From Anaerolineaceae bacterium (lineage in GTDB: Bacteria; Chloroflexota; Anaerolineae; Anaerolineales; Anaerolineaceae), in contig JAAZOQ010000305.1 in assembly GCA_012797695.1 (NCBI GenBank), positions 1 to 43,475 of the forward strand: a DNA stretch of 43,475 nt. Reading direction: 5' to 3'. The notes beneath the pieces are model-generated. The model saw only the letters and a list, made by a program, of their open reading frames with translations, had not been told where the DNA came from and did not search any database. Below, one piece after another: positions 1 to 43,475 of the stretch (positions are counted from its first letter, which is position 1; the number at the start of each line of letters is the position of its first letter). A program made the position numbers and the translations under genes.

Positions 1-362
1 AAACGAGAAGAACTGTCTGAACCAAAGACTTTGGCCAGCTCAATGGCTTCGTTGATCGCTACTTTGATAGGGGTAACTTCAGAGACGGCAAATTCCCACA
101 GGGCAATGCGCAGAATATTGCGGTCGATCACTGCTACCTGATCCATAGGCCATTCAGGAGCGTGTTCGGCGACGATAGCGTCCAGACAGTCAATGATGGG
201 AACGACTCCCATGACGATGGAACGCGAAAATTCCTGGATCTTTTCGTCCGTCTCTTCTTCTGAAAGCCGGGATTCCAGAATTTCTCCAATGGGATGCCCA
301 GTCAGGTCATATTCGTAAAGAACTTGCAAGGCGATGCCTCTTGCCTTGGTACGTGATTTCAT
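1..362 (-). CDS. nusB: NusB transcription antitermination factor, 3' end outside window
   Basis: The reading frame begins MKSRTKARGIALQVLYEYD and continues off the left edge, so about 120 residues are visible. NusB binds boxA RNA with NusE (S10) and supports antitermination of rRNA operons. The basic N-terminus followed by A-L-Q-V-L-Y-E-Y-D, and the later stretch D-Q-V-A-V-I-D-R-N-I-L-R-I-A, match the family. In NusB the latter part is the helical segment with the conserved D-R-x-I-L-R-x-A pattern. It starts nine bases after the Asp23-family gene; Asp23/YqhY next to nusB is a common arrangement in Gram-positive-type genomes. Identification is firm. Only the C-terminal quarter or less should be missing. 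Confidence 0.93.
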   Translation of the reverse strand, partial: MKSRTKARGIALQVLYEYDLTGHPIGEILESRLSEEETDEKIQEFSRSIVMGVVPIIDCLDAIVAEHAPEWPMDQVAVIDRNILRIALWEFAVSEVTPIKVAINEAIELAKVFGSDSSSR

Positions 363-371
363 TGATGAATT

Positions 372-719
372 CTACTTTTCTGCAAATGCGATATCTTCGA
401 CGTGAATGTTGATTTTCCCAACGTCCATTCCAACCATTTCAGAGATAGAGCGGGATACTTGATTTTGAATGTTGTGGCTGACATCGCGTACGTTGAAATC
501 GCGCTTCAAGACAACATAAAGATCAATGTAGACGACATCATCTTCGACTGAAATATCCACGCCTTCAGCCAAACCCTTTTTAAACAGGGTGTTGACTTCG
601 CGAGGGACTGGGGTGAGGTGGCTGACACCCTCTACGCTGAGCGCAGCGAGTTGGGCAATTGATACCAAAACCTCGGGTGCAATTGTCGTTTTGCCGATTG
701 ATTTTTGTTTCTTTTCCAT
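372..719 (-). CDS. Asp23/Gls24 family protein
   Basis: This small acidic protein has about 115 residues from the chosen start, MEKKQKSIGKTTIAPEVL. The pattern I-A-P-E-V-L-x-x-I-A, then G-V, then a V-D-V-Y-V-V-like strand region (here V-V-Y-I-D-L-Y-V-V-L) and an N-I-Q-x-x-V helix is typical of the Asp23/Gls24 (YqhY) family. These proteins are linked to envelope stress and, beside nusB, to control of acetyl-CoA carboxylase in Firmicutes; that role is known for relatives and is inference here. Longer starts exist upstream. I prefer this ATG because a GGAG lies about ten bases before it and because a TATAAT box at 757-762 would put the longer starts at or before the transcript start. Confidence 0.85.
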   Translation of the reverse strand: MEKKQKSIGKTTIAPEVLVSIAQLAALSVEGVSHLTPVPREVNTLFKKGLAEGVDISVEDDVVYIDLYVVLKRDFNVRDVSHNIQNQVSRSISEMVGMDVGKINIHVEDIAFAEK

Positions 720-756
720 GTGTAAATCACTCCATTCCGGCATGAAAACCTTATCC

Positions 757-762
757 ATTATA
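757..762 (-). promoter_or_regulatory. Possible -10 box for the Asp23-nusB pair
   Basis: A perfect TATAAT read on the minus strand lies about 38 bases upstream of the chosen Asp23 start codon. No convincing -35 hexamer is found 16-18 bases further up, so this is a candidate internal promoter only. The pair may also be read through from the esterase upstream. Confidence 0.35.
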
Positions 763-791
763 ACCCCAATCATTCTGAAAGGCCACGCACG

Positions 792-1538
792 CTACTGGTG
801 CGCGCGGATGAACTCAAGCACCGTGGCCTCTACGTCGGGGAGCTGCTGGTCGATCAGAATGCAGTGCGTCGAATTTTCCATCCAAACCAGCTCTTTGTCA
901 ACGGAGGCAATTCCTTCCAGTATCACAACCGAGCTCATTTGATCAATAGAGTGATCCAGTTTGCCCTGGAAAATTAGGGTCGGGGTAGACATGTTCTGCA
1001 TCTGATGGCGTACCTGTCGCTGCAATTTGCGTAATTGGGCGGCCGCGTGTAAGGGCACAACGTTGAAGCCCTGCCATTCCATGGTCTCGTCGACTCTTTT
1101 TTTGAAAATATAAGGCTTGAATGGCCAGATGAATTCCGCTGGCGCCAGCCCGGGAACCTGCAAAGCCGGGGCAAAGAGCAATGTGCCTGCAATATCGGGA
1201 TGACGAATGGAGAGCAGCATTGACAGCAGACCACCCATGGATTCACCCAAGACAAACACCTTATTGCATTCTGCTTTCAGACGCAGATACTCTTTTTCTA
1301 CGGCTTGATACCAGTCCTGCCAACTCACGCTGTTCATTTCCTCAATTGTATGGCCGTGACCAGGCAGCAAAGGGCCTGCAACTGTGTAGCCAAAGTCATG
1401 GAGAAACTTTGCGATTGGACGAACTTCAACCGTAGTGGCGGTGAAGCCATGCAGGGTCAGGACACCAATTGGGTTGCCTTTCCAAAAAAAGGAGGAACCA
1501 TCAAGATCGGCGTGTTGAAAGATTTTTGGAGTTTCCAT
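792..1538 (-). CDS. Alpha/beta hydrolase, Est30-type carboxylesterase
   Basis: The 248-residue single-domain serine hydrolase has an oxyanion-loop strand L-T-L-H-G-F-T-A (about 27-34) and the nucleophile elbow G-E-S-M-G (Ser100). The acid is probably Asp195 in Q-G-K-L-D-H, and the catalytic His225 is in S-T-H-C-I. Length and the H-G-F-T-x-T-x-x-x-V-R-P-I-A pattern resemble the small carboxylesterase/monoacylglycerol lipase group (Geobacillus Est30), cytoplasmic enzymes that cleave short to medium acyl esters. The natural substrate cannot be told. It starts three bases after the LarA-like gene stops, so the two are co-transcribed. Confidence 0.85.
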   Translation of the reverse strand: METPKIFQHADLDGSSFFWKGNPIGVLTLHGFTATTVEVRPIAKFLHDFGYTVAGPLLPGHGHTIEEMNSVSWQDWYQAVEKEYLRLKAECNKVFVLGESMGGLLSMLLSIRHPDIAGTLLFAPALQVPGLAPAEFIWPFKPYIFKKRVDETMEWQGFNVVPLHAAAQLRKLQRQVRHQMQNMSTPTLIFQGKLDHSIDQMSSVVILEGIASVDKELVWMENSTHCILIDQQLPDVEATVLEFIRAHQ

Positions 1539-1541
1539 TAT

Positions 1542-2810
1542 TTATCCCTCGAATACTGGAATGGTTGAAACGGCGTAAGGCATAATTGCTACAGTGTGAA
1601 TGTGTGGATTAATTTGAAAAGCAGTCTGGATGCCCTGATCAAGGCTGGAGCAGGGTTGCAGGAGCAAGCGCTGGACGGTTTCAGCCGGAATATTGGAGGT
1701 TAGCAGAATGGGATGCTTTTGCAAAATCCGGGCAATTTGAATGGCTTTATGGGGGCCTACTTGAAAGCCAAGCTGGTCAAATTTGCGATAAACGGCCTCG
1801 ATTGAATCTACTCCCTGCATGAAGTCGAGATAAGGTTGACTGCCGACCCCTTCTTCGCAAGCCGCGGCCAGTAGAATGATTCCACCCGGTTTCAGAGTCA
1901 GAGAGGCGTGCGTCATGGCTTTTTGCGCCTGATAGAGATTGATATCTTTGGGGAATCCGCCGGCAGAAGCAATTACCAGATCAGCCAATTGGGGCACAGG
2001 CTGCATCGAAACCTTGCGGGATTCACAAATTCCTGCCTGCATAACGGCTTGAGGCCGTCCCCAAAAACAAGACAGGATCTGCTTTTCGGAGTTCATTACT
2101 ACATTCAAAGCCAGATCCAGGTGAATCATGGCTCCAATTTCTTCAATATCCTGGCGTAACGGATTGTCTTCATAGTGACCAACATGAGCGGCTTCATCGA
2201 GAAGAAAGGCGTGGTTCGCGGTGATGGTTTTACGTCCACATACGCCGATGGAGGCGCTTTTTGCTCCTCCAGAAAAGCCAGCAAAGTGATGTGGTTCGAT
2301 ATTGCCAACGGCAATTCGCACGTCCGCGGCGTGGAAAAGGCGATTGACATAGACCGGGGTTTGCCGACTGGTTGTTCCTACGTAGATCAATTCCTGCTCC
2401 GCATCACAGTTGTGGGCCACAATGCGGTAATTTTGGATGATCTCGGGAGAGAGAATTTTATCAAATTCACTGGCGGTCATAGGTGTATGGGTACCCATAC
2501 CAATGAGAAAGGTAATTTGATCTGCAGAGATTCCCAGTTCTTTCAACTGGCGCAGCAGAGGCGGCAAAAGAACGGCGTGTGGCACGGGACGCGTTTTATC
2601 GTTGATGACAATTACTACCCGGTTTGTGGGCTGGAAGATATGTGACAGCGTGAGTCTTTCCAGCGGGTGATCAAGGGCTTTTTGAATGATCTGGGATGCG
2701 GACTGCTGGGGTTCAATTTTGGCAGGCAAAATCTCGTAAGAAGCTACCTGGTCCGGTAAAGAAAATTGCGTATAACCGTGCCCGTAATGAAACTGATAAG
2801 AGGTTGTCAT
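1542..2810 (-). CDS. LarA-like nickel-dependent racemase/epimerase (DUF2088)
   Basis: The 422-residue protein belongs to the LarA superfamily, whose founding member is lactate racemase, an enzyme using the nickel-pincer nucleotide (NPN) cofactor. The D-K-T-R-P motif sits at 71-75. The residues that in Lactiplantibacillus LarA bind or carry the cofactor and act in catalysis are present at nearly identical numbers: His108, His174, Lys184 (in G-F-S-G-G-A-K) and His200, with Gln296/Lys297 near the C-lobe site. The active site therefore looks intact. The substrate is unknown; relatives act on various 2-hydroxyacids and sugar acids. The start overlaps the MBL hydrolase stop by four bases (ATGA), so translation is coupled. 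The NPN-building genes larB, larC and larE are not in the window. Confidence 0.88.
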   Translation of the reverse strand: MTTSYQFHYGHGYTQFSLPDQVASYEILPAKIEPQQSASQIIQKALDHPLERLTLSHIFQPTNRVVIVINDKTRPVPHAVLLPPLLRQLKELGISADQITFLIGMGTHTPMTASEFDKILSPEIIQNYRIVAHNCDAEQELIYVGTTSRQTPVYVNRLFHAADVRIAVGNIEPHHFAGFSGGAKSASIGVCGRKTITANHAFLLDEAAHVGHYEDNPLRQDIEEIGAMIHLDLALNVVMNSEKQILSCFWGRPQAVMQAGICESRKVSMQPVPQLADLVIASAGGFPKDINLYQAQKAMTHASLTLKPGGIILLAAACEEGVGSQPYLDFMQGVDSIEAVYRKFDQLGFQVGPHKAIQIARILQKHPILLTSNIPAETVQRLLLQPCSSLDQGIQTAFQINPHIHTVAIMPYAVSTIPVFEG

Positions 2811-3463
2811 GCGTTCCGCTCGAGGTGATTTGAGTTGTGCCAGATCCCATGTCCGCCGTAGATGTGTTCTGGCTGTAACTGCAGTTGTCTTTCAAAAGAT
2901 ACTTGGGCTTTTTCGGGGTTCCAGGTGTTTGCACCGGAAGAAGGCTTTAGATGAGAACCGTGAATACGGATGGAATCCCCACTAAAGAGAGTTTTCGTTG
3001 CTTCTGACCAAAGAGAAATGTGACCGGGGGTATGGCCGGGTGTTTCGAGAATAGTTAATTTCCCGAGGTAGGGGAGGGTCTCCCCTTCTTGCAGAGTTTG
3101 TTGGATAGCGGCCGGCGGTACGTGCATGAGCGGCGCTGCCAAACCATAGAAGAGCTTTTCTATGGCGCCGACTGGTTTGACAATGCGCGAGACGTTGCCA
3201 GATTGGATTGCCTGGGCCTCAAGCGGTGAGGCGGCGCAGAGCACGGCCGGGAATTGATTTTGAAGGCGCTGCAGGCAGCCGTCATGATCGCCGTCGGCAT
3301 GGGTAATCACGATCTTTTCGGGTCGGCAAGAAGCTGCCCGGAACGATCTCATAAGATGCGCATAGTTGTACTCAATTCCAGTGTCGATCAGCAAAGCTGC
3401 AGTTTTGCCTACGATCAAATATTGATTGGAAATAGGGGAAGTAATTGCAATGATCCGATCCAT
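2807..3463 (-). CDS. MBL-fold metallo-hydrolase
   Basis: The 218-residue metallo-beta-lactamase-fold protein has the metal motif T-H-A-D-G-D-H-D-G (His55, Asp57, Asp59, His60), then T-P-G-H-T-P-G-H (His144), F-S-G-D-S (Asp163) and G-G-H-G (His205). The second position of the usual HxHxDH motif is Asp instead of His. This substitution occurs in some glyoxalase II-like and lactonase-like members and may alter metal preference. It is the first gene of the run leading into the LarA-like gene, which overlaps it by four bases, so a joint pathway on a hydroxyacid or its thioester or lactone is plausible but unproven. An AGGA lies seven bases before the ATG. Confidence 0.85.
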   Translation of the reverse strand: MDRIIAITSPISNQYLIVGKTAALLIDTGIEYNYAHLMRSFRAASCRPEKIVITHADGDHDGCLQRLQNQFPAVLCAASPLEAQAIQSGNVSRIVKPVGAIEKLFYGLAAPLMHVPPAAIQQTLQEGETLPYLGKLTILETPGHTPGHISLWSEATKTLFSGDSIRIHGSHLKPSSGANTWNPEKAQVSFERQLQLQPEHIYGGHGIWHNSNHLERNA

Positions 3464-3482
3464 CGATTTTTCCTATGGCTTT

Positions 3483-3488
3483 ATTATA
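3483..3488 (-). promoter_or_regulatory. -10 box for the MBL-LarA-esterase operon
   Basis: TATAAT on the minus strand lies about 20 bases upstream of the MBL hydrolase ATG. The hexamer 17 bases further upstream is TGTAAA, a weak match to the -35 consensus. Confidence 0.45.
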
Positions 3489-3557
3489 TTGTCTTTGTCC
3501 GGTTTTTACACAGAATTGCGTGGATCGGGGGAGGGCTGAAAAACCAGTAAAGCTCAT

Positions 3558-3585
3558 GGTTTCGATAAGTATTATTATAATAAAC
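3558..3585 (+). other. dif-like 11-6-11 sequence upstream of the Xer-type recombinase
   Basis: Left arm GGTTTCGATAA, six-base spacer GTATTA, right arm TTATAATAAAC. The arrangement, with inner ends ATAA and TTAT around a six-base spacer, matches bacterial dif sites; from memory it agrees with E. coli dif at about 17 of 28 positions. It lies 45 bases before a tyrosine recombinase start codon and just upstream of that gene's -10 box. AT-rich promoter DNA can imitate such a site, so this is a candidate only. Confidence 0.35.
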
Positions 3586-3589
3586 ATGC

Positions 3590-3595
3590 TATAAT
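3590..3595 (+). promoter_or_regulatory. -10 box of the tyrosine recombinase gene
   Basis: TATAAT lies 35 bases upstream of the start codon, and AAAGGAG at 3614-3620 serves as ribosome binding site. The -35 region is unclear because it would fall inside the dif-like sequence. Confidence 0.45.
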
Positions 3596-3630
3596 CGTAG
3601 TAACGATGATCCTAAAGGAGATTTTGTGAG

Positions 3631-4608
3631 ATGATCACCATCCAGAACGCTATTGACCAGTATCTTGAATCTGTCCGATTGGCACGCAGCGCGCGCACCG
3701 CGGTGACCTACGCCAATGCCATGCACTATTTTATTGAAACACTGCAGCGTCATGGCCTGGATACCGAGAAGGATGATCTTTCTCGACTCAATGAGGATGC
3801 CATTACCTGGTTGGCGCAGGACCTCAAGTCTTTGGCTGCCACAACGGAACGGCTGTATCTGACGGCCGCCACAGGCTTCTATTCTTTTCTGGCTGCCGAT
3901 AATCTGGCCAATGTGAACCTGCCCCGAATCAAGATGCTCATCCAGCAGCGTGCCAGACGGCCTGGACAGCGCTTACCGCAGTTCCCGGTCAAAGCCATTG
4001 AAAAAGTTCTGCTATGCGCAACTGATCTCTCCAAGAAGCCCTATGAAACGAGCGAAGAGCGGCTGATCAATCTGCGGGATCGGGCTTTTTTGCTGACGCT
4101 GGCGGATACCGGGCTGCGCGTGCACGAGGCCTGTGCCCTGCGGCGCGGCGATCTGGACTGGAATGAAGGGAAAGCCATGATTATCGGCAAAGGCAATCGG
4201 CAGGACATTGTGCGCTTTTCAACGCGGGCCACAGATGCCTTATCTGATTACCTGAACGCTCGCCGCGAGATCGATGGCTCTTCGAACCGGGCGCTCTCTT
4301 CTTTACCGCTCTTCGCACGTCACGACCGCGGTGCTGGCAGCAAGATTAAACCCATGACCACGACCACAGGCCGCAATATTGTGACCAGCCGCGTAGAAGA
4401 GTTTCTAGGCAAAGAAGCCGTGGGCACGATCACTCCACACTCATTTCGGCATTATTTCGTCACTCGCGTGTTGCGCTCTTCCGGGAATCTCAAACTGGCT
4501 CAGGAGCTGGCACGGCATAAGAATATTGCAGTGACCCAACGCTATGCTCACCTCACCGATGACGAACTGGATAAAGGCTACTGGGAAGCCATTGAAGAAA
4601 AGAAATAA
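3631..4608 (+). CDS. Tyrosine recombinase/integrase, XerC/XerD-like
   Basis: The 325-residue site-specific recombinase has an N-terminal SAM-like core-binding domain (about 1-105) and a C-terminal catalytic domain (about 115-320). All catalytic residues are visible: Arg163 in D-T-G-L-R-V-H-E-A, Lys187 in the I-G-K-G-N hairpin, His270 and Arg273 in H-S-F-R-H, His296 in A-R-H-K, and the nucleophile Tyr305 in T-Q-R-Y-A-H. Length and motif spacing fit XerC/XerD/XerH-type chromosome-dimer recombinases better than phage integrases. It is a lone plus-strand gene between minus-strand operons, with its own promoter and terminator. No phage genes or attachment duplication with a tRNA are nearby. Whether it resolves chromosome dimers or moves a lost element cannot be told from this window. 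Confidence 0.9.
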   Translation: MITIQNAIDQYLESVRLARSARTAVTYANAMHYFIETLQRHGLDTEKDDLSRLNEDAITWLAQDLKSLAATTERLYLTAATGFYSFLAADNLANVNLPRIKMLIQQRARRPGQRLPQFPVKAIEKVLLCATDLSKKPYETSEERLINLRDRAFLLTLADTGLRVHEACALRRGDLDWNEGKAMIIGKGNRQDIVRFSTRATDALSDYLNARREIDGSSNRALSSLPLFARHDRGAGSKIKPMTTTTGRNIVTSRVEEFLGKEAVGTITPHSFRHYFVTRVLRSSGNLKLAQELARHKNIAVTQRYAHLTDDELDKGYWEAIEEKK

Positions 4609-4613
4609 AAAAA

Positions 4614-4640
4614 ATCCGCTCCGAGTTTCTCGGAGCGGAT
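4614..4640 (-). terminator. Intrinsic terminator between recombinase and csp (convergent genes)
   Basis: A perfect 12-bp stem (ATCCGCTCCGAG and its complement) surrounds a three-base loop. On the minus strand it is followed by a run of eight T, giving a strong terminator for csp. On the plus strand only a short T stretch follows, so it may stop the recombinase transcript less efficiently. Confidence 0.9.
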
Positions 4641-4663
4641 CCAGTTTATGCAATATTGTTTAA

Positions 4664-4876
4664 TTACTTGACAACAACAACATTACTTGCCTGGAGGCCT
4701 TTCGGGCCTTTTTCGATAGAAAACTCGACTTTTTGGCCTTCTTCAAGGTTGCGATAACCCTCGCCCTGGATAGCGGAGAAGTGCACGAAGACATCCTCGC
4801 CGCCTTCGCGGGAAATGAAGCCATAACCTTTGGTTCCGTTGAACCACTTGACCGTACCGACGATCCGTTCAGACAT
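4664..4876 (-). CDS. csp: Cold-shock domain protein (CspA/CspB family)
   Basis: The 70-residue single OB-fold nucleic-acid chaperone has RNP1 K-G-Y-G-F-I (16-21), RNP2 V-F-V-H-F (29-33), and the N-terminal G-T-V-K-W-F-N that defines the family. It binds single-stranded RNA and melts secondary structure, in cold or general stress. The ribosome binding site AGGAGG lies seven bases before the ATG. The gene has a 140-base leader with its own promoter and an internal terminator-like hairpin (described separately). It lies downstream of typA on the same strand. Both products affect cold growth and ribosome function in other bacteria, but the separate promoter suggests independent control. Confidence 0.97.
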
Positions 4877-4941
4877 TTATTTGCCTCCTATAGCAAAACG
4901 ACCAAATATTAGGATAGTGTTTTCGTTCTATCGGAGCGGTC

Positions 4942-4982
4942 AAAAAAAGACAGCCCTGGTGCTTTCACGCCTTGGGGTTGTC
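4942..4982 (-). terminator. Terminator-like hairpin inside the csp 5' leader (candidate attenuator)
   Basis: Read on the minus strand, positions 4982-4949 form a 34-base stem-loop. Its outer stem GACA/TGTC and CCC/GGG blocks and an inner GTG-AAAG-CAC hairpin are followed immediately by seven T at 4948-4942. It lies downstream of the likely csp promoter and about 65 bases before the csp start codon, so it would end transcripts prematurely unless an alternative fold or factor prevents it. It could also simply stop read-through from typA. Confidence 0.65.
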
Positions 4983-5016
4983 TTTTTACATCCAACAAGA
5001 ACTACTAAGCATCCTA

Positions 5017-5053
5017 CGCGAATAACTTTATCATAATTATTCGCGAAAGTCAA
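5017..5053 (-). promoter_or_regulatory. csp promoter with overlapping operator-like dyad
   Basis: On the minus strand TTGACT (5053-5048), a 17-base spacer and TAAAGT (5030-5025) preceded by an extended TG form a good sigma-A promoter. A perfect 9-bp inverted repeat, CGCGAATAA at 5017-5025 and TTATTCGCG at 5037-5045 with 11 bases between, covers the -10 box and most of the spacer. This is the position of a repressor operator. The predicted leader is about 140 bases. Confidence 0.7.
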
Positions 5054-5084
5054 TAGCATTTGTTAATCAAAATTTAACAAACTT

Positions 5085-6944
5085 TTAGTCTTCGGCCAAA
5101 ACTTCTTTGGCCTTCTTGGATTGCTTGCCGCGTTCTTCAGTATCCAGAATGCGCTTGCGAATGCGGTAATTGAGCGGTGTTACCTCGAGCAGCTCATCCT
5201 CGGCCAGATATTCGATGGCCTGATCCAGGCTCATTTCCAGTGGCGGGGTCAAGCGGATTTCGATATCCTTGTTCGAAGAACGCATGTTGGTCAGGTGCTT
5301 CTTCTTGCATACGTTGACGGTCACGTCATCCGGGCGCTGGGTTTCGCCGACCACCATACCTTCGTAGACATCCACCCCGGCGCCATAGAACAGGACGCCT
5401 CTCTCTTCGGCGTTCTTCAGCCCATAAGTAGAAGCCTGCCCGGTTTCCCAGGCGACGATGGAACTGGTGGCACGGGCCGAGATTGGGCCGGCCAGAGGCA
5501 GATAACCATGGAAAAGGGTGTTCAGAATACCCATGCCGCGGGTGGCGGTCAGAAACTGATAGCGGAAGCCCAACAGGCCGCGAGTTGGCACCAGATAGCT
5601 CAGGTGCACGGTGTTATCGGGATTGTTGGTCATATCCAGCATTTTGCCACGGCGATTGCCCAACATTTCGACCACAGTTCCAACGGTATCGGGACTGGTA
5701 TCGATGGAAAGGTCTTCAAACGGTTCCAGCACTTCCCCATTGGGACCAGATTTGAAAATGGCCTCGGGCCGGGAAACCTGAAATTCATAGCCTTCACGGC
5801 GCATGGTTTCGATCAAAATAGCCAGATGCAGCTCTCCCCTACCCGAAACCAGGAAGGTATCTGGACTGTCTGTTTCTTCTACACGCAATGCTACGTTATT
5901 TTTCAATTCATCAAAGAGGCGATCCCGCAATTTGCGCGAAGTACTCCATTTGCCCTCTTTGCCGGTGAAGGGCGACGTGTTGACGCCAAAGGTCATGCGC
6001 ACGGTAGGCTCTTCGACGGTGATGGTCGGCAGTGCTACCGGATGCTCGGCATCGGCCAGTGTTTCGCCAATGTTGATGGCTTCGAGGCCGGCAATGGCCA
6101 CGATGTCCCCTGCAGTGGCTGATTCCACCTCAACCTTATCCAGGCCCTGGTAGACGTACAAATAACGGGCGCGTTCGGGAACAATGGTGCCGTCTTTGAG
6201 GATGCGGGCCACTGGTGCACCGGCGACCATCTTACCGGCATGAATGCGGCCAACGGCAGTGACGCCGCGGTAATCATCGTAGCCCAGATTGGTAACCAGA
6301 AGCTGCAGGGGCGCATCTACATCCACGACCGGGGCCGGAACGTTTTCAAGGATGGCGTTGAAAAGAGGCTGCAAATTCGGTTCGAGTTGATAGGTCAGCC
6401 CGGCCTGCTGGGTAATGGCGTTGCAGTAAATAATGGGGAAATCACACTGCTCATCATTGGCGCCCAGTTCCACAAAGAGATCAAAGGTCAGGTTGACGGC
6501 GCGTTCGGGGTCAGCGTCTTTGCGGTCCATTTTGTTGATGACCACAATGGCCTTGTGACCCATTTCGAGCGCTTTCTTGAGCACAAAGCGGGTCTGCGGC
6601 ATAGGGCCTTCTGCGGCATCGACGAGCAGCAGTACACCATCGACCATGTTCATGACACGCTCTACCTCACCACCAAAATCGGCGTGCCCTGGGGTATCGA
6701 CAATATTAATTTTGACCATCTCCCCAGTTTTGGGATCGGGGATGGTAATGGCCGTATTTTTGGCCAGAATGGTAATACCACGCTCGCGCTCCAGGTCATT
6801 GGAGTCCATGACGCGCTCCTGCACCTGCTGATTTTCACGAAATACGCGGGCCTGTTTGAGTAAACCGTCTACCAGTGTCGTCTTGCCATGATCAACGTGA
6901 GCGATAATGGCAACGTTGCGAATATCATTGCGAACTTTTTCCAT
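5085..6944 (-). CDS. typA: TypA/BipA ribosome-associated translational GTPase
   Basis: This 619-residue translation-factor GTPase related to EF-G has the G1 motif A-H-V-D-H-G-K-T (15-22), the R-G-I-T-I switch I sequence, G3 D-T-P-G (83-86) and G4 N-K-M-D (137-140). The EF-G-like domains and the BipA-specific C-terminal domain (the [10 protein letters not shown] region) follow, and the length is normal for the family. BipA/TypA binds 70S ribosomes and assists assembly and translation under cold and other stress. It is monocistronic or loosely linked to csp downstream. The ribosome binding site is weak (GGAT about ten bases from ATG). A lysine-rich C-terminus is typical. Confidence 0.97.
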
Positions 6945-6990
6945 GAGTTGAATCCAGTCTCTAATACCCTTCCAGAATTAACAACCCTTT

Positions 6991-7018
6991 ATCTTATCAG
7001 AGGCGCGCTTTCTTGAAA
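6991..7018 (-). promoter_or_regulatory. Probable typA promoter
   Basis: On the minus strand TTTCAA (7018-7013), a 16-base spacer and TAAGAT (6996-6991) preceded by an extended TG give a moderate sigma-A match about 47 bases upstream of the typA start. Confidence 0.45.
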
Positions 7019-7300
7019 AGGGTCACTTTTGTCATTGTTACGACCAAGTTATAGCGTCCCCTTTTCTCGAAGGAAATTACAGAGATGGGTTCCTTCCGCG
7101 AATCAGAGCGAATGAAAAGAGCAAAAAAGTTTGAAATGGAATTCACCTTCATGGTTTCGATAACTGAGGGCCCCTCCAAAAAAACGAGGGCGAGCGAATC
7201 GAAACGATTCTCTTCCAGTGTTCCCCAACCCAGCAACAGGGGCCGCGCTAAACAGAAAATATGTTCCATACTTTACTTATAGCCCAGGTGTCAAGTTTGC
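7019..7300. other. Gene-poor stretch with possible structured RNA (minus strand)
   Basis: No recognisable protein gene is seen here. The longest open frame (90 codons, minus, 7269-6997) lacks a ribosome binding site and resembles nothing known to me. On the minus strand a TTGACA (7295-7290 region) lies about 18 bases before a TATGGA hexamer. Downstream of it are nested complementary blocks: GGGG plus CGCT near 7239-7249 with AGCG and CCCC at 7053-7061, AACCC 7227-7231 with GGGTT 7087-7091, and an inner perfect hairpin GAATCG-AAA-CGATTC at 7196-7210. This could be a small non-coding RNA or chance pairing. Confidence 0.3.
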
Positions 7301-7302
7301 CG

Positions 7303-7334
7303 GAGACAAAAAAGAGTTCCCTTGTGGGGAACTC
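7303..7334 (-). terminator. Intrinsic terminator of the kinase-regulator-membrane protein operon
   Basis: An 8-bp perfect stem, GAGTTCCC (7314-7321) with GGGAACTC (7327-7334), surrounds a five-base loop. On the minus strand it is followed by TTTTTTG. It lies about 90 bases beyond the membrane protein stop codon. Confidence 0.8.
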
Positions 7335-7421
7335 CTGTATCCTGGATAAGGAAAGATTTGTTTCGATACGCATTACTTGCTTGTCAGCGGGTTGAAATCG
7401 TGAATCAGGTTTGGCAAAGTA

Positions 7422-8279
7422 CTAGTCTTTGTTTTGCATGCCGAAGCGCAGCAAGAGGAGGTAAACCCCAAAGATGATCAGGGCAATCGAACCCGTATTG
7501 CCGACAAAGCCCAACGCGTTGGCTGGATTGCCGCCGATATACAGCCCCCAACCCACCATGGCAAGCACTCCGCCGGGAATCAGCGGCCACCAGGTGAACT
7601 TTTTGAGAATAATCCGCGAGAAAACGGTGATGAGCAGCCAGCCCAGGGCAAACCAGACCAGCATCACCCCGGTTTCCACCAATCCCTGCGGGCTGGCGGC
7701 GCGGCTCCAGGCGATGGAGATGCCTGGGCCAATGGTAATCAGCAAACAGCCCGGAATGACCAGCCCCAGTAACTTTTGCAGATAGCCCCAGAGCAGAAAA
7801 ACGGCCCCCAACAGCAGGCAAATGCTCATCACAAAGTCGAAAATGGTGGCTTTGGAAAAGAGCAAGGAATAGGCGGTTCCGCCAAAGACAGCGGCGCAGA
7901 TCAGCGACCACCAGGCGGTGTTCTGGAAGAAGAGCCGCAGGATGATGAAAATGATGATCCAACTGAGAGTAAAGAAGAGGGCCAAATAGCCAAAACGGCT
8001 GATGAGGGGGAATTCGTAGAAATGCTGCAGCGCAAGGAAGGCACCCAGCCCGATGCCGGTGACCAGCAGCCCAGCAATGAGCCAACCCTTGCCCTTGAAC
8101 ACGATGCCGTACATCAACAGGAGCAGGCCCAAAACAGCGGGAATCGAGATGATCAGCCACTGAGTATGCAACTGCTGGTCCACCAGAAAGAACACCCCAG
8201 CGACGATTAACATCAATCCAAACAGCGTGGTAATTTGATTATTCTTTTTCATTGGATTGTCCGTGCGATTGTGTAACAT
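7422..8279 (-). CDS. Polytopic membrane protein of a kinase/regulator operon
   Basis: The 285-residue protein is almost wholly hydrophobic, with about ten membrane segments and short loops. Two segments open with similar W-W-S/P-L-I motifs (near the middle and near residue 225), suggesting internal duplication. It resembles the membrane modules found beside LiaRS/VraRS-type systems (DUF5668-like), but I cannot name a family firmly. The start at 8279 has an AAGGG six bases upstream; a second ATG nine codons in (MKKNN) lacks one. It follows the response regulator by 15 bases and ends the operon, so it is probably a sensor partner of, or a target regulated by, the two-component pair. Confidence 0.7.
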   Translation of the reverse strand: MLHNRTDNPMKKNNQITTLFGLMLIVAGVFFLVDQQLHTQWLIISIPAVLGLLLLMYGIVFKGKGWLIAGLLVTGIGLGAFLALQHFYEFPLISRFGYLALFFTLSWIIIFIILRLFFQNTAWWSLICAAVFGGTAYSLLFSKATIFDFVMSICLLLGAVFLLWGYLQKLLGLVIPGCLLITIGPGISIAWSRAASPQGLVETGVMLVWFALGWLLITVFSRIILKKFTWWPLIPGGVLAMVGWGLYIGGNPANALGFVGNTGSIALIIFGVYLLLLRFGMQNKD

Positions 8280-8294
8280 GGAAAGCCCTTGCCT

Positions 8295-8954
8295 TTAGAT
8301 ATTGATGATACCGAGCTCTTTTGCTTTCAAGACCGCCTGCATGCGATCGCGAACGCTCAGTTTGCTCAGAATACTGGAGAGATGATTCTTGACGGTCCCC
8401 TCCGAAATGACCAGTTTGGCCGCGATTTCTTTGTTACTGGCCCCGGTGGCTACCAGGCGAATGATCTCGATCTCGCGCGGCGACAGCGGATCAGGCAAAA
8501 AATTCTCGGTATTCTTCGACACTGGTTTGGAGATGCGGGAAAATTCTGACACCACTTTGGCGGTAACGGAAGGAACCAGAAAGTACTCTCCTTGCGCGGC
8601 TGCCCGAATGGCTTCAGTGAGCTTCTCTGAGGATACGTCCTTCAGCAAATAGCCGACGGCGCCGGCGCGCAGCCCTTCGAACACGTTTTCGTCATCATCG
8701 AAAGTGGTCAGCACGATCACGTGGGTGGGTTTATTCAACTGCATGATGCGTTTGGTTGCCTCGACTCCATCCATTACCGGCATGCGTAAATCCATGAGCA
8801 CCACATCAGGGGAATGCTGCAGCACCATGCGAATCGCCTCTTCCCCATTGGAAGCATCCCCCACGATCTCGAAATCAGGATAGGCAGTCAAAAGCGTACG
8901 CAACGCTTCGCGAAACAAGGATTGATCATCGACAATTAATATTTTGATCGTCAT
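8295..8954 (-). CDS. NarL/FixJ-family response regulator
   Basis: This 219-residue DNA-binding regulator has a receiver domain (1-120) with acidic pocket Asp9/Asp10, phospho-acceptor Asp55 in V-V-L-M-D-L-R-M-P, Thr83/84 and Lys105. A C-terminal LuxR-type helix-turn-helix (about 158-215) reads L-S-P-R-E-I-E-I-I-R-L then G-A-S-N-K-E-I-A and G-T-V-K-N-H-L. It is the cognate regulator of the kinase five bases upstream and is most like LiaR/VraR/DegU-group regulators. The ribosome binding site is AAAGG. Confidence 0.95.
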   Translation of the reverse strand: MTIKILIVDDQSLFREALRTLLTAYPDFEIVGDASNGEEAIRMVLQHSPDVVLMDLRMPVMDGVEATKRIMQLNKPTHVIVLTTFDDDENVFEGLRAGAVGYLLKDVSSEKLTEAIRAAAQGEYFLVPSVTAKVVSEFSRISKPVSKNTENFLPDPLSPREIEIIRLVATGASNKEIAAKLVISEGTVKNHLSSILSKLSVRDRMQAVLKAKELGIINI

Positions 8955-8959
8955 AGCCT

Positions 8960-10144
8960 TTATCCAGGTATATTTACCAGAATCTGAAATCCTTCGCCTT
9001 TTGCTGTTTTGATCTCTACCTTGCCATTAATCAGCCGAACACGTTCGCGAATCCCGATCAGGCCAAAGCCGCCCTCCGCGATGTCGGAACCAACCCCATT
9101 ATCGGTGACAGACAGGGTGATTTCTTGGGTATTCTCAAAACTCAGTACTATTTTAACCTGAGTTGACTGAGAATGCTTATTGGCATTGTTGATGCCTTCC
9201 TGGACGACGCGAAACAGGGTAACGTCGGTTTGCGGTGGAATCTGGCGAGGAGAACCCAGCACGGTGAAATCAAATTTGCGTCCCTCACTCTCTGAGGTAG
9301 TGATCAATTTCTCGATGCGTTCAGAGAGGGTCAGAGCGCCCAGGTTATCTTCGCGCAAAGCAGAAACACTGTTGCGCACGTCCTGTAATGCGGTAGCGGA
9401 AAGGTCCTGTGCTTTTTCGAGAAGCTGCGCTGACTTCTGAGGGTCTTCCTGAATAACTGCCAGAGCTGCCTTGATCTGCATATTGATCGTGGTCAGATAG
9501 TGGCCCAGACCATCGTGAATTTCGCGAGCCAGGCGGTTGCGTTCCTGCGAAACCGCCAGATCCTTGACTTGAGTGGCATATTCGCTGAGGTGGTGATTGG
9601 CTTCAGAAAGCTCCCCCGCCAGCTTTTCCATCTTGATGCGTCCCTTTTGTTCGGTATAGGCCATTTCGGTAAAGATCAAAATGAACACCTGGCCGGCAAA
9701 GAAAGCAGGCAGCCCTTCCCAGACCACTCCCCAACTGCTGGTGTAACTCATGATCGAAAGCACATAAGTAATGAAAATACCCGCATTAACCACCAGAATC
9801 CAGTCATGATCCAGTGACATGGCCGTATGAGCGACCAGGGGCAGCAAAATGAGAGCGTTGAAACCGGCGCCCTTGCCAAAATAAACAATCAGACCGCCAA
9901 TGACAAGCTGTACCCCGAAATAGATCAATTTGGGGATCAGTTTGCCTAACTGGTTGACATAGGCAAAGCCATAAATCCCTAAAGTGATGTAGGCGATCCC
10001 CAAACAAATGAGGACCGTAATCAAAAAGAGAGAAGTCTGCGGCGGTTTACTGAAGGTGGTGAAATACGAAATCAGTACCACCAAAGCAAAGGCAAGATCG
10101 GTACCGCTGGAAATGTTGAAATCGGAGAAAGCAGTCCTTTTCAT
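8960..10144 (-). CDS. Membrane sensor histidine kinase (HisKA_3 type, LiaS/NarX-like)
   Basis: The 394-residue kinase has about six membrane segments in residues 15-160 with almost no extracellular domain, then a coiled linker (165-200) and a HisKA_3 dimerisation domain with His210 in R-L-A-R-E-I-H-D-G-L-G-H. A HATPase_c domain ends it, with D-N-G-V-G near 350 and the G-F-G-L-I-G-I-R-E-R lid. Such intramembrane-sensing kinases commonly report envelope damage. It forms an operon with the response regulator and the polytopic membrane protein downstream, comparable in layout to LiaFSR/VraTSR. A TATAAT box ends only seven bases before the ATG, so the transcript may lack a leader. Confidence 0.92.
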   Translation of the reverse strand: MKRTAFSDFNISSGTDLAFALVVLISYFTTFSKPPQTSLFLITVLICLGIAYITLGIYGFAYVNQLGKLIPKLIYFGVQLVIGGLIVYFGKGAGFNALILLPLVAHTAMSLDHDWILVVNAGIFITYVLSIMSYTSSWGVVWEGLPAFFAGQVFILIFTEMAYTEQKGRIKMEKLAGELSEANHHLSEYATQVKDLAVSQERNRLAREIHDGLGHYLTTINMQIKAALAVIQEDPQKSAQLLEKAQDLSATALQDVRNSVSALREDNLGALTLSERIEKLITTSESEGRKFDFTVLGSPRQIPPQTDVTLFRVVQEGINNANKHSQSTQVKIVLSFENTQEITLSVTDNGVGSDIAEGGFGLIGIRERVRLINGKVEIKTAKGEGFQILVNIPG

Positions 10145-10151
10145 TGAGGTA

Positions 10152-10157
10152 ATTATA
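10152..10157 (-). promoter_or_regulatory. -10 box of the histidine kinase operon (possible leaderless mRNA)
   Basis: TATAAT on the minus strand is separated from the kinase ATG by only TACCTCA. Transcription usually starts six to eight bases after the -10 box, which would place it at or next to the start codon. There is no ribosome binding site. Confidence 0.5.
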
Positions 10158-10298
10158 GCAACATTGATTTTTCAGGGGAATTGATCGAAAGGCATACTTT
10201 CAGGGCAAGTCTATCTTTGGATAGGCTTTGGAGTATGACCTTTTTCACATTACAAGGTGATGAGGGAGACCTAAACTTAGGGTACAACAAGGTGAAAA

Positions 10299-11834
10299 AT
10301 GAACTTATTAATGATCTACCCGGAATTTCCAGATACTTTTTGGAGCTTCAAGCATGCGCTGAAGTTCGTCGATAAGAAAGTCAGCAACCCCCCGTTGGGC
10401 CTGATGACCGTTTCGGCTCTCCTCCCGAAGGAGTGGAACAAGAAGTTGATCGATACCAACATCTATCCGCTTACCGATGAGGATATCGATTGGGCCGATC
10501 TCGTCTTCGTGAGTGCCATGGATATCCAACGCAACACAATCGAGGCAATCATCCGACGAGTGCAGGCGCGCGGCAAGAAAGTCGCCGCCGGCGGACCCTT
10601 ATTTACCGAAGATTATACCCAGTTTGATTTCGTCGATTATCTGGTGTTGAACGAAGGCGAGATCACTGTTCCTGAATTTGTCCACGACTATCTGGCCGGC
10701 ACAGCCAGGCAAATTTACCAGGCAGAGCAATTTGCCGACATGAGCCAATCGCCGGCCCCGGATATCTCGGTCATCAAGCTGGCGGATTATGACTGCATGA
10801 GCATCCAGTTTTCACGCGGATGCCCCTTCCACTGCGATTTTTGCAACGTAACCGCTCTGCTGGGGCACGAACCGCGCTTGAAAACAGCAGCACAGATCAT
10901 TGCCGAGCTGGACCAGCTCTATGCAGCCGGTTGGCGGCGCAACGTCTTTTTTGTAGATGACAATTTCATTGGCAACAAAAAATATCTCAAAGAAGAGGTC
11001 TTACCGGCATTGATCCGCTGGCGGAAAGGCAAAGTAGGCTGCCTGTTCCTGACTGAGGTTTCCATTAACCTGGCAGATGACAAACAACTCATGAAAATGC
11101 TGGTCCAGGCCGGCTTTATCTCGGTTTTCATTGGCATCGAAACCCCGGATGAAGACAGTCTGCAAAGCTGCAACAAGAAGCAGAATGTCAAACGGGACCT
11201 GATCGCCAACATTCATGAAATTCAACAAGCCGGCATTCAGGTCATGGCCGGATTCATCGTTGGGTTCGACAGTGATACTCCCTCGATCTTCAACCGGATG
11301 ACCGACTTCATCCAGAAGAGCGGCGTGGTCACCGCGATGGTGGGGCTGCTGCAGGCGCCTAATAAGACGGAACTGTATAACAAATTGGAGCAACAGGGCC
11401 GGATCATCAAAGAGATGACCGGGGATAACACTGACGGCACCAGCAACATCATCCCGGTAATGGATGCCGGCGTGCTGCGCGATGGCTACCTGCAGATCAT
11501 GGACCACATCTATGCGCCCAAGTACTTCTATCAGCGCATCAAGACCTTTTTGCGCGAGTACCAACCGACGAAATCCAGCGTGACCATCGAATGGAATGAG
11601 GTGGCGGCATTACTGAAGACGGTGGTACTGATCGGCTTCAACCCGAAAGTCGCCGGTTATTACTGGAATCTATTCTTCTGGACATTGTTTCATTTCCCCT
11701 CCAAATTCCCGCTGGCGATCACACTGACTGTCTATGGCTACCACTTTCACAAGGTGGCTGACCAAAACAAGCGGCGAATTCTGCACAAAGGTCCGGCTGA
11801 ATCCCCGGCCGGAGCTCTGGGAGAAAGCCTTTAA
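10299..11834 (+). CDS. B12-binding-domain radical SAM protein
   Basis: The 511-residue protein has an N-terminal Rossmann-like cobalamin-binding region (about 1-145, with P-P-L-G-L and the A-G-G-P-L segment). The radical SAM core is next, with cluster motif C-P-F-H-C-D-F-C (Cys175, Cys179, Cys182) and the G-I-E-T-P-D strand. The C-terminal extension (about 380-500) resembles DUF4070, found in hopanoid C2 methylase HpnP and relatives. Members methylate or rearrange unreactive carbons in lipids, antibiotics or pigments. The substrate here is unknown and the neighbours give no clue, since the gene stands alone. Start: AAGG six bases before ATG. It ends at a hairpin shared with the converging nuclease gene. 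Confidence 0.87.
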   Translation: MNLLMIYPEFPDTFWSFKHALKFVDKKVSNPPLGLMTVSALLPKEWNKKLIDTNIYPLTDEDIDWADLVFVSAMDIQRNTIEAIIRRVQARGKKVAAGGPLFTEDYTQFDFVDYLVLNEGEITVPEFVHDYLAGTARQIYQAEQFADMSQSPAPDISVIKLADYDCMSIQFSRGCPFHCDFCNVTALLGHEPRLKTAAQIIAELDQLYAAGWRRNVFFVDDNFIGNKKYLKEEVLPALIRWRKGKVGCLFLTEVSINLADDKQLMKMLVQAGFISVFIGIETPDEDSLQSCNKKQNVKRDLIANIHEIQQAGIQVMAGFIVGFDSDTPSIFNRMTDFIQKSGVVTAMVGLLQAPNKTELYNKLEQQGRIIKEMTGDNTDGTSNIIPVMDAGVLRDGYLQIMDHIYAPKYFYQRIKTFLREYQPTKSSVTIEWNEVAALLKTVVLIGFNPKVAGYYWNLFFWTLFHFPSKFPLAITLTVYGYHFHKVADQNKRRILHKGPAESPAGALGESL

Positions 11835-11840
11835 TCACGA

Positions 11841-11869
11841 AATCAGAGTAGCCAGTGGCTACTCTGATT
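11841..11869. terminator. Bidirectional terminator hairpin between convergent genes
   Basis: A perfect 13-bp stem, AATCAGAGTAGCC and its complement, surrounds a three-base loop. It covers the last codons and stop of the EEP nuclease gene. T tracts on both sides are short (CTTTAAAA on plus, TTTC on minus), so efficiency is uncertain. Confidence 0.7.
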
Positions 11870-13595
11870 CTTTAAAAGTGAGTTCGAGCAAGAAAGGATC
11901 GTGATCTGATACCTGCTTCGACTCGGGAAAGCCAGTATTCAGATGAATAACAGTGGATTGGATTTCTGTCTGAGCGGCACAAGCGCGATTCAGCAGCATC
12001 TGGTCAAATAAAGAAGCGCTGCCTTGATACAGAATGGAATAACGGGATTCTGCAGGAACGGTGCTGGCCAGATTCAGCCACTGAGCGGAGGCAAATTGCG
12101 CCAATGCCTGTGATTCAGGCGTGTCGTTAAAATCACCCGCAACAAGAATGCAGGCAGCAGGGTCATCCTTCTGCAATTTTGCGGCGAAAGCAGCGATCCA
12201 TTGCGTTTGAGCGATGCGTTTGGGCTCTTCAGGCCGAGACGGCGGCTGGATGGCACCAAACTCGGCAGAATTGGCCAGATTCGACACCAGATGCACCCCC
12301 ATAACCTCCACATGCTGCCCCATGAACTCGAAGGTTCCCAAAACTGGCGGTCGGCTATTGTGAAACGCGGCCACGTTTTCTGCATTGACCGCAAGGGAAT
12401 CGTTGCGCCAGCTCAACCCGCGATCGGTGCGATACAGAAAGACCGTGCGAATATTGCCCCCGCTGACCCCACCGCTGGAATCGTTGACCGGCAGATTATC
12501 TACGTAATGATATTGAGGACCGCCCTGTTTGTGAATCTGAGTGACCAATGCCTGCAGCGCCTGGCTGGCAGAAACGGTGCCATCATCTTCTTCGCCACTG
12601 TCATCCTGAATTTCCTGCAGAACCAGAATGTCTGGCGAAGCGAGGGAAGTAACAATCTGGGCGGAGAGCGACTTGAGCCGCGCAGAATCGAATCGGCTCA
12701 AGTTTTCAACGTTATAAGTGGCGATGAGCAGACTGGCCGAGGAAAGGTCAGCGGTGAACTTCTCTTTGGACAAGGCCGCAGTTTCACCAAGTTGAGGCTG
12801 GTTGGTCTCGATCAGCGTATAACTGCCGTAAGCGTAGCTGAGAATGCCAATCAGCGGAGTAGCAAAATGAGATCCCAGAGAAACGGATTTCTTGAATGAA
12901 TCAGGCAAGATTACCTGGATTCTTTCGGGGTTTTGATCTGCAGCCGTTGCGAGCAATGCTCCCTGGGGGGAAAACTGGTTAAGCAACTGCATTTCGCCCG
13001 GCAGAACATAAATTTCGTGATAAGAATTCTCTGGCTGAACCACAATGGCCTGATCGATCTCGACGCGCATCGATTCCAGACTTTCGTAGAAATCCAGGCC
13101 ATCCTGATCGATATCGAAGGAAGTAAAGCCATCATCTTCGATGATCTGAGCTGGAGGCAAACGGCCTGCACTGCCCAGGAGGATCGGATCGGGCAAGGGA
13201 TTCCCGGAAGAGAGCAGCTCGATGCTGGGTGAGGTGATCTCAGTCTGCGTGAGTTGATCTTTGGCACTGTTATTGGAGGCAAATTCTTTCACCTGACCCG
13301 AAACGGCAACGGAATCGCCCGGAATATTCTCGGGGTAATGATCTGTGAATACATAGATGCCTTCTGAAGTGCAGGCACGATCATCCGGAGAGGGATCCTG
13401 CATGTAAAAACCGCGCTGATCTTTCCAGGTCACAATGCCGGTCACGTGCGAGACTGTCTGCCCAACATAAGGTGACGTATGGCTGCATCCCTGCAGGTCA
13501 TGAATGGCTGGGGAAACCGCCCGGGAAGAATTGCCGGGGAAAGTACAACTCGAGATCAGGAAAATTATTGGCCAAATCCACCAAGTTTTCTTCAA
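11859..13595 (-). CDS. Secreted EEP-family nuclease/phosphatase lipoprotein (ExeM/NucH-like)
   Basis: About 578 residues from a TTG start: LKKTWWIWPIIFLISSC is a lipoprotein signal with the lipidated Cys at position 17. The open frame continues upstream into glpK, but GAGGTG lies five bases before this TTG and only this start yields a clean signal peptide. An OB-fold-like region follows (G-I-V-T-W-K-D-Q-R-G-F-Y-M-Q-D and A-V-S-G-Q-V-K-E-F), as in YhcR/ExeM-type extracellular nucleases. The endonuclease/exonuclease/phosphatase domain comes last, with A-T-Y-N-V-E-N, L-Q-E-I-Q-D, G-V-H-L, A-G-D-F-N-D and S-D-H-D-P. It probably degrades extracellular nucleic acid or phosphoesters at the cell surface. 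Substrate not proven. Confidence 0.87.
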   Translation of the reverse strand: MKKTWWIWPIIFLISSCTFPGNSSRAVSPAIHDLQGCSHTSPYVGQTVSHVTGIVTWKDQRGFYMQDPSPDDRACTSEGIYVFTDHYPENIPGDSVAVSGQVKEFASNNSAKDQLTQTEITSPSIELLSSGNPLPDPILLGSAGRLPPAQIIEDDGFTSFDIDQDGLDFYESLESMRVEIDQAIVVQPENSYHEIYVLPGEMQLLNQFSPQGALLATAADQNPERIQVILPDSFKKSVSLGSHFATPLIGILSYAYGSYTLIETNQPQLGETAALSKEKFTADLSSASLLIATYNVENLSRFDSARLKSLSAQIVTSLASPDILVLQEIQDDSGEEDDGTVSASQALQALVTQIHKQGGPQYHYVDNLPVNDSSGGVSGGNIRTVFLYRTDRGLSWRNDSLAVNAENVAAFHNSRPPVLGTFEFMGQHVEVMGVHLVSNLANSAEFGAIQPPSRPEEPKRIAQTQWIAAFAAKLQKDDPAACILVAGDFNDTPESQALAQFASAQWLNLASTVPAESRYSILYQGSASLFDQMLLNRACAAQTEIQSTVIHLNTGFPESKQVSDHDPFLLELTFKESE

Positions 13596-13625
13596 TGAAG
13601 CACCTCTGCTTTGATGCCTTAATTG

Positions 13626-13631
13626 TATAAT
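13626..13631 (+). promoter_or_regulatory. -10 box of glpK
   Basis: TATAAT lies 48 bases upstream of the chosen glpK start. The -35 region is poor. The intergenic space is shared with the divergent EEP nuclease gene, whose own promoter I cannot fix. Confidence 0.45.
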
Positions 13632-13678
13632 GAACGCAGACAAACTCAGAAAAGTGATCTTAAAAAATGGAGGGTTCA

Positions 13679-15175
13679 ATGCCGAATTTTGTTGCAGCCA
13701 TCGACCAGGGGACAACCAGCACACGGTTCATTGTCTTCGATCACGAGGGGAATATCGTTGCCATCGATCAAAAAGAACACAAACAATATTACCCGGCTCC
13801 CGGTTTGGTCGAGCATGACGGCATGGAGATCTGGAACAATACCCTGGAAGTAATCACGAACGGCATGCGGAAATCGAACCTGGCCGCAGAGGATATCGCG
13901 GCTATCGGCATCACCAATCAGCGGGAAACAACCATTTTGTGGAATCGCATCACCGGGCGGCCGTACGATAAGGCGATCGTCTGGCAGGATACGCGCACCA
14001 ATGAAATCTGCGCCGAATTCGAGAAAAAAGGTCTGGCGGAAAAAATCCGTGAGAAGACCGGACTGCCCCTGGCCACCTATTTCTCTGGCCCCAAGATCAA
14101 GTGGATTTTGGACCGACACCCAGAGATCATCGATGACATTGCCCGCGGCGAGGTCTATTTCGGCAATATGGATTCCTGGGTGATCTGGAACCTGTCGGGT
14201 GGTCCGCGCGGCGGCATCCATGTGACCGACGTCACCAACGCCTCGCGAACGCTGCTGATGGACATCCGAACGCTGGACTGGGATCAGGAAATGCTGGATC
14301 TAATGGGCGTACCGCGCAGCATTCTGCCGCGAATCGTCTCTTCGTCTGAGATTTATGGCTACTCTCGTTTGGGCATCGAAAACGTGCCGGTGGCTGGTGA
14401 TCTGGGTGATCAGCAAGCGGCACTGTTCGGACAGGCCTGTTATGAACCCGGTGAGGTCAAAAATACCTACGGTACAGGCTGCTTCATGCTGATGAACACC
14501 GGCACCACCCCGGTTTTGAGCAAAAACGGTTTGCTGACAACAGCCGGGTACAAGTTGGATGGTCAGCCGGCTGTATACTGCCTGGAAGGCTCCATTGCCA
14601 TTGCCGGCGCACTGGTACAATGGCTGCGCGACAATCTGCAACTGATCGAGAAATCTTCTGATATCGAACCGCTGGCCCGTACGGTTAAGGATAATGGGGA
14701 CGTGTACATTGTACCGGCTTTTTCAGGGCTGTTTGCGCCCTACTGGCGCGCGGATGCACGCGGGGTGATCGTGGGCCTCACTCGCTACGTCAACAAAGGA
14801 CACATTGCCCGGGCCGTGCTTGAATCCACAGCGTATCAAACCCGAGAAGTGCTGGATGCCATGGAAAACGATTCGCAGGTCAAGCTGGCCAGCCTGAAAG
14901 TGGATGGTGGCATGGTGGTCAATGAAATGCTTATGCAATTCCAGGCTGACATTCTCAACGTGCCGGTGGTCAAGCCGCGGATTGCCGAGACCACTGCCTT
15001 GGGAGCGGCTTATGCAGCCGGTCTGGCTGTCGGGTTCTGGCAAAATTTGGATGAGCTTAAGAAAAATTGGGGCCAGGACAAAGAGTGGAAGCCCAATATG
15101 TCGGAGGAAGCACGCGCCCAATTGTATGCCAGATGGAAAAAAGCCGTCTCGCGCACCTTCGACTGGCTCTCTTGA
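13679..15175 (+). CDS. glpK: Glycerol kinase
   Basis: This FGGY-family kinase phosphorylates glycerol to glycerol-3-phosphate with ATP in the cytoplasm. It opens with the ATP-site strand [11 protein letters not shown] and carries N-Q-R-E-T-T, the W-Q-D-T-R-T substrate loop, [12 protein letters not shown], and the D-G-G-M signature region near the C-terminus. I chose the ATG giving [10 protein letters not shown] (498 residues, the usual GlpK length) because GGAGG lies five bases before it; an upstream ATG overlaps that ribosome binding site. No glpF, glpD or glpR is adjacent. Glycerol-3-phosphate also feeds phospholipid synthesis, in which PlsX (about 8 kb away) acts. Confidence 0.97.
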
Positions 15176-15200
15176 CCGGAATCTGGCTTCACGATAAAAT
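15172..15200 (+). promoter_or_regulatory. rplY promoter
   Basis: TTGACC, a 17-base spacer and TAAAAT form a near-consensus promoter. The -35 overlaps the glpK stop codon. The transcript would carry a leader of about 75 bases before rplY. Confidence 0.7.
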
Positions 15201-15245
15201 CAGTGGTTGCCCGTAAAGGGTAAAAATCCAAAACAGGTGAAGGTA

Positions 15246-15268
15246 ACCGGAAACGGTGAGAGGCACCG
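15246..15268 (+). promoter_or_regulatory. Alternative hairpins in the rplY leader
   Basis: ACCG-GAAA-CGGT (15246-15257) is a stem capped by a GNRA tetraloop. The segment CGGTG (15254-15258) can instead pair with CACCG (15264-15268). The two folds exclude each other, and the second sits directly against the AAGGA ribosome binding site. This would suit autoregulation of a ribosomal protein, but is only inferred from pairing. Confidence 0.35.
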
Positions 15269-15280
15269 AAGGAAAATAAA

Positions 15281-15940
15281 ATGGAAAAGAACGTTATTGA
15301 AGCTTCCAAGCGCTCTGTCACTGGCAAAAAGGTCAGTGTTCTACGCCGCGAAGGTAAACTGCCGGGTGTGGTCTACGGTCACAAGTTCACTTCTGAACCG
15401 ATCGTAATGGACAGCAAAGCTGCCACCAAAGTACTTAATTCGGTCACTTCTTCAAGCATTGTGACGCTTGTGATCGATGGTGAGGAACATGCAGCCTTGG
15501 TACGTGAAAAACAGCGTGACTATATCCGCAATCAATTCATTCATATCGATTTCCAGGCTGTTTCGCAAACCGAGAAGATCCGCACCAAAGTGGGCATTAC
15601 CCTGACCGGGTTTGCTCCTGCCGTGAAAGATTTCAACGGTGTCGTGGTGGAAGGGATCGACTCTATCGAAGTAGAGGCTTTGCCAAAAGATCTGCCAGAA
15701 CAATTTGTCATCGATGTTTCGCATTTGGCCAATATTGGGGATGCCATTTACGTGAAAGACATCGCTGTCCCCGCTAACGTGGAAGTGATGGATTCACCTG
15801 AGGAAAGAATCGTTCTGATCGCCTCACCGGCTGCCGAAGAAGTTGAACCTGAACCGGCTGCTGCTGAAGGTGAAGTGGTTGAGCCAGAAGTCATCGAAAA
15901 AGGCAAGAAAGACGAAGACGCCGAAGACGACGGCAAATAA
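15281..15940 (+). CDS. rplY: 50S ribosomal protein L25, Ctc/TL5 long form
   Basis: The 219-residue protein binds 5S rRNA in the large subunit. The N-terminal L25 domain (about 1-92) contains R-R-E-G-K-L-P-G-V-V-Y-G. The TL5/Ctc beta domain (about 95-185) includes the F-N-G-V-V-V-E-G-I-D-S-I-E-V-E-A-L-P-K-D-L-P pattern. The last 35 residues are a low-complexity acidic tail rich in Glu, Ala and Lys, common in long-form L25 proteins. The ribosome binding site AAGGA is seven bases from ATG. It has its own promoter at the end of glpK and a terminator downstream. Confidence 0.97.
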   Translation: MEKNVIEASKRSVTGKKVSVLRREGKLPGVVYGHKFTSEPIVMDSKAATKVLNSVTSSSIVTLVIDGEEHAALVREKQRDYIRNQFIHIDFQAVSQTEKIRTKVGITLTGFAPAVKDFNGVVVEGIDSIEVEALPKDLPEQFVIDVSHLANIGDAIYVKDIAVPANVEVMDSPEERIVLIASPAAEEVEPEPAAAEGEVVEPEVIEKGKKDEDAEDDGK

Positions 15941-15957
15941 CCAAAACTGTTGGAATC

Positions 15958-15992
15958 AAAATAGAGCGGAGAAATCTGCTCTATTTTTGTTT
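15958..15992. terminator. Bidirectional intrinsic terminator after rplY
   Basis: The stem AATAGAGC (15960-15967) with GCTCTATT (15978-15985) is followed by TTTTTGTTT on the plus strand. On the minus strand it is followed by TTTTG and contains the stop codon of the Nudix gene, so it can serve both converging transcripts. Confidence 0.8.
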
Positions 15993-16565
15993 AATGAGGT
16001 CGATGAATTGCTGGGTTACCCGGGCAGAAAAGCCCCATAATCTTTCGCCGTCGAAATCTTTATACACAGTGGTCGATATTTGACCATGACCGGGAATGTC
16101 GAATTTCTGAATGCTGGAGTTTTCCTTTTGCATCAACCAGTCAAGCGGAATCGAAAAAACGCGGTCTACCTCTGCCTGACTGCGGGTAATGGAAACCGGC
16201 CAGCGTAAAAGCCCGATCACGGGCGTGACAATATAGCCGGTAACTGTCTCGTGGATTGGCATTTGCCCCAGAACCTGCACCGCCGAAGCGGCAATCCCCA
16301 GTTCTTCGTGAGTTTCACGTAAGGCAGTGGCAGCGCGATCCGCGTCTTCGGGTTCGACCGCACCCCCAGGGAAGGCGACCTCACCGCGATGGAATTCTCC
16401 CTGATTGCCGCGGCGAATGTAAAGCAGCTTCCAGATACTGGCATCCAGATACAACGGGAGGAGCACAGCAGCGGGCGTGAGCCCCGGTTTAGCGGGCTGG
16501 TCAGGGCTTTTTTGCCCAGCTAACCGCTGTTTAATGCGATCAATCAATTCTGCAGGATGATTCAT
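15981..16565 (-). CDS. Nudix hydrolase, CoA-pyrophosphatase type (NudL/YeaB-like)
   Basis: This 194-residue Nudix protein has the box running G-G-A-V-E-P-E-D from about 67 and ending R-E-T-H-E-E-L-G-I at 91. Just before it is the UPF0035/CoA-hydrolase signature region with L-L-Y-I-R-R, a G-E-V-A-F-P-G-G strand and the loop between. Family members cleave CoA or acyl-CoA to 4'-phosphopantetheine and 3',5'-ADP. It is the last gene of the iscS-mnmA-trmI operon (16 bases after trmI), with a G-rich ribosome binding site, GGGGG. The link between CoA clean-up and tRNA modification may be only convenience. Confidence 0.88.
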   Translation of the reverse strand: MNHPAELIDRIKQRLAGQKSPDQPAKPGLTPAAVLLPLYLDASIWKLLYIRRGNQGEFHRGEVAFPGGAVEPEDADRAATALRETHEELGIAASAVQVLGQMPIHETVTGYIVTPVIGLLRWPVSITRSQAEVDRVFSIPLDWLMQKENSSIQKFDIPGHGQISTTVYKDFDGERLWGFSARVTQQFIDLIKQK

Positions 16566-16581
16566 TTTCCCCCAACTTTTC

Positions 16582-17475
16582 TCAGTCTTGTGCTGCTTGA
16601 TCGGTCAACTCCTGATCCCACTCTTCTTCCTCGGTTAAACCGATGGCACCCGTTTCTTTGAGCAATTTCTTGTCACTGGTTTCATGGTTGATCAGCACCG
16701 GGCGGGCAAAGATCAGGTAACCTGTATGGGCCACCATCCGATCTGTAGGCCGAAATCGAGTAGGCTCAGGTTTATAGTAACGCAACGAAATTTCGCAAAC
16801 ATCGATAAAACCAAAATCATTCTGGCGCAGGGCATTGAGCAAAGTAATCACCTGATTGGCGGTGGGTACGATGCTGCCGAAATAGCCCCCTGCCTTCAAG
16901 GCGCGCCGCGTCTGCTGAATGTAGTCATAAGGATTGGCCACATCCAGGAACAAGGCATCTACCTCGGTTTCATCGAAGCCCGTGCCAATGTCTTTGAGCT
17001 TGAACTCCACCTGCTCAGCCAGGCCGAGGCGATCCAGATTGCGGCGAGCTTTCAATTGGTGTTCTTCGCGATACTCATAGGAATAGACACTGCCAGTAGC
17101 TCCCACCGAATGCGCCAGGGCCGCGGTGAATGCCCCACTGCCCGTCCCGGCTTCGATCACGCGCGTGCCAGGACCGATGCCCATAACCATTAAGATATAC
17201 GCAATATCTTTGGGGTAAAGGATTTGAGTTGCCCGTGGAACATTCTTGAGCAAGTCAGGCAAAGAAGGCTGCAGCAAAAAAAAGGGGCTGCCAATGTGGC
17301 TGAAGACCTGGGTACCCCAGGGCAAGCCAATCAGATCGTCATGCTTGACTACCCCACGATGGGTATGCAGCGCTTTCCCGGGTTCAAGCGGAAAAATATA
17401 ACTTTTATAGCTCAGCCCCACCAACTGAACCAGATCACCTGCTTTGACCAAACTGCCATGAGATTCCCAGCTCAA
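16582..17475 (-). CDS. trmI: tRNA (adenine-58-N1) methyltransferase TrmI
   Basis: The 297-residue SAM-dependent methyltransferase is of the TrmI/Gcd14 class, which makes m1A58 in the tRNA T-loop. The N-terminal beta domain (about 1-75) contains L-H-T-H-R-G and the H-D-D-L-I-G segment. The Rossmann domain follows, with motif I V-I-E-A-G-T-G-S-G-A-F (107-117) and the catalytic-region strand L-F-L-D-V-A-N-P. The C-terminal Glu/Asp-rich tail is extra. Translation starts at TTG, with GGAGG seven bases before it. It lies 21 bases after the small membrane protein gene in the tRNA-modification operon. Confidence 0.92.
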   Translation of the reverse strand: MSWESHGSLVKAGDLVQLVGLSYKSYIFPLEPGKALHTHRGVVKHDDLIGLPWGTQVFSHIGSPFFLLQPSLPDLLKNVPRATQILYPKDIAYILMVMGIGPGTRVIEAGTGSGAFTAALAHSVGATGSVYSYEYREEHQLKARRNLDRLGLAEQVEFKLKDIGTGFDETEVDALFLDVANPYDYIQQTRRALKAGGYFGSIVPTANQVITLLNALRQNDFGFIDVCEISLRYYKPEPTRFRPTDRMVAHTGYLIFARPVLINHETSDKKLLKETGAIGLTEEEEWDQELTDQAAQD

Positions 17476-17496
17476 AAGAATGCCTCCGTAAAAAGG

Positions 17497-17766
17497 TCAG
17501 CGCTTCACCGGCTGAAAATTGGTCAGCCAGTAGCCCAATGCGATAAATGCCAAACAAAAGAGAAGATCGATGCCTAAAATCAGCGGTCCGGTTTTGAGAA
17601 AAGACCAGCCCCGCCACATGGCCACTGCCTGCCCGGCAAAGAAGCCCACCCAGGCGAAGAGATTGAGCACGAGCAGTTTGCGTCCGTTGCCGGCAAACAA
17701 AAAGTTCGCCAGGCAGGCGGGAATGGAAGCAATTACCAATCCGAAGAACACAGAAGCCAAAGTCAT
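17497..17766 (-). CDS. Small three-helix membrane protein, unknown function
   Basis: The 89-residue hydrophobic protein has three predicted membrane helices (about 4-25, 33-52 and 60-83) and a short basic C-terminus. I recognise no family. Its start overlaps the mnmA stop by four bases (ATGA), and it precedes trmI, so it is translated with the tRNA-modifying enzymes. No function should be assumed beyond that context. Confidence 0.7.
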   Translation of the reverse strand: MTLASVFFGLVIASIPACLANFLFAGNGRKLLVLNLFAWVGFFAGQAVAMWRGWSFLKTGPLILGIDLLFCLAFIALGYWLTNFQPVKR

Positions 17767-18860
17767 TCTTTCCCTCCGCTGCTGGATACTGATTTTATCA
17801 TTCCGCTGCCAATTACGGTATCCCCGGCGTAGAAAACGGCAATCTGCCCCGGGGTGATGTCGCGCAGCGGATGCTCAACCTGAACCTGAATCGTTGATAA
17901 AGAAGGATCATGAATCACACAAGACACCGGAAGCGCCTTGTAACGTATCTTGACCTCACAACGCAGATCAAGCTGGCCCTGGACAGGCTGGATCCAATTC
18001 AGATTCACGACTTCAAAGCGATCCTTGCCCAAGTCCGCGGCGGTGCCGATGATGACCGCGTTCTGCTGCGTATCTTTCTCGACCACGTATACCGGTTCAG
18101 CGTTGCCGGCGCCCAACCCTTTACGCTGGCCGATGGTGTAATTTACCAGCCCAGCGTGGCTGCCCACGACTGTGCCGCTGACCGTACGAATTTCCCCAGC
18201 GGCGAAGGCATTGGGCGAATTCCGCTTGAGAAATTCGCGGTAGCCGGCTTTACCAATAAAGCAGAGATCCTGAGAATCGTGCTTCTCGGCTACGGGAAGG
18301 TTGAATTGATGAGCCAACTGACGTACTTCAGGTTTGGTCAATTTGCCCAGCGGCAGAAGGGTATGGGAAAGTTGATCCTGGCTCAAACCAGAAAGTACGT
18401 AAGATTGGTCTTTCTTCGGGTCCAGACCTTTGCGCAACACATAAGCACCCTCAACGGCTTCCACCTGCGCGTAATGCCCGGTGGCAAAATAAGGAATACC
18501 TGAATCAAGAACGCGGTCGATGAACACTCCCCAGCGGATCTTCTGATTGCAGAGGTAGCAGGGATTGGGAGTCAGGCCAAGGTTAAGGGCCTCGATGAAA
18601 CGATCGACCACCTGCTGCTTGAACTCTTTCTGTACATCAAGCACATAAAAGGGAATGCCGAGCAGATTAGCGACCTGCCGGGCCTGATTGATGGCTTCGG
18701 GTGGGCAGCACGCATTCTCCGCCTCGTCACAATCATCCGACCAGAGCTTCAACATCATGCCGGTAACCTCATAGCCCTGCTGCACGAGCAGCGCCGCGGC
18801 TACCGAACTATCCACGCCACCGCTCATGGCGATGACGATCTTCTTTCGGGAAGGATCCAT
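17763..18860 (-). CDS. mnmA: tRNA-specific 2-thiouridylase MnmA
   Basis: This 365-residue enzyme transfers persulfide sulfur to U34 of Glu, Gln and Lys tRNAs after adenylating the base. The PP-loop S-G-G-V-D-S-S (13-19) binds ATP. The two catalytic cysteines are Cys104 in C-Y-L-C-N-Q-K-I-R-W and Cys200 in D-S-Q-D-L-C-F-I, which align with E. coli Cys102 and Cys199. The C-terminal beta-barrel contains T-I-G-Q-R-K-G-L-G. It begins two bases after the cysteine desulfurase gene, its likely sulfur donor, since no TusABCDE relay is seen. Confidence 0.98.
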   Translation of the reverse strand: MDPSRKKIVIAMSGGVDSSVAAALLVQQGYEVTGMMLKLWSDDCDEAENACCPPEAINQARQVANLLGIPFYVLDVQKEFKQQVVDRFIEALNLGLTPNPCYLCNQKIRWGVFIDRVLDSGIPYFATGHYAQVEAVEGAYVLRKGLDPKKDQSYVLSGLSQDQLSHTLLPLGKLTKPEVRQLAHQFNLPVAEKHDSQDLCFIGKAGYREFLKRNSPNAFAAGEIRTVSGTVVGSHAGLVNYTIGQRKGLGAGNAEPVYVVEKDTQQNAVIIGTAADLGKDRFEVVNLNWIQPVQGQLDLRCEVKIRYKALPVSCVIHDPSLSTIQVQVEHPLRDITPGQIAVFYAGDTVIGSGMIKSVSSSGGKE

Positions 18861-18862
18861 GG

Positions 18863-20011
18863 CTATTTCCGTAATTTCTTGACGGCGACCGGCAAGTATT
18901 CGAGGAAGCGATCCACATCGTCTGCGGTAGTGTCTTTGCCCAGGGTGACCCGCAGTGACCCCAGTGACTCCTCAGCGGGATAGCCCAGGGCCAGGATTAC
19001 TTTCGAAGGTTTGGGGTCGCCCACTTTGCAGGCTGAACCAGAAGAACAGGCAAAACCTGCCATGTCGAGCATAATGACCAGGTCATTGCCGGAAATTTCG
19101 TCAAAAAGCAGGCTGACGTGATTGGGCAAGCGATTCTGCGCTGAGCCCGTCAACTGGCAGCCCGAGATTTCCGCGCAGGCTGTCTGAATGATACGATCAC
19201 GCAAAGGGGACAGGCGGGCTACCTCTTGCGGCTGACGCTGCAAGGCCAATTCCAGGGCTTTGGTCAGGCCTACGATGCCCGGTACATTGTGTGTCCCGGC
19301 GCGCAGTTTGTGTTCCTGCTTGCCTCCAGAAGTATGGGAGATCAGAGGCGTGCCGCGCCGCAGCAAGGCCCCCACCCCCTTGGGACCGTAAAATTTGTGA
19401 GCGGCGAAAGAAAGCAGATCGATCTTCTGCTGCTGCAAATCAATGGGCAAATATGCACAGGCCTGCACAGCATCTGTATGGAAGGGTACCTGCTGTTCAG
19501 CACAAATAGCGCCTAACGTTTCCACATCGTTGATCGTGCCGATCTCGTTATTGGCGTAGATCACCGAAACGACGGCGACCTGATTTTGAGCAAGCTGCGC
19601 GTGCAGATCCTCGGCGAGAACAGCGCCGGCTTTATCGGTTTTCAGCTCGATCAGCTTGAAGCCAAACTCGTTGCGCAACTGCTTGGCAGAATTGGCCACG
19701 GCGGGATGCTCCACCGGGCTGATCAGCACAGTATCCGCGCCACGAGCGTTGCGCTGGGCAAAAGCAGCCCCTTTGACGGCCAGGTTATCCCCTTCGGAGC
19801 CGCTGGCAGTGAACAGAACGTCCTCTGCCTGAGCGCCCAGGAGGCTGGCAACTTTGGTGCGGCATGTTTCGAGAACAGCTTCAGCCTGCTGGCCGAAGTA
19901 ATGATTGGAAGAGGGATTACCAAAAATCTGGGTGAAATAAGGAGACATGGCCTCAAGTACTTGAGGATCCAGTGGGGTCGTAGCTGCATAATCAAGATAT
20001 ATTCTATCCAT
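18863..20011 (-). CDS. Cysteine desulfurase (IscS/NifS family)
   Basis: The 382-residue PLP enzyme moves sulfur from L-cysteine to an enzyme persulfide. It opens M-D-R-I-Y-L-D-Y-A-A-T-T-P. The PLP-stacking residue His102 and PLP-contacting Asp180 are present. The Schiff-base Lys206 is in S-F-A-A-H-K-F-Y-G-P-K-G, and the catalytic Cys328 is in S-S-G-S-A-C (group I long loop, same number as in E. coli IscS). It heads the operon with mnmA, so a dedicated role in tRNA thiolation is likely, as for the YrvO-MnmA pair of Bacillus. No iscU or sufU is nearby. The ribosome binding site is GAGGT. Confidence 0.96.
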   Translation of the reverse strand: MDRIYLDYAATTPLDPQVLEAMSPYFTQIFGNPSSNHYFGQQAEAVLETCRTKVASLLGAQAEDVLFTASGSEGDNLAVKGAAFAQRNARGADTVLISPVEHPAVANSAKQLRNEFGFKLIELKTDKAGAVLAEDLHAQLAQNQVAVVSVIYANNEIGTINDVETLGAICAEQQVPFHTDAVQACAYLPIDLQQQKIDLLSFAAHKFYGPKGVGALLRRGTPLISHTSGGKQEHKLRAGTHNVPGIVGLTKALELALQRQPQEVARLSPLRDRIIQTACAEISGCQLTGSAQNRLPNHVSLLFDEISGNDLVIMLDMAGFACSSGSACKVGDPKPSKVILALGYPAEESLGSLRVTLGKDTTADDVDRFLEYLPVAVKKLRK

Positions 20012-20028
20012 ATTACCTCGCAGTGAGG

Positions 20029-20078
20029 ATTATAGCATTAACCGAAACGTGGAACGACCACCTAAACGCTGATATAAT
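20029..20078. promoter_or_regulatory. Divergent -10 boxes for the desulfurase operon and phosphohexomutase
   Basis: On the minus strand TATAAT (20034-20029) lies 17 bases before the desulfurase start. On the plus strand TATAAT (20073-20078) lies 36 bases before the mutase start. Both have weak -35 regions. The two transcripts would start about 60 bases apart and run in opposite directions. Confidence 0.5.
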
Positions 20079-20114
20079 CACTGCAAAATAACCAATTTGA
20101 TTGCGAGGTCTATG

Positions 20115-21533
20115 ATGACAAACAAGATCATTTTTGGAACAGATGGATGGCGCGGTGCAATTGCAGAAGATTACACCTTCGAAAACGTCCGTCGCTGTTC
20201 GCAGGGTTTTGCAGATTATCTTAAGAAGCATCAGAAACAGGGTCAGGATGTAATTGTTGGACACGATAAACGGTTCCTTTCGGAGAATTTTGCCTTAGCT
20301 GTGGCGGAAGTGCTAGCAGGAAATGGTTTTCATGTATATCTGACCGATGGGGCGACCCCCACCCCGGTCATTTCTTATGCGGTAGTGGATAAAAAAGCCT
20401 GTGCTGCTGTCAACATTACAGCCTCGCATAACCCGGCTAAAGACAACGGTTTCAAAGTACGCGAAAGCCACGGCGGAGCTATTCCTCCGGATGAGCTGAA
20501 GGAAATCGAGAGTCTGATCCCAGAGGATGAGACAAAAGTGGTGCGTCTGCCTGGTGCGGAAGCTGAAGCTGCCGGCAAGATCACCCGCTTCGATGCCTCC
20601 ATCAACTACATTGAGCATTTGAAGGATCTGATCGACCTTGAACCGATCCGCAAGGCCGGACTGCGCATCCAGTATGATGGAATGTGGGGCAATGGCGCGG
20701 GTTGGTTCACCCGGCTGCTGGCCGGCGATAAGACCGAAGTCATCGAGATCCACAATACGCGCAACCCAATCTTCCCCGAGATGAAACGTCCGGAACCGAT
20801 TCCTCCCAACATCAATGGGGGGCTGCAGGCAACCGTCGATAATCATGCCGACGTGCTGATCATCAACGATGGCGATGCTGACCGCGTGGGTGTCGGTGAC
20901 GAAAACGGCGTTTTCATCAACCAGTTGCAGGTGTATGCCCTGCTGGCGCTCTATATGCTGGAAATCCGCAAGGAGAAGGGTGCTATTGTGAAGACCCTTT
21001 CCACCACCAGCATGCTCGAAAAACTGGGCAAACTGTATGACGTGCCGGTGTATGAAACCGGCGTGGGTTTCAAATACGTGGCCCCCAAGATGCTTGAAAC
21101 CAACGCATTGATGGGCGGTGAAGAATCCGGCGGGTATGCTTTCCGCGGCAACGTACCGGAGCGCGACGGCATTCTGGCCGGGCTGTACATGCTCGACTTC
21201 ATGGTCAAGACCGGGAAGAAGCCTTCAGAATTGCTGCAATATCTCTTTTCGAAGGTGGGTGCCCATTATTACGACCGCATCGACACCATGTTTGAGGGAG
21301 ACCGAAGCGTTCGTGAAGATGCTATTCGTAATGCCAAGCCGCAGACCATTGGCGGCTTGAAAGTCACCGGATTGAACACTCTGGATGGCTTCAAATTCTT
21401 GCTGGAAGACGGCGGTTGGCTGCTCATCCGTTTCTCAGGTACAGAGCCCATCATGCGGGTATACTGCGAGACGACCCACCAAGAGAAGGTACAGGCCATC
21501 CTGAAGGATGGATTGAAGATCGCTGGTTTGTAG
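20115..21533 (+). CDS. Phosphoglucomutase/phosphomannomutase (alpha-D-phosphohexomutase)
   Basis: The enzyme has about 472 residues from the second of two adjacent ATGs, which has GAGG six bases upstream. The active-site serine is Ser104 in T-A-S-H-N-P. Metal loop N-D-G-D-A-D-R-V, sugar-selecting loop G-G-E-E-S-G-G and phosphate-binding R-F-S-G-T-E-P are all in the expected order. It interconverts hexose 6- and 1-phosphates for polysaccharide and nucleotide-sugar synthesis. The G-E-E-S-G loop is shared by glucose and mannose enzymes, so the preferred sugar is not decided. It leads a plus-strand run with tatD and polyprenyl synthase. Confidence 0.93.
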
Positions 21534-21535
21534 AA

Positions 21536-22306
21536 TTGCGTTATTTCGATACTCATTGCCATCTTAACCACGAGTCGTTTGCCGAGGACCTGACTGAAGT
21601 ACTGCAAAGAGCAAGCGATGGAAGGGTACAGGCCATTGTAGTGCCGGGCTGGGATGTCGATTCCAGCCGGAAGGCCGTCCAAATGGCAGAGGAATTCCCC
21701 AACCTGCTGGCAGCAGTGGGGATCCACCCTACCGAGTGCAATGAGAGAACTATCGCAGCAGAAGAAATTGTTGAAATCGAACAACTCGCTTTGCATCCAA
21801 AAGTAGTTGCGATCGGTGAAATCGGTCTGGATTATTTTCACGATGCCACCCATCAGCAGGAGCAAAGCGAGTTGTTGTGCCAGATGCTCGAAATCGCAGA
21901 GAAACTGGCAAAACCGGTACTTTTACACAGCCGCGCATCGATGGAGGATATGATGGGGTTACTACTCTCGAGAAAGATGCGCGAGAACCCGGGTATCCTG
22001 CACGCGTATGAAGGTAATCTTGAGCAAGCTATCCGTTTGAGCAAGGCAGGTTATTCTTTCGGTGTCGGCGGACAGCTCACCTACAAGAACTCACTGCTCA
22101 AACACGAGGTCTTTCGAGTGATCCCGAGCGAGCGAATCGTGCTGGAGACAGATGCCCCTTACCTTTCCCCGGTGCCGCAGCGCGGAAAAAGAAACGAACC
22201 GGCTTTTCTTCCCTTTGTTGGCCGGTATCTCGCTGAGCTACGAGATCAATCAGAAGAAGAGTTATTAGAACGGATTTATCAAAATAGTACTAAAATATTC
22301 TTATAG
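21536..22306 (+). CDS. TatD-family metal-dependent hydrolase/DNase
   Basis: About 257 residues from a TTG start two bases after the mutase stop. The frame is open further upstream inside the mutase gene, but D-T-H-C-H-L must be near the N-terminus and the family is about 255-265 residues long. Metal ligands: H-C-H (7-9), Glu in G-E-I-G-L-D-Y, His in L-L-H-S-R, His in I-L-H-A-Y-E-G, and Asp in L-E-T-D-A-P-Y-L. TatD enzymes are 3'-5' exonucleases/deoxyribonucleases; some relatives act on D-aminoacyl-tRNA-like substrates. Translation is probably coupled to the mutase. Confidence 0.92.
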   Translation: MRYFDTHCHLNHESFAEDLTEVLQRASDGRVQAIVVPGWDVDSSRKAVQMAEEFPNLLAAVGIHPTECNERTIAAEEIVEIEQLALHPKVVAIGEIGLDYFHDATHQQEQSELLCQMLEIAEKLAKPVLLHSRASMEDMMGLLLSRKMRENPGILHAYEGNLEQAIRLSKAGYSFGVGGQLTYKNSLLKHEVFRVIPSERIVLETDAPYLSPVPQRGKRNEPAFLPFVGRYLAELRDQSEEELLERIYQNSTKIFL

Positions 22307-22317
22307 GATTTATCGCA

Positions 22318-23292
22318 TTGATCTCGACTTTTCAAATTCCCTCGGATGTGCAAGAACAAATCAGCCTGGTCGAAGAGCGCATGCTGCACCAGACGGCTGG
22401 ATATCACGCCCAGCTTGAAGCCGCCCTGCATCAATTGTTGGCTTCCGGCGGAAAACGAATGCGTCCGCTGTTGATCTTGCTGATAGGCAAGATGTGTGCC
22501 GGTCCTCAAGAAGAGCTGATCAATCTGGCCAGCTCGATCGAGCTTTTGCATACGGCCACACTCGTTCACGATGACCTGATCGACGGTTCCTCGCTGCGGC
22601 GTGGTGTGCCCACCCTGAATTCGCACTGGAATGCCGCCCCGACGGTATTGACCGGAGACTTTCTGTTCTCGAAAGCAGCGTCACTGGCAGCGGCAACCAA
22701 CGATCTGGAAGTGATCAAGCTCTTTTCGAAAACACTTGCCATCATCGTCAACGGCGAACTGGGGCAACTTTTTGACGGGCCCTATAATTCTTCACTCGAA
22801 GATTATTATCAACGCATCTATGCGAAAACGGCTTCTTTATTTGAAACCTCGACCCGGTCGGCAGCCATCCTGTCGCGTGTATCTGAGGAGAATATCGAGC
22901 GGCTGGCCCGCTTTGGCTATTCTCTTGGGATCGCTTTTCAGATCATCGATGACTTGCTGGATTACGTCGGAGATGCCACCCAGGTGGGTAAACCGGTGGG
23001 CAGTGACCTGCGGCAAGGGTTGATCACCCTGCCCATGCTGTTGTTTATCCAGGCTTACCCTGAAACCGGGTTCGTGAAAACGTTGGTGGCGCACCGCGGC
23101 CTGAGCAACGAAAATGAAATGGAAGAAGCTATCCGCGCCATCGGCAGCAATAAATCCATTATTCAGCAGACGCTGGGTGAAGCCCAGAAATTCGTAGACC
23201 AGGCGAAAGAAGCATTATTGCCCTTCGCTGAGAGTGACGCCAAGCGTAATTTGCTTATGATCGCGGATTTTACCGCGCAAAGAACTGTGTAA
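22318..23292 (+). CDS. Long-chain trans-polyprenyl diphosphate synthase
   Basis: The 324-residue all-helical prenyl transferase has first Asp-rich motif D-D-L-I-D (85-89) followed by R-R-G, second Asp-rich motif D-D-L-L-D in F-Q-I-I-D-D-L-L-D-Y, and G-G-K-R-M-R-P near 44-50. Small residues (Ala80, Thr81) four to five positions before the first motif leave the product tunnel open. This is the pattern of hepta- to decaprenyl enzymes making quinone side chains. Start is TTG with AGGA about nine bases before. It follows tatD by 11 bases and ends the operon. Confidence 0.93.
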   Translation: MISTFQIPSDVQEQISLVEERMLHQTAGYHAQLEAALHQLLASGGKRMRPLLILLIGKMCAGPQEELINLASSIELLHTATLVHDDLIDGSSLRRGVPTLNSHWNAAPTVLTGDFLFSKAASLAAATNDLEVIKLFSKTLAIIVNGELGQLFDGPYNSSLEDYYQRIYAKTASLFETSTRSAAILSRVSEENIERLARFGYSLGIAFQIIDDLLDYVGDATQVGKPVGSDLRQGLITLPMLLFIQAYPETGFVKTLVAHRGLSNENEMEEAIRAIGSNKSIIQQTLGEAQKFVDQAKEALLPFAESDAKRNLLMIADFTAQRTV

Positions 23293-23302
23293 TGTGCTCT
23301 TT

Positions 23303-23327
23303 AAAACAAAAATGCCGCTTTCGCGGC
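23303..23327 (-). terminator. Terminator of the tRNA-Leu transcript
   Basis: The hairpin GCCGC-GAAA-GCGGC on the minus strand is followed by ATTTTTGTTTT. It lies about ten bases beyond the tRNA 3' end. Confidence 0.85.
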
Positions 23328-23338
23328 GATCTTGTGAG

Positions 23339-23420
23339 TGCGCTGGGTGGGATTTGAACCCACACGCCTTGCGGCACATGGCCCTCAACCATGCCTGTCT
23401 GCCAATTCCAGCACCAGCGC
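23339..23420 (-). tRNA. tRNA-Leu (anticodon GAG)
   Basis: The 82-base class II tRNA has acceptor arms GCGCTGG and CCAGCGC and discriminator A. The D-arm is CTGG...CAGG-like with GGCAGA. The anticodon stem is CATGG/CCATG around loop TTGAGGG, giving anticodon GAG for CUC/CUU leucine codons. A short variable stem (TGCC-GCAAGGCG region) and T-arm TGGGT-TCAAATC-CCACC complete it. CCA is not encoded. Confidence 0.95.
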
Positions 23421-23431
23421 AATGCTCCGTT

Positions 23432-23459
23432 ATTATAATCGGCTATTGGACTGTGTCAA
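23432..23459 (-). promoter_or_regulatory. Consensus promoter of tRNA-Leu
   Basis: On the minus strand a perfect TTGACA (23459-23454), a 16-base spacer and a perfect TATAAT (23437-23432) direct transcription starting a few bases before the mature tRNA 5' end. It is the best promoter in the window. Confidence 0.9.
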
Positions 23460-23497
23460 GCATATTCGATTGAAATATTAAAACCTGAGAGGTAAAC

Positions 23498-24511
23498 ATG
23501 GCAATTGTTCTTGATGCAATGGGCAGTGATGATCACCCTACTCCTGAGATCCTCGCAGCCATCCAGTTGAAAAAAGAGTTCCATGAAGAGGTCATCCTGG
23601 TCGGAAAGAAAGATTTGATCGAGGCCAAGGTCAAGGAATTAAACCTCACTCACGAAACTTTCAACATTGTGGATGCCCCTGACGTGGTAGAAATGACCGA
23701 TAAACCAGTGGATTCAGCACGCAAGAAGCCTAATAATTCGATGGCAGTCGGTTTGGCCCTAGTGCGGGATGGAAAAGCGGAAGCTTTCGTCACCGCTGGC
23801 AATACCGGGGGTGCATATTTCAATGCGGTGACCATCTTGCGCCGCATCCCGGGGATCAGCCGCCCCGCCTTGAGCAGTTTCATCCCCACCCGCCGCGGCG
23901 GCCGCTGTGTGTTTCTAGATACCGGCGCCAACGCGGATTGCCGCCCCGAATTTTTGCTGGAGTTCGCGGTCATGGGCTCTGCCTATGCCAATTCCGTGCT
24001 GAAAATCGAGAACCCGAAAGTGGCCTTGCTCTCGAATGGTGAAGAAGCCGGTAAGGGTAATGAACTGGTGAAAGGCACTTATCCGCTGCTGCAGGCCAGC
24101 GGGCTGAATTTCTACGGCAACGTGGAGCCCAAGGAAGTCTATGCAGGTATGGTGGACGTGCTGGTGGCTGACGGTTTTGCCGGGAACGTTTTCTTGAAGA
24201 CCAGCGAAGCTGTGGCCAAATTCATCACAGACCTGCTCAAAGAGGGTATCACGGCCCGTTTCCTGTCGAAAATTGGCTATCTGCTGGCTAAACCGGCTTT
24301 TGCCGTACTGAAGACAAAAATGGACCCGGCAGAGGTTGGTGCGGCCATGCTTTTAGGCGTCAACGGGTATGCTTTCGTTGGCCACGGGCGTTCGGATGCA
24401 CGCGCCTTGGTTTCGGCTGTGCGTCTGGCACGGAGTACCATTGATGCCCACCTGCTGGATGCCATCAAACTCGAAATCGAAAAACATATTCCCCAATCCT
24501 CTGAAAAGTAA
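23498..24511 (+). CDS. plsX: Phosphate acyltransferase PlsX
   Basis: The 337-residue enzyme makes acyl-phosphate from acyl-ACP for PlsY in phospholipid synthesis. N-terminal I-V-L-D-A-M-G-S-D, central A-G-N-T-G-G-A, G-A-N-A-D-C-R-P and C-terminal V-A-D-G-F-A-G-N and G-V-N-G are family signatures. Length is normal. The ribosome binding site GAGAGG lies seven bases before ATG. The gene diverges from tRNA-Leu and is followed nine bases later by a membrane protein gene. fabD/fabH/acpP, often beside plsX, are absent. Confidence 0.96.
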   Translation: MAIVLDAMGSDDHPTPEILAAIQLKKEFHEEVILVGKKDLIEAKVKELNLTHETFNIVDAPDVVEMTDKPVDSARKKPNNSMAVGLALVRDGKAEAFVTAGNTGGAYFNAVTILRRIPGISRPALSSFIPTRRGGRCVFLDTGANADCRPEFLLEFAVMGSAYANSVLKIENPKVALLSNGEEAGKGNELVKGTYPLLQASGLNFYGNVEPKEVYAGMVDVLVADGFAGNVFLKTSEAVAKFITDLLKEGITARFLSKIGYLLAKPAFAVLKTKMDPAEVGAAMLLGVNGYAFVGHGRSDARALVSAVRLARSTIDAHLLDAIKLEIEKHIPQSSEK

Positions 24512-24520
24512 GGGCTGAAC

Positions 24521-25219
24521 ATGAAAATCATTGCAAATGAAAAATTGATCAAACGGAACAACCGAATTGGGCAGATCACCTCGATCGGCAGTCTGGTAGT
24601 GCTAGCGGTGGGCATGTTTTATTCCTTCAAGGATTCTCAGGGAACCTACATGACCTTTACCTTTACTACCCTGATCCTGGGGTTCATCCTGTTTCAGGTG
24701 GGTAATTTCTATCTGAACCGCTTTGGCAAATCGCCCCGCCCGGACGAATTAATCAGCCAATCCCTGAAGGGCCTGGATGACCACTACAGCCTGTACCATT
24801 ACACCACTGGTGTCTCGCATTTGCTGGTCGGGCCGGCCGGGATCTATTCCATTCTGCCCTATGGCCAGGAAGGCACGCTGTATTACGATGCCAATAAAAA
24901 GCAATGGCGGCAAAAAGGCGGCAACTTCTTCATGAAGGTATTTGGTCAAGAAGGTATGGGCCGCCCTGTAGGCGAAGCTGAAATTGCCAAGGAAGAACTG
25001 GAGCGGTATTTGCTGAAGGTGGGCGTGAGCAAAGAGAAGGTTACAGGCAGCCCCGTCTTGCTGTTTACCAATGATCGGGCTACAGTCGAAGGCGAAGGCT
25101 CCCCGGTTCCCTACACCACCTCAGAGAAGTTCAAAGATTTTATTCGGCGCAAAGCCAAAGAGGCAGATTTTGACGCTGAACCGGTGATCGAACTCATCGA
25201 GCAGAAACGAAAAAAATAA
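24521..25219 (+). CDS. Membrane-anchored protein with degenerate NERD-like domain
   Basis: The 232-residue protein has two membrane helices at about 20-35 and 43-62, then a cytoplasmic region. The stretch S-H-L-L-V-G-P-A-G-I-Y-S-I-L-P (about 99-113) resembles the core of NERD (nuclease-related) domains. The nuclease Lys expected after the strand (E-T-K type) is replaced by L-P-Y-G, so activity is doubtful. The later V-L-L-F-T-N-D-R-A-T-V-E fits the C-terminal NERD strand. It is co-transcribed with plsX and followed by a terminator. Family assignment is tentative. Confidence 0.65.
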   Translation: MKIIANEKLIKRNNRIGQITSIGSLVVLAVGMFYSFKDSQGTYMTFTFTTLILGFILFQVGNFYLNRFGKSPRPDELISQSLKGLDDHYSLYHYTTGVSHLLVGPAGIYSILPYGQEGTLYYDANKKQWRQKGGNFFMKVFGQEGMGRPVGEAEIAKEELERYLLKVGVSKEKVTGSPVLLFTNDRATVEGEGSPVPYTTSEKFKDFIRRKAKEADFDAEPVIELIEQKRKK

Positions 25220-25241
25220 ATAAAAAAGAGATCGGAATATG

Positions 25242-25276
25242 AACTGCACCCTTATTAACTTTTGGGTGCAGTTTTT
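25242..25276 (+). terminator. Intrinsic terminator after the plsX operon
   Basis: A 10-bp perfect stem, AACTGCACCC with GGGTGCAGTT, surrounds a 12-base loop and is followed by TTTTT. From here to 25405 I see only leader DNA of the next gene: two copies of GCTTAAA about 30 bases apart and no clear promoter. Confidence 0.88.
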
Positions 25277-25405
25277 GCGTTAAATTGGGAAATTACCTCG
25301 TGCAAACCAGTGTCTATTTTTCAGAACAGGTATATGCTTAAAGCAAGCGATTTTATCCGCACTGCTTAAAATCCAATTTAATATCTTTCCACCCGGAGGA
25401 AATCA

Positions 25406-26551
25406 ATGGCGAACAAAGACTTGTACGTCGAATTATGCAAGTTCTACGAGTTCATGCTGGGGGAAATTCCACAAAAAGACGAATTCATCAAGGCATTGAA
25501 AGAAACGGTAACGGAAGATGATTTGCGTGTGCTGTTCTTGATGCCATTTAACGGCGCGATCTTCCACAATGATCTGGTCAAAAAAGCTGCCAAACATGGT
25601 ATTGACGAGAAAACCGTCAAAGAGGCAGCGCTTCGCATGGCTGCTAAAGGCTATGTGCTCACCTACGAAACGACCCGCGGCCGTGCGTATGAACGTGGGA
25701 ACCCAGTTTTCATGACCGAACAGCAAGTGCGCAGCCAGGAAAAATCACAGGCCCGCTCAATCTTTGCCAATTTCATGGATTCCATGATCGAGGCAGATTC
25801 TGTCGCCAACCCCAACAAGACCCCATACTATCGGGTTTTGCCGGTGGAGTATACTCTGACTGGCAAGATCCCCGATGACGCTATCCGGTTGGATGCGCCG
25901 GTGCCCGATCAGAGGCAGGTCTTGCCGATCGACGTTGTAACCGATATGGTCAATGCCCAGGATGTGGTGGGAGTAGCTGAATGCTTCTGCCGTAAAGCAC
26001 GTGCGGTGGTTGGCAAAGCCTGCGAACATCCACTGGAGACCTGTTTCGTTTTCAATGAATTTGCTGAAGGGTTAATCGAAGCCGGGCTGGCCAGACAACT
26101 GACCAAACCTGAGGCGCTGGAAATTCTGCGTCATTGCGAAGAGGTTGGACTGGTTCATAATGTCGATAACGCTGAGGGACATCTTCGTACTCTGTGTAAT
26201 TGCTGTTCCTGCTCCTGTGTAATCATGAATGCCATTCATCATGGCTCTACCAGTTCTGGAGCACCTTCTCGCTACGTGGTGAGCCATGACGCCGTCAAGT
26301 GCATTGCCTGCGGTGCCTGCATCGATATTTGCCCTGTTGATTGCCGCGAGATCGTGGATGGCAAAATGGTTGTTAATATTACCCAATGCCTGGGCTGCGG
26401 CCTATGTGTAACCAAATGCGAACAGAGTGCCAACCACATGGAGCCGCGCAAGAAATATCCCAAAATCTATCCCACCCATAAAGCCTTATGGGGGCAGATT
26501 GGCAAAGAGTCGATCGTGAGTATTTTGAAGAGCAAAATACTGAGCAAATAG
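25406..26551 (+). CDS. Multi-cluster 4Fe-4S protein with N-terminal winged-helix-like region
   Basis: The 381-residue soluble protein has a helical N-terminal part with a winged-helix look (about 25-100: D-D-L-R-V-L-F-L-M-P then I-D-E-K-T-V-K-E-A-A-L-R-M-A-A-K-G-Y-V). A central module has Cys193, 195, 206 and 213 and a dense C-N-C-C-S-C-S-C stretch (264-271). Two ferredoxin motifs end it: Cys299/302/305/309 (C-I-A-C-G-A-C-I-D-I-C-P) and Cys328/331/334/338. Proteins of this layout occur in strict anaerobes and are annotated only as 4Fe-4S proteins; a redox or electron-transfer role is inferred. Strong ribosome binding site GGAGG. hypA and hypB follow, which suggests a hydrogenase or nickel link. 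The 180 bases between it and hypA hold a large inverted repeat. Confidence 0.85.
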   Translation: MANKDLYVELCKFYEFMLGEIPQKDEFIKALKETVTEDDLRVLFLMPFNGAIFHNDLVKKAAKHGIDEKTVKEAALRMAAKGYVLTYETTRGRAYERGNPVFMTEQQVRSQEKSQARSIFANFMDSMIEADSVANPNKTPYYRVLPVEYTLTGKIPDDAIRLDAPVPDQRQVLPIDVVTDMVNAQDVVGVAECFCRKARAVVGKACEHPLETCFVFNEFAEGLIEAGLARQLTKPEALEILRHCEEVGLVHNVDNAEGHLRTLCNCCSCSCVIMNAIHHGSTSSGAPSRYVVSHDAVKCIACGACIDICPVDCREIVDGKMVVNITQCLGCGLCVTKCEQSANHMEPRKKYPKIYPTHKALWGQIGKESIVSILKSKILSK

Positions 26552-26627
26552 TATTTCAGCCAATGGCTCAGTAAGTTTACTGCAAGATGCTTATGAGATT
26601 GGTTTACCAATTTCTGTCATTGAAATT

Positions 26628-26708
26628 CGTACTCTGTCAAACAAAGAAGTATTGTTTCGCTTTGTTCGCAGTGGATTGAAATCAGGAAACAAGGTTTGAC
26701 AGAGTACG
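26628..26708. repeat. Perfect 15-bp inverted repeat upstream of hypA
   Basis: CGTACTCTGTCAAAC (26628-26642) and GTTTGACAGAGTACG (26694-26708) are exact complements separated by 51 bases. The match extends outward (ATT and AAT) if a four-base GTAC duplication in the right arm is skipped. A smaller pair AACAAAG/CTTTGTT lies inside. No T tract follows, so it is not a terminator. It may be an RNA hairpin controlling hypA, an operator pair or a MITE remnant. Open reading frames here are not convincing. Confidence 0.7.
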
Positions 26709-26731
26709 TACGAATCAGAAAAGAGGGCCCT

Positions 26732-27073
26732 ATTCACGAATCGGGTATTGCTGCCAATATCATTGAAATTGCAGAGAAAGCTGCAAAGAAAAACGGACTA
26801 TCTACGGTCAGGCGTGTGGATGTACAGATTGGCGCTTTTTCGGGAGTGGAACCCGAATTATTGACGTTCGCTTTTTCCGTCCTCAAAAAGAAGACGACTC
26901 TGGCAGAGGCAGAGCTGGAAATCATTAAGCTGCCGTTGCTCCTGTACTGCCGGGATTGTGAAACAGATTACGTGGGAGAAAGCGAAGATCTGCGCTGCCC
27001 GATCTGCCTGGGGGAAAACTATGACATCAAACAGGGCAGAGAGTTAAAGGTAATAGCCATCAGTGGAGGTTAA
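26732..27073 (+). CDS. hypA: Hydrogenase/urease nickel incorporation protein HypA
   Basis: This small nickel chaperone works with HypB. From the chosen start, an ATT codon with GAGG five bases upstream, it is 113 residues and begins (M/I)-H-E-S-G-I-A, the invariant family start whose His2 and N-terminus bind nickel. Zinc site Cys73, Cys76, Cys89, Cys92 (Y-C-R-D-C and R-C-P-I-C) aligns with E. coli numbering. The nearest standard start is TTG at 26696, which would add 12 residues before the nickel-binding His and lies inside an inverted repeat. I prefer ATT, but it needs proof. hypB follows one base after the stop. Confidence 0.9.
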   Translation: MHESGIAANIIEIAEKAAKKNGLSTVRRVDVQIGAFSGVEPELLTFAFSVLKKKTTLAEAELEIIKLPLLLYCRDCETDYVGESEDLRCPICLGENYDIKQGRELKVIAISGG

Positions 27074-27074
27074 A

Positions 27075-27776
27075 GTGACTGGAAAGGAAATTTCAAAGTC
27101 AATTAACGCGGAGCGTATCCGCGTGATCACGATGGAAGAAGATGTGCTCCAGAAAAATGACGAGATCGCGGCTGAAAATCGGGTCTTTCTTAAAGCGAAG
27201 AACGTGGTGGCAGTGAACCTGATCAGTTCACCAGGTTCCGGCAAGACCACTTTGCTTGAAAAGACCCTGAGTGATCTGGAAGGTAGATTGCGCTGTGCAG
27301 TGATCGAGGGGGATCAACAAACCAGCAATGACGCCAGCCGCATTGCGGCAACCAAAGTGCCCGTGGTACAGATCAACACCCTCTCGGGTTGTCATCTCGA
27401 AGCCGCTCAGGTGCGGTCAGCTATGCAAGAATTGCCGATGGCTGATATTGATCTTCTGCTCATCGAAAATATTGGCAACCTGGTTTGCCCCTCTGAATTT
27501 GATCTGGGCGAAATCGGCAAAGTGGCGATCATGAGCATCACAGAAGGTGAAGATAAACCGATCAAATACCCGCTTCTGTTCCATTTGGCTTCTGTGGTGG
27601 TGCTGACCAAGCTGGATTTATTGCCTTATTTACGCTTTGATTTAAAACGCTGCAAGGAATACATCCGGCAGGTCAACCCACATGCCGAGATCATCGAAAC
27701 CTCGGTGTTCAGTGGCAGCGGGCTGACGGTCTGGGAGGATTACCTCAAGAATCTGGTAAGTGTTTACCGCAAGTGA
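27075..27776 (+). CDS. hypB: Hydrogenase nickel incorporation GTPase HypB
   Basis: About 233 residues from GTG with GGAGG exactly five bases upstream; a GTG four codons earlier overlaps hypA and that ribosome binding site. HypB is a SIMIBI GTPase powering nickel delivery to [NiFe]-hydrogenase. P-loop S-P-G-S-G-K-T-T is at 52-59, switch region E-G-D-Q-Q-T at 78-83, G4 L-T-K-L-D in the C-terminal third. The G-domain metal ligands Cys106, His107 and Cys138 keep the exact spacing of E. coli Cys166, His167 and Cys198. The N-terminal C-x-x-C-G-C site and His-rich tail are absent. hypC-F and hydrogenase genes are not in the window. Confidence 0.96.
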   Translation: MTGKEISKSINAERIRVITMEEDVLQKNDEIAAENRVFLKAKNVVAVNLISSPGSGKTTLLEKTLSDLEGRLRCAVIEGDQQTSNDASRIAATKVPVVQINTLSGCHLEAAQVRSAMQELPMADIDLLLIENIGNLVCPSEFDLGEIGKVAIMSITEGEDKPIKYPLLFHLASVVVLTKLDLLPYLRFDLKRCKEYIRQVNPHAEIIETSVFSGSGLTVWEDYLKNLVSVYRK

Positions 27777-27779
27777 AAG

Positions 27780-27820
27780 AAAAGAGCTACCTTTCCCGTT
27801 TCTTCTCGGGTCTCTTTTTT
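27780..27820. terminator. Possible bidirectional terminator between hypB and rluB
   Basis: An inner stem CCCG/CGGG around eight bases and an outer AAAGAG/CTCTTT pair are separated by an asymmetric bulge. TTTTTT follows on the plus strand and CTCTTTTC on the minus. It overlaps the end of rluB. The fold is imperfect. Confidence 0.45.
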
Positions 27821-28635
27821 GAACGCTGTTGAGAAGGTTGATTCCGCGGAGTAGCTCCCGCTGGCTTCTTCGCAGGAAAAATTTTCTTGCTAGAAGTGAA
27901 ATGACGTCTGCGTGGGGCGCCTGTGCTGCCCGATTTGAGCTGTTCTACTTCCAATTCGGAAAGCTCTTTCCATTCTCCAGATTTGAGGTTGCCCAGAATC
28001 AGAGCCCCAATGCGAATACGGACAATGCGCACCACGAACAGGCCCAGTGTCTTGGCGGTCTCGCGAATTTGGCGTTTGTGCCCTTCTTTCATCACCACCC
28101 GCATCCAGGCTCCTTTGCCCAGGGTGGTCTCGATGCGGACGTCCACGGGCGAAGTGCGATGACCATCTTCAAGCACAATTCCCCGGCGCCAGGCATCGAG
28201 CTGTTTCTCGTCTGGGCGTGAAGCAAGCAGCACGCGGTATTCTTTTTCGTGTTCGTAGCGCGGATGGGTCAGGCGGTTGACCATTTCTCCATCATTGGTC
28301 AGGAGGACCAACCCTTCGCTTTCGAAATCAAGACGGCCGACCACAGAGAGCTCTTCCCCATTGGGAACCAGGTCGAAAACGGTGCGGCGGGTATCGCCAG
28401 TCACTTTGTCACAAAGCACGAAGCGCGGTTTGTTATAGGCATAATACAACATCGGTTTTGCCTGAGGGATCAAGCTGCGATCCACTTCGATCTGATCTTT
28501 GGCGGCATCCGCTTTCTGCCCGATTTCGGCACGCGTGCCATTAACCGTTACCCGGCCGGCAGTGATCAGCTCTTCACAGGAACGGCGTGAGCCGTAACCA
28601 GCACGAGCCAGTATTTTCTGTAATCGTTCTTCCAT
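27787..28635 (-). CDS. rluB: 23S rRNA pseudouridine synthase, RluB/RsuA family
   Basis: The 282-residue protein has an S4 RNA-binding domain (about 1-60, L-Q-K-I-L-A-R-A-G-Y-G-S-R-R) and an RsuA-type catalytic domain with Asp103 in G-R-L-D-F-E-S-E-G-L. The conserved E-G-H-K-R-Q-I-R motif lies near 184-191. The last 45 residues are a strongly basic, low-complexity tail rich in Lys, Arg, Pro and Ser, likely an extra rRNA-binding extension. It starts four bases after scpB; an scpB-rluB pair is common in Gram-positive-type genomes. RluB specificity is by family similarity. Confidence 0.92.
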   Translation of the reverse strand: MEERLQKILARAGYGSRRSCEELITAGRVTVNGTRAEIGQKADAAKDQIEVDRSLIPQAKPMLYYAYNKPRFVLCDKVTGDTRRTVFDLVPNGEELSVVGRLDFESEGLVLLTNDGEMVNRLTHPRYEHEKEYRVLLASRPDEKQLDAWRRGIVLEDGHRTSPVDVRIETTLGKGAWMRVVMKEGHKRQIRETAKTLGLFVVRIVRIRIGALILGNLKSGEWKELSELEVEQLKSGSTGAPRRRHFTSSKKIFPAKKPAGATPRNQPSQQRSKKRPEKKRER

Positions 28636-28639
28636 TTGC

Positions 28640-29209
28640 TTAATCCTTCAGGATCGTATTCTTGGGTTCATTTTCGTCTGTCAAAACCTCAAATGGCGGG
28701 AGTTGATCCAACGAGGTTAAGCCAAAATGCTGCAAAAAATCAGTGGTGGTTGAAAAAAGGATGGGCCGGCCTGGGCCTTCCCCACGGCCGACTTCCTGAA
28801 TCAAACCCTTGCTGAGCAGGTTCTTGATGACACCATCGCTGGAAACACCGCGGACGGCATCTATACCGGGACGGGAAATCGGCTGCCGGTAAGCAATGAT
28901 CGCCAACGCTTCGATGGCGGCCTTGCTCAGGCGCTGAAAGGACTCCAGGCCCAGAAATTTTTCTACATCCATTGCACAATCGGGAGCTGACGTGAGCTGA
29001 ACCCTGCCGCCGTGCCATTGCAGTGAGACCCCGCGGCTGGCGGCATAATCCTCCCCCAGTTGTTTCAACGCTTCTTCGACCTGCTTAGCGTCGGAATCAA
29101 GCGCTTCAGCGATCTGGTTGGGAGCGACCGGGCCAGTGGCAACAAAGAGCAAGGATTCCACTCTCTTTTGCAAAGGAATAAAATTGGTTTCGGAAGGATT
29201 TTCACTCAT
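28640..29209 (-). CDS. scpB: Segregation and condensation protein ScpB
   Basis: About 189 residues from ATG (MSENPSE); a TTG five codons earlier is possible. ScpB is a kleisin-associated dimer of two winged-helix domains that works with ScpA and Smc in chromosome organisation. Signatures visible are R-V-E-S-L-L-F-V-A near the start, L-S-K-A-A-I-E-A-L-A-I-I-A-Y-R-Q-P-I-S-R in the middle, and G-R-G-E-G-P-G-R-P-I-L-F-S-T-T in the second domain. scpA is not next to it. It is the first gene of the scpB-rluB transcript and diverges from the G5 lipoprotein. Confidence 0.95.
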   Translation of the reverse strand: MSENPSETNFIPLQKRVESLLFVATGPVAPNQIAEALDSDAKQVEEALKQLGEDYAASRGVSLQWHGGRVQLTSAPDCAMDVEKFLGLESFQRLSKAAIEALAIIAYRQPISRPGIDAVRGVSSDGVIKNLLSKGLIQEVGRGEGPGRPILFSTTTDFLQHFGLTSLDQLPPFEVLTDENEPKNTILKD

Positions 29210-29243
29210 GCTATAATTACCCAATTGGTAAAATGGTCTGTTG

Positions 29244-29251
29244 ATTATACT
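29244..29251. promoter_or_regulatory. Overlapping divergent -10 boxes, scpB and G5 lipoprotein
   Basis: On the minus strand TATAAT (29249-29244) lies 34 bases before the scpB ATG. On the plus strand TATACT (29246-29251) lies 30 bases before the lipoprotein ATG. The boxes overlap by four bases, so polymerase could serve only one direction at a time. Confidence 0.4.
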
Positions 29252-29281
29252 CGATAGTTGATGTTCCCAGAGAAATGGGTA

Positions 29282-30832
29282 ATGAAAAAATCGCTCTTGG
29301 CTTTCTTAATTATATTGATATTTCTTCTGTCCGCGTGCCAGCCGACTGCGACCCAGGCACAGATCATTCAGGTAACCCTCCTTCATGACCAGACAACCTC
29401 ATCCCTCTCGATACCCGAGGGCCTGACCGTCCAGCAAATCCTTGCTCAGGCCGGTTTGAGCCTAAATCCGCTGGATACGGTTACACCAGCGCTGGACAGC
29501 ATCGTTAGCCAGGCACAAACTATCCAAATCGTGCGGGTGACCGAGACTTTCGAGGTTGAAGAAAAGACGCTGCCTTTCGAAAGTCAGACGGTCAAGAATG
29601 AATCGCTGCCCGTCGGACAAACCCTGCTGATCCAGGCAGGAGAAAACGGCGTGCAATCGATCACCTATCGGGTACTGGCTGAAGATGGCGTCGAGCAGTC
29701 GCGGACTGTCGTTAAAACAGAAACCACCCAGGCGGCTAAGCCTGAGATCATTATGGTGGGCATTCAGTCCCCCTTCAAATCGGTCGAGATCAGCGGCACG
29801 CTGGCTTATATTTCCTCGGCAAACGCCTGGATCATGCAGGCCAACACTGGCAATCGCTGGGAAGTGGTCAACAGCGGTGATCTGGATGGAAGAATCTTTT
29901 CTCTTTCCCCAAACCGGCACTGGCTGCTCTTTTCTCGTTCAGCCGGCGAGGATGAAAAGCAGACCATCAACTCTTTGTGGGTGGTGGATCTAACTCAAGA
30001 CGACCCTGCTCCAATTGCACTGGACGCCAAAAACGTGGTGAACTATGCGGAATGGGTCCCCGGCAAAGAAGCTACCCTTGCCTATTCCACCGTGGAGTGG
30101 CGCAGTACGGCTCCGGGCTGGCAGGCCAACAACGACCTGCAAATTCTGACTTTTGGTGAGGACGGAAAAGTACTGGCGACCAAGGCCCTGATCGATACCA
30201 ATACCGGCGGAATTTATGGCTGGTGGGGAACAAGCTACTCTTTTTCACCGGATGCATCGGAAATTGCGTATGCTCGCCCAGACAGCATTGGGTTGGTCGA
30301 TTCGAATGCCGGTTCCCAAACCCCGATTCAGGAATTCACCCCCTATCAGACGCAGGGCGATTGGGCCTGGGTGCCGCAACTGGCCTGGACAGCCGACCAT
30401 GCCGTACTGTATGCCGTTCTGCCCGAGGCGGACGGTACCAGCTTCGACCTTTTTGCTTATTTGAGTGCTTCACAAAGTATTTTTGCACTCCAGCAAAATG
30501 TTGGCATGTTCAGCTACCCGGTGATCTCTCCGGTGGCAGACAGCGGCAATTTTGTGGTGGCTTACCTCTCCGCGATCAACCCGGAACAAAGCGATACTTC
30601 CAAGTATGAATTGCGGGTCATGGACCGCGATGGTTCAAACGTAAAAAAGCTATTCCCCAGTGAAGGGGTGCAGGGACTTTCTCCACAATCAGTCGTGTGG
30701 GCTCCTTCCGGTGAAACCCAATCTGTGATAGCCTTTATTGCGCAAGGGAATTTAGAGTTCGTCGACCCGGATACCGGTGCGATCACCCAGATCACCGGCG
30801 ATGGCTCGGTAAGTAAAATTGATTGGAAATAA
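29282..30832 (+). CDS. Lipoprotein with DUF348, G5 and beta-propeller domains
   Basis: About 516 residues from MKKSLL, chosen because it gives a clean lipoprotein signal with lipobox L-S-A-C (Cys19). Residues about 27-85 look like a DUF348 ubiquitin-like repeat (I-P-E-G-L-T-V-Q-Q-I-L-A-Q-A-G). About 88-160 is a G5 domain (E-K-T-L-P-F-E through Q-S-R-T-V-V-K-T-E-T-T). The rest, with several W and S-P-N/S-P-D repeats, resembles TolB/WD40-like propeller blades. DUF348 plus G5 is typical of Rpf/YabE cell-wall proteins that bind peptidoglycan. Here no lytic domain is present, so it may be a surface sensor or binding protein. Confidence 0.82.
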   Translation: MKKSLLAFLIILIFLLSACQPTATQAQIIQVTLLHDQTTSSLSIPEGLTVQQILAQAGLSLNPLDTVTPALDSIVSQAQTIQIVRVTETFEVEEKTLPFESQTVKNESLPVGQTLLIQAGENGVQSITYRVLAEDGVEQSRTVVKTETTQAAKPEIIMVGIQSPFKSVEISGTLAYISSANAWIMQANTGNRWEVVNSGDLDGRIFSLSPNRHWLLFSRSAGEDEKQTINSLWVVDLTQDDPAPIALDAKNVVNYAEWVPGKEATLAYSTVEWRSTAPGWQANNDLQILTFGEDGKVLATKALIDTNTGGIYGWWGTSYSFSPDASEIAYARPDSIGLVDSNAGSQTPIQEFTPYQTQGDWAWVPQLAWTADHAVLYAVLPEADGTSFDLFAYLSASQSIFALQQNVGMFSYPVISPVADSGNFVVAYLSAINPEQSDTSKYELRVMDRDGSNVKKLFPSEGVQGLSPQSVVWAPSGETQSVIAFIAQGNLEFVDPDTGAITQITGDGSVSKIDWK

Positions 30833-30853
30833 TTATTGCTCAGGAGATATTGA

Positions 30854-31813
30854 ATGCGTGTACTGATCACTGGTGCAGCAGGATTTTTAGGGTCGCATCT
30901 CTGCGACCGATTAATTGCTGAAGGTCATGATGTTGTTGGAATGGATAACTTTGTTACCGGTAATCCAGAAAATCTGGCCCATTTAGCGGGAAACCAGCAC
31001 TTTGAATTCATCCGGCACGACGTTTCGGAATATATTTTCGTGCCTGGCAAGGTTGATGCGGTGATGCATTTTGCCTCCCCCGCCAGCCCCAACCCGGAAT
31101 CCCCTTACAGCTACCCCAATTTGCCCATCCAAACGATGAAAGCTGGCGCGCTGGGGACTCATAATACGCTGGGCGTGGCCAAGGCCAATCAAGCCCGTTT
31201 TTTGCTGGCTTCTACAAGTGAAATCTACGGTGATCCGACCGTGCATCCGCAGAGCGAGTCTTACTGGGGGCACGCTGACCCGGTGGGGTTCCGCTCGGTC
31301 TACGATGAAGCCAAACGCTTTGCTGAAGCGTTGACCATGGCCTATCATCGCTTTCATGGCCTGGATACCCGGATCGTGCGCATTTTCAACACCTATGGCC
31401 CACGGATGCGTCTGGATGATGGTCGAGTAGTGCCTAATTTCGTCAAGCAGGCGCTGCAGAAGCAACCACTGACCATCTATGGAGATGGCCTGCAAACCCG
31501 CAGTTTTTGTTACGTAGAAGATCTGATCGAGGGAATCTATCGATTGTTAATGTCAGACGAGCACATGCCTGTTAACATTGGCAACCCCGCAGAAATCTCG
31601 ATCTTGGAGTTTGCCAAAGAGATCAACCGCCTGACCGACAACCCGGCCGGGCTTGAATTTCACAAAGATCAGCGCCTGGGCGACGATCCGCAGCGGCGGC
31701 AGCCAGACATTACCCGCGCCAAATCCATTTTGAAGTGGCAGCCAAGCATCGATCTGGCAACTGGTCTTGAACGAACCATTCAATATTTCAAAGGGCAAAA
31801 TTTCGCAAAATGA
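30854..31813 (+). CDS. NAD-dependent sugar epimerase, UDP-glucuronate decarboxylase-like
   Basis: This 319-residue extended SDR enzyme has the NAD motif G-A-A-G-F-L-G (7-13). The UXS-type region runs H-F-A-S-P-A-S-P, then [12 protein letters not shown]. Catalytic Tyr150 and Lys154 are in S-V-Y-D-E-A-K-R, with S-T-S-E-I-Y-G before and [10 protein letters not shown] after. UXS converts UDP-glucuronate to UDP-xylose; the usual R-S-C-Y-D-E-G-K-R is R-S-V-Y-D-E-A-K-R here, so activity is likely but not certain. The ribosome binding site is AGGAG. Its stop overlaps the GtrA start (ATGA), linking it to polysaccharide or lipid-sugar assembly. Confidence 0.88.
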
Positions 31814-32283
31814 CCGTATTCAACGACTCCCTCGAAAGGCGCCGCTTCCTGCGTTTTGCTCTGGTGGGCATCAGCGGAAGTATCGTCGATTTTGGTATTT
31901 TCAACTTACTGGCGACTCTGCTGCACGTACCCTCAACCATTGCTCAGGCCGTTTCTTTCACGGTCAGTGTATTCAACAATTTTACCTGGAATCGTCTGTG
32001 GACCTATCCTGAAACCCGCAAAGTATCCGTGATGAAGCAACTCAGTCAGTTTGCCATCGTCAACGTGGTCGGGTTGGGAATTCGAACGCTGCTCTTTTCT
32101 TTGATCGAAAAACCGATCATCGGACTGGCTGCCAAGTATATTCCGCACATTCTGACCCCCACCATTGTGGGGCATAACGTGACCCTGGCGACGGTGATCC
32201 TGATCGTGATGTTATGGAATTATTTTGCCAATCGTTACTGGACTTTCAAGGATTTTTCAACTTTGAAGGAGGGTGCAAAATGA
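31810..32283 (+). CDS. GtrA-family membrane protein
   Basis: The 157-residue protein has four membrane helices. It opens with basic [14 protein letters not shown], then [12 protein letters not shown] and [10 protein letters not shown] at the two loops, the family hallmark. GtrA proteins help flip or transfer undecaprenyl-linked sugars; the exact step is uncertain. It overlaps both neighbours by four bases, so it is translationally coupled to the UDP-sugar decarboxylase and to the UroD-family gene. Confidence 0.92.
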
Positions 32284-33275
32284 ATCTGTCTCATCGAGAA
32301 CGTATCGAACGAACCATTCAGGGCGCGCAGGTTGATCGTCCTGCTGTCTCTCTGTGGCGGCATTTCCCGGTGGATGATCAATCACCGGAGACGCTGGCGC
32401 GCTCCGTGCTGAATTTTCAAAAGCGGTTTGATTTTGATTTCGTCAAGATCACCTCAGCTTCTTCCTATTGCTTGCTGGACTGGGGAGTGAAAGATGAATG
32501 GAGGGGTAACCCGGAAGGAACGCGGCAATACGTGCACCAGCCGGTACAAACGGCCGAAGACTGGCAAAAGATTCAACTCTTCCCGATGAAGGGATCCAAA
32601 CTGTTTGAGCAGCTGCGGGCTTTCGAGCTGGTGCGCAAGAACACCCCCGATACCACCCCGGTCCTGCCCACCATTTTCAGTCCCCTTTCGCAGGCGAAGA
32701 ATCTGGTCGGCAAAGAAAATCTGGTAGCTCACCTGCGCCAATCCCCGGATCAGGTGCTGGGGGCCTTACAGGTCATTACTGACCTGACCCTCGAATTTAT
32801 CCAGCTGCTGAAGACCATTCACGTGGACGGAATCTTCTTCGCTGTGCAGCAGGCGCAATATTCCCTGCTTACGCGGGAAGAATTTCAGAAATTTGGAGCT
32901 GCCTTCGATCTGCAAATTCTCGATGCGGCCAAGGACTTCTGGTTCAATCTGGGACATCTGCACGGCACCCACGTCATGTTCGACGAATTAAGCCAGTACC
33001 CGGTACAGGTGCTCAACTGGCACGATTTGGAGACATATCCGGGGCTGGATGAAGGGAAAAAACTATTCCCGCGCGGGGCGGTGTGCGGTGGGCTGCAGCA
33101 GTGGCAAACGCTTGCATATGGCACGCCTGAAAGCGTCAAGGCAGAAAGCCGGCGCGCCATCGAACGCACGCAGGGCAAGCGGTTCATTCTGGGAACGGGA
33201 TGCGTTACCCCGATCATTGCCCCAGACGCGAACCTTTTCGCGGCCCGCGAAGTCGTCGAAGAATATCTGGGCTAA
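32280..33275 (+). CDS. Uroporphyrinogen decarboxylase-family protein
   Basis: About 331 residues from [15 protein letters not shown], with GGAGGG before it and an ATGA overlap with gtrA. It has the (beta/alpha)8 UROD fold pattern, with E-R-I-E-R-T-I at the start, L-H-G-T-H and L-N-W-H-D in the C-terminal half, and G-T-G-C-V-T-P near the end. The R-Q-A-G-R motif of true HemE is missing (L-W-R-H-F-P in its place). It is therefore more likely a UROD-like methyltransferase relative (MtaA/CmuA group) than the haem enzyme. No haem or corrinoid genes are adjacent. Confidence 0.82.
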   Translation: MNLSHRERIERTIQGAQVDRPAVSLWRHFPVDDQSPETLARSVLNFQKRFDFDFVKITSASSYCLLDWGVKDEWRGNPEGTRQYVHQPVQTAEDWQKIQLFPMKGSKLFEQLRAFELVRKNTPDTTPVLPTIFSPLSQAKNLVGKENLVAHLRQSPDQVLGALQVITDLTLEFIQLLKTIHVDGIFFAVQQAQYSLLTREEFQKFGAAFDLQILDAAKDFWFNLGHLHGTHVMFDELSQYPVQVLNWHDLETYPGLDEGKKLFPRGAVCGGLQQWQTLAYGTPESVKAESRRAIERTQGKRFILGTGCVTPIIAPDANLFAAREVVEEYLG

Positions 33276-33281
33276 TCCTCT

Positions 33282-33860
33282 ATGAGCAGCCCCCGAATCA
33301 TCAGCGGCACAGCCAGAGGAATCCGACTGCAATCGGTCCCCGGAGATACGACCCGACCGGTCACAGATCGCGTCAAGGAAGCCGTTTTCAACATTCTCTC
33401 AACGGATATTGTGGACGGAAACTTTCTCGACCTGTTTGGTGGGACGGGCAGTATCGGAATCGAAGCACTTTCGCGCGGAGCTGAAAAAGCTACCCTGATC
33501 GACCTGCATTCCCAGGCCGTGACTACCATCAAAAATAACCTCAAAACTACCCGTCTCGAAGGGAAAGCTACCGTGCATCAGGTGGATGCTTTCCGTTTTC
33601 TGGCGGGAAAAGCCAATCAGAAGTTCGATTACATTTACATCGCGCCGCCGCAGTACAAACAAATGTGGCTGACGGCACTGCACCTGGTGGATGAACACAT
33701 GGACTGGCTGGTTGAGGACGGCTGGGTAATTGTGCAAATCCATCCGGTCGAACTGGAACCGGTAGAGCTTCAGAATCTGGTCGAATTCGACCGGCGCCAG
33801 TATGGATCCACGGTAGTGCTGTTTTATGAGCCTAAAGCGGTTGCGGAGCAGAATAGCTGA
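33282..33860 (+). CDS. rsmD: 16S rRNA (guanine-966-N2) methyltransferase RsmD
   Basis: The 192-residue methyltransferase opens with P-R-I-I-S-G-T-A-R-G and R-P-V-T-D-R-V-K-E-A-V-F-N-I-L, the RsmD signature. Motif I is L-D-L-F-G-G-T-G-S-I-G-I-E-A-L-S-R-G. Motif IV is I-A-P-P-Q-Y (121-125) instead of D-P-P-Y, so the catalytic Asp is replaced by Ala. I recall this variant in some RsmD-like proteins, so it may be a subfamily trait. It follows the UroD-family gene by six bases without a clear ribosome binding site. Its last 29 bases overlap the converging Nudix gene. Confidence 0.88.
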   Translation: MSSPRIISGTARGIRLQSVPGDTTRPVTDRVKEAVFNILSTDIVDGNFLDLFGGTGSIGIEALSRGAEKATLIDLHSQAVTTIKNNLKTTRLEGKATVHQVDAFRFLAGKANQKFDYIYIAPPQYKQMWLTALHLVDEHMDWLVEDGWVIVQIHPVELEPVELQNLVEFDRRQYGSTVVLFYEPKAVAEQNS

Positions 33861-34347
33861 AAGTAGCGACCAATTTTCCGACTGAATCGTAGGAATAATG
33901 ACCAAAGAAGATCTGGTCATTATTTTTTATCTTCTCGATGAGCATGGGGATGTCTTCCACCACGGGGTATTGAGGCAATTCATCCACGGCAATCCATTCC
34001 AGTTCTCCCTCTTCGGAAGGCCGTGGCTCACCCACGAGGCGGGATCCGCTCAGCACGAACATGAGGATCCCCTGCGAGGGCTGTACTTCGATGGTGACAA
34101 CGCCGCACAAATGCAGATCCGTGCATTCAAGACCAGATTCTTCAAGTAATTCGCGGCGGGCAGAAGAAAGAACGTCTTCACCATTTTCGATGTGGCCGCC
34201 AATGCCATTGTAGTGACCGGCCCAGATCTTTTTGGTAAGAGGGGCCTTTTGCATAAGTACTTTCTCCTCGCGCAGCAGCAGAGTGAGCGTGCGGGCTACA
34301 AAACTATAACGCCCGGGCAGGATGATTTGTGGGTTCAGATCGGTCAT
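33832..34347 (-). CDS. Nudix hydrolase (MutT/8-oxo-dGTPase-like)
   Basis: The 171-residue protein has a Nudix box from G-G-H-I-E-N-G-E-D (about 50-58) to R-R-E-L-L-E-E-S-G-L at 73. The surrounding pattern M-Q-K-A-P-L-T-K-K-I-W-A-G-H-Y-N-G-I-G-G-H resembles 8-oxo-dGTP diphosphatases, with a trailing E-W-I-A-V-D-E-L-P. Substrate is not decided. The ribosome binding site GGAG lies directly behind the T tract of the terminator that ends the phosphofructokinase gene, leaving no room for a separate promoter. Confidence 0.88.
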   Translation of the reverse strand: MTDLNPQIILPGRYSFVARTLTLLLREEKVLMQKAPLTKKIWAGHYNGIGGHIENGEDVLSSARRELLEESGLECTDLHLCGVVTIEVQPSQGILMFVLSGSRLVGEPRPSEEGELEWIAVDELPQYPVVEDIPMLIEKIKNNDQIFFGHYSYDSVGKLVATFSYSAPQPL

Positions 34348-34355
34348 TTGCGCTC

Positions 34356-34388
34356 CAAAAAGACCTGGATAATTGCTTATCCAGGTCT
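34356..34388 (-). terminator. Terminator between phosphofructokinase and Nudix genes
   Basis: A perfect 12-bp stem AGACCTGGATAA with its complement surrounds a four-base loop and is followed on the minus strand by TTTTT, then the Nudix ribosome binding site and ATG within about 15 bases. Confidence 0.85.
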
Positions 34389-34401
34389 GGGTTTGAGAAA
34401 C

Positions 34402-35571
34402 TTAGCTCAAGAACATGGGAATGCCCATGAAATCGCGAATCTTGGGCTTGTATTGCTCGATATCGTAGAAGCTGGGCACATCCACGCGTTTCTGTCCGGC
34501 CAGGACCATGTTAATGGGTACGGTGGTGTATTTGCCGCCATGCAGGGCAACCAGTTTGCCGGTCTCGTTGCGTTTGATCAACTGCACGGCCAGGTTGCCA
34601 TAAGACATGGCAACCATACGATCCAGAGAGTCAGGAGCGCCGGAGCGCATCAAATAGCCTAATTGCTGATACATGATGTCATAGCCAGTCAGCCGCTTGA
34701 TCTCAGAAGCCGTGATCTCGCCGACCCCTCCCAGCTTGCGGTGACCGTAGGCATCCGCCTCGCCAGTTTCGACGATGTCCCCACCTTCGATGGTAGCGCC
34801 TTCGCTAATGGTCATCATGCAATAGTGGGAAGGATTGCTCTTCTTATCCTCTACCAGGAATTTGGCCAACTTATCCATATCGAAGGGGACTTCAGAAATA
34901 ATGGAGCGATCGACGTAAGCCAGGTAAGAAGTGATCAGACTGGTTTCACCGGAATTGCGGCCGAACAGCTCGACGATACCGATACGTTCGTGGGAACCCA
35001 CAGAAGTGCGCATGTTGGTGATGAAATCCACACTGCGGGTAACGGCAGTAGAAAAACCAATGCAGTAATCGGTGCCGAAGACATCATTATCCATGGTCTT
35101 GGGAATAGCCACAACCGGGAAACCTTCTTTGCTGAGGCGAACGGAGAAACTCAAGGTGTCATCGCCGCCAATGGTGACCAGGGTATCGATGCCGAGATTG
35201 TCAAGCACCTTCAAAATGTAGTCGGTGTAATCCATCATCCCATCTGGGGCGATCTGCTTGCCATACTGGGAATTCTTGAGAAATTCGGGAACCGTGCCGG
35301 CTTTCACTTTCTGCGGATTGGTACGGGAAGTGTGGAGAAAGGTACCCCCGGAGCGGTCAATCGTGCGCACATCCTCGCGATCCAGAGGACGGACGTATTG
35401 GTCGCGGCTTTCAGGGTCGTCCAAGTTGTACTGCAAAAGGCCTGCCCAGCCTCTGCGGATGCCCACCATTTTGTAACCCAGTTCAAAAGCGCTCATGGCT
35501 ACAGCTTTCATGCATGGGTTCAAGCCTGGAACATCACCACCACCTGTTAAAATTCCAATTGTCTTTGTCAT
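34402..35571 (-). CDS. 6-phosphofructokinase, pyrophosphate-type signature
   Basis: The 389-residue group II/III phosphofructokinase has G-G-G-D-V-P-G-L-N near the start, G-G-D-D-T (135-139) and P-K-T-M-D-N-D (157-163). Asp138 in place of the ATP-type Gly, together with Lys158 in place of Gly, is the residue pair known to favour pyrophosphate over ATP; catalytic Asp161/163 are present. It would run a reversible fructose-6-phosphate to fructose-1,6-bisphosphate step in the cytoplasm. Ribosome binding site CAGGAG. It starts 33 bases after a soluble histidine kinase gene and ends at a strong terminator. Some proteins with the Asp/Lys pair still use ATP. Confidence 0.92.
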
Positions 35572-35604
35572 ATTGAACTCCTGGATGAAAAATGATGATA
35601 CAAA

Positions 35605-36675
35605 TCAACTATTCGCCGCTTGATCGGGAATAGGTACCTGCAAATTGACATCCGTGCCTTTTTCTGGGCTGGAGTTAATGTTCAAAAAGCCACCCAGCAT
35701 CGTTACGCGTTCCTGCAGCAGCTTCAAGCCGAGGCCGCCAGAATCTTTCAAGGAACCAGTATCAAAACCTTTGCCATTGTCCTTGATCGCTAATTTAATA
35801 TTGGCTGGATCAATAGAAAGGCTGACATCGATCTTCATTTTGCTGGCGTTCTCGAGATTGTGTTTTACGGAATTCCCCACTAACTCCTGAACGGAGCGGA
35901 AGATGAAAATATCCAGAAAGGGATCCAGCTTTTGCTCCCCACCCGAGATATTGCTGCCTACCTCGATGCCCGTTTGTTCTTTGATGTTCATCAAATAGCG
36001 TTTGAGTGTGGGAATTAGTCCCAGGTCGTCGATCATCATGGGGCGCAGATCATCGATATACGAACGCACCTTCTGAAAGGTGTTCATCGAAGAAGTCTTC
36101 AATTTTTCGAGTTCTTCTTTGGCCTTAGTGGGGTCCATGTCGAACATGCGCGAGGTGATCTCTGTCTGAACGATAAAATTCGAAAGCGCCTGGGCGGGTC
36201 CATCGTGCATCTGGCGCGACAAACGCTGGCGTTCAGCTTCCTGCGTGTTAACCAGCATTTCAAGGGTGGCCAGCGAATTTTGCGGCTGCCCCGCCTGGCT
36301 GGGCAATTGATTCGAGCCGACGAAATGATCGAGAATTGTATCCAGTAATTTCTTGTATTTTTGCAGTCCGGCAAGCTGCTCCTGCAGGCGATCGACCTGA
36401 GCCCTGACCACCAGCAAACGCTGTTGGGCATCCATCGCGTTAGTGAAAATATCCCGAATGCTCTGTCGAGAGGCATTATCGGGGTTCGTTTGCACCTGCT
36501 GTAATTGAGCGGTTACATTGGCTTTTTTCTGAGTCAAACGATTGAGTTCAGTCTGACTCTGATCGATGGTGGTGTTGATCTCTTTGATACTGGCATTGGT
36601 TTGTTGCAGCTCTTCTTTCAAGAAATCAATGAAGTTATCCGAAGAATTTGCATCCGTGTTGGGTTGATTGTCCAT
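35605..36675 (-). CDS. Cytoplasmic sensor histidine kinase, DegS-like
   Basis: The 356-residue protein has no membrane segment. Residues about 15-115 form a long Gln-rich coiled coil. A HisKA_3 domain follows, with His157 in R-L-S-R-Q-M-H-D-G-P-A-Q. A HATPase_c domain ends it, with an N-box near E-L-V-G-N-S-V-K-H, D-N-G-K-G-F and G-L-G-L-K-L-L-Q-E-R. Coiled-coil plus HisKA_3 is the layout of Bacillus DegS. No response regulator is adjacent, so it is an orphan here. The phosphofructokinase gene is next in the transcript. Ribosome binding site AGGAG. Confidence 0.9.
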   Translation of the reverse strand: MDNQPNTDANSSDNFIDFLKEELQQTNASIKEINTTIDQSQTELNRLTQKKANVTAQLQQVQTNPDNASRQSIRDIFTNAMDAQQRLLVVRAQVDRLQEQLAGLQKYKKLLDTILDHFVGSNQLPSQAGQPQNSLATLEMLVNTQEAERQRLSRQMHDGPAQALSNFIVQTEITSRMFDMDPTKAKEELEKLKTSSMNTFQKVRSYIDDLRPMMIDDLGLIPTLKRYLMNIKEQTGIEVGSNISGGEQKLDPFLDIFIFRSVQELVGNSVKHNLENASKMKIDVSLSIDPANIKLAIKDNGKGFDTGSLKDSGGLGLKLLQERVTMLGGFLNINSSPEKGTDVNLQVPIPDQAANS

Positions 36676-36715
36676 CGATTACTCCTGATTGCCAGTACAA
36701 GCTGAATTAATAAAA

Positions 36716-36730
36716 AAGTATAGCATACTT
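36716..36730 (-). promoter_or_regulatory. Promoter with palindrome upstream of the DegS-like kinase
   Basis: AAGTAT-AGC-ATACTT is a perfect 6-3-6 palindrome. On the minus strand it contains a TATACT -10 box (36722-36717) with GTTCAA 16 bases upstream; a TATAAT lies just before it. The palindrome could be an operator. On the minus strand it is followed by six T, so a weak terminator for the glycosyltransferase operon is the other reading. Confidence 0.4.
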
Positions 36731-36743
36731 ATTATAGCTTGAA

Positions 36744-38207
36744 CTATTGTAAATCAATGATCACAACTGTTTGTGGTTGATTTTGGTAATTCGCAGTGAA
36801 CGTTTGAACTACCCGTCCCCACTGGCTGGAACTGGAATACCAATCAGAAAAACCTACGAAATAAGCACAACCTTTTTCCAGCAGGTATTGATGCAGGCGG
36901 GGCTCGTCGCGCATAAAAGGAATGACTTCCGGGTTGGCCAACCCCGCCAGGTCAACGAGCTGATGGCCGGAGAAATATCCCATTGCCCCAATGTCGTGGA
37001 CTGCAATGATCTTCTCAGAAGGAACGTTTTCCGCTACCCAGCGGGCTGGCTGAACCATCAAATGGTCAATCAAAGAAATGTCCTGGCAATAAGCGGATAA
37101 GCCCGTGAAATAGAAAGCCACGGCAGTACACAGGGTCAAAGTGGCCCAGGAAAACTGGCCGAGCTTTTGCCAGCGCGGCAGGCGGATGCGCTGGAGCAGC
37201 CAAAACATTCCCAGCAAGCTGACCACCAGATAAGGCGCAATGATAGGTATCAGGTAGCGCCCGTGCTGGTAAGTTACCGGTAAGCGGATGGCATAAACCA
37301 GGATGCTTCCCAAAATCCACAGGATCATGCCGGCAGCAGGCACTGAGCGGTGCTGGAAAGTAAAAACGATGGCGGCGATAAATCCGGGCAGGAGGACGAT
37401 GCCGGTTCCCGTCAAAATGGGCAGTATTTCCTGCCCGATGCGAGTCAACAAAGGTAGTGCCCAGCGGGCACTGTATTCCTGCTGCTTGGCGTAAAAGGTG
37501 TTGGGGAAGAAAGCGCCGGTGGTAGAAACATTGAAGGCAATGTAAGCTGACAGCAAAACGACGAATGGAAGAACAAGCGCAAAAATGGCACGAACTGGTT
37601 CCTTTTTCTGGAGGCAGCGCGACACGAATACCAGCAAAATTGGGCCAAGCAGGGTCAACCCATCAGGACGTACCCAGAGAATCAGGCCAGCAAACAAGCC
37701 AATCTTCCCCCAGCACGGATGTTCTTGCGCCAACAGAAAGAATAAAGCCAGGATGAGGGCAGAATACAAAATGGTTTCCATCCCTGAGCCGGCGGCCCAG
37801 AGCAGGTGCCATTCGCTGGCAAGTACAAAAGCGGCCAAAAGGAGACCCGAGAAGGGAAGATCAATAAATGCGGAGAGTGTTTTTACCCCCAGCCAGATGG
37901 TCAAAGAGAACAGCAGAATCGAAAAAACGAAGGTTAACCAGAGACCCGCCTGCGCTGAGATCAGGTCCGCGGCGGCAATGAGCAGGGTCCACAGCGGAGA
38001 AGTGGACCCTCCCGAGACAGTGCCGGCAGTATAACTCCACTGGCCAGAGGCGGCCAGATTGCGGGCATAGGTCTGATGAATCCAGGCATCATCCAGCGGG
38101 AATCCGCCGCCGGATTGCATCTGTCCGCTTACGACAAAGACCGTTGCCAGGAGCAAGGATAGAAAAAAGATCACGAAAGCCGGGTGCTTCAAGAGGAATG
38201 TTTTCAT
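36744..38207 (-). CDS. Polytopic GT-C-like glycosyltransferase (third of trio)
   Basis: The 487-residue membrane protein has about ten to twelve hydrophobic helices, an N-terminal signal anchor and a first periplasmic loop bearing D-D-A-W-I-H-Q-T-Y-A-R-N (about 39-50). An acidic pair in that loop is typical of lipid-linked-sugar-using GT-C enzymes. The C-terminal tail carries a soluble domain with A-V-H-D-I-G-A-M-G-Y-F-S-G. It overlaps the gene before it by ATGA. Acceptor and sugar are unknown. Confidence 0.8.
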   Translation of the reverse strand: MKTFLLKHPAFVIFFLSLLLATVFVVSGQMQSGGGFPLDDAWIHQTYARNLAASGQWSYTAGTVSGGSTSPLWTLLIAAADLISAQAGLWLTFVFSILLFSLTIWLGVKTLSAFIDLPFSGLLLAAFVLASEWHLLWAAGSGMETILYSALILALFFLLAQEHPCWGKIGLFAGLILWVRPDGLTLLGPILLVFVSRCLQKKEPVRAIFALVLPFVVLLSAYIAFNVSTTGAFFPNTFYAKQQEYSARWALPLLTRIGQEILPILTGTGIVLLPGFIAAIVFTFQHRSVPAAGMILWILGSILVYAIRLPVTYQHGRYLIPIIAPYLVVSLLGMFWLLQRIRLPRWQKLGQFSWATLTLCTAVAFYFTGLSAYCQDISLIDHLMVQPARWVAENVPSEKIIAVHDIGAMGYFSGHQLVDLAGLANPEVIPFMRDEPRLHQYLLEKGCAYFVGFSDWYSSSSQWGRVVQTFTANYQNQPQTVVIIDLQ

Positions 38208-39769
38208 GGCAGGGTAACCTGATAAATCTTGCTCTTTTCAAACTGTCCCCAATAAGAAAGGGAGGGATCCTGGCAAAGCGATGTGTAACAATCATCGAAT
38301 TCAGGGGTGTGGTCGGACGCGACGATCAAATAGTGGATCTGATACCTTTTCATCGCGCTGAGAGCGTCTGAGAGGCTTCCAGAGGTCATCTGGATGGAAG
38401 AGTAACCTGTGCTCAGGGTAAAGCCCGGAGAATCGTTGACCATGAACTGCTGGTCGCTGGAAACGCCGTGTGCCCGCAAAAAGTTGCCCAGCCCGGCGAA
38501 CTCGACATATTGTGCATCAAATTTGCCCCCAAAAGTCTTGCTGGCAAAGAAACCAGCCGAGAGAAGCGCTGTGAGAACGAGGAAAGTACTGCCAAGCAGA
38601 CGCAGAGAACGTTCAGGCTTCCATCGGCGCCAGTGAGCGATACGAGTAATGGCCGCGGCGAAACCGAGGGGGATCATGGCCCAGAGCAGGCACTGGAAGG
38701 CACTCAACGAATGGAAGAAGCCTCCATGCACTCCAGCATAGGGGAACACGAGTGACATCAAGAAAGCAAGCAGGCCCAGCATAAGCAAGTAAAACTGGAT
38801 GATCTTCTGTTTGCGCTGCAGCCACAAGCCATAACCGGCAAAGGGTGCCCAAATGACCAATCCGGCAATCCCCACCCAGGTGCCCAGATTGCTGAGCAAT
38901 GCCTGCAGGCGATCCAGAATCAGTTTCGCAGCACCGGCAGAGAGCCAATGAGCCAACGTGAGCTTTTCAGACGGATAGGCAAAGAGGTCATTGTAGCCCG
39001 TGAAGAACAGGGATAGATTCGACCCTGGCGGGAAAACCCAGTGGAAGACAAGCAGGTTACGAATGAACCAGGGCGAAAGAACAGCAGCGTAGGCAACAAG
39101 CGCCATACCCGCAAACAACAAGGATTGCCCAATCGGCCGGGTCTGGCGCAGCATCCAGAGCGCCAGAAATACCCCCAACAGCCAGAGAATGCCATCTGCT
39201 CGGGTAAGGTGCATCAACCCAGCAACGATCCCCAGGGCCAGCACCCGTCCGATGATTTTTGGCTGTGCAGATTGGGAGAACAGCGAAAGCAATAGAAGAA
39301 AATAGAGGGCGCCCAGAACGCAATAAAGAACAAACGAATCGGGAAGGGTGAAATAAACTGCAAAAAAACCGCTGAAAACTGCCAGGAAAGCGGACGAAAC
39401 CAGATATATATGCTCATGGGTAAAATGTTCAGCGATCAAAACCGTCAGGACCGGGATCAAAGCGGCCAGCAGAATAAAAAAGAAGCGAGCCGCAAAAAAA
39501 CTCTGAGAGTGAAAGAGAATCATCCCCAGAGCGGCAATCACGCTGGTCAGCGGCATCCAATAGGTAAAACTGAGATTGGGCAGTTGAGCCGGATTTGCCA
39601 GATAAGTCCAGATAAAAGGTTCAATACCTCCCTGGCCTGCGGCAATTTGCCTGCCCATCAAGGTGTAATAAGCGGCATCCATGTAGCCTGGCGTCTTCTG
39701 AAGAGTACTGAGAAGGAGCCAGAAAAGTAAACTTACCAGATACAGAAGAACGTATTGCCGGCGTGACAT
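38204..39769 (-). CDS. Polytopic GT-C-like glycosyltransferase, PMT/ArnT-type (second of trio)
   Basis: About 521 residues from the ATG that shares a base with the previous stop (TGATG). Many membrane helices are present, and the first loop reads P-G-Y-M-D-A-A-Y-Y-T-L-M-G-R-Q-I-A, the dolichyl-phosphate-mannose-transferase-like pattern with one acidic residue. The C-terminal periplasmic part has F-A-G-L-G-N-F-L-R-A-H-G and M-V-N-D-S-P. Probably transfers a sugar from a polyprenyl-phosphate carrier to an envelope acceptor. Specificity cannot be read. Confidence 0.8.
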   Translation of the reverse strand: MSRRQYVLLYLVSLLFWLLLSTLQKTPGYMDAAYYTLMGRQIAAGQGGIEPFIWTYLANPAQLPNLSFTYWMPLTSVIAALGMILFHSQSFFAARFFFILLAALIPVLTVLIAEHFTHEHIYLVSSAFLAVFSGFFAVYFTLPDSFVLYCVLGALYFLLLLSLFSQSAQPKIIGRVLALGIVAGLMHLTRADGILWLLGVFLALWMLRQTRPIGQSLLFAGMALVAYAAVLSPWFIRNLLVFHWVFPPGSNLSLFFTGYNDLFAYPSEKLTLAHWLSAGAAKLILDRLQALLSNLGTWVGIAGLVIWAPFAGYGLWLQRKQKIIQFYLLMLGLLAFLMSLVFPYAGVHGGFFHSLSAFQCLLWAMIPLGFAAAITRIAHWRRWKPERSLRLLGSTFLVLTALLSAGFFASKTFGGKFDAQYVEFAGLGNFLRAHGVSSDQQFMVNDSPGFTLSTGYSSIQMTSGSLSDALSAMKRYQIHYLIVASDHTPEFDDCYTSLCQDPSLSYWGQFEKSKIYQVTLP

Positions 39770-41013
39770 CAAATCTCGAGAGTTTGGTTCGATAACTCAA
39801 TATTCCGCGAATGGGTGGTCCACCAGCGCACCCAATAGAGCAACAGAAAGGCCACGATCGGCAGCGGGAAGAAAAGCAGTGAACTCTGGATGGGCTGGTA
39901 ACTTTTCTGCACTGTGACCAGAAAGAGTGCCCAAATCCCTACAGTTAACACTGCCACAAGGGTGACGAGAAAACCAGCGGATTTTTGCTTCCAGCGGCTG
40001 GAGATCATTTCCATGCAGAAGAAAAGGCCGGGGTAAAGCAAAATGAAATTGCCCGGATCGGTCTGAATCCCGATCCACTGGCTGAGAGCCAGAGTTAGGA
40101 AGGCTACCCACAAGAAATATTTGTTGGCCGCGTGCCTTCCCAACCAACACTCCAGACCGAGCAGGACGATCAAGACCCCGCTGAGTGCGTAAGAGAGGCG
40201 AGTACCAATATCGCCCCACCAGGAGATCATCACCGCGCCGACTGTTCCAGGCGGATTGTAGGAGGGATAGCGCAAGACTTCACGGAAATTTTGGGTCAGC
40301 CAATCGGGGATCAGCAAGAAAGAAAAGCCCACCAGAATCACCATGCTGCCTAGAAAGTAGCCGATCAAACGATAGCGTTTGTTGAAAAAGGCCCAGAACA
40401 GCAGAAAGGCAATCAACAAAACGACGTTTTGGGGTTTGATGGTTGAAATGGCGAGCAGAATCCCCGCAATTTCATCTTTGCCGTCGCGGATCATCAAAAG
40501 ACTGGCCAGCAAAAGCAGAGTGACCACGATCACCGCGTTGCCGTTGATCAGCGGGCGGGTGCCGTGGTACGAGAAAAGGGTAAACAACACCAGAAGCGCA
40601 AACAAAAGCGGGCTGGGCTTCCAATAAGTCAGGCGAAAGCTCAAAATGGCGATCAGCACCAGACAGATCTCAAGTATAGCCATCCAGACGGCTCTGGCGA
40701 GGGAAAAATCCTTGATCAGCGCAAAGGGAGCAAAGAAAAAGAGAGAATACAGCGGATAAGCCACCCGCAGTTCGTGTTCTCCAGCCTCAGCAGCCCGGCC
40801 ATAGACCATCGTCTGAATCTTCAAAGCTGTGTCATCAGAATAAGGGCTCGTGCCAGTGGTAAAGAAATTACGCGTGCCTTCCCAATGCACCAGAAAATCA
40901 GTGCCACCGGGACTGGTTTTAGCAAACTGGTAATTCGCAAAAATCAAAGCTGCCAGTGAAAGCAAAATCACCGCAGCATAAGTGAGCCAACGTCGTTGAT
41001 TGATGTTTTGCAC
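39769..41013 (-). CDS. GT87-like (DUF2029) membrane mannosyltransferase-type protein (first of trio)
   Basis: The 414-residue protein has about ten membrane helices. The first loop T-D-F-L-V-H-W-E-G-T-R-N-F-F and S-P-Y-S, and the inner L-A-I-S-T-I-K-P-Q region, match the GT87/DUF2029 family of polyprenyl-phosphate-sugar-using transferases. Translation starts at GTG with GGAGG six bases upstream. It heads a three-gene operon with overlapping stops and starts. Confidence 0.8.
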   Translation of the reverse strand: MQNINQRRWLTYAAVILLSLAALIFANYQFAKTSPGGTDFLVHWEGTRNFFTTGTSPYSDDTALKIQTMVYGRAAEAGEHELRVAYPLYSLFFFAPFALIKDFSLARAVWMAILEICLVLIAILSFRLTYWKPSPLLFALLVLFTLFSYHGTRPLINGNAVIVVTLLLLASLLMIRDGKDEIAGILLAISTIKPQNVVLLIAFLLFWAFFNKRYRLIGYFLGSMVILVGFSFLLIPDWLTQNFREVLRYPSYNPPGTVGAVMISWWGDIGTRLSYALSGVLIVLLGLECWLGRHAANKYFLWVAFLTLALSQWIGIQTDPGNFILLYPGLFFCMEMISSRWKQKSAGFLVTLVAVLTVGIWALFLVTVQKSYQPIQSSLLFFPLPIVAFLLLYWVRWWTTHSRNIELSNQTLEI

Positions 41014-41036
41014 CTGGTACCTCCAAATACCCCCTA

Positions 41037-41042
41037 ATTATA
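41037..41042 (-). promoter_or_regulatory. -10 box of the glycosyltransferase operon
   Basis: TATAAT on the minus strand lies 23 bases before the GTG start. The -35 is not evident. Confidence 0.45.
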
Positions 41043-41065
41043 CCGGAATCCGTCTGAGAAAAATT

Positions 41066-41104
41066 CCAAAAAAACAGGGTCCCCAGAAATTTTGAGGACC
41101 CTGT
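41066..41104 (-). terminator. Terminator after the GNAT-like gene
   Basis: The stem ACAGGGTCC (41074-41082) with GGACCCTGT (41096-41104) is followed on the minus strand by seven T. Confidence 0.88.
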
Positions 41105-41125
41105 CAGATGATGCAGTAATAAGTT

Positions 41126-42256
41126 CTAGATGGTTTTATGGAAAATGCGGTGATTCTTGTAAGGCTGACCGCCCAGGTTAATCAGATCTTTGCGCATCTG
41201 CGCGGCTGTTTCAGCGACCTGAGTCATTTCGCAGTGATCGAAATGGAATTCTTTGATCGTCTTTTCCATTTCTGCATACATAATAGCGTTACCACCCAGA
41301 CCATGATACTCCGGGAGTACCCCAGCGCCGTTCACGGATACCCATTTGGTCTTTTTAAGTTCGCGCATCATGTCGAGAACTCCCAACGGAGTGATTTTGC
41401 CATCGTGGCGCTGCAGGGCGGACGTGATATCCGGGAACGCGAAGAGGAAGCCAACGATCTCATCGTTGTGGGTAATCAATTTGATCAATTTGGGATCGGC
41501 CACAACCAATAAGTTATCGAGCAGCAGCTTTACCTCGCCTTTCGTCAGGGGGTAATACTCCCAGTTGTTGACAAAAGTTTTGTTATATGCCTCGCCAATT
41601 TCCCAGGCATGTTTCATCATTTCGCGTTTGTTCTTGAACTGGAGAACTTTAAAGGAGCCACGTTTCTGCACTAATTCTGACGCTTTACGCACCTTTTCGG
41701 GCAAGACAAATTTATCCTTGTAAATATAGCAGGAGACGAAATCAACTTCCTTGGTAAAGCCGAGGTTCTCCAGCAGTTTGGCGTAATACGGGAAGTTGTA
41801 GTTCATCATGGTCATCATTTGATGATGTTCGAACCCCTCGACCAAAATGCCATAGCCATCGAAAGCGGAAAAACCCTTTGGCCCGACCACCTCGTTCAAT
41901 TCATGCTCGTGAGCCCAATCGAAAACGGCCTGGAAGAGCATATTCGCCACTTCCTGATTATCGATGCACTCAAAAAGATAGAACTGAGCTTTTTTGACTT
42001 TGTGATACTCATTGAATAGCTTATTCATCATGGCAGCGATGCGGCCCACGATCTTGCCATTCTCATCTCGAACCACAAAGAAATCAGCGATGGAATGTTC
42101 GTAAAAGGGATGCTTGTCGCGGTTCAACATCAATTTGATATCGCCGCGAAACGGGGGACAAAATTGCGGAGTTCCTTTGTAGAGATCGTACTGAAATTGG
42201 ACAAATTCATCGACTTGCTTTTTATTGCTGGTATCAATCTTTTCAATTTTGAACAT
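41126..42256 (-). CDS. GNAT-like acyltransferase-fold protein, unknown substrate
   Basis: About 376 residues from ATG (MFKIEK), with GAGGA just upstream; a TTG four codons earlier overlaps that ribosome binding site. The N-terminal half has a GNAT-like beta pattern (F-F-V-V-R-D-E-N-G-K-I-V-G-R-I-A-A). The C-terminal half holds the acetyl-CoA loop-like G-V-L-P-E-Y-H-G-L-G-G-N-A-I-M-Y, so it may be a tandem GNAT. Conserved G-P-K-G-F-S-A-F-D-G-Y-G lies in the middle. I know the type only as an uncharacterised family. It is transcribed alone, between a dyad-bearing promoter and a terminator. Confidence 0.72.
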   Translation of the reverse strand: MFKIEKIDTSNKKQVDEFVQFQYDLYKGTPQFCPPFRGDIKLMLNRDKHPFYEHSIADFFVVRDENGKIVGRIAAMMNKLFNEYHKVKKAQFYLFECIDNQEVANMLFQAVFDWAHEHELNEVVGPKGFSAFDGYGILVEGFEHHQMMTMMNYNFPYYAKLLENLGFTKEVDFVSCYIYKDKFVLPEKVRKASELVQKRGSFKVLQFKNKREMMKHAWEIGEAYNKTFVNNWEYYPLTKGEVKLLLDNLLVVADPKLIKLITHNDEIVGFLFAFPDITSALQRHDGKITPLGVLDMMRELKKTKWVSVNGAGVLPEYHGLGGNAIMYAEMEKTIKEFHFDHCEMTQVAETAAQMRKDLINLGGQPYKNHRIFHKTI

Positions 42257-42303
42257 AATAATCCTCAATTTTGAATAAAATGAAAAAGAATGAAAGTTTG
42301 CTT

Positions 42304-42316
42304 GGAGTATAACTCC
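42304..42316 (-). promoter_or_regulatory. Dyad over the -10 region of the GNAT-like gene
   Basis: GGAGT-ATA-ACTCC is a perfect 5-3-5 inverted repeat. On the minus strand its centre forms TATACT, a plausible -10 box about 50 bases before the start codon. The -35 is unclear. The adjoining 42320-42345 is A-rich on plus, with two copies of AAAGTTAAA. Confidence 0.4.
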
Positions 42317-42341
42317 GTTTTCAAGAAAAAGTTAAAAAAAG

Positions 42342-43151
42342 TTAAATTTTTTGGCTCAAAAAATTGGATATTGCTGCATTAAACTCTTGTGCATGATCCA
42401 CGTTCACGGCGTGTCTTCCCCCTTGAATGAAAATGTGGGTCGAGCCTGGGATGCGCCTGGCTAACAGCGTCTGATCCTCCAAACTGACGGTGTTATCCGC
42501 GGAACCGGTGATTACCAGAACGGGAATTTTCAGCGTTCGAAGAAAGCGAAAGCTGGAGAATTTGGCCAGCTCGAGCATGGCCTGGCGATACACCCGGATA
42601 TTGGCGTGGCAAATCTGGTCATAGAGATAATCGTGCCATAATTTTTGGTCTGCCTGCGGAAAAATGTGATCGGCCACATTTTGCGCCTGTTCTTTCAGCC
42701 TGCCGGAAAAGATCTGAATAATGCGGGAACGGAGATAGGGAAAATTCTTGCGCAGACGGGGGTGCAAACGACTGAAAGTGCTGACCAGGATCAGCTTTTT
42801 GATTTTCTGCGGACGAGCCTGAACCAGTTTTTGAGCAATCACGCCCCCGAGTGAAAGACCCATGACGTCGATCGGTTCAGGAAAGGAATCCACGATTTCC
42901 TGGGCAATCCAGTTGGTTACACGCCGGATACGCCAGATTTTTAATGGATAGAGGGAACGTCCAAACCCTGGCAGGTCGATGGCAATCGGTCGGTAGCCCA
43001 GCGCATCCAGCGCAGGAAACTGCAATTGCCACGAACTGCTATCAGATCCCAGCCCGTGAATAAGGAGGATGATCCGCTGATTATCAGGATATGGATCGAG
43101 ATAAAAAATCGAAGGTTTTCTTTTCAAGGCAAATTTGGCTTGCATTGACAT
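42342..43151 (-). CDS. Alpha/beta-fold hydrolase
   Basis: About 269 residues from ATG 43151; TTG at 43160 or ATG at 43145 are alternatives and no ribosome binding site decides among them. The fold is shown by L-L-I-H-G-L-G-S-D (oxyanion loop), G-L-S-L-G-G with nucleophile Ser100, Asp219 in I-T-G-S-A-D-N-T and His247 in G-G-R-H-A-V-N. It resembles MenH/BioH/meta-cleavage-product hydrolases. The cap domain has many aromatic and basic residues. Substrate is not known. It diverges from murA, whose -35 overlaps its N-terminal codons. Confidence 0.85.
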   Translation of the reverse strand: MSMQAKFALKRKPSIFYLDPYPDNQRIILLIHGLGSDSSSWQLQFPALDALGYRPIAIDLPGFGRSLYPLKIWRIRRVTNWIAQEIVDSFPEPIDVMGLSLGGVIAQKLVQARPQKIKKLILVSTFSRLHPRLRKNFPYLRSRIIQIFSGRLKEQAQNVADHIFPQADQKLWHDYLYDQICHANIRVYRQAMLELAKFSSFRFLRTLKIPVLVITGSADNTVSLEDQTLLARRIPGSTHIFIQGGRHAVNVDHAQEFNAAISNFLSQKI

Positions 43152-43174
43152 GATGCTCAAGCACCTGTTATGAT
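43145..43174 (+). promoter_or_regulatory. murA promoter
   Basis: TTGACA, an 18-base spacer and TATGAT form a strong promoter 57 bases before murA. The -35 lies within the first codons of the divergent hydrolase, so the two genes may interfere. Confidence 0.65.
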
Positions 43175-43230
43175 ATTTGCAACACTCTTGATCTGTTTAA
43201 CTTTAACACTGATTTCATCTGGAGGTTGTC

Positions 43231-43475
43231 ATGGAAAAGTTTATTATCGAAGGTGGAATTCCGCTGAATGGGACTGTTACCCCTTCTGGTAATAAGAATG
43301 CTGCCTTACCCATCCTTGCTGCCTGTCTGCTGACCGATGAGCCAGTGATTCTGCACAACGTCCCGGATATTCAGGACGTGCAAAACATGCGCAAGCTGAT
43401 CCTGAGCCTGGGGGTAACCATCGACATTGTAGACGCCCATACCTGGAAGGTGCAGGCGAAAGTAGTGCGCCCCAC
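43231..43475 (+). CDS. murA: UDP-N-acetylglucosamine 1-carboxyvinyltransferase MurA, truncated by window end
   Basis: The visible 81 residues begin [20 protein letters not shown], then [11 protein letters not shown] with Lys22 and Asn23 of the substrate site, and [18 protein letters not shown]. MurA adds phosphoenolpyruvate to UDP-GlcNAc, the first committed step of peptidoglycan synthesis. The active-site Cys loop lies beyond the window. GGAGG is five bases before ATG. It implies a murein-making cell, relevant because some Chloroflexota lack a wall. Confidence 0.96.

Follow-up and report, generated by a model that had tools for sequence, protein, structure and literature searches.

Most of what is understood about cold-shock induction comes from E. 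coli, in which the cspA leader affects both translation and the stability of the mRNA. The corresponding Rfam family, the cspA thermoregulator RF01766 of enterobacterial cspA mRNA, shares with the locus described here a csp mRNA that is structured and has a long 5' leader. However, RF01766 is described as acting on translation, whereas the leader analysed here contains an intrinsic terminator. The cold-shock boxes in the 5' UTRs of B. subtilis cspB and cspC (PMC8307031) and the E. coli cold box are likewise conserved csp leader sequences, and in those systems the sequence affects expression. In the 5' UTR of B. subtilis cspC, selection yielded point mutations within or beside a cold-shock box, one of which was shown to raise cspC expression (PMC8307031). 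The B. subtilis boxes are not described as terminators (PMC8307031), and we saw no sequence relation between them and the present leader. Transcription attenuators of RNA-binding protein genes, such as the rplJL and trp leaders of B. subtilis (PMC4538822, PMC3913778), also combine a terminator with a competing upstream pairing. By contrast, in the leader described here the candidate antiterminator is short, the candidate effector (Csp) is only proposed, and a further partner for the 5' strand lies beyond the terminator.

Earlier work has shown that Csp proteins can shift termination either way. In E. coli, CspA, CspC and CspE weaken termination at metY-rpsO, as does CspD at several terminators (PMC9765468), whereas CspB and CspD of B. 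subtilis mostly strengthen intrinsic terminators (PMC8307031). In the open-licence papers that we searched, we found no description of the leader analysed here, and the text of a 104-motif survey holds no cold-shock motif.

A predicted intrinsic terminator lies between the csp promoter and start codon

The window, that is, the whole stretch of 43,475 nucleotides analysed, carries on its minus strand a csp gene (ATG at 4876-4874, stop at 4664) whose nearest NCBIfam model is CspE, at 109 bits and below the cutoff of 120 (Table 1). The gene upstream on the same strand (6944-5085, minus) is one that we take to be typA from reading its ORF sequence. The csp promoter is of the sigma-70 type, with a TG preceding the -10 element within the 17-nt spacer. 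Between this promoter (-10 ending at 5025) and the ATG (4876), the initial annotation had placed a stem-loop with seven T as an intrinsic terminator, and our analysis confirms the stem-loop and T run: positions 4982-4949 of the minus strand read GACAACCCCAAGGCGTGAAAGCACCAGGGCTGTC (34 nt) and are followed by TTTTTTT at 4948-4942. The stem, GACA-A-CCC/GGG-C-TGTC, contains one A.C mismatch, and an A run at 4987-4983 is able to lengthen it into the U run. The locus has the GC-rich stem and directly adjoining U tract of an intrinsic (Rho-independent) terminator and, between the promoter and start codon of csp, the placement expected of a transcription attenuator.

Table 1. Features of the csp locus and its leader in the window
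Feature	Position	Strand	Basis
csp, 70-aa CspA-family cold-shock protein	4664..4876	-	ORF and NCBIfam search
csp promoter: -35 TTGACT 5053-5048, 17-nt spacer, -10 TAAAGT 5030-5025	5025..5053	-	
Conserved csp leader RNA, predicted +1 ~5017	4910..5017	-	R1 covariance model match
P1 5' strand UAGGAU, partner AUCCUA 4915-4910	5011..5016	-	fold and covariation
P1 3' strand AUCCUA	4910..4915	-	fold and covariation
P2 5' strand GUUC, partner GAAC 4928-4925	4999..5002	-	covariation
P2 3' strand GAAC	4925..4928	-	covariation
P3 5' strand GUUGGA, partner 4935-4930; GUUG 4996-4993 alternatively with CAAC 4980-4977	4991..4996	-	
P3 3' strand UCCGAU	4930..4935	-	covariation
CAAC, base of terminator 5' arm, competitor partner of GUUG	4977..4980	-	family offset count
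Terminator stem-loop (T)	4949..4982	-	sequence, fold, covariation
U tract, 7 T	4942..4948	-	sequence; family T frequencies
Shine-Dalgarno (SD) hairpin UUUGC(UAUAGGAG)GCAAA; SD AGGAGG 4889-4884	4880..4897	-	sequence and fold
csp 3' terminator, strong, palindromic	4612..4642	-	terminator scan

Folding of the entire leader (5017-4874) gives -40.1 kcal/mol, compared with -30.3 kcal/mol in shuffles (z -2.7; 1/200 as good); the segment with just the hairpin (5017-4942) has an energy that is unremarkable beside shuffles (z -1.2). A simple terminator scan did not pick up the leader hairpin of the window, presumably because of the A.C mismatch. With an ordinary hairpin energy and a missed scan, the case for more than a chance hairpin is therefore a comparative one. 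At the other end of the gene, the palindromic terminator at 4612-4642 sits between csp and a convergent tyrosine recombinase gene (3631-4608) and probably serves both.

RF01766 passes its gathering threshold over 4611-5017 (minus; 97.1 versus 78 bits), with an alignment that rests on the csp coding sequence. Searched by itself at a threshold of E 10, the leader gave no RF01766 match, and we rejected its membership of this family on that ground. Annotation pipelines would thus label 4611-5017 as a cspA thermoregulator, a call for which the leader gives no support.

A conserved leader RNA precedes csp in Anaerolineales

For the comparison, csp genes were gathered from 60 relatives and the leaders of 31 loci were read. 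Leaders from several Anaerolineales families share GTAGGATGC..AGTTC..GTTGGA, followed by a sequence-variable hairpin with a T run; 3' of the hairpin, the shared leader continues with TCCGATGGAAC, CCTA and TTTGCC..AGGAGGCAAA, the ribosome-binding site. A covariance model of this leader (R1), used for genome searches, matches the window at 4907-5017 with 85.5 bits (E 1.6e-20) and describes a conserved RNA of ~110 nt that has the terminator as its core. R1 detected the leader in 161 of 301 Anaerolineales genomes at E<=0.1 (best E near 1e-27), several copies being present per genome in some. Genomes of family f12 of the order contain as many as four to six copies each, and in one of its members (G047) at least three csp genes each have their own copy (L101, L113, L134).

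Outside Anaerolineales, R1 was run on a sample of ~300 genomes from the class and another of ~300 from the phylum, and scored strongly in one further genome (G594). This genome, placed in another family of the class and with a contamination of 7%, has two strong leader copies (L142, L158) that may reflect transfer, misplacement or a contaminant. Pattern-matched records that R1 also confirmed were Chloroflexota, Anaerolineae or Anaerolineales; DNA-pattern matches in Firmicutes, Proteobacteria and others had no covariance model match and were rejected as chance, and the plasmids searched yielded no leader match.

The leader is tightly linked to csp, which lies directly downstream in 128/128 distinct full-length copies examined (127 copies plus L129, which the motif filter had missed and which is also upstream of csp). 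Hits not upstream of csp were weak or reverse-strand matches. Two partial covariance matches (L156, L172) were rejected because they cover only the middle of the model, and L157 was rejected as a weak match for which csp was not found.

The terminator is kept together with the leader. A strict rule for a stem plus U tract is satisfied by 103/127 related leaders, compared with a mean of 2.0 in block shuffles and with 2/27 csp leaders that lack the motif; among these 27 is the leader of the second csp of this genome, which has no terminator by the same rule. The frequency of T at positions 1-4 after the stem is 0.82, 0.92, 0.93 and 0.96 across the family, so that the U tract stays fixed while the sequence of the stem co-varies. 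In about 44% of the family the U tract is broken by a G at its fifth position (UUUUGUUUUGACC); the regularity of this interruption is odd, and it might be a Csp site. The second csp (L002) and its counterparts in the genus (L223-L234) have a different, shorter conserved leader without a terminator, in which TTGACA..TGGTAAATT is followed by a small GGCG.TGAGGG..CCC..CGC-type hairpin and then by GATGGAGAG.

The promoter is conserved, and the leader begins 7-8 nt past it. Among 127 related leaders, 115 have their best -10 ending 6-8 nt ahead of the motif, and hence the element begins at about +1. Promoter-like sites between the hairpin and the start codon are no commoner in related leaders than in shuffles, on which ground an internal csp promoter after the hairpin was rejected. 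With the promoter upstream of the terminator in nearly all copies and no excess of promoters downstream, full-length csp mRNA must therefore read through, as the initial annotation had proposed.

Compensatory changes support the terminator stem and two enclosing helices

The leader is predicted to form three helices, P1-P3, which enclose the terminator hairpin and whose 3' strands sit past the U tract. Among 97 distinct sequences, 83% of alignment cells in P1-P3 and the terminator are paired, compared with at most 44% when slid, and double-change cells number 179, compared with 62 in shuffles. The terminator stem accounts for both-side changes at 9/9 pairs with 92.5% of cells paired, and this co-varying stem is what the comparison of orthologous leaders for a conserved terminator, put forward with the first reading of the sequence, has brought out. 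P2/P3 has 92% of cells paired and both-side changes at several pairs, while P1 is the weakest helix (56% of cells paired, alignment A2). An unfitted MAFFT seed alignment gave a similar picture for P2, P3 and the terminator (85.8% paired versus at most 49% slid), and in this small alignment compensatory changes are present at 6/9 terminator pairs. When changes were placed on a csp coding-sequence tree, a stem partner that also changed always did so in the compensating direction; this test has too few independent events per single pair for significance. Thus, compensatory change at the sequence level backs the predicted P2/P3 pairing. We conclude that the csp leader is a previously uncatalogued leader-RNA family, of a kind already known, which looks like a transcription attenuator.

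The 5' strand can also pair with the terminator arm

When the transcript is folded to the terminator apex, the 5' strand can pair with the 5' arm of the terminator. The GUUG of the P3 5' strand finds a complementary CRRY at the base of this arm in 87/113 leaders, compared with 30.6 expected, and the complementarity peaks sharply at this offset; a 5-mer version of the pairing is present in 65/110 (20 expected). A longer helix reaching the loop has 82.7% of cells paired versus at most 57% slid, with one co-varying GC/AU pair (9-61), and in a class-swap every class of sequences pairs best with its own partner (rank 1/720 permutations), figures to be read with the fact that this structure was derived from the very sequences used to score it. 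Pair 9-61 has few independent co-change events, and pair 18-55 does not co-vary in the csp-tree test. In the window's genus the longer duplex is no better than shuffles, and it passes the 5% level in 21% of the family; we therefore rejected the extended antiterminator as a general feature and keep it as a clade-dependent candidate, with sequence support in some clades only. Of the competing antiterminator fold that the initial annotation had envisaged in orthologues, it is thus the short GUUG core that is kept.

By calculation, T beats the alternative fold by ~13 kcal/mol at 37 °C and by 18 kcal/mol at 15 °C, so that antitermination could only be kinetic or assisted by a partner. With the 5' strand present, the predicted appearance of T shifts from 5 to 7 of the ~10 nt of its 3' arm, a delay that is independent of temperature in the thermodynamic model.

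The Shine-Dalgarno sequence sits in a small conserved hairpin

Downstream of the enclosing helices, a U-rich linker leads to a short conserved hairpin, UUGCC..GGCAA, which carries the SD in its loop. The arrangement UUGCC..GGAGGCA is found in 88/125 leaders and the family's SD hairpin has a median of -5.7 kcal/mol, which makes control at the level of translation possible. A pairing of the P1 3' strand with the SD, plausible by eye in the window, was rejected because it is not kept in other clades. The leader also holds a short frame (AUG 5012 to UAA 4986, MLSSSCWM; MQSSSCWM in relatives) that ends just before T.

Discussion

Our data give an even chance to the reading that a transcription attenuator, set by read-through past the terminator, is built into the csp leader. 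RNA polymerase would start at ~5017 and copy the 5' halves of P1, P2 and P3 before reaching the intrinsic terminator. By default, much transcription would end at 4948-4942, freeing a leader RNA of ~75 nt; such termination at T we infer from the sequence. Read-through would produce csp mRNA, in which the 5' strand would pair past the U tract (P1-P3) and enclose the now harmless hairpin, with the SD in its small hairpin beyond P1-P3. By pairing for a short time with the base of the T 5' arm, the 5' GUUG would delay T and favour read-through. Free Csp, a single-strand binder, would release the GUUG pairing and so limit its own synthesis, and cold would titrate Csp and let polymerase through. Control of the leader by temperature or by Csp feedback is plausible. 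We favour negative feedback on these grounds: a protein that binds single strands would open the weak 5' pairing sooner than the strong terminator; CspB and CspD mostly favour termination in B. subtilis (PMC8307031); and, according to the title of Bae et al. 1999 (via PMC9947658), E. coli CspE negatively regulates cspA transcription. More speculative, and in our estimate somewhat unlikely, is a full three-way switch at the +1 of Anaerolineales csp mRNAs that would read Csp level or cold as termination, the 5' strand pairing either with the terminator 5' arm, giving read-through, or, once polymerase is past, with the downstream strand.

Several other readings have to be weighed against the attenuator. 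T might be a constitutive partial terminator that sets a constant read-through, with P1-P3 as a structural 5' cap protecting the mRNA. T is indeed strong and stable at all temperatures calculated, and P1-P3 are well conserved and can form only after read-through. Yet a promoter would be a simpler means of fixing output, and a constant terminator with a cap gives no role to the conserved complementarity between GUUG and the base of T or to the conserved 5' strand between P1 and P2; we regard it as unlikely, though less so than the readings that follow. The initial annotation had raised a positive loop as possible, in which Csp or cold weakens T and more Csp leads to more read-through. The E. 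coli precedents (CspA, CspC and CspE at metY-rpsO, CspD at several terminators; PMC9765468) and a U tract that is a likely Csp site speak for such a loop, but T remains strongly favoured in the cold by calculation and the B. subtilis proteins mostly act the other way (PMC8307031), which renders it distinctly unlikely.

A translation-level thermosensor like that of E. coli cspA (PMC9947658), in which the leader would switch access to the SD and T would be nothing more than a stable hairpin, would fit the conserved SD hairpin with its median of -5.7 kcal/mol and the long-range P1-P3 pairing. It leaves the fixed U tract with its varying stem unexplained, however, and the leader is without similarity to RF01766; we hold it to be very improbable. 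The hairpin could also be the terminator of typA. In this genome typA ends at 5085, the gap of ~31 nt up to the csp -35 contains no other terminator, and T would also halt typA read-through. But the element recurs at loci with a different upstream gene or one that points away, and its position with respect to the csp promoter hardly ever changes. In 22/47 copies with enough upstream sequence, the longest upstream frame (a frame-length heuristic, not gene calls) is on the opposite strand, and the hairpin therefore cannot be a general upstream terminator; we rejected this as its main role and consider it scarcely tenable. Practically negligible is leader-peptide attenuation by a ribosome on MLSSSCWM (AUG 5012 to UAA 4986) setting the fold, rejected because the uORF, although mostly ending just before T in the window's genus, is not conserved: its AUG is found in 59/127 leaders, only 31 of which stop before T. 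This AUG also comes ~6 nt after the 5' end and lacks an SD.

The analysis also corrects the RF01766 assignment that present pipelines would make. The leader is a compact system in which the action of Csp proteins on terminators, an open question, can be tested. A conserved terminator heading csp mRNAs across a bacterial order points to control at transcription termination, and Anaerolineales probably tune their cold-shock protein through whether transcription passes the leader terminator. The three-way switch, if true, would constitute an order-wide cold-shock regulator that works by attenuation rather than translation.
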